Source: Nocardioidaceae bacterium (GTDB lineage: Bacteria; Actinomycetota; Actinomycetes; Propionibacteriales; Nocardioidaceae). From it: 64,000 nucleotides of DNA. The position numbers and the translations under genes were made by a program. Numbering within the stretch: position 1 is the stretch's first letter; the number at the start of each line of letters is the position of its first letter. The stretch is taken from contig WQZX01000001.1 in the NCBI GenBank assembly GCA_009780515.1, forward strand, positions 1 through 64,000, written 5' to 3'. Shown one piece after another: positions 1-64,000 of the stretch. The notes below the pieces were generated by a model. The model did not search any database. It had not been told where the DNA came from and saw only the letters and a list, made by a program, of their open reading frames with translations.

Positions 1-123
1 CACGACCGAGGACCTCGAAGTGGAAGAGCCGGCACCGACCGGCACATCAGCCACGCCCCGAGCCGGACCAACGCGATGCTCCACCGAAATCACCGATCAC
101 ATATCAGCCGTGGTGGATCCGGG
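1..123 (+). mobile_element. Right-end remnant of an IS1380-like element (rest lies outside the window)
   Basis: Aligns by eye to the right end of the complete IS at about 52588-52710, including shared GTGGTGGATCCGGG / GTGGTGGATCTGGG ends; clearly diverged from that copy. Confidence 0.7.
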
Positions 124-137
124 ATCAGTGGGCGACG

Positions 138-965
138 TTGTACGTCGGCCTCACCGCCGTGCTGAACGTCGTCGACAAGGGCGACAAGGGGCTCGCTCTC
201 ACAGCCCACCAGACCTACCGGGACCCGAACCTTCGCCTCGGGTGGACGGACGAGTGGAGCAAGGCTGCCCCGGTGACCGAATGGTCTCAGCGGTGGCCAG
301 ACGTTGAGCGGTACCTCGAGAAGATCATCGCCTTCACCGTCACCAAGGGCGGCAAGTACGTCAAGACCGAGGGCATCGTGCAAGCGGCCGTCTCGGGCTA
401 CCTCGGCGATCACCGGCGCGCGGTCATCGACCGCGAGGTCGTCCCCAGTTTCCGGGACACCGCCACCAAGACCCGGATCCACGGAGAGTGCAGCGACCCG
501 CTGGCCCAGGCGCTCATTCAGGCGAATCTCGGGTTCGGGAAGCCGCCATCGTCGTTCGGGATGGAGACCGACGCACTGGCGGTCGATCAGGACGGCCGCT
601 TGGTCGCCATCGAGATCAAACCGGGGAGCGTCGGCTCACTCGCCTGGGTGCCGGCGCAGGCGACGATGTATGCCCGGGTCCTGCAACGGTGGGTCGACCT
701 CGACAGTGACCACTGGAAGTCGGTGATCGAGAAGATGCTCGACCAGCGACGCCGGATCGGTCTCGCCACTCCCGACTTCAAAGCCAAGGACTTGCAGCCA
801 AGAGTCGTGTCTGCCGTCGCGTTCCAGCGAGTCGCCAACGACACCTACATCGACCGCATGTACAAGGTGCAGGACACACTGCTCAAGGCCGGCGTCGGCG
901 ATTCGGAGCTTGAGTTCTTCGCGGTCGCTCCCTCCGGCCGACTCGATGTCCATGCGCGCCTGTAG
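138..965 (+). pseudogene. Probable 5'-truncated PD-(D/E)XK nuclease-like protein
   Basis: Contains METDALAVDQDGRLVAIEIKPGS (E/D-Xn-E-X-K). Only a TTG start at 138; the reading frame stays open upstream into the IS end (D-Q-W-A-T-L-Y-V-G), suggesting the N-terminus was removed by the IS. Confidence 0.5.
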
Positions 966-993
966 GTACTGATCGGGTTCTTCTCAAGATGTT

Positions 994-2064
994 GTGTCGG
1001 ACCGGCCAGCCACCCTTGCCGACGTGAACAACAGCAACAGCCAGCGAACGCCGCTGGCCGGGGAGGGCCCCCGGAAGACGAACCCCTACGCCACCACCCA
1101 CAACAGGCTCGCGATCGCCTGGAAGCAGCGCGCTGCGACGCTGCCCGACGAAGCCCGCGAGCCGGGTCACTACTCCCACGGAGACAGGCTCCAGGGCCCG
1201 TACCCGGTCTGCCTTCCGCTGGAATACGCGGCACACAACCTCCTGCCCGAGGTCCGCGACGGCGCTCTCGCGCTGTTCGCCGAGCTGGACATCTCGTGGC
1301 ACGACTCAGTCGCGGGCGGCCCGAGCAATCACCTGCGGGACTCGCAGGTCCAGTGCGTCAACGCGCTCTTCGCGATGGTGTCGGACCCGGACCGCCTCAA
1401 GCGCGCCTTCGGCCGGGTCGTCGACATCGCGGAGGTCTTCCAGATCGAGGACGGCCGGTACCTCACGTTCGAGTACATCGGTCCCACTGACTACTTCGGC
1501 GAAGGCGTCCGTCACGGCAAGGAGGTGGGGCGGCGCCGTGGCACCAACTGCACCAGCGTCGACGCCGCCTTCCTCTTCAGGTCGTCGACCGGCGTCACCG
1601 AGCTGGCGCTGGTCGAGTGGAAGTTCACCGAGTCCTACCTCACCGCCCAGGACCGTGATCCTGCCTCCGACGCCGTCCGGATCGGTCGGTACGCCGAGGA
1701 TCTCTCCGCGCCCGACGGCCCGGTGCGAGCAGACGTCCTCCCGATCGAGCTTCTGTTGGACGAGCCGTTCTACCAGCTGATGCGGCAGCAGCTCCTCGCC
1801 CACCGGCTGGAGCAGGCTCACGCCCACGGCGCGGACGTCGTACGCGTCCTCCACGTCCTCTCCCCGGACAACACCGGCTACCAGGACTCGCTGGCCCGGC
1901 CCGAGCACCGGGCCATCGGCGCCACGGTCGACGAGGCGTGGTCCAAGCTCCTGCGAGCAGCGGATCGGTTCGTGCACATCGACCCGTCGGTCTTCCTCGA
2001 CCCTCTGATCACGTCCGAGGCGTACGTCGACCGCTACGCGACCTCGCAGTCGCTCGATTCCTGA
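994..2064 (+). CDS. PGN_0703-family-like putative restriction endonuclease
   Basis: NPYATTHNRL, WHDSVAGGPSNHLRDSQVQCVN, FEYIGPTDYFGE and DAAFLFRSSTGVTELALVEWKFTESY (PD-(D/E)XK core) resemble this family as I recall it; GTG start. Confidence 0.65.
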   Translation: MSDRPATLADVNNSNSQRTPLAGEGPRKTNPYATTHNRLAIAWKQRAATLPDEAREPGHYSHGDRLQGPYPVCLPLEYAAHNLLPEVRDGALALFAELDISWHDSVAGGPSNHLRDSQVQCVNALFAMVSDPDRLKRAFGRVVDIAEVFQIEDGRYLTFEYIGPTDYFGEGVRHGKEVGRRRGTNCTSVDAAFLFRSSTGVTELALVEWKFTESYLTAQDRDPASDAVRIGRYAEDLSAPDGPVRADVLPIELLLDEPFYQLMRQQLLAHRLEQAHAHGADVVRVLHVLSPDNTGYQDSLARPEHRAIGATVDEAWSKLLRAADRFVHIDPSVFLDPLITSEAYVDRYATSQSLDS

Positions 2065-2148
2065 GGTTGTTGCCGTGCTCGGCGACGTCACGGCTTTGTG
2101 TCGGATGTCCTCCGTAGTCTCCGTCTCAGATGACGAAGGAGGTTCCAC

Positions 2149-2964
2149 ATGGAAGATGTGAACCGCGGCGAGATGTTCGCCGCAACGAATGAGACCGCGG
2201 CGTGGGCCGCGCTCGAGCAGGCCCTGGTGGCATACGTCGGCGGGATGACCGACCCGAGCGACCACCTCGACCTCGAGGTGCCCGGCAACCTCTGCGCATG
2301 CTTCACGGCCGCCGACTCCGGTGACGTCCAGCTGACGCTGCCCGACCTCGACACCCAGCAGGTCCGGTCGCGGGAGCGAGCCGCCGACCTAGCCGCGGCG
2401 GCCGTCGTCGCGCTGCGCGACCAGATGCACCTGGCCCACCCGCACCTGCTGACCATCAGCGCCTCGGGGCCCCAGGCCGCGCTGCGCGGGATGCTCGGGC
2501 TCGAGGACTCCGACGACGTTCCACACGAGCCGGGCGGCCCCGCCGCCCCCGTCGTGATCACTCCCAGCGGCCGCGACGACCTCAACGCCGCGATCGCCGA
2601 GGCGCTCACCAAGAAGTACGCCGAGGAGCCGACCGTCGACAGCGACGGCGACTTCGTGCTGAGCCACATGGGTCAGACCGTGTGGGTGCACGCGTTCGAC
2701 GACCAGCCCGCGGTCCGGATCATGGCCCGCGTGGCACACGACGTGCGGTCCCGCCGCCAAGCCGCTGTCGAGCTGGCGATCCTCAACCGCAACAGCGTCT
2801 TCGTCGACTGGGCACTGACCGACCGCGACGTGTGGCAGCGCATCACGTTCCCCGCCGGCCCGTTCGCGCCGGACCACCTCGACGAGATGCTTCGGCAGTT
2901 CTTCGCCGCGATGTCCGAGACCCGCGACGACCTGGCCCTGCGCCTGGGCGCGACGGTCGCGTGA
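2149..2964 (+). CDS. TY-Chap / YbjN-like (T3SS-chaperone fold) peptide-binding protein
   Basis: Two alpha/beta repeats with YbjN-like sequence (FVLSHMGQTVWVHAFDDQPAVRIMARVAHDV; ELAILNRNSVFVDWAL). RBS AAGGAGG upstream of ATG 2149. Confidence 0.5.
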   Translation: MEDVNRGEMFAATNETAAWAALEQALVAYVGGMTDPSDHLDLEVPGNLCACFTAADSGDVQLTLPDLDTQQVRSRERAADLAAAAVVALRDQMHLAHPHLLTISASGPQAALRGMLGLEDSDDVPHEPGGPAAPVVITPSGRDDLNAAIAEALTKKYAEEPTVDSDGDFVLSHMGQTVWVHAFDDQPAVRIMARVAHDVRSRRQAAVELAILNRNSVFVDWALTDRDVWQRITFPAGPFAPDHLDEMLRQFFAAMSETRDDLALRLGATVA

Positions 2965-4418
2965 AGACCCTGACCACCGCCCAGCAGGACCGGGCCTGCG
3001 GCACGGTCCTCGGCACCGCCGTGGGCGATGCCCTCGGCGCCGGTTACGAGCTCGGCTCCGCTCCCCTCGGGCCGACCGGTCCCCAGATGATCGGCGGCGG
3101 GCTCGGCGACTTCGAGCCCGGCGAGTGGACCGACGACACCACCATGGCGTGGTGCATCCTCGACGTCGCCGCCCGCCACGTCGACCTGCGTACCGCCGAC
3201 GGGCTCGACCAGATCGCGCGCAACTTCCGCGCCTGGTACGACTCCCGCCCGCCCGACATCGGCAACCAGTCCCGCACCGTCCTGCGCCAGGCAGGCCCGG
3301 AGCCGACCGGAGCGGTGATGACCGCGACCGCCTACGACCTCCACGCCCGTACCGGACGCACCGCCGGCAACGGCTCCCTGATGCGTACGGCGCCCGTCGC
3401 GCTGCCGTTCCTCGATGACCCGGACGCGCTCACCGAAGCAGCGCGGAAGGTCAGTGCGCTGACCCACTACGACCACCAGGCCCAGGAGGCCTGCGTGCTG
3501 TGGTCCCTCGCGATCCGACACGCGATCCTCCACGCCGAGCTCGACCTCCGCGCCGGCCTCGACCACCTGCCCGAGCAGTCGCAGGCGTTCTGGGTCGAGC
3601 GGATCGAGGAGGCCGAGACCGCCGCCCCCAACAGCTTCTCCCCCAACGTCTGGGCCGTCGCAGCGCTGCAGGCGGCATGGGCCGCGATCCACCAGACCCC
3701 GGTGCCGACCGACGACCCACGGCGCCACGTCGAGGACGCACTCGCCTGCGTGATCGGCATCGGGCACGACACCGACACGACCGCCGCCATCGCCGGTGCG
3801 CTGCTCGGTGCCCGGTGGGGAGCGTCCGCGTTCCCGGCGCGCTGGCGACGGATCACCCACGGCTACCCCGGCCTGACCGGCGAGCAGCTCGTCGAGCTCG
3901 CCCACCTCGCCGCCAACGGTCGCCCCGGCGTCTACGGCTGGCCGACCGTCGGGCGGATCGACTACTCGGTCTACGACATCGGGATCACCCCGATCCCCCA
4001 CCCCTACGACGACAAGGTGCTGCTCGCCGACGCCGCAGCCCTCGACCAGTTGCCCGACGGCGTGACCGCCGCGGTGAGCATGTGCCTGCTCGGCACCGCC
4101 CAGGTCCCCGACGACATCGAGCACCGGTCCTTCCGGCTCATCGACCGCGCCGACGCGGAGTCGAACCCGAACCTGGACTTCATCCTGCGCGACGCGGCCA
4201 CCGCGATCGCCGACCTCCGGACCGAGGGCCACACCGTGCTGCTGCACTGCGTGGCCGCCCAGTCCCGCACCCCGGCCGTCGCCATCGCCTACGCGATGAC
4301 CCTCGGGATCCCCTACACCGAGGCGCGCCGCGCCGTGCTCGCCGCGCTGCCCACGGCGCGGCCCAACCACGGCTTCGAAGCCGCCCTCCGCCGGCTCGCC
4401 ACGAAGGAGCAGGCATGA
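2961..4418 (+). CDS. ADP-ribosylglycohydrolase fused to C-terminal dual-specificity-phosphatase domain
   Basis: N-terminal GTAVGDALGAGYE, EWTDDTTMAWCI, GIGHDTDTTAAIAGALLGARWG (metal-binding motifs of the family); C-terminal HCVAAQSRTPAVAIAYA (CX5R loop). GTG start overlaps the previous stop (GTGA). Confidence 0.85.
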   Translation: MKTLTTAQQDRACGTVLGTAVGDALGAGYELGSAPLGPTGPQMIGGGLGDFEPGEWTDDTTMAWCILDVAARHVDLRTADGLDQIARNFRAWYDSRPPDIGNQSRTVLRQAGPEPTGAVMTATAYDLHARTGRTAGNGSLMRTAPVALPFLDDPDALTEAARKVSALTHYDHQAQEACVLWSLAIRHAILHAELDLRAGLDHLPEQSQAFWVERIEEAETAAPNSFSPNVWAVAALQAAWAAIHQTPVPTDDPRRHVEDALACVIGIGHDTDTTAAIAGALLGARWGASAFPARWRRITHGYPGLTGEQLVELAHLAANGRPGVYGWPTVGRIDYSVYDIGITPIPHPYDDKVLLADAAALDQLPDGVTAAVSMCLLGTAQVPDDIEHRSFRLIDRADAESNPNLDFILRDAATAIADLRTEGHTVLLHCVAAQSRTPAVAIAYAMTLGIPYTEARRAVLAALPTARPNHGFEAALRRLATKEQA

Positions 4419-4894
4419 AGAAGACGCTCTACATCGACATGGACGGCGTCATCTGCGACTTCGACTCCGGCCTCGCCCGCCTCGACCCCGCCGTGCGCGA
4501 GCGGTACCGCGGTCGCGAGGACCAGATCCCCGATCTGTTCTCCCTGATGACGCCGATCCCCGGCGCCATCGAGGCGGTGACCGAGCTGGCCGGCCTGTTC
4601 GACACCTACGTGCTCTCCACCGTCCCGTGGGCGAACACCTCCGGCGCGAGCCAGAAGATCGAATGGATCCAGCGCCACTTCGGCAAGGACCGACACAGCC
4701 CGCTGTGGAAGCGGATCATCCTGTCCCACCACAAGCACCTCAACCGCGGCGACTACCTCATCGACGACCGACCGCACCGCAACGGCGCCGCCCAGTTCGC
4801 CGAGACCAACGCCGGCGCCACGACCCTGCACTTCGGCAGCCCCGAGTTCCCGGACTGGGCGACCGTGCTCGACTTCCTCCGGCCCAGAGCATGA
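4415..4894 (+). CDS. 5' nucleotidase, deoxy (NT5C type), HAD superfamily
   Basis: MKKTLYIDMDGVICDFDSG motif I and DYLIDDRPHRNGAAQF; ATG overlaps the preceding stop (ATGA). Confidence 0.8.
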   Translation: MKKTLYIDMDGVICDFDSGLARLDPAVRERYRGREDQIPDLFSLMTPIPGAIEAVTELAGLFDTYVLSTVPWANTSGASQKIEWIQRHFGKDRHSPLWKRIILSHHKHLNRGDYLIDDRPHRNGAAQFAETNAGATTLHFGSPEFPDWATVLDFLRPRA

Positions 4895-4973
4895 ACGAAT
4901 TCAGGTCCGCCCACGAGGTACTCCCGACCAGGCGGAAGAATCCGAGTCCCGCGCTGCAGCGGCACTGTCCTGG

Positions 4974-5182
4974 TCACGGCGAGAACTTCCTCCGCGCAGG
5001 CATCACTTGGATGATCCGGGTGCGTCGTCGTACTCGCGGTAGCCGACTTCGAGCATCGCGCCGTCCTCGACGGGTCCGATGAACATCGCGGAGCCGTCGC
5101 CGTCGTCGAAGACCTTCACGTAGTTGCAGAGCGCGTACAGCATGTCGGCGTCCTCGACGCCGTGCTCTCCGTGATCCTCATG
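4974..5182 (-). pseudogene. Frameshifted remnant of a small toxin-like protein
   Basis: Reverse strand reads HEDHGEHGVEDADMLYALCNYVKVFDDGDGSAMFIGPVEDGAMLEVGYREYDDAPGSSK*; a one-base frame change at about 5010 gives RIIQVMPARRKFSP*, the ending expected for that small actinobacterial toxin-like family. Confidence 0.4.
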
Positions 5183-5237
5183 ACTGCAGGTTTTCTTGCA
5201 CCAGCCGACGGAAATGCAAGGGAATTTGCAAAGAGTC

Positions 5238-5507
5238 TCAGCCGCATCGGAGACGACTCATGGCCGACCTCCCGGCATTCGCTGAGGGAGTCGACCCCGC
5301 GGCGAACGTCGACGCCGGCACGCCACGTTCTTCGGCAAGCTTCGCCCCCAGGCGGTAGTCGTCCTCGTTGAGGTGAACCTGAAGTACGTTGCTCCGGTCG
5401 TGGCCGCGAGTGACCCGCACGTTGCTCGGCAGCACCAGGTCGACCGAGTCGTCCGCCTCTTCGGCGGCGCGAGACTCGGACTCGATCAGGTCAGAGATCC
5501 TGTTCAT
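5238..5507 (-). CDS. Small antitoxin-like protein (possible ribbon-helix-helix/CopG type, possibly C-terminally frameshifted)
   Basis: MNRISDLIESESRAAEEADDSVDLVLPSNVRVTRGHDRSNVLQVHLNEDDYRLGAKLAEERGVPAST...; upstream of the toxin-like remnant. Confidence 0.4.
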   Translation of the reverse strand: MNRISDLIESESRAAEEADDSVDLVLPSNVRVTRGHDRSNVLQVHLNEDDYRLGAKLAEERGVPASTFAAGSTPSANAGRSAMSRLRCG

Positions 5508-5574
5508 GACATCTCCTCCGAGAGGCGCGTCGCGCTGACTCTGAATCGAGATCTCAGGGCTGCTCGGCCTCGCG

Positions 5575-6654
5575 TCAAGCCGGCGCCGGAGGGCGTCCTG
5601 CCGCGCCCAGCGGCACCATTCCGATGGCTCTGCCTTCGGCGTCGAGGAGTCGACCCATGCGCTTGAGGGACCTGAGGATGATGCTTCTCTCGGTGACCCT
5701 CAGGTCGGTGAAGGTCGAGCCGAGCTTCGCCTCCAACGCGATCAGGTCCTCCGGGCGCCGCAGCATCCCCATCAGCAGCAGGTTGCTCCGACCTCCCGCG
5801 GTCGCGACGCACATCCGGATCTGCGGCCAGGTCTGCAGAGTGCTCGCCAACGCGTCGAGCCGACCGGCGGGCAGCTGGGCCCGGACGGTCACGTTCGTGC
5901 GCCAGCCGGCCAACGGATGAGCGAAGTCGCAACGCAGGACGAGTACCCCCGCGCGTCGCAGCGCCTCGATGCGCCGCCGGACGGTCGCCTCGCTCTTCCG
6001 CGCCGAGGCCGCCAGTCGCGAGGCCGGTACCCGGGCGTCGGCACCTAGCGCCAGGATCAGACCGGCATCCTCGTCTCGCAGCCCTCGCCCTGCTGGAGCG
6101 GGTCGGTCGCGTGCGCCGGCAAGCACAGCGCTCGCCGTCGGCTCCAGCGCCTGCGCACGCAGATTCGAGCCGTCGAAATACATCCGCGTGGCGACGGCGC
6201 TCCGGACGGCCTGGAGACCGGGCGTGCTGCGCAGTCGGGTCAGGACGACGTCGTCGAGGTCGCTCATCTCATCGACGGCGACGCACAGCAGCAGGTCCCA
6301 CTCCCCGTCCAACCGATCGACACCGAAGACGTAGGGATCGCGGCACACCTGGTCGCAGACCGCTGGGAGCGCGCTCGGCGCGCAGCGCAGCCAGATGTAG
6401 GCGACCTGGGTCGTGGTCGACGTATAGGCGGTCGTCCAGGCCAAGCCGTCCGCACTCAACCGCTGCCAACGACGAGCCGCCGTGGTGGCGTCGATCCCGA
6501 GGGCCTGACCAATGCGGCTCCAGGCTGCTCTGGGGTCGATCTGCAATGCATGAATCAGCCGGAGATCCTCTTCGCTGAGGGAGCGCGAGCCCGAATCCTG
6601 CAGAGAAGCACCGGAACGGTCGGAATCCGGCATCTCGGTCGGCACTTCCCCCAT
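5575..6654 (-). CDS. Lrp/AsnC-type regulator with two HTH modules
   Basis: Two AsnC-type HTH segments (LSEEDLRLIHALQIDPRAAWSRIGQALGIDATTAARRWQRL and LRDEDAGLILALGADARVPASRLAASARKSEATVRRRIEAL), each followed by a sensor-like region. Confidence 0.8.
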   Translation of the reverse strand: MGEVPTEMPDSDRSGASLQDSGSRSLSEEDLRLIHALQIDPRAAWSRIGQALGIDATTAARRWQRLSADGLAWTTAYTSTTTQVAYIWLRCAPSALPAVCDQVCRDPYVFGVDRLDGEWDLLLCVAVDEMSDLDDVVLTRLRSTPGLQAVRSAVATRMYFDGSNLRAQALEPTASAVLAGARDRPAPAGRGLRDEDAGLILALGADARVPASRLAASARKSEATVRRRIEALRRAGVLVLRCDFAHPLAGWRTNVTVRAQLPAGRLDALASTLQTWPQIRMCVATAGGRSNLLLMGMLRRPEDLIALEAKLGSTFTDLRVTERSIILRSLKRMGRLLDAEGRAIGMVPLGAAGRPPAPA

Positions 6655-6696
6655 ATCGCCGATTCTGGCACGACTCGAGATGAGAGAGAGTTGTTC

Positions 6697-7899
6697 ATGG
6701 GGGGTCGTCGGCTGGCAGGCATGGCCGTGTTCTCGATGTGCGTCCTGGTGGCCTCGGTGGCGCAGGTGCCGGACCCGGCATCGGCAGGTACGCCGACGGC
6801 GAGGGCCACGCGAACGAGCTTCTATGCTCCGCCACCCGGTTCGGTCGCCGGACCGCACGGCACCGTCATCCGGGCCCGCAGGATCTCCGGTCCGGCCGCC
6901 TTCCCGGACTCGACGACCTGGCTGGTGCTCTACCGCTCGCGGACCTCCGCCGGCACTCCGGCGGTCTCCTCCGGAACAGTGACGGTGCCCGATGGCGATG
7001 CGCCCGAGGGCGGCTGGCCGCTGATCTCCTGGGCACACGGCACAACGGGCGTGGCCGACGCCTGCGCTCCGTCCAGATATGGGCCGGGCTACGGCTCCGA
7101 GGCCTATGTGTCGGTCTACCGGGCCACCTTGGCTAAGTGGGTCGCGGCCGGCTACGCCGTCGCCCAGACCGACTACATCGGGCTCGGCACGCCGGGCCCC
7201 CACGCGTACGCCGATGGCGTCGCGGAGGCGCATGCCGTTGCCGACATCGCGGCAGCCTCACGAACGGTGGCACCTTCGATCGGCAGGCGCTGGGTGGCCA
7301 TGGGACATTCCCAGGGTGGTCAGGCCGCGATCTTCGCCTCGGCGCTGGGCCAGGCCTGGGATCCGCAGATGAGGCTGCTCGGAGCAGCGGCTCTGGCCCC
7401 GGGCTCGAACTGGGTCACGGACGTCGGCCTGCTCCGAAGCCTGCCGGTGACCAATCCCGGCGTGGCGTTCCTGCCGCTGCTGCTGCGTGGAGTCCAAGCG
7501 GTGAGCAGCTTCGATCCCGACACGGTCCTCACCGACAGGGCCGAGGCGCTGCTTGACGATGTCGACAAGGGCTGCCTGGCACAGCTGCAGGAGAAGACCT
7601 CCTGGGGCGGGATCAGGGGCAACGCCGTGTTCAGGAGTGGCGCTGACTTGAGTCAGCTCAACAGGGTCCTCAAGGCCGATGACCCCGGGACGACGAGTCC
7701 GAAGGTCCCGATCTTCATGGCACAGGGTCTGCTCGACCAGACGTCGCTGGCCCCCTTCACCGAGGTTCTCGCACTGGAGCTTCGGGCGAAGCGCGTGAGG
7801 CTCGACTACCAGCGCTATCCCACAGCCGATCACCGCGGGGTGATCGCAGCTTCCTATCCGGCGGCCCAGCGGTGGGTGGCCGCGTTGTTCGCGAGCTGA
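6697..7899 (+). CDS. Secreted lipase (LIP family, alpha/beta hydrolase)
   Basis: N-terminal signal peptide; WAHGTTGVADACAPS, AVAQTDYIGLGTPGPHAYADG, GHSQGGQAA nucleophile elbow. Confidence 0.8.
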   Translation: MGGRRLAGMAVFSMCVLVASVAQVPDPASAGTPTARATRTSFYAPPPGSVAGPHGTVIRARRISGPAAFPDSTTWLVLYRSRTSAGTPAVSSGTVTVPDGDAPEGGWPLISWAHGTTGVADACAPSRYGPGYGSEAYVSVYRATLAKWVAAGYAVAQTDYIGLGTPGPHAYADGVAEAHAVADIAAASRTVAPSIGRRWVAMGHSQGGQAAIFASALGQAWDPQMRLLGAAALAPGSNWVTDVGLLRSLPVTNPGVAFLPLLLRGVQAVSSFDPDTVLTDRAEALLDDVDKGCLAQLQEKTSWGGIRGNAVFRSGADLSQLNRVLKADDPGTTSPKVPIFMAQGLLDQTSLAPFTEVLALELRAKRVRLDYQRYPTADHRGVIAASYPAAQRWVAALFAS

Positions 7900-7925
7900 C
7901 CGAGATCGAGTACCCGGGGGGAGAT

Positions 7926-9203
7926 ATGAAGGTCGCGCAGAGATCGGTCGGACTGGTCGCGGCAGCGACGGCAGCGAGTCTCGCGCTGCTCTCCCCTGCC
8001 ACAGCGCAGGCGGCAACGAGCGTGCCGACTCCGGCGAACGACTCGTTCTACAGCTACTCAGGACCCTTGAGCGGAGTGCCCAACGGGACGATCCTGCGCA
8101 AGCGCACGGTCGAGACCGCCCCCATGGGCACGGCAGCGGTTCTGCCCGCCACTCAGGTGCTCTACAAGACCACCGACGATCTCGGACAGCCCGATGCGAC
8201 GGTGGCGACGATCTTCCGACCCCTGAGCAGCATGCTCGGCATGAGGTCGAAGATCATCTCGTACCAGGAGTTCTACGACGGCCTGGCGAGCACCTGCCGC
8301 CCCTCCTACCAGCTGCGCATCGGCGGCACGACGCTGAGCAAGGCACAGAACGCGGTCGACGAAGAGCCGATCACCCAGTGGCTGGCCGCGGGGTACACGG
8401 TCGTCACGAGCGACTACGAGGGCTCGACCGACGACTTCGGCGCCGGCATCCAGTCGGGTCGCCAGACCCTCGACGGGATCAGGGCGACCGAGCACCTGCT
8501 CGGAGACCCCGCTAGCACGGCCGTCGGGCTGGAGGGCTATTCCGGTGGGTCGACCGCGAGCATGTGGGCGGCTCAGGAGCAGCCGACGTACGCACCGAGG
8601 TTGAACATCAGGGGCGTGGCAGCCGGCGGCATCCCGGTCGACTTCGCCCACAACCTGCTGTACATCAACGAGTCCACCAGCTGGGCCGGCGCGATGCCCG
8701 CGGTGGCGTTGGGGCTGATCCGGGCCTTTCATGCCGACGCGAGCACGTACGCGAACGCGGCGGGCATGGCGGTGCTGACCCAGACGGCCAAGGGCTGCCT
8801 CGTGCCCAAGGCCGACCCGGGCCTGGACTTCCACACCATGCTGAAGCCGGCGTATCAGGACTGGCAGCACGTCCCGTTCTTCGTGAAGGTCTTCAACTCC
8901 ACGATCATGGGGCGCGGGCCCACTCCGAGGGAGCCGTTGCTCATGACGGTCGGGAGCTCCGATGGCACCGGCGACGGGGTGATGGTCGCCAAGGACGTCC
9001 AGCAGCTGGCCTACGAGTACTGCCGGCGCGGGGTCCCGGTGGACTTCAAGACCGACAAGGGCCTGAACCACACCGAGGCCGCATTGTCGTTCCTGCCAAG
9101 GGCGACGGCGTTCTTGAACGCACGGATGCACGGACGCAGCACCACGACCGACTGCTCGAGCACGGAGGCCGGCAACCCGCTGACGCCGCTGCCGGCGCAC
9201 TGA
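7926..9203 (+). CDS. Secreted lipase (LIP family)
   Basis: Signal peptide; GYTVVTSDYEGSTDDFGAG, GYSGGSTAS nucleophile elbow, C-terminal NHTEAAL. Confidence 0.8.
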   Translation: MKVAQRSVGLVAAATAASLALLSPATAQAATSVPTPANDSFYSYSGPLSGVPNGTILRKRTVETAPMGTAAVLPATQVLYKTTDDLGQPDATVATIFRPLSSMLGMRSKIISYQEFYDGLASTCRPSYQLRIGGTTLSKAQNAVDEEPITQWLAAGYTVVTSDYEGSTDDFGAGIQSGRQTLDGIRATEHLLGDPASTAVGLEGYSGGSTASMWAAQEQPTYAPRLNIRGVAAGGIPVDFAHNLLYINESTSWAGAMPAVALGLIRAFHADASTYANAAGMAVLTQTAKGCLVPKADPGLDFHTMLKPAYQDWQHVPFFVKVFNSTIMGRGPTPREPLLMTVGSSDGTGDGVMVAKDVQQLAYEYCRRGVPVDFKTDKGLNHTEAALSFLPRATAFLNARMHGRSTTTDCSSTEAGNPLTPLPAH

Positions 9204-9233
9204 GCTTCTCGCCCCAGCCACGTCCAGCCCGGT

Positions 9234-9488
9234 CTAGATCGGGTCATCACGCGTCATGATCTTGAAGTGCTGCATCCCGATCTGTACGCCGACGGCGATG
9301 GTGCCGACCTGCGCGAGGATCCAGCCGATGACGGCGATCAGGATGCCGACGAGTCGGACGTCCTGGGTGCCCGTGTCGGTGAGGGTCCACAGGACGATGC
9401 CTACGGCCAGTCCGATGATCCCCTGCACGATCAGCCAGTACGGGTTGTAGTAGCCGGAGGGCCAGGTCCGGCCCGTCTGCGCGCTCAT
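9234..9488 (-). CDS. Small membrane protein, unknown function
   Basis: 84 aa with two predicted hydrophobic helices. Confidence 0.55.
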   Translation of the reverse strand: MSAQTGRTWPSGYYNPYWLIVQGIIGLAVGIVLWTLTDTGTQDVRLVGILIAVIGWILAQVGTIAVGVQIGMQHFKIMTRDDPI

Positions 9489-9594
9489 TGCCGCAGCGTC
9501 GCAGAAGGCGACGGCCCGCGCAGCCGAATGTGATGACTCTGGGCGGGCGGGAGCGGCCGATCAACCGCTCTCGCCCACCCAGAGCCGACGAGCC

Positions 9595-10017
9595 TCAGTT
9601 GAGGGAGGTCTCGTCACCCATCGTGGTCGGGCCGTTGGCACGATGGCCGTTGGCCGACGGTCCGTTGCTGCTGAAGGCCGGGGCGGGCGCTGCGCTGCGG
9701 CTCTTCCACGCGGCGAGGCCGGCGGCGGCGATCGCCGCCACTCCGCCGAAGATCAGCACCTTCTTGAGCTTCGAGCCGCCGGACGAAGCACCGGGCAGGC
9801 GGTCGGAGATCGCGTCCGGGACGCGCTCCACCACCTGGTCCGGAAGGTGTCCGACGAGGGTCGCCCCCACCGCCGCGCTGCGGGAGCGGGCGTCGCCGAC
9901 GGCCGATCCCAGTGCGGGTCCGGCATCGTCGATCAGCTGCTTGATGTCGGCCATGATCTCCGACGGCATTCCGTCGAGGTCGTTCTTGATGTCGTGCAGG
10001 ACGCTCTCGCGCGGCAT
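9595..10017 (-). CDS. Hypothetical protein with one TM segment
   Basis: MPRESVLHDIKNDLDGMPSEIMADIKQLI... with central hydrophobic VLIFGGVAAIAAAGLAAW. Confidence 0.55.
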   Translation of the reverse strand: MPRESVLHDIKNDLDGMPSEIMADIKQLIDDAGPALGSAVGDARSRSAAVGATLVGHLPDQVVERVPDAISDRLPGASSGGSKLKKVLIFGGVAAIAAAGLAAWKSRSAAPAPAFSSNGPSANGHRANGPTTMGDETSLN

Positions 10018-10088
10018 GGCTACCTCCTCGGGGGTGGACGTTGGGCACTCAGTACCCCATCGCCCGGAGTCGATGCATGCCCTGCGAT

Positions 10089-10328
10089 CTACCCCGCCCG
10101 CGCGCGGAGGTCGGCGAAGGCGGCGACGAAGTCGTACGGATCGGTGTAGCGCCGCAGCGACAGCACCTCCTCGGACGGCACTGGCTGCAGGCAGTCGTTG
10201 CAGCGGACCTTGACGCCGTTGCGGGGCGAGTCGGGGGCATCGTAGGAGTGCCACCGAGTCTGCTCCGTCGACCTGTTGCACGTGGGGCACCATGCTGGTC
10301 GCACCCACGGACCGAAATCCCTCGACAT
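10089..10328 (-). CDS. Small zinc-ribbon protein
   Basis: CPTC...CNDC pairs in MSRDFGPWVRPAWCPTCNRS...VKVRCNDCLQPV. Confidence 0.5.
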   Translation of the reverse strand: MSRDFGPWVRPAWCPTCNRSTEQTRWHSYDAPDSPRNGVKVRCNDCLQPVPSEEVLSLRRYTDPYDFVAAFADLRARAG

Positions 10329-10450
10329 GGGAGAAGATTGACGCACCCAACCACCCCGCGTCACGCCCCTCGAGCCCGGTTCGCGAAGGTCGATCCGCAC
10401 GATCCGGCGGCATGGTCCGAGCGGGCTATCGGGGCCGGGACGCACGAGGA

Positions 10451-11965
10451 CTAAAGGGCCGCGAGGACCTCGCCGGCGGCCCGTTCGCCCGACCCGATCG
10501 CGCCGTCCATGTAGCCGCTCCAGTACGTCGCCGTCTCGGTGCCGGCCCAGTGGACCCGGCGGAACGGCGTACGGATCGAGGAGCCGTACCTCGTCAGGGC
10601 ACCGACGTGCGGCAGCGCCGTCGGAGCGCCGGTGGTCCACGGCTCGAGGGTCCAGTCGTGCTCGACGTACTCGATCGGGCGCAGGGCGTCGTCGCCGAAC
10701 ATCTGGGCGAAGCCAGCGAGGATCCGCGCGCGGCGCTGCGCCTTCGGGAGCCGGGCGACCTCCCTCCACGTGGAGCCGCCGACGAACGCCAGCAGCACAC
10801 CGATGTGCGCGTCGGCGGGGCTGTTGTCGAAGACCGCCCGTGTCACGCCGGTCGCGGCGACGCCCGAGCCGGACAGCCCGGCCGCTCGCCAGAAGGGCGT
10901 GCGATAGACGGCGTCGCACTTCATCAGCTTGCCCATCGGCATCTCGCGCAGCAGCTGGTGCCGGGCGGCCGGCAGGTGCGGGTGCCAGTCGATGTCGAGC
11001 ACGAGCGGCGGCGGCACGGCCACCACGACCCGCTCGGCGCGGACCGTCCCGCGATCGGTGTGCACGAGCACGCTGCCGGTCTGCTGCCGGATCGACCGCA
11101 CCGGCGCGTTCAGCGCCACGCGGCCGCCGAGGTGCCTGGCCATGGCCAGCGGCAGCGCCTGCGAGCCGAGGACGAAGCGGGAGTCCTGGGCGCCGTTCGA
11201 CGTACCGGACGAGCGCTCGAAGGTGCCCGGGTGCGTCGCGTCGCCGGCGGTCGCGACGTACCAGAGCAGGAAGAGCAGCGAGATGTTCTGGCCGTCGGAG
11301 CCGAAGCACGGCTGCAGCCAGGCGAGGATCACCTTCTCGATGTCGGGGATGATCGACTGCTGCGCCAGCCAGTCCTTCACCGTGACCGCGTCCCACTCCT
11401 TCGCCTTCGGGTGCGTCCACGGCGCCGAGACGTCGATCTCCTTGGCCCACTGGTCGATCTTCGACTGCAGCAGCAGCGCATCGAGCAGGATGGTCGGGTC
11501 GGTCGGCACGGTCCCCGTGTACTTCGACCGCGCCCCCGACTTGTTGATGTAGACGTTGCGGCCCTTGAGGTACTCCTTGAACGTCCTCAGCCCGTACGCC
11601 GCCGCCATCGCGAGCACCCGGTCCTGCGTCGGGCCCACGAACGCACCGCCGGACTCGATCACTCCCCCGGCACGGAGGTGGTGGTTGAGCACCCGGCCGC
11701 CCACACGGTCGCGCGCCTCCACGACGAGGACGTCCTTGTGGTGCCGGTGCAGCTGGCGGGCCGCAGTCAGACCGGCGAGGCCGGCGCCGACCACCACGAC
11801 GTCGACGCTCCGCGGTAGGGCGCCGTGGGTCGAGGCCGCCTCCGCCGTACCCGGCAGCCCGCCGAGGTCGAGGCCCAGCAGGCCGATCCCGGCCGCCGTG
11901 CCCGCCAGCACGCCACGCCGGCCGACACCGGACCCGTCCCCGAAGCCTTCTAGAACACGTTCCAT
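10451..11965 (-). CDS. Flavin monoamine oxidase family protein
   Basis: Tat-like N-terminus (GRRGVLAGTAAG), VDVVVVGAGLAGLTAARQL, VVEARDRVGGRV, C-terminal HWAGTETATYWSGYMDGAIGSGERAAGEVL. Confidence 0.9.
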   Translation of the reverse strand: MERVLEGFGDGSGVGRRGVLAGTAAGIGLLGLDLGGLPGTAEAASTHGALPRSVDVVVVGAGLAGLTAARQLHRHHKDVLVVEARDRVGGRVLNHHLRAGGVIESGGAFVGPTQDRVLAMAAAYGLRTFKEYLKGRNVYINKSGARSKYTGTVPTDPTILLDALLLQSKIDQWAKEIDVSAPWTHPKAKEWDAVTVKDWLAQQSIIPDIEKVILAWLQPCFGSDGQNISLLFLLWYVATAGDATHPGTFERSSGTSNGAQDSRFVLGSQALPLAMARHLGGRVALNAPVRSIRQQTGSVLVHTDRGTVRAERVVVAVPPPLVLDIDWHPHLPAARHQLLREMPMGKLMKCDAVYRTPFWRAAGLSGSGVAATGVTRAVFDNSPADAHIGVLLAFVGGSTWREVARLPKAQRRARILAGFAQMFGDDALRPIEYVEHDWTLEPWTTGAPTALPHVGALTRYGSSIRTPFRRVHWAGTETATYWSGYMDGAIGSGERAAGEVLAAL

Positions 11966-12029
11966 GATCGGCCAAACGTACGACGACCCGGAGGGTGCCG
12001 CCACCGGCCGCAGGAATCTCAGCACGCGG

Positions 12030-12608
12030 TCAGCGGCAGGGAACGCCGGACGGGATGTCGAGCAGGCCTCCGATGACCTGCAGCGCGCATCCACCGGCGA
12101 CGTCCTCGACGAGGTTGACCACGTTGGTCAGTCCGTTCTGCAACCAGCTCGGAGCCTGACTGCCGGCCGGCAGGGCGGTCACCTGGATGTCGTAGCCGAA
12201 GGTCAAGGTGCAGGGCGTGGGCGTCGTCGAATCGGTGAGCGTGAAGTCGAACAGGTAGTGCCCCGTAGCCAACGGGCTGCCGGTGATCGTGGCGACACCG
12301 TCCGGCGAGGACGTGAACCTCTCACCCGGCGGGAGCCTCCCCTCCGTCGACCACGAGTACGGCGCCGGCTGGGCGCTCCTGCTGACGTCGAGCGTCTCGG
12401 AGACGTGCTCTAGGAGCTGCTGGTGGTCCATGTCCTGGCCGGGGATGCCCGTGGCGGCCAACCCGGACCAGGTGCACGCGTCGGCGCTCGTCGCATCGGC
12501 GCGGGCCGGGCTCGGCGTGACGACCAGGGCGAGGCCGCCCATGGCCACCAGCGCGGAGAAGAGGGCGCCCGTCGTACGACGGCGGCGAGGGGCAGAACAG
12601 GCCTTCAT
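12030..12608 (-). CDS. Secreted protein, unknown function
   Basis: N-terminal signal sequence MKACSAPRRRRTTGALFSALVAMGGLALVVTPSPARA; Ig-like beta-rich middle. Confidence 0.55.
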   Translation of the reverse strand: MKACSAPRRRRTTGALFSALVAMGGLALVVTPSPARADATSADACTWSGLAATGIPGQDMDHQQLLEHVSETLDVSRSAQPAPYSWSTEGRLPPGERFTSSPDGVATITGSPLATGHYLFDFTLTDSTTPTPCTLTFGYDIQVTALPAGSQAPSWLQNGLTNVVNLVEDVAGGCALQVIGGLLDIPSGVPCR

Positions 12609-12678
12609 GGTGACTCCTGGGCTCAGCCCTCCCCCGCGGCGGAGACTAGCCCTCCCGCACTCGTCTTGGGAATAGGTT

Positions 12679-13680
12679 GTGCGCGTGTCCGACGTACCCC
12701 TCCTGGTCGACGGCGGCGTACGCCGGCACGGCCGGTCCTCCGCCCGCCCGGATGTCGCCGACCCGCTCGCCGAGCGCTCACGGGTCCCGAGAGCGCTGCG
12801 GTGGCTGCGGCTCAAGGAGTGGCAGGGCTTCACGCTGCTCCATCCGGAGATGTCCTCGTCGTTCATCCTCCAGGACGCGCACTACCTCGCGAGCTCGGAG
12901 ATCTACGTCCGCGATGCCGCCGGCCTCGTCGAGCACGCACGCAACGCGCGCGGTGGCTCGCTCCGACTGCCGGCCCGCCTCTACCCGAGCAGCCCGTCGA
13001 TCAAGGCGCCCGGCTACCGCATCGCATTCGAGTGGGCTGCCTCCCCCGCCGGCCACCACCGGGTGACAGCGCGTGTCGACGCCGAGGACGACCAGCCCGC
13101 GATCTCGGTCGACCTCGTCCTGGACGGCGGCGCGTCGTCGGCGCCGCTCTCGGTGAGCGCGCCGCTGCCCGGCGGCTCGATGTACACGCACAAGGTCGCC
13201 TATCCCGCCTCCGGGACGATCGCGGTCGGCGACCGCACCCACGTCTTCGACCCCTCACGCGACCTGGCGGTCCTCGACGAGCACCGCACCTTCCTGCCCT
13301 ACCGCACCCGCTGGCTGTGGGGCACCTTCGCCGGCATCACGCCCGACGGCATCGCCGGCGCGAACTTCGCCGAGCGCGCCACCGTGCCCGGCAGCGAGGA
13401 GGAGTCGGGCCTGTGGGTGCCCGGCGCGTGCGAGCCGCTCGCCGACATCGCCTTCACCGCCAGCGATCCCGCCGATCCCCTGAAGCCCTGGACGATGCGC
13501 AGCGAGGACGGCCGGCTCGACGTCACCTTCACGCCCGAGGACCGCAAGTCCGTGCGCCACCAGCTCGTCGTCGCGTCGATCGACTACTGGCAGCTCGTCG
13601 GCAGCTACACCGGCACCGTGGCCGGCCTACCCGTCACCGCGATGCGCGGGGTGTGCGAGTCGATGCGCGCCCGTCTGTGA
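12679..13680 (+). CDS. DUF2804 family protein
   Basis: WQGFTLLHPEMSSSFILQDAHYL..., WLWGTFAG, ERATVPGSEEESGLWVPGACEPL. Confidence 0.75.
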   Translation: MRVSDVPLLVDGGVRRHGRSSARPDVADPLAERSRVPRALRWLRLKEWQGFTLLHPEMSSSFILQDAHYLASSEIYVRDAAGLVEHARNARGGSLRLPARLYPSSPSIKAPGYRIAFEWAASPAGHHRVTARVDAEDDQPAISVDLVLDGGASSAPLSVSAPLPGGSMYTHKVAYPASGTIAVGDRTHVFDPSRDLAVLDEHRTFLPYRTRWLWGTFAGITPDGIAGANFAERATVPGSEEESGLWVPGACEPLADIAFTASDPADPLKPWTMRSEDGRLDVTFTPEDRKSVRHQLVVASIDYWQLVGSYTGTVAGLPVTAMRGVCESMRARL

Positions 13681-14179
13681 GCGCCGCACGCCTCCTCCTC
13701 GACCGCAGCAGACCACCGGCGAGCAGGGCGCCGAGGGCCGCGCCCGCGGTGTTGAGGATGACGTCGTCCACGTCGGCAGCTCGACCGACGTCCAGGACGT
13801 ACTGACCGGTCTCGATCGTCAGCGAGAGCGCGAGCCCTGCGGCGAGGCCCGGCCACACGCGCCCGCGGGAGAGCGCCGAGGTGAGCCAGCCGACCGGCAG
13901 GAACATGGCGACGTTGCCGAGCAGGTTCACCGAGCCCAGCGCGATGCTCCCGTTGTGGAGCTCCTCGCCGATGGTGCGGCCCGGCACCAGGTTGATCGAC
14001 CTGCCGCTGCCGGTGCCGACCAGCGTCATCAGGAGCAGGATCCCCACGACGAGCACGAGCAGGACAGCCGCGACCCGGCGACGCCTGAGCGCGACCGCGA
14101 GCAGCAGGACGCCCACGCAGCCCAGCACGACGAGGAGCCCCAGGCTCAGCGGGGAGAACCGGAAGGCATGGGCGTACAC
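13634..14179 (-). CDS. VanZ family membrane protein
   Basis: NLVPGRTIGEEL, NLLGNVAMFLPVGWL, SLTIETGQYVLDVGRAADVDDVILNTAGAALGALL. Confidence 0.85.
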   Translation of the reverse strand: MYAHAFRFSPLSLGLLVVLGCVGVLLLAVALRRRRVAAVLLVLVVGILLLMTLVGTGSGRSINLVPGRTIGEELHNGSIALGSVNLLGNVAMFLPVGWLTSALSRGRVWPGLAAGLALSLTIETGQYVLDVGRAADVDDVILNTAGAALGALLAGGLLRSRRRRAALTDGRASTRTPRASR

Positions 14180-14241
14180 CGCTGAAGAATAGGTACGGCG
14201 CGCCGGCGGTGATCCGCCGACGCGCCGTACCGCTGCTCAGG

Positions 14242-15696
14242 TCAGACGAGGTCGAGGCCGGGGTAGAGCTCGTGCTTGGCGAGCATCTCGGCCGCGGCCG
14301 CGTGGGTCTTGTCGGCGACCCCGTCACCCAGGACGTACGACGCCTTGGACGGGCCGCCCGCCTTGGTGGTGCCGGGCTCGGTGTTGGTGAGCACGTCGAC
14401 GACGAGGTCGGCGACGCGGTCGAACTCGTCGTGGCCGAAGCCGCGGGTGGTCAGCGCGGGCGTGCCGAAGCGGATGCCGGAGGTGTACCAGGCGCCGTTC
14501 GGGTCGGCCGGGACCGAGTTGCGGTTGGTGACGATGCCGGAGTCGAGCAGCGCCGATTCGGCCTGGCGGCCGGTGAGGCCGAACGAGCTCACGTCGAGCA
14601 GCACGATGTGGTTGTCGGTGCCGTCGGTGACCAGCCTGGCGCCGCGCTTCTTGAAGCCCTCGGCGAGTGACTGCGCGTTGTCGGCGACCTGCTGGGCGTA
14701 GGTCCGGAAGGAGTCCTGGCGCGCCTCGGCGAACGCGACGGCCTTGGCGGCCATGACGTGCGAGAGCGGACCGCCGAGGACCATCGGGCACCCGCGGTCG
14801 ACGGACGGGGCGTACTCCTCGGTCGCGAGGATGAAGCCACCGCGCGGGCCGCGCAGCGACTTGTGCGAGGTGGAGGTGACGACGTGGGCGTGCGGGACCG
14901 GGTCCTCGTCGCCGGTGAAGACCTTGCCCGCCACGAGGCCGGCGAAGTGGGCCATGTCGACCATCAGGGTCGCGCCCACGGAGTCGGCGATCTCGCGCAT
15001 CTTGGCGAAGTTCACGCGGCGCGGGTAGGCGGAGTAGCCGGCGACCAGGATCAGCGGCTTGAACTCCTTGACCTTCGCGGCGACGGCGTCGTAGTCGAGC
15101 AGCCCGGTCTCCGGGTCGGTGCCGTACTGGTTCTGGTGGAACATCTTGCCGGAGATGTTCGGGCGGAAGCCGTGGGTCAGGTGGCCGCCGGCATCCAGGC
15201 TCATGCCGAGCAGGCGCTGGTTGCCGAGCTCGCCCCGCAGCTTCTCCCAGTCGGCCTCGGAGAGGTCGTTCATGTTCTTCACGCCGGCGTTCTCGAGCCA
15301 CGGGCCCTCGACGCGGTGCGCGAGGATCGACCAGTACGCCGTCAGGTTCGCGTCGATCCCGGAGTGCGGCTGGACGTAGGCGTACTCGGAGCCGAACAGC
15401 TCGCGGGCGTGCTCGGCGGCGAGCTCCTCGACGGTGTCGACGTTCTGGCAGCCGGCGTAGAAGCGGTGGCCGATGGTGCCCTCGGCGTACTTGTCGGAGA
15501 ACCAGGTGCCCATGGTCATCAGCACGGCCGGCGAGGCGTAGTTCTCGGAGGCGATCAGCTTGAGCGAGGCACGCTGGTCGGCCAGCTCCTTGCGGGTGGC
15601 CTCGGCCACGCGCGGCTCGACCGCGGCGATCACGTCGAGGGCCTGGCTGTAGGCGCTGCTGACGAGGTTCATGGACGGCGTCTCGCTCATGCGCAC
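14242..15696 (-). CDS. glyA: Serine hydroxymethyltransferase
   Basis: [46 protein letters not shown] (PLP lysine region). Confidence 0.95.
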
Positions 15697-15874
15697 AGAC
15701 TAGTGGTCGACGGCGACGCTGGCCGAGCCGGCCACGGCGCCGATGTGACCTCGGTCGCACCGACCGCGCAGGACGCCCTCCCCGCGACAGCCTCGTCTCA
15801 TATCCCGGTACCAGCGTCCACATCACGAGATTCGAGTTTGTGGGATGGCCGTCCGAAACCTGAGACTTCTTGAC

Positions 15875-15964
15875 ATGGTCACCGCTGCAACCCACGCCTA
15901 CCTGGTGGTACGCCGCCACGTGGACCTCGGGCGTACCCGCAGCGCCATGTGTTGGTCCCTCTGA
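15875..15964 (+). CDS. Putative cysteine-type regulatory leader peptide (29 aa)
   Basis: MVTAATHAYLVVRRHVDLGRTRSAMCWSL*; R-R-H-V-D-L-x-R-x-x-S-A-x-C matches actinobacterial sulfur-gene leader peptides as I recall them; 63 bp before the sulfite reductase ATG. Absent from the ORF track (too short). Confidence 0.7.
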   Translation: MVTAATHAYLVVRRHVDLGRTRSAMCWSL

Positions 15965-15982
15965 CACGACTCCGACCATCTC

Positions 15983-16000
15983 CGCGCGCCGTCGCGCGCG
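15983..16000 (+). promoter_or_regulatory. GC-rich hairpin between leader peptide and sulfite reductase, possible attenuator
   Basis: CGCGCG-CCGT-CGCGCG(CG) inverted repeat. Confidence 0.4.
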
Positions 16001-16027
16001 TCCGTCAGCGAAAGGGACCACCCAGCG

Positions 16028-17749
16028 ATGCCTGATCTGCGCTTCAAGCCCGACAGGGCCCAGCACACCGAGATCCCCCGGCCCCGCCGTGCCGAGGGCC
16101 AGTGGGCGCTCGGCTACACCGAGCCGCTCAACAAGAACGAGCAGTCGAAGAAGGACGACGACCCGCTGAACGTCCGGGACCGGATCCTCTACATCTACTC
16201 CAAGCGCGGCTTCGACTCGATCGACCCGGCCGACCTGCGCGGCCGCTTCCGCTGGATGGGCCTCTACACCCAGCGCAAGCCCGGCATCGACGGCGGCAAG
16301 ACCGGTGCGCTCGAGGAGGAGGAGCTCGACGACCGCTACTTCATGATGCGGATCCGCACCGACGGCTCGCTGCTCTCCCCCGCCGCGCTGAGCACGCTCG
16401 GCGGCATCTCCACCGACTTCGCCCGCGACTCGGCCGACGTCACCGACCGTCAGAACATCCAGCTGCACTGGGTCGACATCAAGGACGTCCCGGAGATCTG
16501 GGACCGCCTCGCCTCCGTCGGGCTGCAGTCCCTCGAGGCCTGCGGCGACGGCCCCCGACCGTTCCTCGGCTCCCCCGTCGCCGGCATCGCCGAGGACGAG
16601 ATCATCGACGGCACGCCCGCGCTGCAGGAGATCCAGCGGCGCTTCCTCGGCAACCCGGACTTCTCCAACCTGCCGCGCAAGTTCAAGACCTCGGTCAGCG
16701 GTCACCCCAGCCTCGACGGCGCACCGGAGATCAACGACGTCTCGTTCGTCGGCGTCGTGCACCCCGACCTCGGCCCGGGCTTCGACCTCTGGGTCGGCGG
16801 CGGTCTGTCGACCAACCCGATGTTCGCCCAGAAGCTCGGCGTCTGGATCCCGATCGACGAGGTCGCCGACGTGTGGGCCGGTGTCGCCGGTATCTTCCGC
16901 GACTACGGCTACCGCCGCCTCCGCTCGAAGGCTCGGCTGAAGTTCCTCGTCGCCGACTGGGGCAGGGACAAGTTCCGCGAGGTCCTCGAGAACGAGTACC
17001 TCGACCGCAGGCTGATCGACAACGAGTCCCCGGCCGGCGCCACCCGCCCCGGCGACCACATCGGCGTCCACCGCCAGAAGGACGGCAGGTTCTACATCGG
17101 CACCTCGCCGGTCGTGGGGCGCGTCAACGGCACCATGCTGAGCGAGCTCGGCAAGGTCCTCGAGCAGTACGGCGCCGCGGGCGCCCGCCTGACGTCGTAC
17201 CAGAAGCTCGTGGTGATCGGCGTCGACGGCGACAAGGTCGAGGCTCTGGTCGACGAGCTCAAGCTGCTCGGCCTGGAGGCCAACCCGTCCAACTGGCGGC
17301 GCTCCACGCTCGCCTGCACCGGCATCCAGTTCTGCAAGCTCGCCATCGTCGAGACCAAGCAGCGCGCCGCCGACCTCATCACCGAGCTCGAGCGTCGTAT
17401 CCCCGACATCGACGTGCCGATCACGGTCAACGTCAACGGGTGCCCGAACGCCTGCGCCCGCACCCAGGTCGCCGACATCGGTCTGAAGGGCCAGCTCGTG
17501 CTCGACGACGACGGCAACCAGGTCGAGGGCTTCCAGGTGCACCTCGGCGGCGGCATCGGCGAGGTGACCCGCTTCGGCCGCAAGCTGCGCGCGCACAAGG
17601 TGACCAGCGCCGGGCTCGACGACTACGTCGAGACGGTGGTGCGCAACTTCCTGACAGACCGCAACGACGGGGAGCGGTTCGCCGACTGGATCGAGCGCGC
17701 CGACGAGACGCTGCTGCGTGGCGAACGGTCGCTGGAGCCCACCTCGTGA
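16028..17749 (+). CDS. sir: Ferredoxin-type nitrite/sulfite reductase (sulfite reductase by context)
   Basis: Siroheme/4Fe-4S motifs CTGIQFCKLA and NGCPNACAR; followed by cysH and a chelatase. Confidence 0.9.
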   Translation: MPDLRFKPDRAQHTEIPRPRRAEGQWALGYTEPLNKNEQSKKDDDPLNVRDRILYIYSKRGFDSIDPADLRGRFRWMGLYTQRKPGIDGGKTGALEEEELDDRYFMMRIRTDGSLLSPAALSTLGGISTDFARDSADVTDRQNIQLHWVDIKDVPEIWDRLASVGLQSLEACGDGPRPFLGSPVAGIAEDEIIDGTPALQEIQRRFLGNPDFSNLPRKFKTSVSGHPSLDGAPEINDVSFVGVVHPDLGPGFDLWVGGGLSTNPMFAQKLGVWIPIDEVADVWAGVAGIFRDYGYRRLRSKARLKFLVADWGRDKFREVLENEYLDRRLIDNESPAGATRPGDHIGVHRQKDGRFYIGTSPVVGRVNGTMLSELGKVLEQYGAAGARLTSYQKLVVIGVDGDKVEALVDELKLLGLEANPSNWRRSTLACTGIQFCKLAIVETKQRAADLITELERRIPDIDVPITVNVNGCPNACARTQVADIGLKGQLVLDDDGNQVEGFQVHLGGGIGEVTRFGRKLRAHKVTSAGLDDYVETVVRNFLTDRNDGERFADWIERADETLLRGERSLEPTS

Positions 17750-18492
17750 CCGCCACCGCGACGGACATCGCGCGCAGCAACCGCGGTGTCCACACCGAGG
17801 GCCGCACGCCCGAGCAGCTGCGCGAGCTGGTCTCGCACTGGGGTGCCGAGCTCGAGCTCGCGCCCGCCGAGGTCATCATCGAGTGGGCGGCCGCGACCTT
17901 CGGCGAGCGCTTCTGCGTGACGTCCTCGATGGGCGACGCGGTGCTCGCGCACCTCGCCGCGAAGGTCGTGCCGGGCGTCGACGTGGTCTTCCTCGACACC
18001 GGCTACCACTTCGCCGAGACGATCGGCACCCGCGACGCGGTCGCGGCCACGATGAACGTCAACCTGCTGACCATCACACCCGCGCAGACCGTCGCCGAGC
18101 AGGACGTCGAGCACGGCCCGCGTCTCCACGAGCGCGACCCCGACCTCTGCTGCGCCCTGCGCAAGGTCCGCCCGCTCGCCGAGTCGCTGACGGCGTACGA
18201 CGCCTGGGCGACGGGTCTGCGCCGCGCGGAGACCCACAACCGGGTCATCGCGCCGGTCATCGGCTGGGACGCCAAGAAGCAGAAGGTCAAGGTCTCCCCC
18301 ATGGCCCGCTGGAGCGACGACGACGTCGACAGGTACATCGCCGAGAACGGCGTGCTCGTCAACCCGCTGGTGTACGACGGCTATCCGTCGATCGGCTGCG
18401 CGCCGTGCACCCGCAGGGTCGAGGCCGGCGCGGACCCGCGCAGCGGACGCTGGGCCGGCATGAACAAGACCGAATGTGGAATCCACACCTGA
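17746..18492 (+). CDS. cysH: Assimilatory adenylyl-sulfate (APS) reductase
   Basis: TSSMGDAVLAHL, CCALRKVRPL, GCAPCTRRVEAGADPRSGRWAGMNKTECGIH; CC plus CXXC indicates the 4Fe-4S APS-reducing type. GTG start overlapping sir. Confidence 0.9.
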   Translation: MTATATDIARSNRGVHTEGRTPEQLRELVSHWGAELELAPAEVIIEWAAATFGERFCVTSSMGDAVLAHLAAKVVPGVDVVFLDTGYHFAETIGTRDAVAATMNVNLLTITPAQTVAEQDVEHGPRLHERDPDLCCALRKVRPLAESLTAYDAWATGLRRAETHNRVIAPVIGWDAKKQKVKVSPMARWSDDDVDRYIAENGVLVNPLVYDGYPSIGCAPCTRRVEAGADPRSGRWAGMNKTECGIHT

Positions 18493-18511
18493 CCGGAAGG
18501 AGGCACACCCG

Positions 18512-19255
18512 ATGACCGCACCCGCACTGGTGGCGCTGGCTCACGGCAGCCGTGACCCCCGCTCGGCCGCAACCGTGAGCGCCCTCGTCGACGAGGTCAA
18601 GGCGCTGCGGCCAGACCTGCGCATCGAGAAGGCGTTCCTCGAGCTGTCCAAGCCTGCCTTTCCGGCAGTGATCGACAAGCTCGTCAAGGCGGGCTACGAC
18701 GAGATCGTCGTCGTACCCCTGCTGCTCGTGCAGGCGTTCCACGCCCGCGTCGACGTACCCGGCCTGATCGAGGCAGCCGTCGCCCGTCACCCGGGTCTCA
18801 AGATCCGCCAGACGGCGGTGCTCGGCCTCGAGCCGCGCTTCCTGGAGATCCTTGACGAGCGCCTGCGCACCGCGCTGGCCGACGCCCGCGTCCGAGAGCT
18901 CGACGCGCTGGTGCTCGCGGCCGCCGGGTCGTCCGACCCGCTGGCCAACCAGGCCGTCGCCCGGCTGGCCCGGGTCTGGGGCGCGCACCACAAGCTGCCC
19001 GTCACCGCCGCCTACGCCAGCGCCGCTCCGCCGGCGACCGGTGAGGCCGTCCGCGCCTTCCGGGCCGAGGGCCGCCGCCACGTCGCCGTGGCCTCGCTGT
19101 TCCTCGCGCCGGGCAACCTGCTCGACCGCGCGTCGGAGCTGGCGCTCGAGGCAGGCGCCGTCGCCGTCTCCGGCCCGCTCGGCGCCCATCAGGAGATCGC
19201 GCGCGTCGTGCTCGCCCGGTACGCCGTCGGCGCGGTCGAGCTCGTTCCCGTCTAG
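18512..19255 (+). CDS. Sirohydrochlorin chelatase (CbiX/SirB-like)
   Basis: LVALAHGSRDPRSAATVSALV, VPLLLVQAFHARVDVPGLI. Confidence 0.85.
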   Translation: MTAPALVALAHGSRDPRSAATVSALVDEVKALRPDLRIEKAFLELSKPAFPAVIDKLVKAGYDEIVVVPLLLVQAFHARVDVPGLIEAAVARHPGLKIRQTAVLGLEPRFLEILDERLRTALADARVRELDALVLAAAGSSDPLANQAVARLARVWGAHHKLPVTAAYASAAPPATGEAVRAFRAEGRRHVAVASLFLAPGNLLDRASELALEAGAVAVSGPLGAHQEIARVVLARYAVGAVELVPV

Positions 19256-19284
19256 GAGCCTGCGACCTCAGCCTGAATCCACGC

Positions 19285-19695
19285 TCAGCGCACGAGACGC
19301 TCCAGCAGACCCTGGAGCGTCTCGTTCGCGTCGGCGGTCATCCCCCCGTGCACCGGGCCCGGCTGGACGACGGTGCTCTTCGGCGCCTTCAGCATCCCGA
19401 AGCGCGTGCCCTGGGTCTCGGCGGCCTCACGGGTGCCGTAGGCGGTTGCACGGACCGCCGTGGCGGCGTCGCCGTGGGCCTCGCCGCGGCAGAGGAGGTC
19501 GATCCCGTGCATCGCATCGGAGATCAGGTCCAGGTCGAGCCCGGGGTCGAGAGCGTGCAGCTTCGCGGCGCGGAGGTCCCAGAGGACGTCGAGAAAGCTC
19601 TCGTCGGGGCAGTAGAGCACCACGCCGATGTTGACGAACTCCTCACGGTCGACGCGTGGCACGCAGCGCAGGACGACGTACTGGTAGGGGCTCAT
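19285..19695 (-). CDS. DUF3037 family protein
   Basis: MSPYQYVVLRCVPRVDREEFVNIGVVLYCPDESFLDVLWDL. Confidence 0.85.
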   Translation of the reverse strand: MSPYQYVVLRCVPRVDREEFVNIGVVLYCPDESFLDVLWDLRAAKLHALDPGLDLDLISDAMHGIDLLCRGEAHGDAATAVRATAYGTREAAETQGTRFGMLKAPKSTVVQPGPVHGGMTADANETLQGLLERLVR

Positions 19696-20474
19696 CGCGC
19701 GGTCTCCTCGACCGCGGCGGGCAGCCACGGGCGGTCGCCGGAGACGCGAGCGGTCAGGAAGTCGACGTAGCGGCGTCGTACCGCAGCGGCGTCGTCGGCG
19801 CCCGGCACCGGCTCCAGCCACTCGTCGGGGACGTCCGCGACGACGGCGGCCAGTGCCTGGGGCGTCAGCCGCGCGGCCAGGTCGGAGTCCTGGGCGACCG
19901 CGCGGGCGGCGTAGCTGCGCAGGACGTGCTCGCCCGCGTCGTACGGCTGGACCGCGAAGCGCGCCGGGTCGCCGGGACCGCCGGGCCAGGAGTAGTGGAA
20001 GTAGAGCGAGGCTCCGTGGTCGATCGCGTGGAGAGTGCCGCGCCAGAGCAGCATGTTCGGGTTGCGCCAGCTGCGGTCGACGTTCGCGGTGAAGGCGTCG
20101 AGCCACAGGATGCGGCCGGCGAGGTCGGGATCGGGCTCGGTCGCCGCGTCGTACCCGAACGAGCCGGGCAGGAAGTCGATCCCGAGGTTGGTGCCGGCGC
20201 TCGCGTTGAGGAGGTCCTGCACCTCCTCGTCGGCCTCGTAGCGGGCGATCTGCGGGTCGAGGTCGAGCACGACCTGGTCGGGTGTGGGTACGTCGAGCAC
20301 CCGGGCCAGACCGGCCACGACGACCTCGGCCACGAGGACCCGCAGGCCCTGTCCGGCGCCACGGAACTTGCAGACGTAGGTGCCGAGGTCGTCGGCCTCG
20401 ACGATGCCCGGCAGGCTGCCGCCCTCGCGCAGCGGCGTGACGTACCGGATGACCCTGACCGCGGGAAGGCTCAC
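19692..20474 (-). CDS. HipA-like kinase-domain protein
   Basis: GTYVCKFRGAGQG, NVDRSWRNPNML, HAIDHGASLYFHYSW; GTG start; overlaps the DUF3037 start by 4 bp. Confidence 0.8.
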   Translation of the reverse strand: MSLPAVRVIRYVTPLREGGSLPGIVEADDLGTYVCKFRGAGQGLRVLVAEVVVAGLARVLDVPTPDQVVLDLDPQIARYEADEEVQDLLNASAGTNLGIDFLPGSFGYDAATEPDPDLAGRILWLDAFTANVDRSWRNPNMLLWRGTLHAIDHGASLYFHYSWPGGPGDPARFAVQPYDAGEHVLRSYAARAVAQDSDLAARLTPQALAAVVADVPDEWLEPVPGADDAAAVRRRYVDFLTARVSGDRPWLPAAVEETAR

Positions 20475-21322
20475 GCGATCGTGTCCTCGGCCAGCCGCTT
20501 GCGCTCGGCCTCGACGTCGAAGTCCGCCTCCGGCCAGTCGAGGTCGAGCTCGAGGAGCGTCTCGCGCAGGAGGTGGCCGATCGCCAGGTTGCGGTACCAC
20601 TTCCGGTCGCTCGGCACGACGTGCCAGGGGGCGTAGCTGGTGTTCGTGCGCTCGAGCACCAGCTGGTACGCCGCGGCGTACTCGTCCCAGAGCTGACGCT
20701 CGTCGAGGTCGCCCGGGTTGTACTTCCAGTACTTGTCGGGTCGGTCGAGCCGCGCCTGGAGGCGGTTGCGCTGCTCGGCCGCCGAGATGTGGAGGAGGCA
20801 CTTGAGCACGACGATGCCGTGGTCGGTCAGCCGCTTCTCGAAGTCGTTGATCGCGGCGTACCGGCGGTCGATCTCCTCCGGCGACGCGAGCTCACGGACC
20901 CGGCCGATCAGGACGTCCTCGTAGTGGGACCGGTCGAAGACGCCCAGGTAGCCGAGCTCGGGCACGGCCCGCTCGATGCGCCACAGGAAGTCGTGGCCAC
21001 GCTCCTCCTCGGTCGGCGCCTTGAACGAGGTGATGCGCACGCCCACCGGGTCGACCAGGCCGACGGTGTGCTTGAGCACGCCGCCCTTGCCGGAGGTGTC
21101 CATGCCCTGCAGGACGAGCAGCACCCCGCGCGCCGTGTCCCGCCCGCGGTGGGCGAACAGCCGCGTCTGCAGGTCGAGAAGCTCCGGACCGAGGTCGGCG
21201 AGCGCCTTCTCACCGTCGGCCTTGTTGCCGTCGAAGTGCGGCGTGCTGTCGGTCGCGAGCCGACCCAGGTCGACCGACCCCGCCGGCACCCGGAGTCGGT
21301 CGGAGAGGTGTTTGAGCGCCAT
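20471..21322 (-). CDS. ppk2: Polyphosphate kinase 2 (PPK2) family protein
   Basis: VLLVLQGMDTSGKGGVLKH (Walker A), FDRSHYEDVLIGRV, DRPDKYWKYNPGDLDER; overlaps the HipA-like start by 4 bp. Confidence 0.92.
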   Translation of the reverse strand: MALKHLSDRLRVPAGSVDLGRLATDSTPHFDGNKADGEKALADLGPELLDLQTRLFAHRGRDTARGVLLVLQGMDTSGKGGVLKHTVGLVDPVGVRITSFKAPTEEERGHDFLWRIERAVPELGYLGVFDRSHYEDVLIGRVRELASPEEIDRRYAAINDFEKRLTDHGIVVLKCLLHISAAEQRNRLQARLDRPDKYWKYNPGDLDERQLWDEYAAAYQLVLERTNTSYAPWHVVPSDRKWYRNLAIGHLLRETLLELDLDWPEADFDVEAERKRLAEDTIA

Positions 21323-21331
21323 GCCCGAAGG

Positions 21332-21499
21332 CTAGTGGTTCGTCCGTGAAGTTGTTGGACGGTTGGGGTGCTCCGGGTGCGCGCATCGCAAGGCGTCGGC
21401 GCGCCGCCATACCGGGCCGTCTGACAAGCGTCGGCAACGCAGCGAGGTGCGTGCCCGGGGTGCCTCAACCGTTCAAGAACTTTGCGGACGAGCCACTAG
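21332..21499. repeat. 168-bp long inverted-repeat (MITE-like) element with CTAG at both ends
   Basis: Arms CTAGTGGTTCGTCCGTGAAGTTGTTGGACGGTTGGGG... and ...CCTCAACCGTTCAAGAACTTTGCGGACGAGCCACTAG are reverse complementary over about 58 bp (45 identical, 11 transitions, 2 transversions by hand alignment). Confidence 0.75.
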
Positions 21500-21507
21500 G
21501 GCATGGC

Positions 21508-22038
21508 TCAGCGTGCGGAGGCGATCAGGCGACGCATCGTGCCGAAGACGCCGAGGGCCCCGAAGATCACGAAGAAGATGGCGTTGTGGCCGTACGTCCG
21601 CAGCACCGCGCCGCGGAAGAGGTTCTCGCGGATGAAGGCCGTGCGGGACAGCGGGATCTGGGCCTGGTGACTGCCGTAGAAGGACCAGAGGTCGCTGGCC
21701 ACCGCAGCGAAGAACGAGAGGGCGACGCCGACGATGATGAGCATCAGCAGCGCGGGCAGACCGCGCTTGGGCGGCGCGCCCGCGCCCTTGAGGTAGAGGG
21801 CGGTCGCACCCGCCGCGATCACGAAGCTGCTGATCCCGGCGATGAAGCCGATCCGCCACAGCACCACCGTCAGCACGATTCCTCCGACCACGGCGCCGAG
21901 CGCGGCGACGAGACCGACCAGCACGTTCTCCCGGGCCGGTGCGGCGAGCTTCGGAGCGAAGGTCTGCGGACCTGACGGCTGTTGGCCGAATGGCTGGCCG
22001 TACGGCGGCGGCGGCGTCGGTGTCGAGTCGTCGGACAT
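21508..22038 (-). CDS. Integral membrane protein, unknown function
   Basis: MSDDSTPTPPPPYGQPFGQQ... Pro-rich N-terminus and several hydrophobic helices. Confidence 0.65.
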   Translation of the reverse strand: MSDDSTPTPPPPYGQPFGQQPSGPQTFAPKLAAPARENVLVGLVAALGAVVGGIVLTVVLWRIGFIAGISSFVIAAGATALYLKGAGAPPKRGLPALLMLIIVGVALSFFAAVASDLWSFYGSHQAQIPLSRTAFIRENLFRGAVLRTYGHNAIFFVIFGALGVFGTMRRLIASAR

Positions 22039-22170
22039 GGGGACCCCCAGGGGAATCGAGATGGGGCGTCGCTTCAACCCAGACCGAGCTCGGAGTCGCG
22101 AGACGCAATTTCGTTGCGAACCATAACCACCTCCGGCGCTGCCAAACCACCGCCTGCCCAGGGAGGGCCC

Positions 22171-22716
22171 TCAGCCGGGGAGCTCGCCGAGGTCGAGCTC
22201 CTCGCGCACGACCGCGAACGCCATGCCGGAGGAGTAGCCCTTGCGGGCGAGCAGGCCGACCAGTCGTCGTACGGCGACCTGCTCATCGACGCCTCGCAGC
22301 GTGCGAAGCCTCTTGCGGACCAGCGCCCGCGCCGTCTCCTCCTCGTCGTCGCGATCGACCTCGCCGAGCACCTCGCGCGCGGTGTCGTCGTCGATGCCCT
22401 TGCGACGCAGCTCCTGGGACAGCGCCGTGCGGGCCAGCCCGCGGGTGCGCTGCCGGGACTCGACCCACGCCCGGGCGAACGCCTCGTCGTCGATCAGCCC
22501 GACCTCCTCGAACCGGTCGAGCAGGCGCTCGGCGACATCCTCGGGCACGTTGCGCCTGGCCAGCCGCTGGGCCAGCTCATGCCGGCTCCGCGCCTGCCCC
22601 GTCAGCTGGTCGAGCAGGATCTTGCGCGCGACCTCCTCCTGATCCGGCTCAGCATCCGGATTCTCGGTCGGATCAGGCCCAGCGCTCGACGCCTTCCAGG
22701 GCAGCGGATTCACCAC
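22171..22716 (-). CDS. recX: Regulatory protein RecX
   Basis: ILLDQLTGQARSRHELAQRLARRNVPEDVAERLLDRFEEVGLIDDEAFARAWVESR; downstream of recA. Confidence 0.92.
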   Translation of the reverse strand: MVNPLPWKASSAGPDPTENPDAEPDQEEVARKILLDQLTGQARSRHELAQRLARRNVPEDVAERLLDRFEEVGLIDDEAFARAWVESRQRTRGLARTALSQELRRKGIDDDTAREVLGEVDRDDEEETARALVRKRLRTLRGVDEQVAVRRLVGLLARKGYSSGMAFAVVREELDLGELPG

Positions 22717-22880
22717 CGATGTTCACCTCCACCTAAAGAGCGTCTGCCCGCGAACCGACCCGACCCCGAGCCCGGCAGTACCGCCCGGCCGCCAAACGAC
22801 CTGGCACCGAGCGAACCTCGACTGCGTGCGCGGCAACCGGCGCCGCCGGCGCAGGTTGCCGACTGTGCGCCGGGCGTGAG

Positions 22881-23104
22881 CGCAGGGAGCGCCAGCGACC
22901 GGAGCGAGCGACCGGGGCACGTGAGGCAAGGCGCCGATCAGCGGCGACGCGCTCGCGCCCAAAGACAACAGCGCGGCAGCGCGGCGCCGCAGCGACCGAG
23001 GCCGTGCGCGCGGATCCTGACCTCGCAGGGAGCGCCAGCAACCGGAGAGGGCAGGATCCGCAAGGACGGCGAGGAAGCGGTCGCTGCGACGCGCTCGCGC
23101 CCAA
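22881..23104. repeat. Imperfect direct repeat (about 142 bp offset) in the recX-recA intergenic region
   Basis: CGCAGGGAGCGCCAGC(G/A)ACCGGAG at 22881 and 23024; GCGACGCGCTCGCGCCCAA at 22944 and 23086. Confidence 0.6.
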
Positions 23105-23107
23105 CGA

Positions 23108-24160
23108 TCAGAACGAGTCCACGCCGATGGGCTCGTCGGAGAGGGCGGCGAACTCGTCCTCGACCGAGGGCGTGACGCCGAGCTTCTCCAGGATCTTCTT
23201 CTCGAGCTCGTTGGCGAGGTCGGGGTTGTCCTTGAGGAAGGTCCGGGCGTTCTCCTTGCCCTGGCCGAGCTGGTCGCCCTCGTAGGTGTACCAAGCGCCG
23301 GCCTTGCGGACCAGGCCCGCCTCGACGCCGACGTCGATGAGCCCGCCCTCGCGGGAGATGCCCTGGCCGTACATGATGTCGAACTCCGCCTGCTTGAACG
23401 GCGGGGCGACCTTGTTCTTGACGACCTTGACCCGGGTGCGGTTGCCGACCATGTCGCCGCCGTCCTTGAGCGTCTCGATGCGACGCACGTCGAGGCGGAC
23501 CGAGGAGTAGAACTTCAGCGCGCGACCACCGGTCGTGGTCTCGGGCGAGCCGAACATGACGCCGATCTTCTCGCGCAGCTGGTTGATGAAGATCGCGGTC
23601 GTCTTGGACTGGTTGAGCGCACCGGTCATCTTGCGCAGCGCCTGGCTCATCAGGCGGGCCTGGAGGCCGACGTGGCTGTCGCCCATCTCGCCCTCGATCT
23701 CGGCCCGGGGCACCAGCGCGGCGACGGAGTCGATGACGATCAGGTCGAGCGCACCGGAGCGGATCAGCATGTCGGCGATCTCGAGCGCCTGCTCACCGGA
23801 GTCGGGCTGGCTGACCAGCAGGGCGTCGGTGTCGACGCCGAGGTTCTTGGCGTACTCCGGGTCGAGGGCGTGCTCGGCGTCGATGAACGCCACGATGCCG
23901 CCGGCGGCCTGGGCGTTGGCGACCGCGTGCAGCGCGACCGTCGTCTTTCCGGAGGACTCCGGGCCGTAGATCTCCACGACACGACCACGCGGCAGACCGC
24001 CGAGGCCGAGCGCGACGTCGAGCGAGATGGCACCGGTCGGGATCACTTCCAGGGGTGCGCGGGTCTCGTCGCCCAGGCGCATCACAGAGCCCTTGCCGTA
24101 CGCCTTCTCGATGTTGAGCAGCGCGGCGTCGAGGGCCTTGTTGCGGTCGTCTCCAGCCAT
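23108..24160 (-). CDS. recA: Recombinase A
   Basis: [59 protein letters not shown]. Confidence 0.98.
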
Positions 24161-24319
24161 GGGGTTCTCCTTCAAAGATCGTGTCGGGCCAGGTACGTCG
24201 GCGACGCTAGAGGGAGGTCCCGACACAGCCTGATCAGCCGCGTCGTGGTTGTGGACAAGCTCGTCCGGCGTCATACCTGTGGACAGGAACTGGGCCCTGC
24301 CGTTACGGGTGAGACTAGG

Positions 24320-24333
24320 CGAACACCTGTTCG
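24320..24333. promoter_or_regulatory. LexA/SOS box upstream of recA
   Basis: CGAACACCTGTTCG fits the actinobacterial SOS-box form CGAAC-N4-GTTCG; between recA and DUF3046. Confidence 0.85.
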
Positions 24334-24370
24334 ACGTGGTGCAGGCGCGGCGGCGTGTCGCGGCCGGTTG

Positions 24371-24565
24371 TCAGCGCTCGCTGTCTGGCAGCTCGAGGAC
24401 CTGCCAGACCGCGCGCCAGACCTGCTTCGGGGGAACACCCGCGTCGAGCGCCTCGGAGGCGGTGCGGTGGTCGAGGACGCCGATCACGAACTGGTCGGCC
24501 CAGACGCGGGAGTACGACGAGCCGAGGTGCTGGTCCATCCGTGCCCAGAACTCCGTGTGCCGCAT
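24371..24565 (-). CDS. DUF3046 family protein
   Basis: MRHTEFWARMDQHLGSSYSRVWADQFVIGVLDHRTASEALDAGVPPKQVWRAVWQVLELPDSER; usual recA neighbour in actinobacteria. Confidence 0.85.
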   Translation of the reverse strand: MRHTEFWARMDQHLGSSYSRVWADQFVIGVLDHRTASEALDAGVPPKQVWRAVWQVLELPDSER

Positions 24566-24592
24566 GCCCCAATGGTGGCAGGTGGTCGTAGG

Positions 24593-25123
24593 TCAGGCGG
24601 AGGCGCCGGCCGCTCGGCCGTGCCTCGACCACAGACCCATGAGCGACATCGCGGCGACGAGCAGCAGGACGCCGATCACTGCGATGGCTCCACAGACCAC
24701 GACCTGGTGCCACATGCCGCTCGCGATGAAGGGGTCACCGTCGCTCACGAGCGCCCGGTCGACCCAGAGCGCGCCTACGGGAGCAGCGAACGACGCGACC
24801 CCGAGGCCGATGGCGCGCGCCCAGCTGCGGAACCTCACGATCACGTAGGCGACGCCGAGCGCACCTCCCACGACGACGAAGCTCATCGAGAGCACCCATG
24901 CCAGCATCATCGCGACCGAGATGCCGATGAGGAGGTCCGGCGAGCCGTGCGAGCCCACTGGCCCGAGACTCTCGAACGCCACGCCGTCGTGGAGCTCGCG
25001 GTAGTCACGGACCGCATTGGCCACGCCGGACAGGCCGACCAGGACGGTGAGCGCCGCCCATCCCCCGATGCCGAGCAGGCTCAGGATCCACAACACCTTC
25101 GGTGCGGGTCTCGCGGTGGCCAT
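24593..25123 (-). CDS. Membrane protein, unknown function
   Basis: Four or more hydrophobic helices. Confidence 0.6.
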   Translation of the reverse strand: MATARPAPKVLWILSLLGIGGWAALTVLVGLSGVANAVRDYRELHDGVAFESLGPVGSHGSPDLLIGISVAMMLAWVLSMSFVVVGGALGVAYVIVRFRSWARAIGLGVASFAAPVGALWVDRALVSDGDPFIASGMWHQVVVCGAIAVIGVLLLVAAMSLMGLWSRHGRAAGASA

Positions 25124-25176
25124 GCGCACAGGGTGCCAGATTCCACGGCACCTGGTGGTCGTCATCCGGTGATTCG

Positions 25177-25704
25177 TCAGCCGTCGAGGCGACGCAGGTC
25201 CCACCGGTGGTGCACGGCGTCGTGCAGGTGGTAGCGGCCCAGCGACGCGATGGTGAAGGCGCTCCCGTTGTCACGGCGTCCCGGCCGCTGCCACGCGTCA
25301 CCGACCACGCCGTCGTACGTCGATGCGGCGGCCTCCGCCGCCCGCGCGACCTGCCCGGCCACCCGCCCGGCGTCCTGCAGGTCGTAGCGCTCGGCGGGCG
25401 CCGTCTCGTCCTGGTCCCAGCTCGCGAAGAGGGGGTCGTGCTCGGACAGCATCAGCCGCACCCGGTCGGCGAAGATCCGGTGCACGTCGCGGACGTGGCA
25501 GCCGTACTCGACCGCCGACCACACCCCCGGTGCCGGCCGGACCGCGGCACCCGGACGAGCCAGGGCGTCGGCCCAGAACCCCGTGCTGCCGCGGAGCGCC
25601 GGCGCGATGGCGCCGGTGGCGACCGACGGGGCGTCGAAGCCGCACTCGGGGCACGGGCGGTCGAGGACCCAGGTCCAGTCCTTGGTGTCGGGCGTGATGG
25701 TCAT
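25177..25704 (-). CDS. DinB / mycothiol-transferase-like family protein
   Basis: SAVEYGCHVRDVHRIFADRVRLML, ASLGRYHLHDAVHHRWDL (metal-site histidines). Confidence 0.75.
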   Translation of the reverse strand: MTITPDTKDWTWVLDRPCPECGFDAPSVATGAIAPALRGSTGFWADALARPGAAVRPAPGVWSAVEYGCHVRDVHRIFADRVRLMLSEHDPLFASWDQDETAPAERYDLQDAGRVAGQVARAAEAAASTYDGVVGDAWQRPGRRDNGSAFTIASLGRYHLHDAVHHRWDLRRLDG

Positions 25705-25768
25705 GGGCAGGATCGTGGTGGCTGCGAGCGCCCGGCGACAGCCGAGTTCCGGCCAAGCACCGGCGAGA

Positions 25769-26557
25769 TCAGGTCAGCAGCAGGCGCTCCAGGCGCCGGC
25801 GCACGACCGCCAGGCCGGCCGCGCCGAGGGCGAGCAGGTAGACGACCGAGACGAGCGACTCCCATCCGGGGCTGCCGAGCGTCAGCTCCCGGCACAGCAC
25901 GACCGCGCGGTAGAGCGGGGTGCACTCCACGACCCAGCGCAGCGCGCCGTGGTAGGTCGCCACCGGGAAGAAGGTCGCCGAGAACAAGAACATCGGCAGC
26001 TGGATCAGGGTGATCTTGTCGAAGTCCTGGAAGCTGCGCATGTACGTCGTGGCCGCCATGCACACCGCGCTGAACGAGAAGCCGATCAGCAGGACCGCCG
26101 GCAGCGCGAGCAGCGCCCACCACGACTCGACCAGCCCCATCGCCAGCATGACCAGCAGGAAGAACGCGGCGTACGAGCCGCCACGCGCCTGGCCCCACAC
26201 GATCTCGCCGCGGGCGACGTCGGTCGGGGTCAGCGGGGTGGCGAGCATCTGGTCGTAGAGCTTGTCGTACTTCAGCTTGAAGAAGACGTTGTGGGTGGAG
26301 TCCATCAGCGCGCCGTTGAAGGCCGAGGTGGCCAGCATGGCCGGCGCGACGAACGCGCTGTACGAGACGTGGTGTCCGGCGTAGTCGAAGCCGCCGATGA
26401 GCGCGCCGACGCCGACACCGATCGAGAGCAGGTAGAAGAACGGCTCGAGGAAGCCGGTGACGAAGAGCTTCCAGTGGCGGCGGTAGACCAGGAAGTTGCG
26501 GTAGACCAGCAATCCCATCGCCTCGAGCGGCGCGAGCGGCTGGGGCACGGCGCTCAT
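25769..26557 (-). CDS. ABC-2 type transporter permease
   Basis: ABC-2 membrane protein pattern; overlaps a second permease and follows an ATPase gene. Confidence 0.88.
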   Translation of the reverse strand: MSAVPQPLAPLEAMGLLVYRNFLVYRRHWKLFVTGFLEPFFYLLSIGVGVGALIGGFDYAGHHVSYSAFVAPAMLATSAFNGALMDSTHNVFFKLKYDKLYDQMLATPLTPTDVARGEIVWGQARGGSYAAFFLLVMLAMGLVESWWALLALPAVLLIGFSFSAVCMAATTYMRSFQDFDKITLIQLPMFLFSATFFPVATYHGALRWVVECTPLYRAVVLCRELTLGSPGWESLVSVVYLLALGAAGLAVVRRRLERLLLT

Positions 26558-27362
26558 GTGATCATCCGCCGCTCGAGACCCGTGTGCGCCCAGCGCCAGC
26601 CACCCACCAGGAGCAGCACGATCACCCCGGCGTTGATCGCTGCGATCCACCAGGTGATGTGGTCGATCGTGAGCATCCGCGAGAGGTTGACGCCCTGCCA
26701 CAGAGGCGTGCAGCGGGCGATCGCGGCGCCGACGCGACCGAGGTTCGCGACCGGGAAGAACGCCCCGGAGAACAGGAACATCGGGAAGACGCCGAGCCGG
26801 AAGATCAGCCCGAACCCCTCCTCGTTGCGCAGACGACACGTGATGCCGTAGATCCACACCGCGAAGGCCATCCCGACGCCGATCTGGGTCAGCCAGGCCA
26901 GCGACGCTCCCCACCACGTCGCGTAGACGCCGAACGGCACCATCACCAGCATGTAGATCCCGGTCGCGGCCGCGAGGTGGAGCGCGATCGTCGTGAGGTG
27001 AGCGGCGACGACGTGGCGCGCCTGCAGCGGCGTCGCCAGCATCGCCTGGTACGTCGGGCGCCACTTGATCATCCCCATGACGGGGTACGTCGCCTCCCCC
27101 ACCGCCAGCTGCATCGCGTGCGCGGCGATGAGGCCGGGCACCACGAAGGCGAGGTACGACGTCGCGCCCTCCATCCGCGCCGGGTCGGCCTTGATGAAGC
27201 CGCCCAGCAGGACACCGAGGGCGAGGACGTAGAGCAGCGGGCTGAGGAACGAGGTGGCCAGCACACCGCGCCAGGTGCGCCGCCAGAGCGCCGCCCAGTA
27301 GTCGGCCTGACGGAGCGTCCCGTCGCGCAGGCCCAGCGCGGCCGAGCCGGTCGGGACCGTCA

Positions 27363-27363
<1 letters not shown>
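26554..27363 (-). CDS. ABC-2 type transporter permease
   Basis: Hydrophobic permease, homologous to the preceding one; overlapping starts/stops. Confidence 0.88.
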
Positions 27364-28295
<932 letters not shown>

Positions 28296-28314
28296 CGCGT
28301 CCACGTCCGCGACC

Positions 28315-29751
28315 CTAGTCGCGAGCACCGACGGTGTCGTTGCGAATACGCGCGCGCTCGGCCCACCAGGCGGTCAGGGCGGGGTCCTCGGCGGCGTACG
28401 CCGCCGTCATCAGCTCGGCGACCCGCGCCGGTCGTGCCCCCTCGCGCGCCAGCGTGGCCGCGGCGGCCCACCGCTCGTGGTCGCGAGGCAGAGGCAGCGC
28501 CGCGAGCTGGCGTGCGCTGACCTTCACCGACCCCGGCGTCAGGCCGGTGCCGAGGTAGCGCGCGGCGGCGTACGCGACGACCGGCGGGGCGAGGGTGACG
28601 GCGAGCAGCCGCCAGAGGTCACCAGGATCGTGGGGTACGACGGAGACGACCGGCACCGACGGCAGCAGCTCCCCCGCGGGGTCGGCGACGGCCTCGATCA
28701 CCCGCCCCTGGCCGGCCACCAGCAGCTTGGCCACCAGCCGCGACCTCGCCCAGGCCGCCAGGGGCGGATCCAGGTCGGCGACGGCGACGGCCGGGGCGGC
28801 GTACCGCCGGCGCGCGAAGCGGGTCGGCACCTCGCCCCACTGGGAGCGGGCCGGCTCGATCAGCCCGGTGGTCACGAGCCGCACCTCGCCGGGCCTGAGG
28901 CCGTCGGCTGCGTCGCGGACGTGAGGGACGAGGCCGTAGTACTGGTCGCGGAAGTCGGCGGTGCAGGCGGCGAGGTCGCCGACGACACCGGCGTCCGACG
29001 GCAGGCTCACCGCCGGGATGCCGAAGGTCGGCGCCGCCAGCGCGCCCCAGTCGTCCGGCGCAGGACCGCCCGCACGACCGACGCTCACCAGCGGGACGCA
29101 GGTCAGCACGTCGGTGCCGTCGAAGACCGGGCGCGGCGAGCACCAGAAGTCGACGACCGCGCCGCGCCGGGCCACCTCGGCCCGCGCCGGCCCGGCGTCG
29201 CGCGCGGCGAGCACGGACAGCGGCTGGACCAGCGCGACCGCGCCACCGTCGCCGACCAGGCCGAGCGATGCGTGCAGGAAGGCCGCGCTGGTGTCGGTGT
29301 AGGCGCCCAGGCCGCCGGTCGCCCCCGCCGTACGACGACGCAGCTGTCCCAGGAACGGCGGGTTGCCGACCACCGCCTCGAAGCGCTCGCCCGCCCAGCA
29401 GGCGAGGCCGTCGGAGTGCCGCACCCGATCGGCCAGCTCGGCCTCGGTCAGGCTCGGGTCGAGCGCCCGCAGCCGGTCGCGCGCGACCGCCACCGCGGCG
29501 CCGTCGAGGTCGCTCCCCCACACGGCGCGCGCACCGACCCGCTCGGCCGCGGCGACCAGGAAGTGGCCGGTCCCGCAGGCCGGGTCGAGCACGCGTCGCG
29601 TCGTCGGGGCCAGGGCCCTGTCGAGGATCCAGGCCACGAGGTCGGGCGGCGTGTAGAACGAGCCGCGGCTGCGGCGACCTGGATCGGCGGCCAGGCCGCG
29701 CTCGTAGTCGGCCGCCGCCTCCTCGGCCCGCCGCCGCGCGTCCACCTCCAC
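28315..29751 (-). CDS. N-6 adenine-type DNA methyltransferase, no adjacent endonuclease
   Basis: GSFYTPPDLVAWILDRAL, VLDPACGTGHFLVAAAE (motif I), VVGNPPFLG (motif IV NPPF); C-terminal region could be a target recognition domain. Confidence 0.85.
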   Translation of the reverse strand: MEVDARRRAEEAAADYERGLAADPGRRSRGSFYTPPDLVAWILDRALAPTTRRVLDPACGTGHFLVAAAERVGARAVWGSDLDGAAVAVARDRLRALDPSLTEAELADRVRHSDGLACWAGERFEAVVGNPPFLGQLRRRTAGATGGLGAYTDTSAAFLHASLGLVGDGGAVALVQPLSVLAARDAGPARAEVARRGAVVDFWCSPRPVFDGTDVLTCVPLVSVGRAGGPAPDDWGALAAPTFGIPAVSLPSDAGVVGDLAACTADFRDQYYGLVPHVRDAADGLRPGEVRLVTTGLIEPARSQWGEVPTRFARRRYAAPAVAVADLDPPLAAWARSRLVAKLLVAGQGRVIEAVADPAGELLPSVPVVSVVPHDPGDLWRLLAVTLAPPVVAYAAARYLGTGLTPGSVKVSARQLAALPLPRDHERWAAAATLAREGARPARVAELMTAAYAAEDPALTAWWAERARIRNDTVGARD

Positions 29752-29767
29752 GCGAGCAGACTAGAAG

Positions 29768-29792
29768 GGTCTCGACAGGCTCGACCACCCTC
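29768..29792 (+). repeat. Short dispersed repeat GGTCTCGACAGGCTCGACCACCCTC
   Basis: Near-identical (23/25) to the reverse complement of 45824-45848 inside rimO. Confidence 0.5.
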
Positions 29793-29827
29793 GACGTAGC
29801 GGCTCGACCACCCACGCCGGCGTGTTA

Positions 29828-29842
29828 TAGTCATTTTGACTA
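29828..29842. promoter_or_regulatory. NrtR operator (NAD salvage)
   Basis: TAGTCA-TTT-TGACTA perfect inverted repeat 17 bp upstream of the pncB start, in an operon that encodes an NrtR-like protein; overlaps a TATAGT -10-like hexamer. Confidence 0.85.
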
Positions 29843-29859
29843 ATAATCAGGAGGCCGCG

Positions 29860-31155
29860 ATGCACCGCAGTGGACTGCTCACCGACCGCTACGAGCTCAC
29901 CATGCTCGACTCCTGGGTCCGCGACGGGAGCGCCGACCACGCGGCGGTCTTCGAGGCGTTCGCGCGCCGCCTCCCCGAGGGCCGACGGTACGGCGTCCTC
30001 GGCGGGCTCGGCCGCCTCCTCGAGCTCATCGAGGCCTTCACCTTCGACACCGAGGAGGTCGACTGGCTCGTCGAGCAGGGCGCGATCAGCCCGGCCACCG
30101 CCGACTACCTGCGCGGCTTCCGGTTCCGCGGCGACGTCGACGGGTACGCCGAGGGCGACCTCTACTTCCCCGGCAGCCCCGTCCTGACCGTGTCCGGCAC
30201 GCTCGGCGAGTGCGTCGTGCTCGAGACGCTGGTGCTCAGCGTGCTCAACCACGACACCGCGATAGCGAGCGCCGCCGCGCGGATGGTCGACGCGGCGGGC
30301 GGCACCGAGGGCAGGCCGCTGATCGAGATGGGCAGCCGGCGCACCCACGAGGAGTCGGCGGTCGCGGCGGCCCGAGCGGCCTACCTCGCGGGGTTCGCGT
30401 CGACCAGCAACCTCGCGGCCGGGCGGCGCTTCGGCGTACCGACCGTCGGCACCGCCGCCCACGCCTTCACCCTCGCGCACGTCAGCGAGGAGGCGGCCTT
30501 CCGCAGCCAGGTCGAGGCGCTCGGGGTCGGCACCACGCTGCTGGTCGACACCTACGACGTCGCCGAGGGCATCCGCACGGCCGTCAAGGTCGCCGGGCCC
30601 GAGCTCGGCGCGATCCGGATCGACTCCGGCGACCTGGCGGAGGAGTCGGCCCGCGCGCGGACGATGCTCGACGAGCTCGGCGCCGTCGACACCCGCATCA
30701 TCGTGACCAGCGACCTCGACGAGTACGTCATCACCGCCCTGGCCGACGCCCCCATCGACGGGTACGGCGTCGGCACCCGTCTCGTCACCGGCTCGGGCCA
30801 CCCCACCGCGAGCATGGTCTACAAGCTCGTGGCCGTCGCCGACTCGGCCGGCGGCGAGCTGCGGCCGGTCGCGAAGAAGGCCGCCGACAAGGCGTCCGCG
30901 GGCGGCCGCAAGCACGTGATCCGGGAGTACGACGAGGCGGGCGTCCTGGTCGGCGAGCACTTCACCCTCGACCTGCCCGGCGGCGCCACCTCGCCGCAGG
31001 TCCCGCTGATCCGCGGGGGCGAGATCGTCCACCGGCCGGCGCTGGCCGCGATCCGCGACCACGTCGCCGCGGCGGTCGCCACCCTCCCGAGCACCGCCCG
31101 CGAGGTGGCAGCTGGGCCGCCTTACCTCACCGTCGAGATGAAGGAGCAGTCATGA
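29860..31155 (+). CDS. pncB: Nicotinate phosphoribosyltransferase
   Basis: LLTDRYELTMLDSWV, GSRRTHEESAVAAARAAYLAGFASTSNLAA, HAFTLAH, IRIDSGDLAEES. Confidence 0.95.
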   Translation: MHRSGLLTDRYELTMLDSWVRDGSADHAAVFEAFARRLPEGRRYGVLGGLGRLLELIEAFTFDTEEVDWLVEQGAISPATADYLRGFRFRGDVDGYAEGDLYFPGSPVLTVSGTLGECVVLETLVLSVLNHDTAIASAAARMVDAAGGTEGRPLIEMGSRRTHEESAVAAARAAYLAGFASTSNLAAGRRFGVPTVGTAAHAFTLAHVSEEAAFRSQVEALGVGTTLLVDTYDVAEGIRTAVKVAGPELGAIRIDSGDLAEESARARTMLDELGAVDTRIIVTSDLDEYVITALADAPIDGYGVGTRLVTGSGHPTASMVYKLVAVADSAGGELRPVAKKAADKASAGGRKHVIREYDEAGVLVGEHFTLDLPGGATSPQVPLIRGGEIVHRPALAAIRDHVAAAVATLPSTAREVAAGPPYLTVEMKEQS

Positions 31156-31727
31156 CCAGAGCACTGATCGTCGTGGACGTGCAGAACGACTTCGTCGAGG
31201 GCGGCTCGCTCGGCGTCGTCGGAGGCAAGGACGTCGCGACCGCCATCACCGCCCACCTCGCGGTGCACGCGCAGGAGTACGCCGTCGTCGCGGCCTCCCG
31301 CGACTGGCACAACGCCGGCGAGACCAACGGCGGCCACTTCGCCGAGCCCGGCGATGAGCCCGACTTCGCCACGACCTGGCCGGTGCACTGCGTCTCGGGC
31401 GAGCACGGCTCGGAGTACGCCCCCGAGCTCGACACGACCGACGTGACCGTGCACGTCGTGAAGGGCATGGGCGAGCCGGCGTACTCGGCGTTCGAGGGGG
31501 TGACCTCGTCGGGCGAGAGGCTCGTGGACGTGCTGCACGCGGCCGGGGTGACCTCGGTCGACGTCACCGGCATCGCCACCGACCACTGCGTGCGCGCGAC
31601 CGCCCTCGACGCGCGGGCGGCCGGCTTCGACGTACGGCTGCCGCACGGGCTGCACGCGGGCGTCGCTCCGGACACGTCGGCGGCGGCGCTGGAGGAGATG
31701 GCGGCGGCCGGCGTGGAGGTGCGCTGA
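31152..31727 (+). CDS. pncA: Nicotinamidase (isochorismatase family)
   Basis: [51 protein letters not shown]. Confidence 0.92.
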
Positions 31728-32437
31728 TGTACACGACGAAGTACCCGCCGTTCGCGGTCACCGTCGACATCGCGCTCTTCACCATCCGCGACGGCGTGCT
31801 GTCGGTGCTGCTGGTCGAGCGCGGCGGCGAGCCGTACGCCGGCGCCTGGGCCCTGCCGGGCGGCTTCGTGGATCCCGACGAGGACGCCGAGGCCGCCGCC
31901 TGGCGCGAGCTGGCGGAGGAGACCGGCGTCGAGCAGTTCTCCGGACACCTCGAGCAGCTGCGCACCTACTCGGCCCCCGACCGCGACCCGCGCATGCGCA
32001 CGGTGTCGATCGCGCACGTCGCCTTCGCCCCCGACCTCCCCGAGCCGGCGGCCGGCGACGACGCCGCCGACGCGCGCTGGTGGGCCGTGGAGGACCTGCT
32101 CGGCCACGGGCTCGGCGAGGACCGCCCGGCCCTCGCCTTCGACCACGAGGAGATCGTGCACGACGCGCTCGAGCGGGTCCGGGCGAAGCTCGAGTACACC
32201 ACCCTGGCCGCGGAGTTCGTGGCCGAGCCGTTCACGCTCCCCGAGCTGCGCCGGGTGTACGCCGCCGTCTGGGGCACCCCGCCCGACCTCGGCAACTTCC
32301 GCCGCAAGGTGCTCGGCACCGACGGGTTCGTCGTACCGGTCCGGGGCGGCGGCGCCGCCTCCACCGGCGGCCGTCGCGCCGCCCTCTACCGGCGGGGCCC
32401 CGCCACCACGGTCTCCCCGCCGATGTCGCGCAGCTGA
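31727..32437 (+). CDS. nrtR: NrtR-like Nudix-domain transcriptional regulator of NAD metabolism
   Basis: Nudix-like [23 protein letters not shown] plus C-terminal winged-helix [15 protein letters not shown]...[13 protein letters not shown]; directly after pncA. Confidence 0.88.
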
Positions 32438-32549
32438 CCGACGGCCACGAGCACGACACGTTCGGTCGGTCGAAGCCAGTTCCGGCCGCGGGCTCGTCGA
32501 ACCTGTCGTCCTGGTGGCCTTGTCCGTGGGCCGCCGTACGCTCCCGCAC

Positions 32550-32882
32550 ATGGCATACGACGAAGGCCTGGCCGAGCGGGTCCGCTTCCTGCTCGAGGGC
32601 GAGGCGGGCCTCATCGAGAAGCGGATGTTCGGTGGTCTGGCGTTCCTGATCGGCGGCAACATGGCGGTCGCCGCCAGCGGACAGGGCGGGCTGATGGTGC
32701 GCGTCGATCCCGACCAGGGTGACGAGCTCGCGCAGACCACCGCCGCCGAGCCGATGGAGATGCGCGGTCGCGTGATGACCGGCTGGCTCCGTCTCCCCGA
32801 CGGCGCCGTCGCCGACGACGACGCGCTCGAGGAGTGGGTGCGCCGCGGCGCGGCCTATGCCGCCGGCCTGCCGCCCAAGTAG
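32550..32882 (+). CDS. TfoX/Sxy N-terminal domain protein
   Basis: KRMFGGLAFLIGGNMAVAA, EMRGRVMTGWLRL. Confidence 0.85.
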   Translation: MAYDEGLAERVRFLLEGEAGLIEKRMFGGLAFLIGGNMAVAASGQGGLMVRVDPDQGDELAQTTAAEPMEMRGRVMTGWLRLPDGAVADDDALEEWVRRGAAYAAGLPPK

Positions 32883-33499
32883 GGCCGGGCGAACCACAGC
32901 GTGCGGTCGGTCCAGTCGCCGGGGCCGAGCCGACGGCCGCTGCACACGATGATCACGGCCTGGGGCGTGCCGCGCCGCCGGTCCCAGCCCGGGTAGCCGT
33001 TGCTCGCGAGGACCTGCTGCCGCGAGAACACCCGGTAGCACTGCGTCCGGCCGTGTCCGCTGACCACCAGTCGCGCGCCCGGGCGGAGGCGCGCCAGGAG
33101 CCGGTTGCCGAGCGCCGAGCCGTCCGGCCACGTGTGGGTGTTGAGCAGCAGCCGGCCGTGGGCGGCCCCTGCCTCGACCCCGCCGAGGTCGGTCGCCATC
33201 TCGGTCTTGTCCGTCTCGGGCAGGACGCCCATCACGCCCTCGGGCGTGCGGGGGACGGGTCGAACCCTGACCGACCGGCCGGCGAGGACCACCGAGGTCG
33301 GCACGAACGGCCGCCTCGGCGCGCTCCCGCAGGGTCCCGAGTCCGGATGGAGGGCCGGTGGCGCGCTCGGGCGGGCCCGCGCCGCCGGCGGCGTCGAGGC
33401 CGTGCCCCCGGGCCACTGCCACCAGCCGACCAGGGCGGCCACGACGACCAGCGCACCTGCGCCGAGCGTCCACCACCGCCGTCGCATCCCCCCGAGCAT
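32855..33499 (-). CDS. Class F sortase-like protein
   Basis: N-terminal TM, LLLNTHTWPDGSALGNRLL, QAVIIVCSGRRLGPGDWTDRTLWFARP (catalytic Cys and Arg). Confidence 0.72.
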   Translation of the reverse strand: MLGGMRRRWWTLGAGALVVVAALVGWWQWPGGTASTPPAARARPSAPPALHPDSGPCGSAPRRPFVPTSVVLAGRSVRVRPVPRTPEGVMGVLPETDKTEMATDLGGVEAGAAHGRLLLNTHTWPDGSALGNRLLARLRPGARLVVSGHGRTQCYRVFSRQQVLASNGYPGWDRRRGTPQAVIIVCSGRRLGPGDWTDRTLWFARPYLGGRPAA

Positions 33500-33563
33500 G
33501 GTCGCAGTCTGCTCCCAGCGGCCGACGCCGACAACTGTCGGCGGCGTGCGGGAGGATGGACGG

Positions 33564-38108
<4,545 letters not shown>

Positions 38109-38121
38109 CCGTGGATCCGGG

Positions 38122-38222
38122 GCCTGGTATTTCACTGGGAACCCAGTGAAATACCAGGCTTTGGAGGCAAATTTCCCCACAAGGCCCGGTAATTCACTGG
38201 GAACCCAGTGAATTACCGGGCC
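38122..38222. repeat. Paired palindromic repeat element, copy 1
   Basis: GCCTGGTATTTCACTGGG-AA-CCCAGTGAAATACCAGGC (38122-38159) and GGCCCGGTAATTCACTGGG-AA-CCCAGTGAATTACCGGGCC (38183-38222), both perfect, separated by TTTGGAGGCAAATTTCC...; fills the gap between convergent lhr and htpX. Confidence 0.9.
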
Positions 38223-38223
38223 C

Positions 38224-39105
38224 TCAACGGAGCCGCCCCGCCATCCCCTCCAACCGCGCGATCCGGTCGGCGGTCGGCGGGTGGGTGGAGAAGAGGCGAG
38301 AGACGTCCTTGGCGCGGAACGGGTTGGCGATCATCATGTGGGCCGCGTTCTGCAGCTGGGGCGTGGGCTGGAGCGGCGCCTGGGCGGTGCCCTGCTCGAG
38401 CTTGCGGAGGGCCGAGGCGAGGGCGAGCGGGTCGCCGGTGAGGCGCGAGCCGTCCTCGTCGGCGTCGTACTCACGCGTGCGGCTGATGGCCATCTGGATG
38501 ATGCCGGCCGCGAACGGCGCCAGCATCGCCATCACCAGCATGCCCAGCGGGTTGGACCGGTTGTCTCGCCCGCCGCCACCGCCGAAGAACGAGGCGAACA
38601 TCAGCATCTGGCCGATCGAGGAGATGATCCCCGCGACGGCCGCGGCGACCGAGCTGGTCAGGATGTCGCGGTTGTAGACGTGCATCAGCTCGTGGCCGAG
38701 GACGCCCCGCAGCTCCCGCTCGTCGAGCAGCGCGAGGATGCCCTCGGTGCAGCAGACGGCGGCGTGGTCGGGGTTTCGGCCGGTGGCGAACGCGTTCGGT
38801 GCCTGGGTCGGCGACACGAAGAGCGAGGGCATCGGCAGACCGGCGGTCGTGGTCAGCTCGTGGACGATGCGGTACATCGCCGGCTGCTGCTGCTCAGTCA
38901 CCGGGTAGGCGCGCATCGCGCGGATCGCGAGCTTGTCGGAGTTCCAGTAGCCGTACGCGGTGGTGCCGAGCCCGATCAGCGCGAAGATCCAGATGAACGC
39001 CATGTTGCCCGTCGATCCGGCGATCACGCCGCCGATCGCGAGCAGCAGGGCGAAGATCGCGGCGAACAGGCCGGCGGTCTTGAGGCCGTTGAAGTGACGA
39101 TGCAT
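38224..39105 (-). CDS. htpX: HtpX-like M48 zinc metalloprotease
   Basis: LRGVLGHELMHVYNRDI (HEXXH), two hydrophobic N-terminal helices. Confidence 0.93.
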   Translation of the reverse strand: MHRHFNGLKTAGLFAAIFALLLAIGGVIAGSTGNMAFIWIFALIGLGTTAYGYWNSDKLAIRAMRAYPVTEQQQPAMYRIVHELTTTAGLPMPSLFVSPTQAPNAFATGRNPDHAAVCCTEGILALLDERELRGVLGHELMHVYNRDILTSSVAAAVAGIISSIGQMLMFASFFGGGGGRDNRSNPLGMLVMAMLAPFAAGIIQMAISRTREYDADEDGSRLTGDPLALASALRKLEQGTAQAPLQPTPQLQNAAHMMIANPFRAKDVSRLFSTHPPTADRIARLEGMAGRLR

Positions 39106-39150
39106 GTCAGGAGAACGAGCGGAGCGTGGCCGTGGGTTCCGAGAGAGCGA

Positions 39151-39453
39151 TCACGCCGCGGAGGCGACGACCTCGGCGGGGCGGGTGCGCACCGTGATGG
39201 GCGTGGGCTCGAGGGCGGCCTCCTCGACGGCCACCGCGTGGGCCACGTCGCGGAGGACCACCGACAGCGGGACCTCCAGCGCGTCGCACAGCGAGGAGAG
39301 CAGCTCGGAGCTCGCCTCCTTCTGGCCGCGCTCGACCTCGGAGATGTACCCGAGGCTGACCCGGGCGACGCCGGAGACCTCGCGCAGGGTGAGGCCGAGC
39401 TCGGTGCGACGGCTGCGCAGCGCGTCGCCGAGCCGCTGGCGGAACAGCACCAT
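39151..39453 (-). CDS. clgR: XRE-family regulator, ClgR-like
   Basis: [45 protein letters not shown]; next to cinA as in many actinobacteria. Confidence 0.75.
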
Positions 39454-39497
39454 CGTGGTCTCCCCTCGGTCGGGCCCTGGATCTGTGTGGTGCAACG

Positions 39498-40004
39498 CTA
39501 CCCGAGGCCTGGATCTTCCGTGTGCCGACTCACTCTGCCGGACGCCGCCGACACCCCTGCCGCGACCGCCGCGGTCACGACCTGTGCCTGGATCGAGGAC
39601 CGGTCGCCGTCCAGCTCGAGCGGGATGGCGGTCGAGCCCTCGGCGACGGCCACGCCGACGAAGACCGTGCCGACCGGCTTGCCCTCCTGCCGGTCGGGGC
39701 CCGCAACGCCGGTGGTGCTCAGCGCCAGGTCGGTCTGCAGCAGCCGACGCGCGCCCTCGGCCATCGCCACGGCGCACGCGGCCGAGACGACGCCGTGCTC
39801 CTCGACGACCTCGGCGGGTACGTCCAGCACCCGCATCTTGGCCTCGCTGGCATAGGTCACCACGCCGCCGGCGTACACCTGGGAGGAGCCGGGGACCTCG
39901 GTGACCGCGGCGGCGAGCCGCCCCCCGGTCAGGGACTCGGCGGTCGCGAGGGTCATCCCGCGCGCGCCGAGCGCGGCGACGAGGTCGGCGGGGGTCGGCT
40001 CCAC
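39498..40004 (-). CDS. cinA: CinA C-terminal family (nicotinamide-nucleotide amidase-like)
   Basis: [58 protein letters not shown]. Confidence 0.92.
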
Positions 40005-40014
40005 GCCGCCGACG

Positions 40015-43000
40015 CTACCGCTTGGCCACGTGGATCGTGACGTGCCCCTTGGCGCCGAGCAGGTAGGTGCTGCCGCCGTAGGAGATGGTCAGCCTCTTGG
40101 CGCCGGTCGTCGGGAACGCCTTGAGGCGGACCGTCGCGCGGCCGCCCTTCAGCGTCGCCTTCACCGGCTTGACGCCGCCACCGGAGACCGTCACCCTGCC
40201 GGTGGCGCTCACGCCTGCGGCGTTCGTGACCCGGATGGCGATGCCCGCCCTGGTCCGCTTCACCACGACGTGCTTCGGGGACGCCTCGCCGGTGACCTTC
40301 ACGCTGCCCTTCGCGACGGTCAGCCTCGCGCTGCCCGTGCCGCTCGTGACCGAGTCGTCGCCGGCGTACGCGATCCTCACCGGGTACGCCGCCGCGCGCG
40401 GGGCCAGCTTGCGGGTCGAGATCCGCACTGTGGCGGTGCCGGAGGCGCTCAGCGTGCCGCTCCCGAGCGCGACCGAGCCGGACTTCAGCGTGACGGTGCC
40501 GCTCGGCGAGGCACCGGTCGCGCTCACCGTCACGCGCACGGTGGTCGTGCCGCCGTAGACCAGCCGGGCCGACGTACCGCTGACGGTCGGGGTCGCCGGC
40601 GGGGTCGTCGCCGTGGGCAGCCTCAGCCCGACGATCTCAGGGTCGTGGTCGGAGGTTCCGAAGGGGTTGTCGGCGCTGAACAGCTGCGTCACGTTGTAGT
40701 TGACGCGGCTGTAGTCGTAGGCCACCGGCTCCTGGCCGTCGATCTGCCAGACGTCCGCGCCGGTCACCATCGACAGCGCCGCGGGGTTGGCCAGCGCGTG
40801 GTCGAGCGAGCCCTCCTCGCCGCCGTAGGAGTACGTCGCCTTGGCGCCGGAGCCGTTCTCGTGGGTCTGGATGTCGGTGTAGCCCCTGCCGTAGAGGTAC
40901 TCCAACGGGTCCTCGTGCGTGTAGGAGTTGAAGTCGCCCAGCAGGAATACCGGCTGGATGCCGGTGCTCGTCTGCAGCCCGGAGACCCAGTTGCTCACGT
41001 CGGCGGCCTCGTGGACCCGGGTGCAGTCGAAGCCGCCCTGGTCCGAGGCAGGATCGGTGTCCTCCGCGTCGGTCACGGTCGCGGCGGCACCGCTCTGACC
41101 GACCTCGGGCGCGCCGCTCGCGTCGTGGCCGCAGTCGGAGAACAGGCCGCTGGAGTCGGCGCCCTTGGACTTCCAGTGGTTCGCGACGACGAGGAACGCG
41201 TCCGCGTCGGGCTCGCCGACACCCTTGAACGCCTGGGCGAGCGGCTCACGGGCGATGGAGAACGGCTGCCCGTCGGCGGAGTCGTCGGCGAGGACGTGCG
41301 ACGCCCCGACCGGCGTGATCGCGGCCGGCCGGTAGACGAAGGCGGTCCGGATCACGTCCTGCTGCGCGATCGGCGGCAGGTCGCTCGCGGCCGGCGAGTG
41401 CACGTAGTCCCAGGTGCCGGCGCCGTCCTTGGCGTTGAGCGCGTCCACGATCGTCTGGACCGCGGTGTCGCGGTCGAGCCCGAACTTCGCGCCGTTCTCG
41501 ACCTCCTCGAGCGACACCACGCTCGCACTGAGGCCGTTGATGGCGGTCACCTCCTTGGCCAGCTGGTTCTGGAAGGCCGCGGGCGTCGCCGCACCTCGCG
41601 GACCCGGGTCACCGTTGGACGCCTGGCAGTTGTTCACGCCGACCGGGTTGCCGGCGCGGTCCTTGTAGTAGGTGCAGGTCCCGAGGCCGGCGTCGACGTA
41701 GTCCTGACCGGTCAGCGGGAAGAAGTTCTCCATGTTGAACGTCGCCAGGTGCACGTCGCCCCCGACCGGCTGCGGTGCCGCGTTGGCGCCGTCGCGCAGG
41801 TCGGTGAAGGTCGCCACGTCGGCGCCGGTGTCGGTCACCTGGTGGTTCGGCTGGTAGGTCCAGGCGCCGTTGCGGTAGTCGAGGATGACGCCGTCGCTGC
41901 CGAACGTCGCCGCGGCGCCGATCGTGACCGATCTGGTCTGCGTGATCCACGGCAGCGGGTCGCCGGAGTACGACGCGGTCGAGTAGTTCCAGCTCGAGCC
42001 GTCGTCCAGGGTGATGGTGTGGTCGGCGTCGAACGCGGCCGTGCTCTGCGCGTCGGCCGAGCCCGGCCTCGCCACGTCCGTCGGGTCGTTCAGCGGCTTG
42101 GTGCTGTCGGCCGCGAGCACGATCGTGCCGTAGTAGTTGAGGTCGTAGTTGTCGGTCACCGTGTAGTGCCCCTGCGGCGCGATCAGCTCCGACTCATGCG
42201 CCTCGCGCTTCGCGTCGGTGTCCAGGTCGCTCCACGACAGGCGGGCCGGGGTGACCGCGGCCAGCGCCGGGGTCACCGTGGTCACGCTCGGACTGCTGAT
42301 CTCGGTCTCGCCCAGGTGCTCCTGCACCGTTCCGGTCACGCTCACCGACTGACCGACGGTCACCTGGGCCGCCGAGCTCGAGCCGTAGACGAACACCGCG
42401 TCCGAGGCACCCGGCGTCGCGTCGGTGCTGCCGCCGGTGCCGGCGGTCTGGAGCGTGAAGCCGCTCAGCCCACCGGTCGGGTACGCCGCCGTGACGATGC
42501 CCTGCACGGTCACCGAGCAGCCGACGTACGGCGAGGTGTCGGTGCTCGTGCCCTGGACCTCGGCGATCGACGGGGTGGGGTCGGTCTGGGTGCAGCTGCC
42601 GGTGGAGCCGCCGCCGGTCTGGCCCGCGGCGTTCGACGGCGTCGGCGTGCCGACCGAGAAGTCGGCGTGGTTGTCGTCGGTGTCGGTGCCGTCCACCATG
42701 CGGTACGCCGACGTCGTCGCGTCCAGGTCGGTGCCCTGCGCGGAGCCCTCGAAGGTGTTCGCGTCCGCGCCGTAGCCCAGCGCGTCGACGACGTGCGCGG
42801 TGTTCGCGATGTCACCGGTCGGCGGGACCGGCGGGCTCGCCTGGTCGCTGAGCACGACGAGCCCGGCCGCGTAGTAGAAGTCCGGAGCGGACGGCCAGGT
42901 GAGGTCGGGCGTCGGAAGTGCCGCGCCGACCGCCTTGGCGTCCCCGTGACCCTGGATCAGGAAGTGGCCGTGCGCCGGGATCGTGCCCGAGAGCGTCGTA

Positions 43001-44082
43001 CCGGTGAGAGGCAGCGGGTAGGTCCCGGTGCCGCGGAGGTCGGCGCCGTACCCGATCGAGTAGGTGCCGAGGTCGACCGGGCTGTCGGTGGGGTTGTAGA
43101 GCTCGACGAAGTCGTTCAGGAAGGACGCGCCGGTGTAGCCGCCGTCGGTGTAGACCTCGCTGATCAGGACGTGCGGCCCGGTCGGTCCGCCACTGCCGGC
43201 CTTCGCGACGACGGTGAAGGTCACCTTCGTGCTCGCGGTCGCCTGAGTGCCGTCGGTGACGTGCAGCGTCGCGGTGAACACGCCCGACGTCGTCGGCCGG
43301 CCGGTGATCGCACCCGTGTCGCCGTCCAGGGCCAGGCCGTCGGGGAGGCCCTCGGAGGTCCAGCTGTACGGCGCCGTGCCACCGCTCGCCTGGGGGTCGA
43401 TCTCGGTGATGTCGTCGCCGACGGTCGCCGTCTGGTCGCCGATGGCACCGATCGACACCGAGCCCGCTCCACCGGACGAGGTGTCGCAGGACGAGTCCTT
43501 CTCCGAGGAGTTCTGTGGGCTCGGCGTACCGGCGCTGAAGTCTGCCGCGTTGTCGTCGGTGTCGACGCCGCACTCCGCCCGGCTGACCGACTGCGGGTTG
43601 CTCGGCGCCGGCGTCGGGCCACTGCCCTCGTAGGTGGTCGCCGTCGCCCCGTAGCCGACCCGGTCGATCACCGTGCTGCCGTCCACCAGCTCGACGCGGC
43701 CCGCACCGGTCGCCATCGCCGTGGTGCCCGTCGCGTCGGGCGTCGGCAGGTCCGTGGTGCCGCCGCTGCCTCCGGCCTCCTCCACCAGGTAGTAGGAGTA
43801 CGCCGGGACCGTGCCGCTCAGCTGCGTCGCCTGCGCGCTCGTGCCGGTCGCGCTGTAGTAGTCGACGTGCCAGCCGTCGACCGACACGTCGCTCCCCGAC
43901 GGGTTGAACAGCTCGACGAAGTCGTTCTTGTACGTCGAGCCGGAGTTGCCGCCACCGCCGTACACCTCGTTGACGACGAGGCCTCCGCTCGCCGCGTGGG
44001 CGGGTTCCGCGAGGCCGGTCAGCCCGGCGAGGGCGAGCAGCGGGAGGGTGGTGGATGCGATGATCCGTCGCGAGAGACGCAT
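40015..44082 (-). CDS. ExeM/NucH-type extracellular endonuclease with lamin-tail and Ig-like domains
   Basis: Signal peptide; VVNEVYGGGGNSGSTYKNDFVELFNPS; VLISEVYTDGGYTGASFLNDFVELYNP; endonuclease/exonuclease/phosphatase core (HLATFNMENFFPLTG, EEVENGAKFG, VVANHWKSKG, LLGDFNSYTHEDP, GTSDHDPEI). Confidence 0.92.
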   Translation of the reverse strand: MRLSRRIIASTTLPLLALAGLTGLAEPAHAASGGLVVNEVYGGGGNSGSTYKNDFVELFNPSGSDVSVDGWHVDYYSATGTSAQATQLSGTVPAYSYYLVEEAGGSGGTTDLPTPDATGTTAMATGAGRVELVDGSTVIDRVGYGATATTYEGSGPTPAPSNPQSVSRAECGVDTDDNAADFSAGTPSPQNSSEKDSSCDTSSGGAGSVSIGAIGDQTATVGDDITEIDPQASGGTAPYSWTSEGLPDGLALDGDTGAITGRPTTSGVFTATLHVTDGTQATASTKVTFTVVAKAGSGGPTGPHVLISEVYTDGGYTGASFLNDFVELYNPTDSPVDLGTYSIGYGADLRGTGTYPLPLTGTTLSGTIPAHGHFLIQGHGDAKAVGAALPTPDLTWPSAPDFYYAAGLVVLSDQASPPVPPTGDIANTAHVVDALGYGADANTFEGSAQGTDLDATTSAYRMVDGTDTDDNHADFSVGTPTPSNAAGQTGGGSTGSCTQTDPTPSIAEVQGTSTDTSPYVGCSVTVQGIVTAAYPTGGLSGFTLQTAGTGGSTDATPGASDAVFVYGSSSAAQVTVGQSVSVTGTVQEHLGETEISSPSVTTVTPALAAVTPARLSWSDLDTDAKREAHESELIAPQGHYTVTDNYDLNYYGTIVLAADSTKPLNDPTDVARPGSADAQSTAAFDADHTITLDDGSSWNYSTASYSGDPLPWITQTRSVTIGAAATFGSDGVILDYRNGAWTYQPNHQVTDTGADVATFTDLRDGANAAPQPVGGDVHLATFNMENFFPLTGQDYVDAGLGTCTYYKDRAGNPVGVNNCQASNGDPGPRGAATPAAFQNQLAKEVTAINGLSASVVSLEEVENGAKFGLDRDTAVQTIVDALNAKDGAGTWDYVHSPAASDLPPIAQQDVIRTAFVYRPAAITPVGASHVLADDSADGQPFSIAREPLAQAFKGVGEPDADAFLVVANHWKSKGADSSGLFSDCGHDASGAPEVGQSGAAATVTDAEDTDPASDQGGFDCTRVHEAADVSNWVSGLQTSTGIQPVFLLGDFNSYTHEDPLEYLYGRGYTDIQTHENGSGAKATYSYGGEEGSLDHALANPAALSMVTGADVWQIDGQEPVAYDYSRVNYNVTQLFSADNPFGTSDHDPEIVGLRLPTATTPPATPTVSGTSARLVYGGTTTVRVTVSATGASPSGTVTLKSGSVALGSGTLSASGTATVRISTRKLAPRAAAYPVRIAYAGDDSVTSGTGSARLTVAKGSVKVTGEASPKHVVVKRTRAGIAIRVTNAAGVSATGRVTVSGGGVKPVKATLKGGRATVRLKAFPTTGAKRLTISYGGSTYLLGAKGHVTIHVAKR

Positions 44083-44217
44083 GGGTGCCAGTGCTCCGAG
44101 CTGTGGACTTGTACTCGCAGGCACACCCGAGAAGTCCCCGCGACGTGGACAGCGCGAGAGTGGCGCTCCCCGCCGTCCGGGCGGTGGCGGCCACCCCAAC
44201 GGCGACCGGCGGTCGGG

Positions 44218-44874
44218 TTACGAGTCGGCGCGCGGGGCGCCCTCGGCGGCCGTCGCGGCGCGGGCCTGCGCGCGTCGCTGCGCGGAGGCGTCGCGGAAGA
44301 ACTCGTAGCCGGAGGTGAGCGTCAGCACGAACGCGATCGCCAGCAGCACCAGCGCGAGCACGTAGACGACCTTGCCCGGGACGTCCCACCAGCCGGTCGC
44401 CTCCAGCAGGGGCAGCGTGAGGAAGCCCAGCGCGAGGCCCTGGGTCGCGGTCTTGACCTTGCCGCTCCAGGCGGCCGGGATGACGACCGACCTCATGATC
44501 GACAGGCGCAGCAGGGTCACCGACCACTCACGCGCGAGCACGATGATCGTGATCGCCCACATCCACCACTCGCCCATGATGATCGACAGTCCGATGAAGG
44601 CCATGCCGGTGATCGCCTTGTCGGCGATCGGGTCGGCGATCTTGCCGAAGTCGGTGACCAGGTCGTGCTTGCGGGCGAGGTCGCCGTCGACCTTGTCGGT
44701 CAGCATGGCCAGCGCGAAGATCGCCCACGCGCAGATGCGCCAGCCGATGTGGCCGCCGCCGTCGTGCAGGAGGACCCAGCCGTACACCGGGACCAGGACG
44801 ATCCGCAGCGTCGTGAGCGCGTTGGGGACGTTCCAGTTCGACGTCTTCGCCTCGCGAGCGGCCCCGTCGGTCAC
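44218..44874 (-). CDS. pgsA: CDP-diacylglycerol--glycerol-3-phosphate 3-phosphatidyltransferase
   Basis: NVPNALTTLRIVLVP, DKVDGDLARKHDLVTDFGKIADPIADK (CDP-alcohol phosphotransferase motif). Confidence 0.93.
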   Translation of the reverse strand: MTDGAAREAKTSNWNVPNALTTLRIVLVPVYGWVLLHDGGGHIGWRICAWAIFALAMLTDKVDGDLARKHDLVTDFGKIADPIADKAITGMAFIGLSIIMGEWWMWAITIIVLAREWSVTLLRLSIMRSVVIPAAWSGKVKTATQGLALGFLTLPLLEATGWWDVPGKVVYVLALVLLAIAFVLTLTSGYEFFRDASAQRRAQARAATAAEGAPRADS

Positions 44875-44875
44875 C

Positions 44876-46294
44876 TCAGTCCTCCATCGCTTCGGCGATC
44901 AGGTCGACCCCGTCGCTGGCCACGACCCGTGCGCGCACCAGGTCGCCGACGCGCAACGACCCCGCCGTGTCGACGACGTACGTCGCGCCGTCGACCTCGG
45001 GACCCTGGTGGGCGGCCCGACCCTCGACGTGACCCGGCTCGCCGTCGGGCTGGAGGTCCTCGACCAGCACCACGACCTCCTCGCCGATGCGCGCCTCGGC
45101 CCGCTCGGCGTTGACCGCCGTGACGACATCGGTGACGTGCTCCACCCGGGCACGGATCTCGTCCTCGTCCAGCTTGCCGTCGAAGCCCTCGGCCTCGGTG
45201 CCGTCCTCGTCGGAGTAGCCGAACACGCCGGTGACGTCCATCCGGGCGGCGACCAGGAAGTCCGTCAGGACCTGCAGGTCCTCGTCGGTCTCGCCGGGGA
45301 AGCCCACGATGACGTTGGAGCGCACGCCCGCGGCCGGGGCGTTCGCGCGCACCTGGTCGAGCAGCCCGAGGAAGCTCTCCGCGTCGCCGAACCGGCGCAT
45401 CCGCCTCAGCACCGGGTTGCTGGCGTGCTGGAACGACAGGTCGAAGTACGGCGCCACCCCGGGCGTCGTCGCGATCGCCTCGATCAGCCCCGGGCGTGTC
45501 TCCGCGGGCTGGAGGTAGGACACCCGGACCCGCTCGATGCCGTCGATGGCCGCCACCTCCGGCAGCAGCGTCTCGAGCAGCCGGATGTCGCCGAGGTCCT
45601 TGCCGTAGGACGTGTTGTTCTCCGAGACGAGGAACAGCTCCCTCACGCCCTGCGTCGCCAGCCAGCGCGCCTCGTCGAGCACCTCCGAGGTCCGGCGGCT
45701 GACGAAGGAGCCACGGAACATCGGGATCGCGCAGAAGGTGCAGCGCCGGTCGCAGCCGTTGGCCAGCTTGAGCGGCGCCATCGGGCCGGAGTCGAGACGG
45801 GTGCGCACGCCCGAGACCCCCTGGAGGCTGGTCGAGCCTGACGAGACCTCCGAGGAGCGCTCGGCGGGACTGATCGGCAGCAGCAGGCGCCGGTCCTTCG
45901 GCGTGTGCGGGTGCGGCCTGTCGCCGGCGAGGATCGAGCGCAGCCGGCCCGCGATGTCGTCGTAGTCGTCGAAGCCGAGCACGGCGTCGGCCTCGGGAAG
46001 CTCGGCGGCCAGGCCCTCGCCGTACCGCTCGGCCAGGCAGCCGACGGCCACGACCGCCCGCGTGCGGCCGGTCTCCTTGAGGTCCGACGCGGCCAGCAGC
46101 GTGTCTATGGAGTCCTTCTTGGCTGCGTCGACGAAGCCACAGGTGTTGACCACGACCGTGTCGGCGGCCTCCGGATCGTCGACCAGCTGGAAGCCGTCGG
46201 CGGCGAGACGGCCGGCGAGCTCCTCGGAGTCGACGTCGTTGCGGGCGCAGCCGAGGGTGAGCAGGGCGACGGAGAGCGGCGGTGAAGTGGTCAT
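44876..46294 (-). CDS. rimO: 30S ribosomal protein S12 methylthiotransferase
   Basis: [55 protein letters not shown] (radical SAM CXXXCXXC). Confidence 0.95.
45824..45848 (-). repeat. Copy of short dispersed repeat inside rimO
   Basis: Reverse strand GGTCTCGTCAGGCTCGACCAGCCTC matches 29768-29792 at 23/25; encodes VSSGSTSL in the rimO frame. Confidence 0.45.
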
Positions 46295-46360
46295 GTCTGC
46301 CCCCGAGTATGACGGCTCGGGGCGTCCGTCAGGGAATCTGAGCGGCCGCGGAGGGACCGG

Positions 46361-48199
46361 TCAGCGGCTGACCAGGGTGGCGGTGGTCGCCTCGCCGGTC
46401 TTGCCCAGCGCCTGCGCGGGCTTGCCCGCGATCGAGGCGGTGACCGAGCCGTCGGACGTCCAGACCTTGACCGGCGCGACCGCCTTGAGGTTCGCGGTCT
46501 GGCCGAAGGCGAGCGGGCCGTTGAGGACGGTGCGGCCGGTGGCGTCGTGGACGATCACCTTCGCCCCGCCGTGCGCGGCCGTCAGCACGACCTTCACCGG
46601 GTCGCCCTTGGTGTTCATCGAGCGGGCGATGCCGCCGCTCTGGTTGAGCACCGGGGTGTCGCCGATGGGCGCCGGGCCGCCGAGCAGCAGCCGGGCGACC
46701 GACCAGATCAGCACCGCGCCCATGACGGCCGAGATCAGGACCGACCAGTTGCGGCCACCGCGGGTGCTGCGGATGGACCCGCCGTGACCGGTCGCCAGCT
46801 CGGACTCGAAGATCCGGCGGGGGTCGACCGGCGCGTCGGCGTACGTGCTGTCGTACGTCGCGACCAGCGGCCCGGCGTCGATGCCGAGGACGCGGCAGAG
46901 GGTGCGGAGGTGGCCGCGTGCGTAGAAGTCCCCGCCGCAGGGCGCGAAGTCGTCGACCTCCATCGCCTCGATCACGTGGGGCCGGATGCGGGTGCGGGTG
47001 GAGAGCTGGTCGATCGAGAGCCGCAGCCGCTCGCGGGCCGCGGCAAGCTGGTTGCCGACCACGGGGTCGGCGGCGCCGTTGAGCGCGAGGTCCTCGAGCA
47101 CCACCGTCTGCGTCTCCTGCGGATCCGGCTCCGCCACGGCCGTCGCTGCCGCCGGGGCGACCTCAGCACGCGGGCTGCCGGCCATGTCCACACGCGCTGC
47201 CAGGACGGTCGTGCGTCCGGGGAGCGGCGGGGCGGCGGCGAGCGACTGCGCCGACGGACCGTCGACGGGCGGGATCTCGCCGGTGTCGGTCAGGTCGGCC
47301 GCGGTGCCGCCGGTCTCACCGGAGAGGTCCACGGTGTCCTCGGCGTCGGCCGGAGCCGCGGCGTACGCCGGGGAGCCGGGCCAGGCCGTGGGCGCCGGCG
47401 GCGTCGGCGCGACCGCCGCCTCGTGCTGGTCGGGATCGACGACGGGACGCTCGGCGGTGTCGTCGGAGTCGTCGAAGTCCTGGGCGGGGCTGTCGTCGTC
47501 GGAGTAGAGGTCCGCGAAGGTCGGGACGGCGCGCGTCTCGGGCGCCGGACCGGCGTAGCCGCCGCGGTCGTCGCGGGAGTCGTCGGAGTCGTCGGCGTCG
47601 TGGTCGTCGTGCAGGCCCGGCACGACCTCGACGACGTCGGCGCGACCGTCCGCCAGCGCGGCGAGGGTGTCGCTGAGGTGCGGCATCGACGAGCCCACGA
47701 CGCGCGTGGCGAGGGTGAGAGGTACGACGAGCTGCCGGTCGTCGTGCCCGACGACGAGGAGGTGGCCGTCGCGCAGCGGCGTGCGGCGCGGCAGGTGCTC
47801 GAGGCACTCGACCTCGTGCCAGGCGACGCCCTGCCACTTCGCGCCCTCACGCAGCCGGACCCCGCGCCCGTCGACGACCATCAGCGGCGCGCGTGCGTCG
47901 ATGAGGGTGACGACGTAGGCGGCGGTCACCAGCAGCATCACGCCGAGGGCGAGCCAGTCCAGGGCGCCGGCGTCGCCGCCGAACGCACGTACGGCGAAGG
48001 CGATGGTGAGCAGGCCGGCGACGACCGCGACGGCGGCGGCGAGCGGCACGTTGCGGCGTACCTCGACGCTGCGGCCCGCCGGCTTCTCCTCGGTGTCCTC
48101 CTCGGTGTGTTCCCGGGGGCTCTCCTGCGGCTGATCCACGCTGTCCACCTGGTCCTCCGGCTGCTGGATGGGGTGCTCGTTGGTGGTGTCGTCGTTCAT
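46361..48199 (-). CDS. RodZ-like helix-turn-helix / DUF4115 protein
   Basis: ERLRLSIDQLSTRTRIRPHVIEAMEVDDFAPCGGDFYARGHLRTLCRVLGID, TM helix, C-terminal beta-rich domain. Confidence 0.8.
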   Translation of the reverse strand: MNDDTTNEHPIQQPEDQVDSVDQPQESPREHTEEDTEEKPAGRSVEVRRNVPLAAAVAVVAGLLTIAFAVRAFGGDAGALDWLALGVMLLVTAAYVVTLIDARAPLMVVDGRGVRLREGAKWQGVAWHEVECLEHLPRRTPLRDGHLLVVGHDDRQLVVPLTLATRVVGSSMPHLSDTLAALADGRADVVEVVPGLHDDHDADDSDDSRDDRGGYAGPAPETRAVPTFADLYSDDDSPAQDFDDSDDTAERPVVDPDQHEAAVAPTPPAPTAWPGSPAYAAAPADAEDTVDLSGETGGTAADLTDTGEIPPVDGPSAQSLAAAPPLPGRTTVLAARVDMAGSPRAEVAPAAATAVAEPDPQETQTVVLEDLALNGAADPVVGNQLAAARERLRLSIDQLSTRTRIRPHVIEAMEVDDFAPCGGDFYARGHLRTLCRVLGIDAGPLVATYDSTYADAPVDPRRIFESELATGHGGSIRSTRGGRNWSVLISAVMGAVLIWSVARLLLGGPAPIGDTPVLNQSGGIARSMNTKGDPVKVVLTAAHGGAKVIVHDATGRTVLNGPLAFGQTANLKAVAPVKVWTSDGSVTASIAGKPAQALGKTGEATTATLVSR

Positions 48200-48204
48200 C
48201 GGAC

Positions 48205-50877
48205 TCACGCCTCCCCCTGGATGGTCATGATCACGGCATCGATCTCATCGGGCTTGACCAGCACGTCGCGCGCCTTGGAGCCCTCGCTGGGCCCGACCAC
48301 GCCGCGGCTCTCGAGGATGTCCATCAGCCGGCCGGCCTTGGCGAAGCCGACGCGCAGCTTGCGCTGCAGCATCGACGTCGACCCGAACTGGGTGGAGACG
48401 ACGAGCTCGATCGCCTGGACCACGAGGTCCATGTCGTCGCCGATGTCGTCGTCGAGGACCTTCTTGCTGGCCGCGGGGGCGGTGACGTCCTCGCGGTAGC
48501 TCGGCTCGAGCTGGCCCTTGCAGTGCTTGACGACCTGGTGGATCTCCTTCTCGGTGACCCACGAGCCCTGCACGCGGATCGGCTTGCTCGCGCCCATGGG
48601 CAGGAACAGGCCGTCACCCTGACCGACCAGCTTCTCCGCACCCGGCTGGTCGAGGATGACGCGGGAGTCGGCGAGGCTGGAGGTCGCGAACGCCAGCCGG
48701 CTCGGCACGTTGGCCTTGATCAGGCCGGTGACGACGTCGACGGACGGACGCTGGGTGGCCAGCACCAGGTGGATGCCGGCGGCACGCGCCAGCTGGGTGA
48801 TCCGGACGATCGACGACTCCACGTCGCGCGGCGCCACCATCATCAGGTCGGCGAGCTCGTCGACGATGACCAGGAGGTAGGGGTACGGCGCCAGCTCGCG
48901 CTCGCTCCCCGCCGGCAGCTCGACCTTGCCCTCGCGGACGGCCTTGTTGAAGTCGTTGATGTGCCGGAAGCCGAAGTTGGCGAGGTCGTCGTACCGCATG
49001 TCCATCTCGCGGCACACCCACTCCAGGGCCTCGGCGGCCTTCTTGGGGTTGGTGATGATCGGCGTGATCAGGTGCGGGACGCCCTCGTAGTTGTTCAGCT
49101 CCACGCGCTTGGGGTCGACCATGATCATCCGCACCTCGTCCGGCGTGGACCGCATCAGGATGCTCGTGATCAGCGAGTTGATGAAGCTGGACTTTCCGGA
49201 GCCGGTGGCGCCGGCGACCAGGAGGTGCGGCATCTTCGACATGTTGGCGACGACGAAGCCGCCCTCGACGTCCTTGCCGAGCCCCGCGACCATCGGGTGG
49301 TGGTCGCTGCGGGCCGCGTTGGAGCGGAGCACGTCTCCGAGGGAGACCGTCTCCTTGTCCGTGTTCGGGATCTCGACGCCGACCGCGGACTTGCCGGGGA
49401 TCGGGCTGAGGATCATCACGTCCGAGGTGCCCACCGTGTAGGCGATGTTCTTCTGGATGTTGGTGATCTTCTCGACCTTCACACCCGTGCCGAGCGCGAT
49501 CTCGTAGCGCGTGACCGTCGGGCCGCGGGTGTAGCCGGTCACCTGCGCGTCGACGTTGAACTCGTCCAGGACCGTCTGCAGGCGCCGTACGACGTCGTCG
49601 CTGGCGGCCGAGCGGGTCTTGTGGGTGTCACCGGGCTTGAGCACGGTGGCGTCGGGCAGCGTGTACACGATGTCGCCGGACAGCGAGAGCTGCTCGGCAC
49701 GCACCGGCATGTCGGCGTGCGGGGGCGCCTCCTCGACCACGGGGGTCTCGGCCGGCGGGACGAAGGCGGCCGGCAGGCCGTCCTTGCCGCGATCGACCAG
49801 CGCGCGCTTCTCGAGCGGCGCCATGTCCGCAGCGGTGGGCTCGTCGTCGGTGAGGGGGATGTCGATCGGCTCGAGGAGCTCCATCGAGTCGGCGGGCGTC
49901 GCGTCGGCGGGCTTGGTCTTGCGACGGCGCCGCGGCTTCTCGTCGGCCAGCAGCGGCGAGTCGTACGCCGGGTCGCCGGTCCGCTCGAAGGTGTCGTCCA
50001 GATCCATCCGGATCGCCTGGGTGGCGTCCTGGTCCGACTCGTCCGGGTAGTGCCCGAACAGGTGGTGTGACAGGTCGCGCAGCCGGTCGGGCACGCGGTA
50101 CAGCGGCGTGGCGGTGATCACCAGGACGCCGAAGAACGCCAGCATCGCGAGCAGCGGGACCACGACGTACGTCGAGCGCAGCAGGTCGAGCATGAGGGCC
50201 GAGACGACGTACCCGACGGCCCCGCCGCCCTCCCGCAGCGGCGTGGTGTCGCCCTGGATCGGCTGCGGGTTGCCCGCGCCGATGTGGACGATGCCGAGGA
50301 TGCCGAAGGCCAGCGCCGACCAGCCGATGATCTGGCGACCCGCGGGACCGTTGCTGATCGGGTCGCGCATGACCCGCCAGCCGGCGAGGATCACCAGCAG
50401 CGGGACCAGCCAGCCGATCTTGCCGACCGTGCCGGACGTGATGGTGCGGACGAACGCCATGAAGCCGCCGGTCACGTCGAACCAGACCGCCGCGGCCACC
50501 ACGAGGGCGACGCCGAAGAGCAGCAGGCCGGCGCCGTCGCGCCGCTGCTCCGGCTCGATCTCCTTGGCGCCCCCGACGATGCCGCGGACGACCGCACCGA
50601 CCGCGTGGGCGATGCCGAGCCAGACCGCGGCGATGCCGCGGAAGATCGCCGTGAACAGGGTGGCGATCGGTCCCGGTCCGCTGCGCACGGCACGCGGAGC
50701 CGGCCGCTTCGCGGTCGAGCGCGAGCGGCTGTTGGTCGTACTACGGGATCGCGAGCTGCTGGTGCTCCCCCGGCCCTTCGACCCGCTCGACCGGGAGGTT
50801 CCGGACTTGCTGGCCGTGCGGGTGGTGGAGGTGCTGCGGCTGCGCGAACCCGTCGGGGAAGACGTACGGGTCGCCAT
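48205..50877 (-). CDS. ftsK: FtsK/SpoIIIE-family DNA translocase
   Basis: HLLVAGATGSGKSSFINSLITSIL, VDPKRVELNNYEGVPHLI, VIVDELADLMM, LATQRPSVDVVTG, C-terminal winged-helix gamma domain. Confidence 0.96.
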   Translation of the reverse strand: MATRTSSPTGSRSRSTSTTRTASKSGTSRSSGSKGRGSTSSSRSRSTTNSRSRSTAKRPAPRAVRSGPGPIATLFTAIFRGIAAVWLGIAHAVGAVVRGIVGGAKEIEPEQRRDGAGLLLFGVALVVAAAVWFDVTGGFMAFVRTITSGTVGKIGWLVPLLVILAGWRVMRDPISNGPAGRQIIGWSALAFGILGIVHIGAGNPQPIQGDTTPLREGGGAVGYVVSALMLDLLRSTYVVVPLLAMLAFFGVLVITATPLYRVPDRLRDLSHHLFGHYPDESDQDATQAIRMDLDDTFERTGDPAYDSPLLADEKPRRRRKTKPADATPADSMELLEPIDIPLTDDEPTAADMAPLEKRALVDRGKDGLPAAFVPPAETPVVEEAPPHADMPVRAEQLSLSGDIVYTLPDATVLKPGDTHKTRSAASDDVVRRLQTVLDEFNVDAQVTGYTRGPTVTRYEIALGTGVKVEKITNIQKNIAYTVGTSDVMILSPIPGKSAVGVEIPNTDKETVSLGDVLRSNAARSDHHPMVAGLGKDVEGGFVVANMSKMPHLLVAGATGSGKSSFINSLITSILMRSTPDEVRMIMVDPKRVELNNYEGVPHLITPIITNPKKAAEALEWVCREMDMRYDDLANFGFRHINDFNKAVREGKVELPAGSERELAPYPYLLVIVDELADLMMVAPRDVESSIVRITQLARAAGIHLVLATQRPSVDVVTGLIKANVPSRLAFATSSLADSRVILDQPGAEKLVGQGDGLFLPMGASKPIRVQGSWVTEKEIHQVVKHCKGQLEPSYREDVTAPAASKKVLDDDIGDDMDLVVQAIELVVSTQFGSTSMLQRKLRVGFAKAGRLMDILESRGVVGPSEGSKARDVLVKPDEIDAVIMTIQGEA

Positions 50878-50961
50878 GGTCACAACCTACCCATCGGCCT
50901 CGTGAGTCACAGACGCAACACGCGGAACGGTCAGGTGCGGGTTGAGGGTTGGGATGCTGGG

Positions 50962-51059
50962 CCGGCCGTATTTCACTGGGTTCCCAGTGAATTACCTGGC
51001 TTTGGAGCGAAGTTTTCCGGCAAAACCCGGTATTTCACTGGGAGCCCAGTGAAATACCG
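50962..51059. repeat. Paired palindromic repeat element, copy 2
   Basis: GTATTTCACTGGG-TT-CCCAGTGAATTAC and GGTATTTCACTGGG-AG-CCCAGTGAAATACC separated by TTTGGAGCGAAGTTTTCC; same layout as 38122-38222. Confidence 0.88.
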
Positions 51060-51071
51060 ACCCCGCCGGAC

Positions 51072-51076
51072 CTCAG
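51072..51076. repeat. Left 5-bp target-site duplication CTCAG of the IS
   Basis: Identical to CTCAG at 52711-52715, directly outside the IS inverted repeats. Confidence 0.8.
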
Positions 51077-52710
51077 CTCTGATCCACCGGCCGCGGCGGG
51101 CTGCGTGAGCGTGGCGTAGAACGAGGTGCCCTCCTGAGCAGGGAAGATGTCGATTGCGACGTCGTCACCCAACCGCTCACGAGAGGCACCTCGTAAGTGA
51201 AACCTTCTCACACGATCCGGCCTGTCTTTGATGACCCGAATCTGGTGTCGGCAGCCGGTCTGGTCCCGGCTCTGCGGCTGGCCGGATCGGCCGGCTTCTA
51301 CGACCTCCTCGAGGACCTGACGGTGGCCTCGCCCAACGCCGGCGCGAAGGCGGCGTCGGTCATTGGCGGGATGCTCGCCGGCGCGGACTGCATCGATGAC
51401 CTCGACCTGCTGCGCCACGGCGGCATGGGCCGGTTGTTCGGTGGCGTGCGGGCGCCCTCGACGTTGGGTACGTTCCTGCGCTCCTTCACCCACGGCCACG
51501 TGCAGCAGCTCGACAAGATCAACGCCGGACTCCTTGCCGGCCTGGCGACACGGGTGCCGCAGTTGCTCGCCGGTGCCGACGCCGAGGGGATCGCGTTCCT
51601 CGATGTCGACGACACCGTCCGCGAGGTCCACGGCTACGCCAAGGAGGGGGCGGCGTTCGGCTACACCGGCCAGCGCGGCCTCAACGTCCAGTTGGCCACG
51701 ATCTCGACTCCGACCGCGGCACCGGTGATCGCCCGTGCCCGACTCCGCAAGGGCAACACCGCATCCGCGACGGGCGTCGGAAGGTTGTTGGCCCAAGCGA
51801 TCAAGACCGCCCGCGCAGCGGGCGTCACCGGGCGGATCATGTGCCGCGCGGACTCGGCCTACTACGGCCACGCCTTCGTCGGCACCGCGCTGCGACACAA
51901 GACGTGGTTCTCGGTCACCGCCCGGATGACCCCGTCGGTGACCGTGGCGATCGCCAGCATCGAGGCGGGTGCGTGGACCGCGATCGCCTACCCGAACGCC
52001 GTCTACGACCAGGCCGAGCAACGCTGGGTCTCCGACGCCGAGGTCGCTGAGATTCCATTCACTGCGTTCACCGGCCGACGCAAGGCCGAGCACGTGCCCT
52101 GTCGCCTGGTCGTGCGCCGGGTCAAGCGGCTCCAGCCGCTGGCATCCGACGGCACCGAGCAGGGCGAACTGTTCGCCACCTACCGCCACCACGCCTTCAT
52201 CACCAACAGCACCCTGGGGCTGGTCGAGGCCGATCAGCGTCATCGCGATCACGCCCTGGTCGAGCAGGTCATCGCTGAGCTCAAGGACGGTCCGCTCGCG
52301 CACCTACCCAGCGGAAAGTATGCCGCGAACGCCGCCTGGCTCGCGCACGCCGTGATCGCGTTCAACATCGCCCGCGCCAGCGCGGTGGCCGCCTGCATGC
52401 GCACCGTCCGCTGGGCAACCCTGCGCAGGCGCATCATCAACATTCCCGGCCGGATCGCGACCACCGGCCGACGCCTCGTCGTGCACCTGCCATCGCACTG
52501 GCCCTGGTCAGGCGGCTGGGACCTGCTGTGGTCGACCGCGACCGGGCCACCCGCCGCCCTCACGACGTGACCACCCAGCCGCCAGGGACGCGACCGAGGA
52601 GCCGAAGTGGAGAAGCCGGCGCCGACCGGCGCGACAGCCACGCCCAAATCCCGAACCCCGCACCGAATCGCCGAAATCACCGCCTACGAATCAACCGTGG
52701 TGGATCTGGG
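51077..52710 (+). mobile_element. Complete IS1380-family insertion sequence (1634 bp)
   Basis: Encodes an IS1380-type transposase; terminal CTCTGATCCACC / reverse complement CCCAGATCCACC (10/12); CTCAG duplication on both sides. Confidence 0.88.
51197..52570 (+). CDS. IS1380-family transposase
   Basis: DDE transposase features: GIAFLDVDDTVREVHGYAKEGAAFGYTGQRGLNVQLATI, RADSAYYGHAFV, HHAFITNSTLGLVEADQRHRDHALVEQVIAELKDGPLAHLPSGKYAANAAWL. Confidence 0.93.
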   Translation: MKPSHTIRPVFDDPNLVSAAGLVPALRLAGSAGFYDLLEDLTVASPNAGAKAASVIGGMLAGADCIDDLDLLRHGGMGRLFGGVRAPSTLGTFLRSFTHGHVQQLDKINAGLLAGLATRVPQLLAGADAEGIAFLDVDDTVREVHGYAKEGAAFGYTGQRGLNVQLATISTPTAAPVIARARLRKGNTASATGVGRLLAQAIKTARAAGVTGRIMCRADSAYYGHAFVGTALRHKTWFSVTARMTPSVTVAIASIEAGAWTAIAYPNAVYDQAEQRWVSDAEVAEIPFTAFTGRRKAEHVPCRLVVRRVKRLQPLASDGTEQGELFATYRHHAFITNSTLGLVEADQRHRDHALVEQVIAELKDGPLAHLPSGKYAANAAWLAHAVIAFNIARASAVAACMRTVRWATLRRRIINIPGRIATTGRRLVVHLPSHWPWSGGWDLLWSTATGPPAALTT

Positions 52711-52715
52711 CTCAG
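52711..52715. repeat. Right 5-bp target-site duplication CTCAG of the IS
   Basis: Contains the rnj stop codon (TCA on + strand at 52712-52714). Confidence 0.8.
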
Positions 52716-54391
52716 GCTTCGACGACCACCGGGATGATCATCGGCCGCCGCTTGTGCTTCGCGCCGACCCAGCGACCGATGGTGCGCCGGACGACCTGCT
52801 GCAGCTGGTAGGAGTCGGTGTTGCCCTCGGAGAGCTGGAAGTTCACCGCGTCGACGATCGGCTGCTTGATCTCCTCGAACATCTCGTCGCGCCAGACATG
52901 GCCGCGGGCGTGGATCTCGGGGCCGGCGCTGACCTTGGCGGCGACGGAGTCGACCACGACGATGACGGAGATGAAGCCCTCCTCGCCGAGGATGCGGCGG
53001 TCCTTGAGCTCGGTCTCGGTGACGTCGCCGACGGTCTGGCCGTCGACGAAGACGTAGCCGACATCGACCTTGCCGGCGCGCTTCGCGACACCGTCGACGA
53101 GGTCGACGACCACGCCGTCCTCGGCGTACACGACGTTCTCGACGCCGGTCTGCTTGGCGAGGTCGCCGTTGGCGAGCATGTGCCGGATCTCGCCGTGGAC
53201 GGGCAGCACGTTGCGCGGACGCACGATGTTGTAGCAGTACAGCAGCTCGCCGGCGCTCGCGTGACCCGAGACGTGGACGAGCGCGTTGCCCTTGTGCACG
53301 ACCTTCGCGCCGTGCTTGGCGAGGCCGTTGATGACGCGGTAGACGGCGTTCTCGTTGCCGGGGATCAGCGACGAGGCGAGCACGACGGTGTCGCCGGCCT
53401 CGAGGTGGACGAAGTTGTGGCTGCGCTGGGCGATCCGCGAGAGCGCCGAGAGCGGCTCGCCCTGGGAGCCGGTGGAGATCAGGACCTGCTGCTCCGGCGG
53501 GAGGTCGGCGAGCTCCTTGGCCTCGACCATGACCCCCGGCGGCACGGTGAGGTAGCCGAGGTCGCGTGCGATGCCCATGTTGCGGACCATCGAGCGGCCG
53601 ACGTAGGCGACCTTGCGGCCGTGGGCGACGGCGGCGTCGAGGACCTGCTGGACGCGGTGCACGTGCGAGGCGAAGCAGGCGACGATGATGCGCTGCTCGG
53701 ACTCGCGGAAGACCTGGTCGAGGACCGGCGTGATGCGGCGCTCGGCGGTGGTGAAGCCGGGGACCTCGGCGTTGGTCGAGTCGGTGAGGAACAGGTCGAC
53801 GCCCTCCTCCCCCAGCCGTGCGAACGCCCGCAGGTCGGTGATCCGGCCGTCGAGCGGGAGCTGGTCCATCTTGAAGTCGCCGGTGTGCAGCACCATGCCG
53901 GCGCCGGTGCGGATCGCGACCGCGAGCGCGTCGGGGATGGAGTGGTTGACCGCCACGAACTCCAGGTCGAACGGCCCGAACGAGAGGCGGTCGCCCTCGG
54001 AGACGGTCGTGAACGTCGTCTGGCGGAGCCGGTGCTCGCGGATCTTGGAGTTGACCAGCGCGAGGGTCAGCTCGGAGCCGACCAGCGGGATGTCCTCGCG
54101 CTCGCGCAGGAGGTACGGCGTCGCGCCGATGTGGTCCTCGTGGCCGTGCGTGAGCACCAGCGCCTCGACGTCGTCGAGCCGGTCACGGATCGGCCCGAAG
54201 TCGGGCAGGATCAGGTCGACGCCGGGCTGGTGGTCGTCGGGGAAGAGGACCCCACAGTCGACGATGAGCAGCCGGCCGTCGTACTCGAAGACGGTCATGT
54301 TGCGGCCGACCTCGCCGAGGCCGCCCAGAGGCGTGACGCGCAGGCCGCCCTTGGGCAGCGCCGGCGGGGCGCCGAGATCGGGGTGGCTCAC
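52712..54391 (-). CDS. rnj: Ribonuclease J
   Basis: VLTHGHEDHIGATPYLL, HTGDFKMDQLP, SGHASAGELL, beta-CASP core. Confidence 0.95.
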   Translation of the reverse strand: MSHPDLGAPPALPKGGLRVTPLGGLGEVGRNMTVFEYDGRLLIVDCGVLFPDDHQPGVDLILPDFGPIRDRLDDVEALVLTHGHEDHIGATPYLLREREDIPLVGSELTLALVNSKIREHRLRQTTFTTVSEGDRLSFGPFDLEFVAVNHSIPDALAVAIRTGAGMVLHTGDFKMDQLPLDGRITDLRAFARLGEEGVDLFLTDSTNAEVPGFTTAERRITPVLDQVFRESEQRIIVACFASHVHRVQQVLDAAVAHGRKVAYVGRSMVRNMGIARDLGYLTVPPGVMVEAKELADLPPEQQVLISTGSQGEPLSALSRIAQRSHNFVHLEAGDTVVLASSLIPGNENAVYRVINGLAKHGAKVVHKGNALVHVSGHASAGELLYCYNIVRPRNVLPVHGEIRHMLANGDLAKQTGVENVVYAEDGVVVDLVDGVAKRAGKVDVGYVFVDGQTVGDVTETELKDRRILGEEGFISVIVVVDSVAAKVSAGPEIHARGHVWRDEMFEEIKQPIVDAVNFQLSEGNTDSYQLQQVVRRTIGRWVGAKHKRRPMIIPVVVEA

Positions 54392-55278
54392 GACAGGACA
54401 CCCGCCGCCCGGAGGCCGTCGCGCAAGGCGGCGACCTCGGTGTCGTCGAGGGCCACCAGCGGTGATCGGACCACGCGGTTGTCGATGACCCCCAACAGCT
54501 CCATCGCCGCCTTGGCGGTGGTGGCGCCGTAGTTGGGCACCCCCATCACCGCGTCGTACGCCGGGATCAGCGCGGTGTGGATGCGCAGCGCCTCGGCGTG
54601 GTCGCCGGCGCGGAACGCCTCGATCATCGCCCTGAGCTCCTTGCCGGCGGCGTGGGCGACGACCGAGACCAGACCGACCGCGCCATAGGCGAGGTAGCCG
54701 AGCGTGTTGACGTCGTCGCCGGAGTAGACGGCGTAGCCGAGGTCGACCAGCCGGGCGGTGCGGGCGAGGTCGCCGGTGGCGTCCTTGACGGCCACCACGG
54801 GATCCCAGCCACGCACCTTCTCATAAGTCGCCAGGTCGATCTTGGTGCCGGTGCGGCCCGGGACGTCGTACAGCATCACGGGCACCGACGAGGCGCCCAC
54901 GACCTGACGGAAGTGCTCGATCACCCCGGCCTGGCTGGGCTTGTTGTAGTAGGGCGTCACGAGCAGCACGCCGTCGGCGCCGACCTTCTCGGCCTGGCGC
55001 GCGAGCTCGACCGAGTGGCGGGTGTCGTTGGTGCCGACGCCGGCCACGACGACGGCGCGGTCGCCGACGGCGTCCTTGACCGCGGCGAGGGTCTCGCCGT
55101 CCTCGGCGGTGCTGGTCGTCGGCGACTCGCCGGTGGTGCCCGAGACGACGATGCCGTCGTTGCCGTTGTCGACGAGGTGCTTCGCGACCTTCTTCACCGC
55201 GTCCAGGTCGACCGAGCCGTCCTCGCGGAACGGCGTGACCATCGCTGTCAGGACGGTGCCGAAGGGTGCCGAAGTCAT
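54388..55278 (-). CDS. dapA: 4-hydroxy-tetrahydrodipicolinate synthase
   Basis: TAMVTPFREDGSVDLDAV, VSGTTGESPTTS, YYNKPSQAGVIEHF, YDVPGRTGTKI. Confidence 0.95.
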   Translation of the reverse strand: MTSAPFGTVLTAMVTPFREDGSVDLDAVKKVAKHLVDNGNDGIVVSGTTGESPTTSTAEDGETLAAVKDAVGDRAVVVAGVGTNDTRHSVELARQAEKVGADGVLLVTPYYNKPSQAGVIEHFRQVVGASSVPVMLYDVPGRTGTKIDLATYEKVRGWDPVVAVKDATGDLARTARLVDLGYAVYSGDDVNTLGYLAYGAVGLVSVVAHAAGKELRAMIEAFRAGDHAEALRIHTALIPAYDAVMGVPNYGATTAKAAMELLGVIDNRVVRSPLVALDDTEVAALRDGLRAAGVLS

Positions 55279-55341
55279 GAGGTCGAGCCTATCGCTCCGA
55301 CACCGCACACCCGACGACCCGACCCCTCACGGACGCTGACC

Positions 55342-55418
55342 GGCCACCAGGGATACAAGTTCGTGCGTCCCGCGCCGGTCTGCACCGGCAGCGGCGCGAA
55401 CTTGTCGCCGCCGTGGCC
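55342..55418. terminator. Nested inverted-repeat structure (possible terminator/attenuator)
   Basis: GGCCAC...ACAAGTTCG...GCCGGT-CTGC-ACCGGC...CGAACTTGT...GTGGCC: three concentric complementary pairs, just downstream of the 55421-56359 gene. Confidence 0.5.
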
Positions 55419-55420
55419 GC

Positions 55421-56359
55421 TCAGACGTGCGGCGTGACCTCCGACGCGACCAGGCGCAGGTGGTCGAGATCGGCGAGGTCCAGCACCTGCAGGTAGAACC
55501 GGTCGGCACCGAGCTCGTGGTAGCGGCCCAGCTTGTCGACGACCTCGGCGGGCGTGCCGGCGAGGCCGTTCTCGCGCAGCTCGCCGACCTCGCGGCCGAT
55601 GGCCGCGGCCCGGCGGGCGAGCTCGTCCTCGTTCTCGCCGACGCACAGCACCAGCGCGTTGGAGTAGACGAGGTCGTCGGGGTCGCGCCCGATCCGGTCC
55701 GCGGCCTCACGCACGCGCCCGAACTGCAGCTTCGTGGTCTCCTCGTCGACGAACGGCAGGTTGAACTCGTCGGCGTACGATGCGGCGAGGGCCGGCGTCT
55801 TCCTGGCACCGAGCCCGCCGATGATGACCGGCGGCCCGCCGCGGTGGCCGCCGGACTGGGCGGGCTTCGGCAGCGCCGGGCTGTCGGCCATCTCGTAGTG
55901 GGCGCCGTCGAAGGAGTACCGCTCCCCCACCGGGGTGCTCCACAGCCCGGTGATCAGCTCGAGCTGCTCGGCGTACCTCTCGAAGCGCTCCTTGGTGTCC
56001 GGGAACGGGATGCCGTAGGCGGTGTGCTCCTGCTCGAACCAGCCGGCGCCGATGCCGAGCTCGACCCGCCCGCCGGACATCTGGTCGACCTGCGCGACCT
56101 GGATCGCCAGCACGCCCGGGTTGCGGAAGGTCGCGCTCGTCATCAGGGTGCCGAGCCGGATGCCGCTGGTCTCCCGCGCGAGCCCGGCCAGCGTGGTCCA
56201 GGCGTCGGTGCCGCCGGGCAGCCCGTCGCCGCTCATGTGGAGGTAGTGGTCGGAGCGGAAGAACGCGTCGAAGCCGAGCTCCTCGGTCAGCTTGGCGACC
56301 GCCAGCAGGTCGTCGTACGTCGCGCCCTGCTGCGGCTCGGTGAACACCCGGAGATCCAT
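55421..56359 (-). CDS. LLM-class F420-dependent oxidoreductase
   Basis: TEELGFDAFFRSDHYLHM, VDQMSGGRVELGIGAGWFEQEHTAYG, PPVIIGGLGARKTP. Confidence 0.92.
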   Translation of the reverse strand: MDLRVFTEPQQGATYDDLLAVAKLTEELGFDAFFRSDHYLHMSGDGLPGGTDAWTTLAGLARETSGIRLGTLMTSATFRNPGVLAIQVAQVDQMSGGRVELGIGAGWFEQEHTAYGIPFPDTKERFERYAEQLELITGLWSTPVGERYSFDGAHYEMADSPALPKPAQSGGHRGGPPVIIGGLGARKTPALAASYADEFNLPFVDEETTKLQFGRVREAADRIGRDPDDLVYSNALVLCVGENEDELARRAAAIGREVGELRENGLAGTPAEVVDKLGRYHELGADRFYLQVLDLADLDHLRLVASEVTPHV

Positions 56360-56394
56360 GCCTCCGACCCTAGATGACTGATTCCAAGGGGCGC

Positions 56395-56913
56395 TCAGGA
56401 GCCGCCGCAGGCGAAGGCGCGCTCCCAGGTGACGATGGTGAAGTCGTCGCGGGGCTCGCGCGAGACCTCGCGCCACCGGTTGCCGCGGAACTCCGGGTAG
56501 TGGGTGTCGCCGGCGGGCGACAGCGGGATCTCGCTGATGACCTGCTCATCGGCGTAGGGCAGGGCGGCCTCGTAGACCTTGGCACCGCCGCCGATCATGA
56601 CCTGCCTGCCGGCAGGGAGCCCGTCGAGCAGCCGGTCGGCGAGCTCGAGCGCCGCGGGGACGGAGCCGGCCACCTCGACGCCCTCGGCGGACCAGTCGGG
56701 GTCGCGGGTCAGGACGATGGTGGTGCGGCCCGGCAGCGGCCGGCCGATCCCCTCGTGGGTGGTGCGGCCCAGGACCAGGACGTGGCCCGTGGTGGTCGCC
56801 TTGAAGTGGGCGAAGTCCGCGGGCAGGTGCCACGGGATGTCGGCATCGGCGCCGATCACGCCGTTCTCGGCGACGGCGGCGACCATCGTGACCTTGCGGC
56901 CGGCAGGAGTCAT
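56395..56913 (-). CDS. folA: Dihydrofolate reductase
   Basis: VAAVAENGVIGADADIPWHLPADFAHFKATTTGHVLVLGRTTHEGIGRPLPGR. Confidence 0.95.
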   Translation of the reverse strand: MTPAGRKVTMVAAVAENGVIGADADIPWHLPADFAHFKATTTGHVLVLGRTTHEGIGRPLPGRTTIVLTRDPDWSAEGVEVAGSVPAALELADRLLDGLPAGRQVMIGGGAKVYEAALPYADEQVISEIPLSPAGDTHYPEFRGNRWREVSREPRDDFTIVTWERAFACGGS

Positions 56914-56920
56914 CGGAGCG

Positions 56921-57715
56921 TCAGACCGCGATCGGCGCCTTGATGCCCGGGTAGGGGTCGTAGCCCTCGACCGCGATGTCCTCGAGGTCGAACCCGTCGA
57001 TCTCCTTGATCTCCGGGTTGAGCACCAGCCTCGGCAGCGCCCGCGGCTCGCGGGTGAGCTGCAGCCGGGCCTGCTCGAGGTGGTTGGAGTAGAGGTGCGC
57101 GTCACCGAGGGTGTGCACGAAGTCGCCCACCTCCAGCCCTGTCACCTGGGCGACCATGTGCGTCAGCAGGGCGTACGACGCGATGTTGAACGGCACGCCC
57201 AGGAAGACGTCGGCCGAGCGTTGGTAGAGCTGGCACGACAGCCGGCCGTCGGCGACGTAGAACTGGAACAGCGAGTGGCACGGCGGCAGCGCCATCTCGT
57301 CGACCTCGGCGGGGTTCCACGCCGAGACGATGTGGCGGCGCGAGTCGGGGTTGGTCCGGATCTGGTCGACGACCTGCGCGAGCTGGTCGATGTGACGGCC
57401 GTCGGGCGCGGGCCACGAGCGCCACTGGGCGCCGTAGACCGGACCGAGGTCGCCGTCGTCGTCGGCCCACTCGTCCCAGATCGTGATGCCGCGCTCCTGC
57501 AGCCAGCGCACGTTGGTGTCGCCGCGCAGGAACCACAGCAGCTCGCCGAAGACCGAGCGGGTGTGGATCTTCTTCGTGGTCACCAGCGGGAACCCCGCGG
57601 TCAGGTCGAACCGCATCTGGTGACCGAAGACGCTGAGCGTGCCTGTGCCGGTGCGGTCGCCCTTCTCGGTGCCCTCGTCGAGGATGCGCTGGAGGAGGTC
57701 GAGGTATTGCCGCAC
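56921..57715 (-). CDS. thyA: Thymidylate synthase
   Basis: [56 protein letters not shown] start. Confidence 0.96.
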
Positions 57716-57815
57716 GCCTCGATCGTAGTGCGTCACACCCCCAGCACCCTGGATGGAACACGTTTCAGTATCCTCGGCGCCGCTGGGGGCAGGTTCGACA
57801 ACTCGGGAGTCACCC

Positions 57816-59414
57816 ATGCCCACCACCCGGCGTACCTTCATCGCCGCGAGCGCAGCCGCCGGCACCGCCGCGACCCTCGCGAGCACGACCGCGTCCCGCG
57901 CGTCGGCCGCGACCGTCCCCCACACCGACGAGACGCACCGGGTCGTGATCGTCGGCTCGGGCTTCGGCGGCAGCGTCGCCGCGCTGCGGCTCTCCCAGGC
58001 CGGCGTGCCGGTCACCCTCCTCGAGCGCGGCAAGTCCTGGCCGACCGGCCCGAACGCCGACACCTTCCCGACGATGGCGCCGCCGGACAAGCGGATGCTC
58101 TGGTACGGCTCCACCCCCGAGGGGCTGCGCGCCGCCGAGACGCTGCTCGGCAAGCCCCTGAACTTCGAGCCGTACGTCGGCCTCCTCGAGCCGGTCCTCG
58201 GGCAGAACATGCTCGCCGTGGTCCCGGCCGCGCTCGGCGGCGGCTCGGTGGCCTACGAGGGCGTGTCCCTCCAGCCCACTCCGGAGGTGTTCGCCGAGAT
58301 CTTCCCCGCCGACCTCGACTACGACCTGCTCGACCGGGTGCACTACCCGCGCGTCGCGAAGATGCTGCAGATCGCCCAGGCCCCCGACGAGCTCATCGAC
58401 TCCCCCAACTACTACCCGTCGCGCTTCTTCAAGCAGCGCTCGGAGGCCGCGGGCTACGAGGTCCGCAAGCTCTTCATGCCGATCGACTGGAGCTACGCGC
58501 TCGCCGAGCTGCGTGGCGAGATGAAGCCGTCCTACACCAACGGCAACTGCTTCCTCGGCGTGAACAACGGCGGCAAGCACTCCCTGGACGTCACCTACCT
58601 CGCGGCCGCACAGGCGACCGGGAGCTGCACCGTCCAGACCCACCACAACGTCACCAGCATCGCCCGTGCCGGCGACGGTCACTGGGTGCTCCAGGTCAAC
58701 CGCACCGACGACTACGGCACCACGCTGGAGACCAAGACGATCACCACCGGCACGCTCATCATGGGCGCCGGCTCGGTCGGCACCTCCCGCATGCTCGTGG
58801 AGGCCGGCGCCCGCGGAGACATCCCGGACCTGCCGGACGCGCTCGGCACCGGCTGGGGCACCAACGGCGACCGGATCTACATCTGGACCGACCCGCTGAC
58901 CAACTTCGGCGCCGACCAGGGCGGGCCCTGCGTCTACGGCTCCTTCGCCTGGGACGACCCGACGACGGCCAACACGATCGTGCAGGCCGCCATCCCGCCC
59001 ACCGGCATCGACACCCTCTCCACGATGGTCATCGGCTACGGCATGAGTCCCGACCGCGGCAGCTTCGTCTACAGCGAGGCCGCCGACCGCGCGATCCTGA
59101 AGTTCCCCTTCCTGGGCGACCAGGCGAGCTTCAAGGTCATCGACAAGCGGATGCACCACACCGTCGGCCTCAACGGCGCGCTCGTCGACGTCGGCGCGAT
59201 CCTGCCCAACACGTGGCACAGCGTCGGCGGCGCCACGATGGGCACCGTCTGCGACACGGCGGGCCGGGTGCACGGGCAGAAGGGCCTGTACGTCGTCGAC
59301 GGCGCGCTCATCCCGGGCAGCGCGGGCGCCTGCAACCCCTCGATGACGATCGCCGCGGTCGCCGAGCACGCCCTCGACACGATCCTGAGCGAGGACGTCG
59401 GCACGATCGTGTGA
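57816..59414 (+). CDS. GMC-type cholesterol oxidase
   Basis: Tat signal [51 protein letters not shown]-terminal [30 protein letters not shown]. Confidence 0.88.
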
Positions 59415-59453
59415 GCCGGGCAGGCCCGGGCGGGCCCGGGCTGCCCGACCCGC

Positions 59454-59723
59454 CTACTCGGCGGACAGCGACATCGGTCCGTAGACGTCCCGGTCGACCT
59501 CGACGAGCGTCACCTGCGTGACGCCTCCCTCGGCGAGCTCGGACCAGACCTCGCCGATCCACGACTCGGCGTCGCCCTGGTTGGCGAAGCGCTGGCCGTC
59601 GTACTCGCCGAGGTCGGCGGGCAGGGTGACCTCGGCGCCGGAGGCGTCCTGGAGCCGCCACCACCAGGGGCGCTCGGCGGGCGTCGGCTGGCGGAAGGTC
59701 GGCGGGTCCTCGGGAAGTGCCAT
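59454..59723 (-). CDS. Conserved actinobacterial hypothetical protein
   Basis: MALPEDPPTFRQPTPAERPWWWRLQDASGAEV...DAESWIGEVWSELAEGGVTQVTL. Confidence 0.6.
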   Translation of the reverse strand: MALPEDPPTFRQPTPAERPWWWRLQDASGAEVTLPADLGEYDGQRFANQGDAESWIGEVWSELAEGGVTQVTLVEVDRDVYGPMSLSAE

Positions 59724-59735
59724 GTCGTCAGCCTC

Positions 59736-60839
59736 TCAGCTCTCTCGGACGGACGGGTCGACGAACGGCGGCTTCTGGACGCTGAACGCCTCCTGCCTGC
59801 CGCGCACGTCGACCGACAGCTCGCCGTCGTCGGGCACCGACGTGGAGACGAGCGCCAGCGCGATGCCCTGCTTGAGCGTGGGCGAGAACGTGCCGGAGGT
59901 GACCTCTCCGACGCGTACGTCGGGGGCGAGGCTCACGGCCATGTGCGGTCGCGGGATCGCCCGGCCCGTGGACCGCAGGCCGATCAGCTTGCGGCGCGCG
60001 CCGGCGGCCTTCTCGGCGACGACGGCGTCGCGGCCCCAGAACCCGTCCTTCTTCCAGCCGACGGCCCAGCCGAGGCGCGCCTCGTTGGGGGTGACCGAGG
60101 GCGAGATGTCCTGGCCGTGCAGCGGGTAGCCCATCTCGGTGCGGAGGGTGTCGCGCGCGCCGAGACCGCACGGCGCGATGTCGTACGCCGCACCCGCGGC
60201 CATGATCGCGTCCCAGAGCGGGCCGGCCACGGCGTTCGGCGCGATCAGCTCGTAGCCGCGCTCACCGGTATAGCCGGTGCGGCACACGATGACCGGCTGC
60301 CCCTCGAAGGCCGCCTCGACGAACGTCAGGTAGTCGTGGCCGGTCGGCAGCCCGGCCGCGTCGAGCGTCTCGTCCGACCGCGGGCCCTGGACGGCGAGGA
60401 TGACGTGGTCGCGGTGCTCGTTGACGACCTCGACACCGTCCGGCGCCTCGGCGGCCAGCCGCCGGTGGACCTCGGTGTTGTTCGACGCGTTCGGCACGAG
60501 CAGCACGTCCTCGTCGGAGCGGACGTAGCTGAAGATGTCGTCGACGATCCCGCCGGTCGCCGGCTCGAGGCAGAGCGTGTACTGCGCCCGCCCCGGCCCG
60601 ATCCGGCCCAGGTCGTTGCTCAGCGTGCGGTTGACGTACGCCGCTGCGCCGGCCCCGCGCACCACGACCTTGCCGAGGTGGCTGACGTCGAAGATGCCGA
60701 CGCCGGTGCGCACCGCGGTGTGCTCGGGCACCACGCCGGCGTACTGCAGGGGCATGGACCAGCCGCCGAACTCGGCGAACCTCGCCCCCAGGGCGACGTG
60801 GCGGTCGTGCAGCGGTGACTGGAGGAGGTCGTCGGTCAT
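59736..60839 (-). CDS. gcvT: Glycine cleavage system T protein (aminomethyltransferase)
   Basis: SPLHDRHVALGARFAEFGGWSMPLQYAGVVPEHTAVRTGVGIFDVSHLGK, CRTGYTGERGYELI, LGARDTLRTEMGYPLHGQD. Confidence 0.95.
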   Translation of the reverse strand: MTDDLLQSPLHDRHVALGARFAEFGGWSMPLQYAGVVPEHTAVRTGVGIFDVSHLGKVVVRGAGAAAYVNRTLSNDLGRIGPGRAQYTLCLEPATGGIVDDIFSYVRSDEDVLLVPNASNNTEVHRRLAAEAPDGVEVVNEHRDHVILAVQGPRSDETLDAAGLPTGHDYLTFVEAAFEGQPVIVCRTGYTGERGYELIAPNAVAGPLWDAIMAAGAAYDIAPCGLGARDTLRTEMGYPLHGQDISPSVTPNEARLGWAVGWKKDGFWGRDAVVAEKAAGARRKLIGLRSTGRAIPRPHMAVSLAPDVRVGEVTSGTFSPTLKQGIALALVSTSVPDDGELSVDVRGRQEAFSVQKPPFVDPSVRES

Positions 60840-60863
60840 GAGGCAGAAGTTATCCTGCGCGGC

Positions 60864-62375
60864 GTGACCTCGTACGCCCTGCGCACCGCAAGTCCCGCCA
60901 AGACCAAGGCCGAGGCCGTCGTGGTGGGCGTGGTGCCCGGCCCGGCGCTCGCCCCGGGCGGTGAGGAGGTCGCGTCGGCGTACGGTCGCAAGCTCGGCGG
61001 GCTGCTGTCCTCGCTCTCGCTGACCGGCCGCGCGGGCGAGGTCGCGAAGGTGCCGACCGGCGGCGCGATCGGCTCCCCGCTCCTGGTGCTCGTCGGCCTC
61101 GGCGAGGACCCCGACACGCAGGCCGTACGCCGGGCGGCGGGCGCCGCCGCGCGCGCCACCACCAGCGCCGCCTCCATCGCCCTCGCGCTGCCCGCGGACA
61201 CCCCCGAGCTCGTTCGCGCCGTGGTCGAGGGGTTCCGGCTCGGCGGCTACGCCTTCACGACGTACAAGAGCGGCGAGGGGACGCCGCCGCCCGCCGAGGT
61301 CGTGGTCCTCTCCCCCGTGGCCCGCCGCAAGGAGGTGGCCGCCGCCGTCGCTGAGGCACAGGTGGTCGCGGACGCGACGAGCGATGCCCGCAACTGGGTC
61401 AACACACCCGCCGCCGACCTCACCCCGCCGGCGTTCGCCGACGCGATCGCGGCTGCGGTCAAGGCCGCGAACAAGCAGGCGAGCACCAAGCTCGAGATCG
61501 ACGTGTACGACGAGCAGCGCCTCGCCGAGCTCGGCTGTGGGGGCACGCTCGCGGTCGGTGCCGGCTCGGCCGCGCCCCCGCGCATCGTCGAGCTCCGCTA
61601 CCGCCCCAAGGGCGCCGTCGGCCACGTCGCGCTGGTCGGCAAGGGCATCACGTTCGACTCCGGCGGCCTGACCATCAAGCCCGGCTCGAGCATGGGCACG
61701 ATGAAGATGGACATGGCCGGCGCCGCGGCCGTCGTGCAGGCGACGCTGGCGGTCGCCCGCCTCGGGCTGCCCGTCGAGGTGACGACCTTCGCGGGCCTCG
61801 CCGAGAACATGGTCGGCGCGTCCTCGACCCGGCCCGGCGACGTCGCGACGATCTACGGCGGCACGACCGTCGAGATCTCCAACACCGACGCCGAGGGCCG
61901 GCTGGTCCTCGCCGACTGCCTCGGTCTCGCGGCCGAGCGCACCCCCGACCTGGTCGTCGACGCGGCCACGCTGACCGGGGCGATGGTGGCCGCGCTGGGC
62001 GAGAAGATGGCCGGCGTGATGGGCGACGACGACACCGTCGACGCGGTGCTGGCTGCGGCGGTGACCGCCGGCGAGGACGCCTGGCCCATGCCGATCCCCG
62101 ACTTCATGGTCGAGCGGATCCACACCAGCTCGATCGCCGACCTCGCCCAGCACGACTGGGTGCGCTGGGGCGGCGGCCTGTTCGCCGCGGCGTTCCTCCG
62201 CGAGTTCACCCACGGGCTGCCGTGGGCGCACCTCGACATCGCCGGGCCGGCGTACAACAACGGCGGCGCGAGCGGGCACGTCGTACCTGGGGCGACCGGC
62301 TACGGCGTCGCGACCCTGGTCGAGGTGGCGCGAGCCCTCACGGCGCCTGCCGACGCTCCTTCTGCTCGCGCCTGA
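60864..62375 (+). CDS. pepA: Leucyl aminopeptidase (M17)
   Basis: VALVGKGITFDSGGLTIKPGSSMGTMKMDMAGAAAV, EISNTDAEGRLVLAD. Confidence 0.95.
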   Translation: MTSYALRTASPAKTKAEAVVVGVVPGPALAPGGEEVASAYGRKLGGLLSSLSLTGRAGEVAKVPTGGAIGSPLLVLVGLGEDPDTQAVRRAAGAAARATTSAASIALALPADTPELVRAVVEGFRLGGYAFTTYKSGEGTPPPAEVVVLSPVARRKEVAAAVAEAQVVADATSDARNWVNTPAADLTPPAFADAIAAAVKAANKQASTKLEIDVYDEQRLAELGCGGTLAVGAGSAAPPRIVELRYRPKGAVGHVALVGKGITFDSGGLTIKPGSSMGTMKMDMAGAAAVVQATLAVARLGLPVEVTTFAGLAENMVGASSTRPGDVATIYGGTTVEISNTDAEGRLVLADCLGLAAERTPDLVVDAATLTGAMVAALGEKMAGVMGDDDTVDAVLAAAVTAGEDAWPMPIPDFMVERIHTSSIADLAQHDWVRWGGGLFAAAFLREFTHGLPWAHLDIAGPAYNNGGASGHVVPGATGYGVATLVEVARALTAPADAPSARA

Positions 62376-62715
62376 CCCGGGAGTTGTAGTCGCGCATCCG
62401 CTGCGGCACGCCCACGATCGCGGCGTCGTACGACGGGACGCGCGAGCTGTTGCAGAAGCTGTGGGCCCAGGCGACGCTCGGCACCCGGCGCCGGGTCCAC
62501 TCGCCGTCGTGGGCGACGAGGAGCAGGGTGACATCGCTGACCGCGGTACGCGGCTCGACGAAGCCCTCGACACCGCGGTGCGACTCCAGCCAGGCGTCGA
62601 GGTGGGCCAGGTCGGTGCTGTCGGCGGCGCGCACCCGGGTGGAGCCCGTGCGCGACGAGTCCCGCGCCGGAGCGCTCATCCTGGGCCGCCGTCGGAAGCG
62701 GCTCCACCACGACAT
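62338..62715 (-). CDS. Conserved hypothetical protein
   Basis: GWLESHRGVEGFVEPRT-like segment (HLDAWLESHRGVEGFVEPRTAVSDVTLLLVAHDGEWTRRRV), PSYDAAIVGVPQRMRDYNSRVR. Confidence 0.6.
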   Translation of the reverse strand: MSWWSRFRRRPRMSAPARDSSRTGSTRVRAADSTDLAHLDAWLESHRGVEGFVEPRTAVSDVTLLLVAHDGEWTRRRVPSVAWAHSFCNSSRVPSYDAAIVGVPQRMRDYNSRVRREQKERRQAP

Positions 62716-62875
62716 GGGGCAAGTGTGCACGACACCGATCGGCCTCGAGGCGCCTTCGGCGAACTGACGAGGTCGGCCCGTTGCGACGCCTGTGAGGCGT
62801 GGTGCAAGGATGGGGGACACATCACACTCCTGCGCGGTTCTGTCGCACCAACCGACCCACGAAGTCGAGGAATCA

Positions 62876-64000
62876 ATGGCCACAGAAGTCCCCCTCCCGG
62901 CACTCGGAGAATCCGTCACCGAGGGCACCGTCACCCGGTGGCTCAAGCAGGTCGGCGACGAGGTCGCCGTCGACGAGCCGCTGCTCGAGGTCTCCACCGA
63001 CAAGGTCGACACCGAGATCCCCTCCCCCGTCGCCGGCAAGCTGCTGGAGATCAAGGCGAACGAGGACGACACCGTCGAGGTGGGTGGGGTCCTGGCGCTG
63101 ATCGGGTCCGACGACGAGGCCGGGTCGGCCGACTCCGGGTCCGACGACTCGGGGTCCCAGGACTCCAGCGCCGACCAGTCCGGCTCCGAGGAGCAGGCCG
63201 CGGAGGCCGCCGACGACTCCGAGCAGACCCAGCAGCCGACCGAGGAGCCGCAGGAGCAGACCGGCTCCGGCTCGGACTCCTCCGGCGGTGACGCGACGGC
63301 CGACACCAAGCCGCCTGCCGACGCCGCGGGCGGCCAGCAGGGCACAGCCGTGACCCTCCCGGCACTCGGAGAATCCGTCACCGAGGGCACCATCACGCGC
63401 TGGCTCAAGCAGGTCGGCGACGAGGTCGCCGTCGACGAGCCGCTGCTCGAGGTCTCCACCGACAAGGTCGACACCGAGATCCCCTCCCCCGTCGCCGGCA
63501 CCCTCCTGGAGATCAAGGCCAGCGAGGACGAGACCGTCGACGTCGGCGCCGAGCTGGCCGTCATCGGCAGCGGCAGCCCGACTGAGTCCGGCGGCGGCTC
63601 CGAGCAGCCCGCCCAGACCGAGGAGCCCGAGCCGGCCCCGGCGGCCCCGGCGGCACCCGAGCCCGAGCCCCAGCCGGAGGCCGACAAGGAGCCCGAGAAG
63701 GAGCCGGAGCCGGAGCCGGAGCCCGCGAAGACGGAGGAGAAGGCCCCCGAGCCGGCCGCCGAGAAGCCGGCCGCCGCGTCGTCCTCCGACGACGGCCCCA
63801 GCTACGTCACCCCGCTGGTCCGCAAGCTCGCCAAGCAGCACGGCGTCGACCTCGCGTCGGTGAAGGGCTCGGGCGTGGGCGGGCGGATCCGCAAGCAGGA
63901 CGTCGTCGACGCGGCCGAGGCGCAGAAGAAGGCGTCCGAGGAGCCTGCTCCGGCCGCGAGCAGCGCGCCCGCCTCGTCGGCTCCGTCGCGCTCGTCGGCC
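62876..64000 (+). CDS. sucB: Dihydrolipoamide acyltransferase (E2) with two lipoyl domains and an E3-binding domain, truncated by window end
   Basis: Two copies of [12 protein letters not shown](V/I)[69 protein letters not shown] peripheral-subunit-binding domain. Open reading frame runs off the window, so it is not in the ORF track. Confidence 0.9.

Follow-up and report, generated by a model that had tools for sequence, protein, structure and literature searches.

The left end of a Nocardioidaceae contig raises the question of why a predicted chaperone (TY-Chap1), an ADP-ribosylglycohydrolase (ARG) fused to a phosphatase, and an NT5C-type HAD phosphatase should be encoded in overlapping genes, and whether they belong to a kind of system that is already known. 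We analyzed them within the window, a stretch of 64,000 nucleotides of contig WQZX01000001.1 (assembly GCA_009780515.1), the first base of which is the contig edge; sequence further left was not seen. Iyer, Burroughs, Anantharaman and Aravind (2022) predicted a bacterial conflict system centered on the ARG domain, with a proposed role in countering ADP-ribosylation by viral enzymes (PMC9503650). In a little over 55% of these systems, ARG comes with a phosphatase, either fused to it or encoded by an adjoining gene; most of these phosphatases belong to the rhodanese-phosphatase superfamily, and a HAD 5′ nucleotidase may stand instead of or besides them. Their neighborhoods often include predicted peptide-binding chaperones (TY-Chap1-3, vWA, and SseB), further variable REases, and genes of the ARPP, Macro or NADAR type; about 42% of the systems have a Nudix or WYL regulator, which is hence not obligatory (PMC9503650). 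We found no experimental test of this system in the open-access literature searched; work elsewhere is possible. Since an ARG-phosphatase, TY-Chap1, a HAD nucleotidase, and a REase occur together at our locus, it is a further member of the already predicted system, and the kind of system is not new.

The operon and its fusion protein

An earlier note on this DNA had described a three-gene operon, and ORF reading and Pfam searches confirmed all three reading frames and their families (Table 1). Both 4-bp stop/start overlaps, from which the note had concluded translational coupling, are real in the sequence and support that conclusion, and at several homologous loci the TY-Chap1 and fusion genes likewise abut or overlap. 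The TY-Chap1 domain itself covers residues 143 to 267. The two nuclease-like genes that the note had placed alongside are present as a PD-(D/E)XK-like ORF (REase1) and REase-ARP, for which an alternative earlier start (GTG at 994) is possible, and the accessory or conflict-type character of the surrounding DNA was supported. The nearby IS end found no support: no transposase-like ORF was seen among the ORFs read in positions 1 to 9200. No PADLOC model matched the five genes of the locus beyond two weak PDC-S11 matches (REase1, E about 0.015). Each of the two short gaps, ahead of REase-ARP (992) and of TY-Chap1 (2096), contains an exact copy of the 10-mer TTGTGTCGGA; nothing is claimed for it because its one-mismatch counts were no higher than in shuffles.

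Table 1. Features of the locus, in window coordinates
Feature	Position	Strand	Evidence
REase1 ORF, PD-(D/E)XK-like nuclease	138..965	+	no Pfam match; motif E143-x-D145...E159-x-K161
REase-ARP, restriction-endonuclease-like	1024..2064	+	PF22558, 3.1e-46
Shine-Dalgarno AAGGAGG of TY-Chap1 gene	2136..2142	+	read directly; graded strong
TY-Chap1, predicted peptide-binding chaperone	2149..2964	+	ATG, 271 aa; PF22551, 3.9e-27
GTGA overlap (4 bp), TY-Chap1 to fusion	2961..2964	+	sequence
ARG-phosphatase fusion	2961..4418	+	GTG start, 485 aa
ADP-ribosylglycohydrolase (ARH/DraG) domain	2976..3920	+	PF03747 ADP_ribosyl_GH, 8.7e-52
E30, ARG domain	3048-3050	+	invariant, 23 sequences
D58-D59, ARG domain	3132-3137	+	invariant, 23 sequences
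D99 (= DraG D97), ARG domain	3255-3257	+	invariant, 23 sequences
T168-H169, ARG domain	3462-3467	+	invariant, 23 sequences
D270/D272, ARG domain	3768-3776	+	invariant, 23 sequences
Dual-specificity (rhodanese-phosphatase superfamily) domain	3993..4415	+	PF00782 DSPc, 5.9e-8
D395, candidate general acid, phosphatase domain	4143-4145	+	invariant, 23 sequences
C430, nucleophile, phosphatase domain	4248-4250	+	invariant, 23 sequences
R436, phosphatase domain	4266-4268	+	invariant, 23 sequences
ATGA overlap (4 bp), fusion to NT5C	4415..4418	+	sequence
NT5C-type HAD phosphatase	4415..4894	+	ATG, 159 aa; PF06941, 5.5e-14

The fusion keeps the active-site signatures of both domains that the note had reported, namely the ARG motifs TDDT (residues 57 to 60) and HDTDTT (269 to 274) and the CX5R motif of the phosphatase. 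Loss of catalytic residues was looked for in an alignment of 23 homologous sequences (counts were also taken over 40 rows) and was not found; besides the residues listed in Table 1, T60 and N137 of the ARG domain and H429 of the phosphatase domain are invariant. The equivalence of D99 and DraG D97 derives from the alignment to 2woc and to the D97N variant 2woe. In the phosphatase domain, D395 lies 35 residues ahead of C430, and D398 is not conserved. The DSPc score of 33.0 bits is slightly below the curated Pfam cutoff of 33.5, and the assignment is also backed by PDB matches to dual-specificity phosphatases, e.g., DUSP22, by a confident model, and by the conservation of D395 and H429-C430-X5-R436. 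That AlphaFold2 model, computed for the whole fusion from the 23-sequence alignment, has a pLDDT of 93.3 and a pTM of 0.93, and its best PDB matches are DraG structures, an ARG protein from Thermus, and the toxin-immunity pair Tre1/Tri1. By residue conservation, the active sites of both the ARG and the phosphatase domain are intact.

The third gene product scores 52.9 bits against the NT5C family (cutoff, 24.8) and has kept HAD motifs I to IV (D8xD10, S68/T69, K107, and D117-D118). Its segment after motif I is shorter than in human 5′(3′)-deoxyribonucleotidase; the shortened insert may open the active site, and with it the substrate range of this 159-aa protein may differ. The gene is rare, being present in 5 of 250 genomes of the family and 3 of 397 of the order, the window's own included, and its four relatives in the family are on contigs without an ARG gene, all of them short and fragmented. 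Relatives further include deoxyribonucleotidases of Vibrio phages, with up to 46% identity. The earlier note had envisaged a conserved three-gene neighborhood; the pairing of TY-Chap1 and fusion extends well past close relatives, whereas such sporadic occurrence rules out NT5C as a conserved third gene.

Partners and regulators in related loci

An ARG match at E ≤ 1e-40 was found in 85 of 250 Nocardioidaceae genomes, and 46 genomes contain loci with both the ARG and the phosphatase domain (n = 50, in two of which the domains are on separate, abutting reading frames). With 50 such loci in one family, the fusion occurs far beyond chance. TY-Chap1 lies within 2 kb of 22 and within 10 kb of 29 of the 50 loci, leaving 28 fusions without it in the nearer range, and REase-ARP is found within 10 kb of 10 of them; the corresponding numbers for the 39 loci with ARG only are 3, 6, and 0, all distances being limited by contig ends where genomes are fragmented. 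Clustering of the neighborhoods of 43 loci, at a few of which the simple ORF caller used had overlooked ARG, revealed Nudix-HTH regulators at 20, ARPP at 12, and SIR2 proteins at 10, and HD, vWA, WYL, Macro, TM0106, and NERD-helicase genes as other swappable neighbors. Copies from Gordonia are nested within the Nocardioidaceae tree with strong support; linear plasmids of Streptomyces carry the fusion gene without these partner genes, and in phages of Streptomyces, the ARG part occurs by itself. The nesting of Gordonia and the plasmid-borne relatives are the behavior of a mobile accessory element.

The nucleases upstream follow a rule of their own. The 5′ end of REase1 is uncertain, given that the window opens at the contig edge and that homologues extend further N-terminally; its E-x-D...E-x-K pattern, typical of PD-(D/E)XK nucleases, is invariant in three sequences. 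Homologues exist in five other genomes of the family, and in all six genomes having REase1, the very next gene is REase-ARP, on the same strand, an arrangement of an unnamed nuclease ahead of REase-ARP that appears to be new. Just two of the six pairs (the window's and that of genome G216) lie within 10 kb of ARG and four lie away from it, which rules out the two nucleases as obligatory ARG partners. REase1 and REase-ARP therefore form an independent module that was joined to this locus, and the nucleases may thus constitute a separate, adjoining system.

Another partner in relatives is a SIR2 protein (about 500 aa) whose C-terminal NADase domain is of the ThsA/KomC/DSR2 type (PF13289, 4e-23; PADLOC ThsA, 2.3e-28; PDB profiles of ThsA and KomC, near 1e-20) and has conserved GAGxS, TTNYD, and HG motifs. 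It occurs 23 times in the 250 genomes, and 11 of these occurrences are within 5 kb of ARG, with gaps as small as 67 to 93 bp. A binomial with random placement gives about 1e-22, a value that is overstated because defense genes cluster in islands. The published search selected for the absence of coupled ADP-ribosyltransferases (ARTs) or sirtuins (PMC9503650), and therefore, the SIR2 subset may have escaped it or been left aside; this link between a ThsA-like NADase and ARG appears to be new. The N-terminal domain was modeled with a mean pLDDT of 63, too uncertain to name, and a macro-like fold would be a guess. The window's own genome has no SIR2 relative.

Relatives have a Nudix-HTH gene oriented divergently to TY-Chap1 or ARG, and the intergenic region contains one or two copies of the palindrome TTAGC-N11-GCTAA, pairs being spaced by 24 to 28 bp. 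In its strict form, the palindrome occurs 14 times in 666 kb of related loci, and 13 of these occurrences, distributed over eight loci, are at most 60 bp upstream of the Nudix gene. All eight loci are nearer relatives of the window; other Nudix loci have degenerate or different sequences. From this position we infer that the palindrome is a predicted operator and the Nudix-HTH protein its regulator. Neither the Nudix gene nor the palindrome is present in the window or in two of its nearest relatives in the tree (L080 and L081), and no regulator gene, Nudix or WYL, was found in positions 1 to 4894, the sequence left of base 1 being unseen. The only relative of the Nudix regulator in the window's own genome is a single match of 34% (31739-32395). 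Compared with its relatives, the operon in the window has lost regulator and operator. Both the tandem palindrome beside a Nudix regulator and an operon that, like those of its nearest relatives, has neither appear to be new.

Proposed function and alternatives

The Pfam families at the locus match the component list in section 3.8 of PMC9503650, where the removal of ADP-ribose is also proposed to be coupled to that of phosphate, as the earlier note had put forward; this match supports a role as a member of the ARG-centered conflict system, which would remove ADP-ribose from host molecules modified by an enzyme of a phage or rival, and we consider this role probable, if far from certain. Further support comes from the invariant catalytic residues of the fusion, its confident model with DraG and Tre1/Tri1 among the best fold matches, the proximity of TY-Chap1 and REase-ARP to loci with both domains, the swappable neighbors, and the mobile accessory behavior. 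In our model, TY-Chap1 probably binds a client that was modified by an outside ADP-ribosyltransferase (of a phage or rival bacterium), the DraG-like domain would cleave the glycosidic bond at a binuclear metal site to give free ADP-ribose, and the fused cysteine phosphatase together with the NT5C-type HAD phosphatase would take phosphates off the product set free or off the end left exposed. REase1 and REase-ARP would add a separate layer that cuts nucleic acid. The copy in the window differs from its relatives by loss of the Nudix regulator and operator and gain of NT5C. The sequences show the gene identities, the intact active sites, the conserved association with TY-Chap1, and the loss of regulator and operator; substrate, order of reactions, role of the chaperone, and a function in defense are what we infer. 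Several observations count against the model: neither an ART nor a phage is known as a partner, 28 of the 50 fusions have no TY-Chap1 within 2 kb, the nuclease pair also occurs away from ARG, and the ThsA-like SIR2 link in relatives suggests small-molecule ADP-ribose chemistry instead.

The latter is the core of the main rival, according to which the module is the part of NAD-based immunity responsible for turnover or control and acts on soluble NAD-derived nucleotides (ADP-ribose, its phosphates, and cyclic ADP-ribose), with glycohydrolase, phosphatase, Nudix or HD proteins, and nucleotidase degrading the signal or toxic product of a SIR2- or TIR-type NADase. We regard this as rather unlikely. 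It gains from the SIR2 NADase with intact motifs close to ARG, from the frequency beside ARG of Nudix-HTH regulators, a class tied to ADP-ribose sensing in the literature, and from the HD phosphatases that are also common there, but it loses because TY-Chap1 suggests a protein client and because characterized ARG enzymes act mostly on conjugates (PMC9503650); furthermore, in about half of its occurrences SIR2 is away from ARG, and the window's own genome does without SIR2. A broader version, in which ARG-phosphatase modules are an inducible NAD/ADP-ribose immune circuit with a Nudix sensor on the palindromic operator, SIR2 as the toxic arm, and the ARG-phosphatase as the clearing or antidote arm, would make the window operon a derivative without regulator and NADase and with NT5C and the nuclease pair; it is imaginable, and we hold it to be unlikely.

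It would be more surprising still if ARG stripped ADP-ribose from phosphorylated RNA or DNA ends and the phosphatases then trimmed the phosphate. There are precedents in the ARH-like SCO5809 and macrodomain enzymes, which reverse the phosphate-end ADP-ribosylation by KptA-like SCO3953, and in the PARG operon of Deinococcus, which combines hydrolase, ligase, and phosphatase (PMC11833690), and the NT5C family has nucleotide substrates. Yet NT5C is rarely present, no ligase recurs among the neighborhood clusters examined, and a link to KptA/Tpt1, which the earlier note had considered, had to be abandoned: across 68 genomes of the genus there is no enrichment (1 of 25 fusion-bearing versus 5 of 43 ARG-less genomes), and the window's own genome has none. 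Least probable, and in our view very doubtful, is an ordinary accessory module for metabolism or stress (nucleotide salvage or control of endogenous ADP-ribosylation) with no part in conflict. In its favor, no phenotype is known, and relatives reside on large plasmids and on chromosomes where no defense gene is obvious nearby, but the patchy distribution, the transfer between orders, and the neighbors matching defense-family models amid mosaic accessory genes fit conflict better.

If the prediction of a conflict system that removes ADP-ribose holds true, bacteria possess dedicated machinery, a predicted arm of immunity, for undoing ADP-ribosylation by phages or rivals. Having just three genes and no regulator, the compact operon in the window lends itself to a first test, and the SIR2 neighbor and the palindromic operator in relatives provide two more concrete handles and are the parts most worth following.

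Comparison with known systems

By fold, the fusion is closest to DraG, the dinitrogenase reductase-activating glycohydrolase (PDB 2woc and 2woe; Foldseek, 1.3e-11; TM-score of about 0.8 on the target), with which it shares the metal-site residues and D97. It differs in having only about 25% identity, an added phosphatase domain, and no DraT partner seen, and its score against the DraG equivalog TIGR02662 is below threshold (106 bits; cutoff, 337). Tri1, the ADP-ribosylarginine hydrolase of the Tre1/Tri1 pair (PDB 6dre and 6drh), belongs to the same hydrolase superfamily and, as an immunity protein that erases ADP-ribose in bacterial conflict, is a functional analogy. With 99.3 bits, the fusion is far under the cutoff of the Tri1 equivalog NF041672 (490) and is therefore not a Tri1 orthologue; unlike Tri1, it has no paired toxin at the locus. 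The third protein shares the NT5C family and all HAD motifs with human cytosolic and mitochondrial 5′(3′)-deoxyribonucleotidase (PDB 1mh9 and others), than which it is shorter, with a reduced insert, and likewise family and HAD motifs with the phage enzymes.

Set against the ARG-centered system as a whole, the locus departs from it in having neither a Nudix or WYL regulator gene nor an operator, in coupling NT5C to the fusion, and in an extra nuclease that has no Pfam name (REase1), and the SIR2 NADase partner of its relatives is not mentioned in the text of section 3.8. These variations of the window's own (NT5C in the operon, the regulator lost, and the nuclease pair joined) are modest. No ADP-ribosyltransferase or sirtuin was seen among the five genes in positions 1 to 4894, the left flank being lost at the contig edge, and in relatives a SIR2 gene often adjoins ARG. 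What the locus shares with the system is an ARG and a rhodanese-superfamily phosphatase in a single polypeptide, an adjoining TY-Chap1 gene, a HAD 5′ nucleotidase, and a restriction-endonuclease-like gene (REase-ARP) directly upstream.

Nudix regulators and a predicted operator

Between the Nudix-HTH gene and the TY-Chap1 or ADP-ribosylglycohydrolase (ARG) gene, one or two copies of the palindrome TTAGC-N11-GCTAA are found at eight related loci (L003, L006-L008, L079, and L082-L084), and these palindromes are likely the operator of the Nudix regulator. Neither the palindrome nor the regulator was found in the window or at the loci L080 and L081. The window carries a Nudix-HTH (NrtR-like) gene, the sole relative in its own genome of the ARG-linked regulator (34% identity); by eye, the gene preceding it looks like a nicotinate phosphoribosyltransferase.

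Features in the window and at related loci
Feature	Location	Strand
PD-(D/E)XK-like gene + REase-ARP pair	window 138-2064; also in genomes G177, G215, G216, G118, G023	
TTGTGTCGGA (10-mer), gap before REase-ARP	window 992-1001	
TTGTGTCGGA, gap before TY-Chap1	window 2096-2105	
Short ORF adjoining the operon	window 5238-5507	-
Nudix-HTH (NrtR-like) gene	window 31727-32437	
NT5C relative	L076:2762-3238	
NT5C relative	L077:851-1171	
ARG-phosphatase fusion homologue	L085 (G240:C1:2844465-2845898)	
SIR2 proteins (examples, among others)	L086:3508-4992; L093:6370-7929; L105:9460-11109	

Genes flanking the operon

REase-ARP directly follows the unnamed PD-(D/E)XK-like gene in all six genomes having that gene, mostly at a distance from ARG; in G215, the pair is immediately preceded by the SIR2 gene described below. 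The gap ahead of TY-Chap1 shares a 10-mer with the gap ahead of REase-ARP; its count was not significant when one mismatch was allowed. The short ORF on the other side of the operon resembles a small antitoxin by eye, and its end is possibly broken.

Fusion homologues, SIR2 proteins, and NT5C relatives

On large linear Streptomyces plasmids (L039, L040, and L041), the ARG-phosphatase gene stands alone, ~40 to 60 kb from one plasmid end and among neighbours common to these plasmids; neither TY-Chap1 nor a Nudix regulator could be recognised in its vicinity. The fusion homologue at L085 is interrupted by an internal TAG stop, reads as two ORFs, and is probably decaying.

Proteins that join an unnamed N-terminal domain to a ThsA-like SIR2 NADase domain occur 23 times among 250 Nocardioidaceae genomes, and 11 of these occurrences are ≤5 kb from ARG. 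Relatives of NT5C at L076 and L077 (71 to 73% identity) have AbiEi/AbiEii-like genes and a DUF262-like gene as neighbours, which suggests that NT5C is a travelling accessory gene.

Follow-up and report, generated by a model that had tools for sequence, protein, structure and literature searches.

The common view of MITEs in bacteria is that they are inverted-repeat remnants of insertion sequences. The element considered here, found in a window of 64,000 nucleotides from a Nocardioidaceae bacterium (the whole stretch of DNA analysed), can be compared with several described systems. The IS630-derived RUP of Streptococcus pneumoniae is likewise a short, non-coding MITE with a TA duplication and IS630-family ends (PMC2229807), whereas the present element folds into a hairpin over its whole length, has a core which also occurs on IS5-type ends, and displays a wobble bias on one strand and an orientation opposed to the replication fork. 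The ERIC/IRU and Correia/NEMIS elements resemble it by description, being 100-200 bp long and intergenic with TA at their ends, and once transcribed they fold into long stem-loops, which affect mRNA differently according to orientation (PMC2229807); they differ in their hosts, and in the present family covariation, wobble bias and replication orientation have been measured. Hairpins are also found in the REPINs/RAYT and in IS200/IS605, and the orientation of IS200/IS605 and of Tn7 is linked to replication (PMC5371812). Unlike REPINs/RAYT and IS200/IS605, the present family combines a TA duplication with DDE-type inverted ends, and it is the other template strand that carries its well-folding strand. 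In Streptomyces, IS112 and further IS5-family elements have nearly identical first 15 end bases and a flanking TA, as here, but encode a transposase and are without the hairpin core.

The inverted repeat which the preliminary description placed at positions 21332-21499 is present, and the mobile unit could be refined to a MITE of 162 bp at 21335-21496, between TA direct repeats. This unit was delimited by its arms and core and by a length and TA layout equal to those of a filled and empty site pair, and its plus strand is the one that folds into the long hairpin. The TA dinucleotides at 21333-21334 (left) and 21497-21498 (right), each within a CTAG, are identified from the sequence as the target duplication, which has been shown for a Streptomyces relative. 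The arrangement cTA...TAg, an IS630-type TA duplication in CTAG, flanks the window copy and many other copies, and CTAG is the preferred target of IS630 elements. The left terminal inverted repeat (21335-21372, plus strand) resembles IS630-family ends when the family arms are compared with the ends of the IS630 loci L114 and L112, while the right one (21459-21496, minus strand) was placed by arm measurements and comparison with IS630 ends. Between them lies a conserved asymmetric core (21374-21456, plus strand), defined by alignments and pair counts, which contains wobble pairs and an A.G mismatch. Its 5' side reads GGGTGCGCGC-A-TCGC-AAGGCG and is followed by the apical loop and a 3' side of CAACGC-A-GCGA-G-GTGCGTGCC. 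Counted from this core, most copies from Nocardioides and Kribbella have arms of 48 and 46 bases. The 162 bp element contains no coding gene and so no transposase; it is an IS630 derivative rather than an IS630 element.

Evidence of mobility comes from Streptomyces plasmids. One copy, in plasmid NZ_CP108024, has inserted into the end of an IS3-family element and reads GATCC-TA-[162 bp]-TA-TGGGG. Two other loci (L295, L296) carry the empty site, GATCC-TA-TGGGG, without the insert, and in two more (L293, L294) this empty site recurs, accompanied by one or two substitutions close by. This filled and empty pair demonstrates the insertion of 162 bp with duplication of TA. A joined-flank search returned no empty site for the window copy, the congeners being too diverged, and for the plasmid copy L150 the sole match was L150 itself. 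The ends of IS630-family (DDE_3) elements in two relatives (L114, L112) share 29 of 38 bases with the family arms, compared with at most 20 of 38 for the best of 128 control 38-mers. The Streptomyces arms match the ends of annotated IS112/IS5-family elements at 21-22 of 38 positions, with the first 15 bases almost identical. The arms are thus of the IS630 type in Nocardioides and Kribbella and of the IS112/IS5 type in Streptomyces, and since the IS630 and IS112/IS5 insertion sequences compared do not contain the hairpin core, a single core is combined with two kinds of ends. A search of the element's own genome gave no IS630 or IS5 transposase. The TA duplication and the arms matching transposon ends identify the element as a MITE: it is short, non-coding and dispersed, a Streptomyces member shows the duplication, and its inverted repeats are common to an autonomous element. 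REPINs and IS200/IS605 are characterised by single-strand ends and no target duplication, whereas here TA is duplicated. One IS112-family element (L154, NZ_CP108380.1 129281-134306) was observed between cas2e and cas6e of a plasmid-borne type I-E CRISPR-Cas system of Streptomyces albidoflavus.

A BLAST search with the 168 bp sequence gave about 14 strong matches in the same genome, one of them 96% identical from end to end, and matches in 28 of 59 relatives. The preliminary description had proposed a search for further copies in the genome, and 22 were located there with a covariance model built on the core (R1, E <= 1e-5). Searched within the phylum, this model matches 80 of the 121 genomes from the genus, 70 of the 297 from the class, across 19 genera, and three further genomes beyond the class. 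When named genomes were scanned with a pattern, the family was recovered in Nocardioides, Kribbella, Streptomyces, Kitasatospora, Actinacidiphila, Microtetraspora and Sphaerimonospora. Plasmid records gave no match to the window copy, but 57 of them, nearly all from Streptomyces, match a Streptomyces copy; phage records did not match the element. No Rfam family scored above its gathering score, the best sub-threshold match being to a generic hairpin (53.4 bits versus 268), and text searches of the freely accessible literature turned up no account of the family or its core. A family that is spread through Nocardioides, Kribbella, Streptomyces and other actinobacteria has apparently been undescribed so far. 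Two incomplete copies were observed: L014 (G000:C14:32570-32600) is a short hairpin made up of the outermost arm parts only and looks like a central deletion derivative, and L004 (G000:C57:5057-5161) is a half element with one arm and the loop, its other arm being absent beside a stop codon.

The predicted RNA fold of positions 21332-21499 reaches -123.6 kcal/mol on the plus strand (z -12.0) and -89.7 kcal/mol on the minus strand (z -7.3), and none of 200 shuffled sequences folded as well on either strand; the near-continuous plus-strand hairpin, far weaker on the minus strand, that had been noted from the letters is thereby borne out. Under DNA parameters the corresponding values for the 162 bp element are -59.4 and -43.0 for the plus and minus strands, respectively. 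A symmetric, strand-neutral alignment of the arms of the window copy, leaving out the core, comprises 49 pairs, of which 39 are Watson-Crick, nine G.T, none A.C and one a transversion, in agreement with an earlier hand count over 58 bp (45 matches, 11 transitions and two transversions). The one-directional arm differences recorded in that count recur across copies: G.T exceeds A.C on the plus strand in all 59 copies drawn from the genus and its order and oriented by the asymmetric core (424 versus 64 in total). The bias extends to the outermost 12 bp of the arms (74 G.T versus 7 A.C) and to subfamilies with different arms (G358, 90/1; G065, 108/4; G469, 51/0), where copies within a subfamily are related and the wobble counts are not independent. 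It is weaker in the copies provisionally named Frankia-like (180 G.T versus 73 A.C), and a few single copies do not conform. Other mismatches are similarly uneven, with 156 G.G and 146 A.G on the plus strand versus 16 C.C and 23 C.T, counts that fit folding of RNA or of DNA, and selection for the plus hairpin or against the minus hairpin. In an alignment of 92 distinct sequences, pairing holds in 91% of pair cells and 29 of the 32 pairs have changed on both sides, although this alignment (A3) was fitted to the covariance model, by which the pairing counts are inflated. Its covariation score is 0.534, compared with 0.157 for shuffled and at most 0.107 for slid alignments, and helices 2-4, which form the core and apical stem, covary strongly. 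In MAFFT alignments of 12 subfamilies, 107 compensatory states were counted, and single changes at paired consensus sites gave 58 G.U versus 32 A.C. Four wobble pairs of the core are the majority state.

The family is also oriented with respect to replication. With the origin set at dnaA and the terminus taken half-way in circular chromosomes, the plus strand is opposed to fork movement in 121 of 150 copies from nine genomes of five genera, so that the leading-strand template mostly carries the plus strand, and on the lagging side it is the poorly folding strand that becomes exposed. In genome G057, inferred to be Kribbella, 34 of 35 copies lie against the fork, while one Streptomyces genome has no orientation bias (5 versus 6, i.e. 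5 of 11 against the fork). The orientation is independent of that of the flanking genes: where these diverge or converge, 22 copies versus 3 lie against the fork in the two genomes examined. This is the orientation expected if strong hairpins on the lagging template are lost; a replication-coupled insertion bias may be an alternative source. How replication contributes to the retention or insertion of hairpins becomes directly testable through this bias.

Two origins had been offered for the one-directional differences, selection for a structured plus strand and a strand-specific C-to-T bias; the former is supported by the covariation, the skew in the paired arms and the constancy of the bias under replication reversal, and the latter is not. 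A strand-specific C-to-T (and A-to-G) mutation bias acting without selection would account for the window copy, where every transition fits C-to-T or A-to-G on one strand, but it is a very improbable source of the family-wide pattern. The arms are skewed towards G over C (+0.18) and T over A (+0.19), whereas the skew is nearly absent from the loop (+0.01 and +0.06) and about zero in the flanks, and the counts at unpaired sites (15 C>T versus 16 G>A) show no C>T excess. Compensatory changes are present, and the wobble bias does not reverse with replication orientation, reversed copies retaining 20 G.T versus 4 A.C. A match of the bias to general replication-strand skew is not supported by these same copies, in which it moves with the element. 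The usual leading-strand skew towards G and T, if shared by these genomes, would even oppose the observed bias, as the plus strand is mostly lagging-strand sequence. That the hairpin is instead a vertically inherited regulatory RNA of the neighbourhood (a leader, attenuator or terminator) and not a mobile element might be suggested by the start codon that follows it after 12 bases and by the stop codon close to it. This is scarcely credible for a sequence with a 96% identical copy elsewhere in the genome, whose copies have mixed gene contexts and orientations and for whose relative an empty site is known; for the family as a whole it is already refuted by the dispersed copies and that empty site.

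The element is probably a non-autonomous transposon (MITE) in which TA-targeting, DDE-type ends surround a hairpin core and whose folded strand is selected, most likely as RNA. A transposase encoded elsewhere would act on the ends as double-stranded DNA and move the element, while the G.U or G.T pairs, the other G-containing mismatches and the compensatory changes point to selection on the folded plus strand. The selected form would most likely be an RNA hairpin with a protein-binding core, with a single-stranded DNA hairpin as the alternative, and copies placing a strong hairpin on the lagging template may disappear or never become inserted. The reasons for preferring RNA are that specific wobble pairs, the A.G mismatch and an internal loop are retained in the core, and that the plus strand is not where single-strand DNA elements place their active strand. 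This preference is modest, and the pattern of tolerated mismatches would be alike for both forms. Selection for a single-stranded DNA hairpin at replication forks, serving transposition or its control, is considered rather unlikely, although the orientation tracks replication and not transcription, as is known for IS200/IS605 and Tn7 (PMC5371812), DNA folding favours the plus strand too, and the prevalent plus-strand mismatches (G.T, G.G and A.G) are also among those better tolerated in DNA. Against it, the strand that folds well occupies the leading-strand template, contrary to IS200/IS605, the ends and TA duplication indicate DDE double-strand transposition, and A.C is not specially depleted once base composition is corrected. 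The wobble bias and the fork-opposed orientation would be explained together by a DNA-only by-product, in which the arms are kept alike through one transposase, differences weakening the lagging-template hairpin (A.C on the minus strand and hence G.T on the plus strand) are favoured and no folded molecule has a function. This is improbable, since the core and apical stem, which are not transposase ends, covary strongly and keep majority wobble pairs, and copies lying with the fork show the same bias, unlike what in-place evolution would give. In the preferred reading, with selection on the folded strand, the covariation, the one-strand wobbles confined to helices and the wobbles of the shared core indicate a job for that strand itself, unlike the usual view of MITEs. 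The same core stands on two kinds of transposon ends, and it is tentatively suggested that it is a mobile functional motif, RNA or single-stranded DNA, which travels on the ends of two or more transposon families (IS630 and IS5), has spread across Actinomycetes and is oriented in a replication-coupled manner.

The window copy lies between two minus-strand genes supported by an open reading frame and a gene call and named by eye, a polyphosphate kinase 2-like gene (20471-21322, 283 aa), named from its sequence, and a gene for a hypothetical membrane protein (21508-22077, 189 aa), whose stop falls just past the element. None of the 58 copies with called neighbours is inside a gene, the calls being approximate and derived from a simple codon-position score. 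The sequence TANNNT is present at 33 of the 72 ends that retain an intact TA, and a start codon follows 12-14 bases after 28 of these 33 ends versus 4 of the 39 without the T. The 28 ends probably lie in -10 boxes of leaderless genes, and the window copy is placed in this way: at its end a candidate -10 hexamer, TAGCCT (21329-21334, minus strand), is re-formed, followed by six bases and the ATG of the polyphosphate kinase 2-like gene. With such boxes a frequent location, the family is a natural probe of promoter rewiring in Streptomyces and its relatives. A mobile-promoter role was considered, and an inspection of the element ends by eye found no -35 box; read-through as the source of a plus-strand RNA is not favoured, as the orientation to neighbouring genes is mixed and leans towards antisense. 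Other ends coincide with a TAG stop codon, which is made whole again by the element's initial G. Copies L031, L032, L034 and L035 represent one arm type of Nocardioides (AGTGGTCACC...) in which 2-3 bases separate the end of the element from a start codon, and a GGAGGTGA-like sequence in this arm type could act as a ribosome-binding site.

Follow-up and report, generated by a model that had tools for sequence, protein, structure and literature searches.

REP elements are among the commonest repeats in bacterial genomes, and the Y1 RAYTs are, to our knowledge, the only dedicated enzymes linked to them. In the RAYT/REP pattern an orthologous gene keeps its place whilst the repeats flanking it change and yet stay palindromic (PMC2817692), and some REP classes, those tagged with CGTC, stand without a known partner (PMC3733652). 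Inverted repeats are also the target of AbiEi, which binds 23-bp inverted repeats through its winged helix-turn-helix (wHTH) and bends DNA (PMC7319586). Here we propose, at a probability of roughly 0.7, that a palindromic element between an lhr-type and an htpX-type gene belongs to a REP/RAYT-like partnership whose protein is unrelated to RAYTs, the element being a gene-less copy of a repeat family that has a cognate gene.

The element lies in the window, that is, the whole stretch of 64,000 nucleotides that was analysed, which comes from the draft genome, 3.68 Mb in 152 contigs, of a Nocardioidaceae actinobacterium of Nocardioides/Marmoricola type. Its parts (outer palindromes P, inner palindrome M), its neighbours and a second copy are as follows.

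33105..38108, plus strand: lhr-type helicase gene; 33105 is a putative start, and the stop ends at 38108, 14 bp ahead of the element
38122..38222, unstranded: whole P-M-P element in the lhr/htpX gap, about 101 bp
38122..38159, unstranded: outer palindrome P1, arms 38122-38139/38142-38159 of 18 bp, 2-nt centre at 38140/38141, TATTT/AAATA type
38158..38185, unstranded: inner imperfect palindrome M, centre 38171/38172 (AAATTT), 31 bp to each P centre
38183..38222, unstranded: outer palindrome P2, arms 38183-38201/38204-38222 of 19 bp, 2-nt centre at 38202/38203, TAATT/AATTA type
38224..39105, minus strand: htpX-type protease gene, whose stop codon (38224-38226) begins 2 bp past the element
50963..51063, unstranded: second P-M-P copy, cores 50972-50991 and 51034-51053, M centre near 51012/51013

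These coordinates agree with the earlier note on the two perfect palindromes, with their 18- and 19-bp arms and 2-nt centres, on the borders relative to the lhr and htpX stops, and on a diverged second copy of the same layout near 50962, whose cores are 62 bp apart, exactly as in the lhr/htpX copy. The spacer that the note had called non-palindromic is in fact the imperfect palindrome M, in which about 71% of possible pairs are formed across 14 own-genome copies, and its centre lies exactly midway between both outer P centres, giving a P-M-P layout in 31-bp steps. The core, TTCACTGGGNNCCCAGTGAA, occurs four times in the window, where shuffling would lead one to expect 0.01. Most own-genome copies combine one TATTT-type P with one TAATT-type P, so that the unit lacks simple symmetry. 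An Rfam search at the element returned chance microRNA hairpin matches only, all below threshold; beyond the second copy, a sub-threshold match to the Ms_IGR-7 sRNA (51082-51194, minus strand; 37.3 bits vs a cut-off of 45) sits just upstream of a transposase gene.

The two genes at the first locus are convergent here, and in the relatives examined they share a strand, with lhr upstream of htpX; no insertion boundary can be read at lhr-htpX because of this difference in gene order, and a search for an empty site there found none, the relatives being diverged and lhr-htpX synteny not being conserved. Several relatives carry half-elements of other repeat classes just past the htpX stop (L275, L276, L279, L284).

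That we are dealing with a repeat family and not a one-off, as the earlier note held, is borne out by a genome-wide count of 34 exact cores, with none for a reversed-pattern control, so that the family extends far beyond two copies. A whole-element search found about 19 places in the own genome, most of them matching on both strands, with cores mostly 62 bp apart and two pairs 84-85 bp apart. Context was analysed for 17 places of the window's family: all are extragenic, as are all 27 analysed elements of three own-genome families, and the association with gene 3' ends is strong: 16 of the 17 adjoin one, usually 0-16 bp past the stop codon, the sole exception being the copy at 50963-51063, which stands between two gene 5' ends. 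Across the GTDB collection, the exact pattern is confined to Marmoricola/Nocardioidaceae MAGs; allowing up to two mismatches, it is present in 18 of 220 same-genus genomes, in up to 65 copies, the commonest variant core there being TTCACCGGGnnCCCGGTGAA, with its change present in both arms, and the 62-bp core spacing is found again in several of these genomes. Plasmids, phages and viral contigs yielded neither a copy of the repeat nor a close relative of the protein described below, which is consistent with long-term chromosomal residence.

In four species, palindromes of this family stand 1.16-1.21 kb apart (1,158-1,206 bp), and each such pair encloses one gene of one family.

L045:2488-3426: family gene in the own genome (contig C144), between P-M and M-P halves
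L070/L106: family gene in G200, between two repeat copies
L107:1361-2311, minus strand: family gene in G202, between two repeat copies
L108:1138-2070: family gene in G210, between two repeat copies

The family gene is the single gene recognised between the palindromes of L045 and L106-L108, with no AbiEii (DUF1814) toxin gene recognised there, and in gene-bearing units it splits a P-M/M-P unit. A fifth repeat pair (G193), 1.8 kb apart, encloses unrelated genes and looks like two independent copies. Of the genomes rich in cores, some but not all yielded a gene flanked by that core. In G202 a tandem P-M-P-M-P array in 62-bp steps adjoins the gene (L107:1197-1340) and resembles a BIME-like expansion. 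Many gene-bearing units, amongst them the right flank of L207 and other class I flanks (the classes are defined below), hold an extra half-copy of M, of AGTTTCGTCGTCC type, inside M on the side facing the gene; this extra half-M is missing from solo P-M-P units.

The linkage is not peculiar to one repeat. The own genome encodes three further paralogues on contigs C3, C25 and C78, each flanked left and right by a repeat peculiar to it: for C3 a 95-bp nested inverted repeat with copies 96% identical, for C25 TTTCACCGGCCGGCCGGTGAAA palindromes and for C78 a 114-bp repeat. A solo-copy search limited to the own genome turned up further copies of the C3 and C25 repeats that stand elsewhere without a gene, and two of the gene-less C25-type sites are pairs 62 bp apart. 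Members of the gene family occur in 136 of 150 same-genus genomes, and when 450 bp on each side of 60 genus genes were compared, left and right flanks shared a repeat (match above 45 bits) in 55 of the 60, as against 1 of 119 control windows shifted by 2.3 kb; perfect palindromes with arms of at least 10 occurred in both flanks of 25 of the 60 genes and in 0 of the 119 shifted windows. A matching repeat pair is absent from the other five genes, four of which form one clade on the gene tree; this repeat-less clade (L157, L158, L161, L167) sits on a long branch and is possibly domesticated. Beyond the genus the distribution of the family is more scattered (23 of 197 other genomes at E<=1e-20), and more than half of 28 distant homologues from other actinobacterial families have flank repeats, as seen in 600-bp flanks without a shifted control. 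Judged from sequence, then, the link between repeat and gene is a real and widespread partnership.

Repeat and gene also vary together. The repeats were sorted into classes Ia, Ib and II by eye, on their sequence and ahead of tree building; these classes change only six times on the gene tree against a shuffled mean of 30, and none of 200 shuffles was as low. The family gene occupies the same thiolase/SDR gap in 15 species and, where perfect palindromes stand on both sides of it, the two sides match each other whilst the species differ. Depending on the species, the units in that gap are of class I or of class II (L192, L193 and L196 vs L152 and others), which suggests a hot spot or replacement. 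The geometry is fixed: in 36 of 37 class I flanks the centres of P and M lie 31.0 bp apart, though the sequences of both P and M vary widely. A constant helical phase of this kind is easier to reconcile with a protein that recognises double-stranded DNA than with a role at the RNA level alone. RNA-type covariation amongst the own copies did not rise above shuffles, because these copies are too alike (87.6% of cells paired vs 87.2% when shuffled; score 61/500; only two A/T pairs above shuffles).

The protein, about 313 aa long, combines an AbiEi-like DNA-binding half with a C-terminal half bearing PD-(D/E)XK-like conserved residues. The PADLOC models for AbiEi align with residues 2-173, and the N-terminus matches Pfam AbiEi_4, a domain present in 23 of 24 members. 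Nine residues show at least 98% conservation across 66 proteins (E204, D237, E248, D250, K254, E272, K273, R275 and E276), making up the near-invariant C-terminal motif E204, D237, E248-F-D250-G, K254, E272-K273, R275-E276, a pattern that we take to resemble DUF559/Vsr-type PD-(D/E)XK nucleases. DUF559 itself gave a weak match to 2 of 24 members (E 0.0064), a PDB search gave one short, weak match to Bax1, and an AlphaFold model built from a single sequence, without an alignment, reached a pLDDT of 37.5. On the strength of the motif and the weak matches we regard the C-terminal half as nuclease-like, possibly of PD-(D/E)XK type, with E204, D237, E248, D250 and K254 as putative catalytic residues.

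How might such a partnership work? In the reading that we favour, the lhr/htpX element would be a gene-less, non-autonomous copy, and its cognate gene would be the one on contig C144, between P-M and M-P halves. The AbiEi-type winged-HTH protein would bind the double-stranded form of its own palindromes, in which P and M sites lie 31 bp, or about three helical turns, apart; since AbiEi binds inverted repeats through its winged HTH and bends DNA (PMC7319586), binding of the protein's own P and/or M through its N-terminal half is the most economical reading. Cutting or nicking at these palindromes would then, on rare occasions, cause a P-M-P unit to be copied into an extragenic site, most often one right behind a stop codon; cleavage by the C-terminal half and mobilisation of the units, which we likewise infer, have less support than binding.

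Could the palindromes instead be operators, immobile sites at which the AbiEi-type protein binds to regulate its own gene or many genes? AbiEi and Rv2827c do autoregulate through inverted repeats upstream of their own operons (PMC7319586), and a spacing of whole helical turns would suit such a role. However, the repeats lie downstream of the gene as well, only one of the 17 own-genome places stands between two gene 5' ends whilst the rest are at 3' ends, whole similar units of 100 bp recur and not mere half-sites, and the conserved nuclease-like half would be left without an explanation; we consider this unlikely. Placement just past stop codons, convergent gaps included, together with strong hairpins on both strands (z of -12.0 and -10.0 for the lhr/htpX copy), could point to transcription terminators that work in both directions, or to stabilisers of 3' ends, which ordinary selection or gene conversion had spread. 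Yet a T-tract terminator was looked for and none was found, and neither the lineage-specific, near-identical 20-bp cores beside unrelated genes nor the constant 31/62-bp spacing and the linkage to one gene family are what this would lead one to expect, so that we hold it to be quite improbable as the primary explanation; the copies may nonetheless have a secondary role at transcript ends.

Two further alternatives involve mobile DNA. A homing-type selfish gene, whose nuclease cuts P-M-P sites and copies its own gene into them, would account for the nuclease-like protein and for the way in which the gene splits a P-M/M-P unit; but in the own genome just one gene accompanies the window's family, with its roughly 19 sites, so the presumed targets have not been colonised by it, and we give this very little credence. 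Least probable of all, in our judgement, is that the repeats are MITEs of a conventional DDE insertion sequence resident in the genome. A DDE_Tnp_1_4 transposase gene does start 133 bp past the second copy (window 51197-52570), but by inspection its IS-end sequence is unlike P or M, target-site duplications are absent from element ends (mean direct repeat 2.2 bp vs 1.7 bp for mismatched pairs, 14 copies), and across the phylum the repeats track the other gene family. At the end of contig C144 of the own genome, next to its P, stands IS-end-like sequence of a similar kind, and ISs may insert near these repeats.

If the partnership of palindromic repeats with an AbiEi-type protein is as we propose, the REP-type lifestyle has evolved more than once, this being a second, separately evolved REP-type system, and an AbiEi-type regulator has been recruited into a mobile-element-like role. 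It would also give a function to the abundant actinobacterial annotation 'AbiEi antitoxin', which is probably misleading, and it supplies cognate protein/DNA pairs from dozens of species, with a fixed 31-bp geometry, usable for binding and cleavage tests. Whether it defines an actinobacteria-wide, HUH-independent class, in which an AbiEi-like, PD-(D/E)XK-like protein recognises, maintains and copies its own three-palindrome repeats, is to our minds an evenly balanced question. We would call the partnership categorically new, with the caution that this rests on the unrelated protein and on finding no prior description in the open-access literature searched, subscription papers and preprints being outside its scope.

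Set against known systems, the protein shares with DUF559/Vsr-like PD-(D/E)XK nucleases the conserved C-terminal pattern E...D...ExDG..K...EKxRED and weak DUF559 matches, although the similarity of this half lies below confident homology. With the AbiE type IV toxin-antitoxin system and its antitoxin AbiEi/Rv2827c (PMC7319586) it has in common the N-terminal AbiEi_4 domain, AbiEi being a binder of inverted repeats, but here no toxin gene is recognised between the palindromes, an extra C-terminal nuclease-like half is present, and the repeats stand on both sides of the gene and are dispersed through the genome. CGTC-tagged REPs (PMC3733652) are likewise palindromic repeats without a Y1 transposase partner; they carry another sequence tag, and no linked gene has been described for them. 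As for REP/BIME elements, to which the earlier note had likened the element, the resemblance stands in so far as the family consists of paired palindromes scattered through extragenic DNA at gene 3' ends, whereas actual REP/RAYT membership can be rejected: the own genome gave no match to Y1_Tnp (PF01797) at E<=1, and so no RAYT-like transposase, in a search that was positive in 10 of 14 control genomes; a GTAG/GTGG head next to the palindromes is absent by inspection of aligned P-M-P copies; and the linked protein is unrelated. In REPtrons, the pairings of REP/REPIN with RAYT (PMC2817692, PMC3116915), the protein is a Y1 HUH transposase and not an AbiEi-HTH, nuclease-like one, the REP is a single imperfect palindrome with a head where we find three evenly spaced (31 bp), headless palindromes, and the copy number is higher than the tens seen here. 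What the two share are dispersed extragenic palindromes, often paired; one linked gene with a repeat on both sides, here in four species for the window's repeat and for 55 of 60 genes genus-wide; and a repeat that co-varies with gene lineage, the gene holding its place whilst the repeats at its flanks change.
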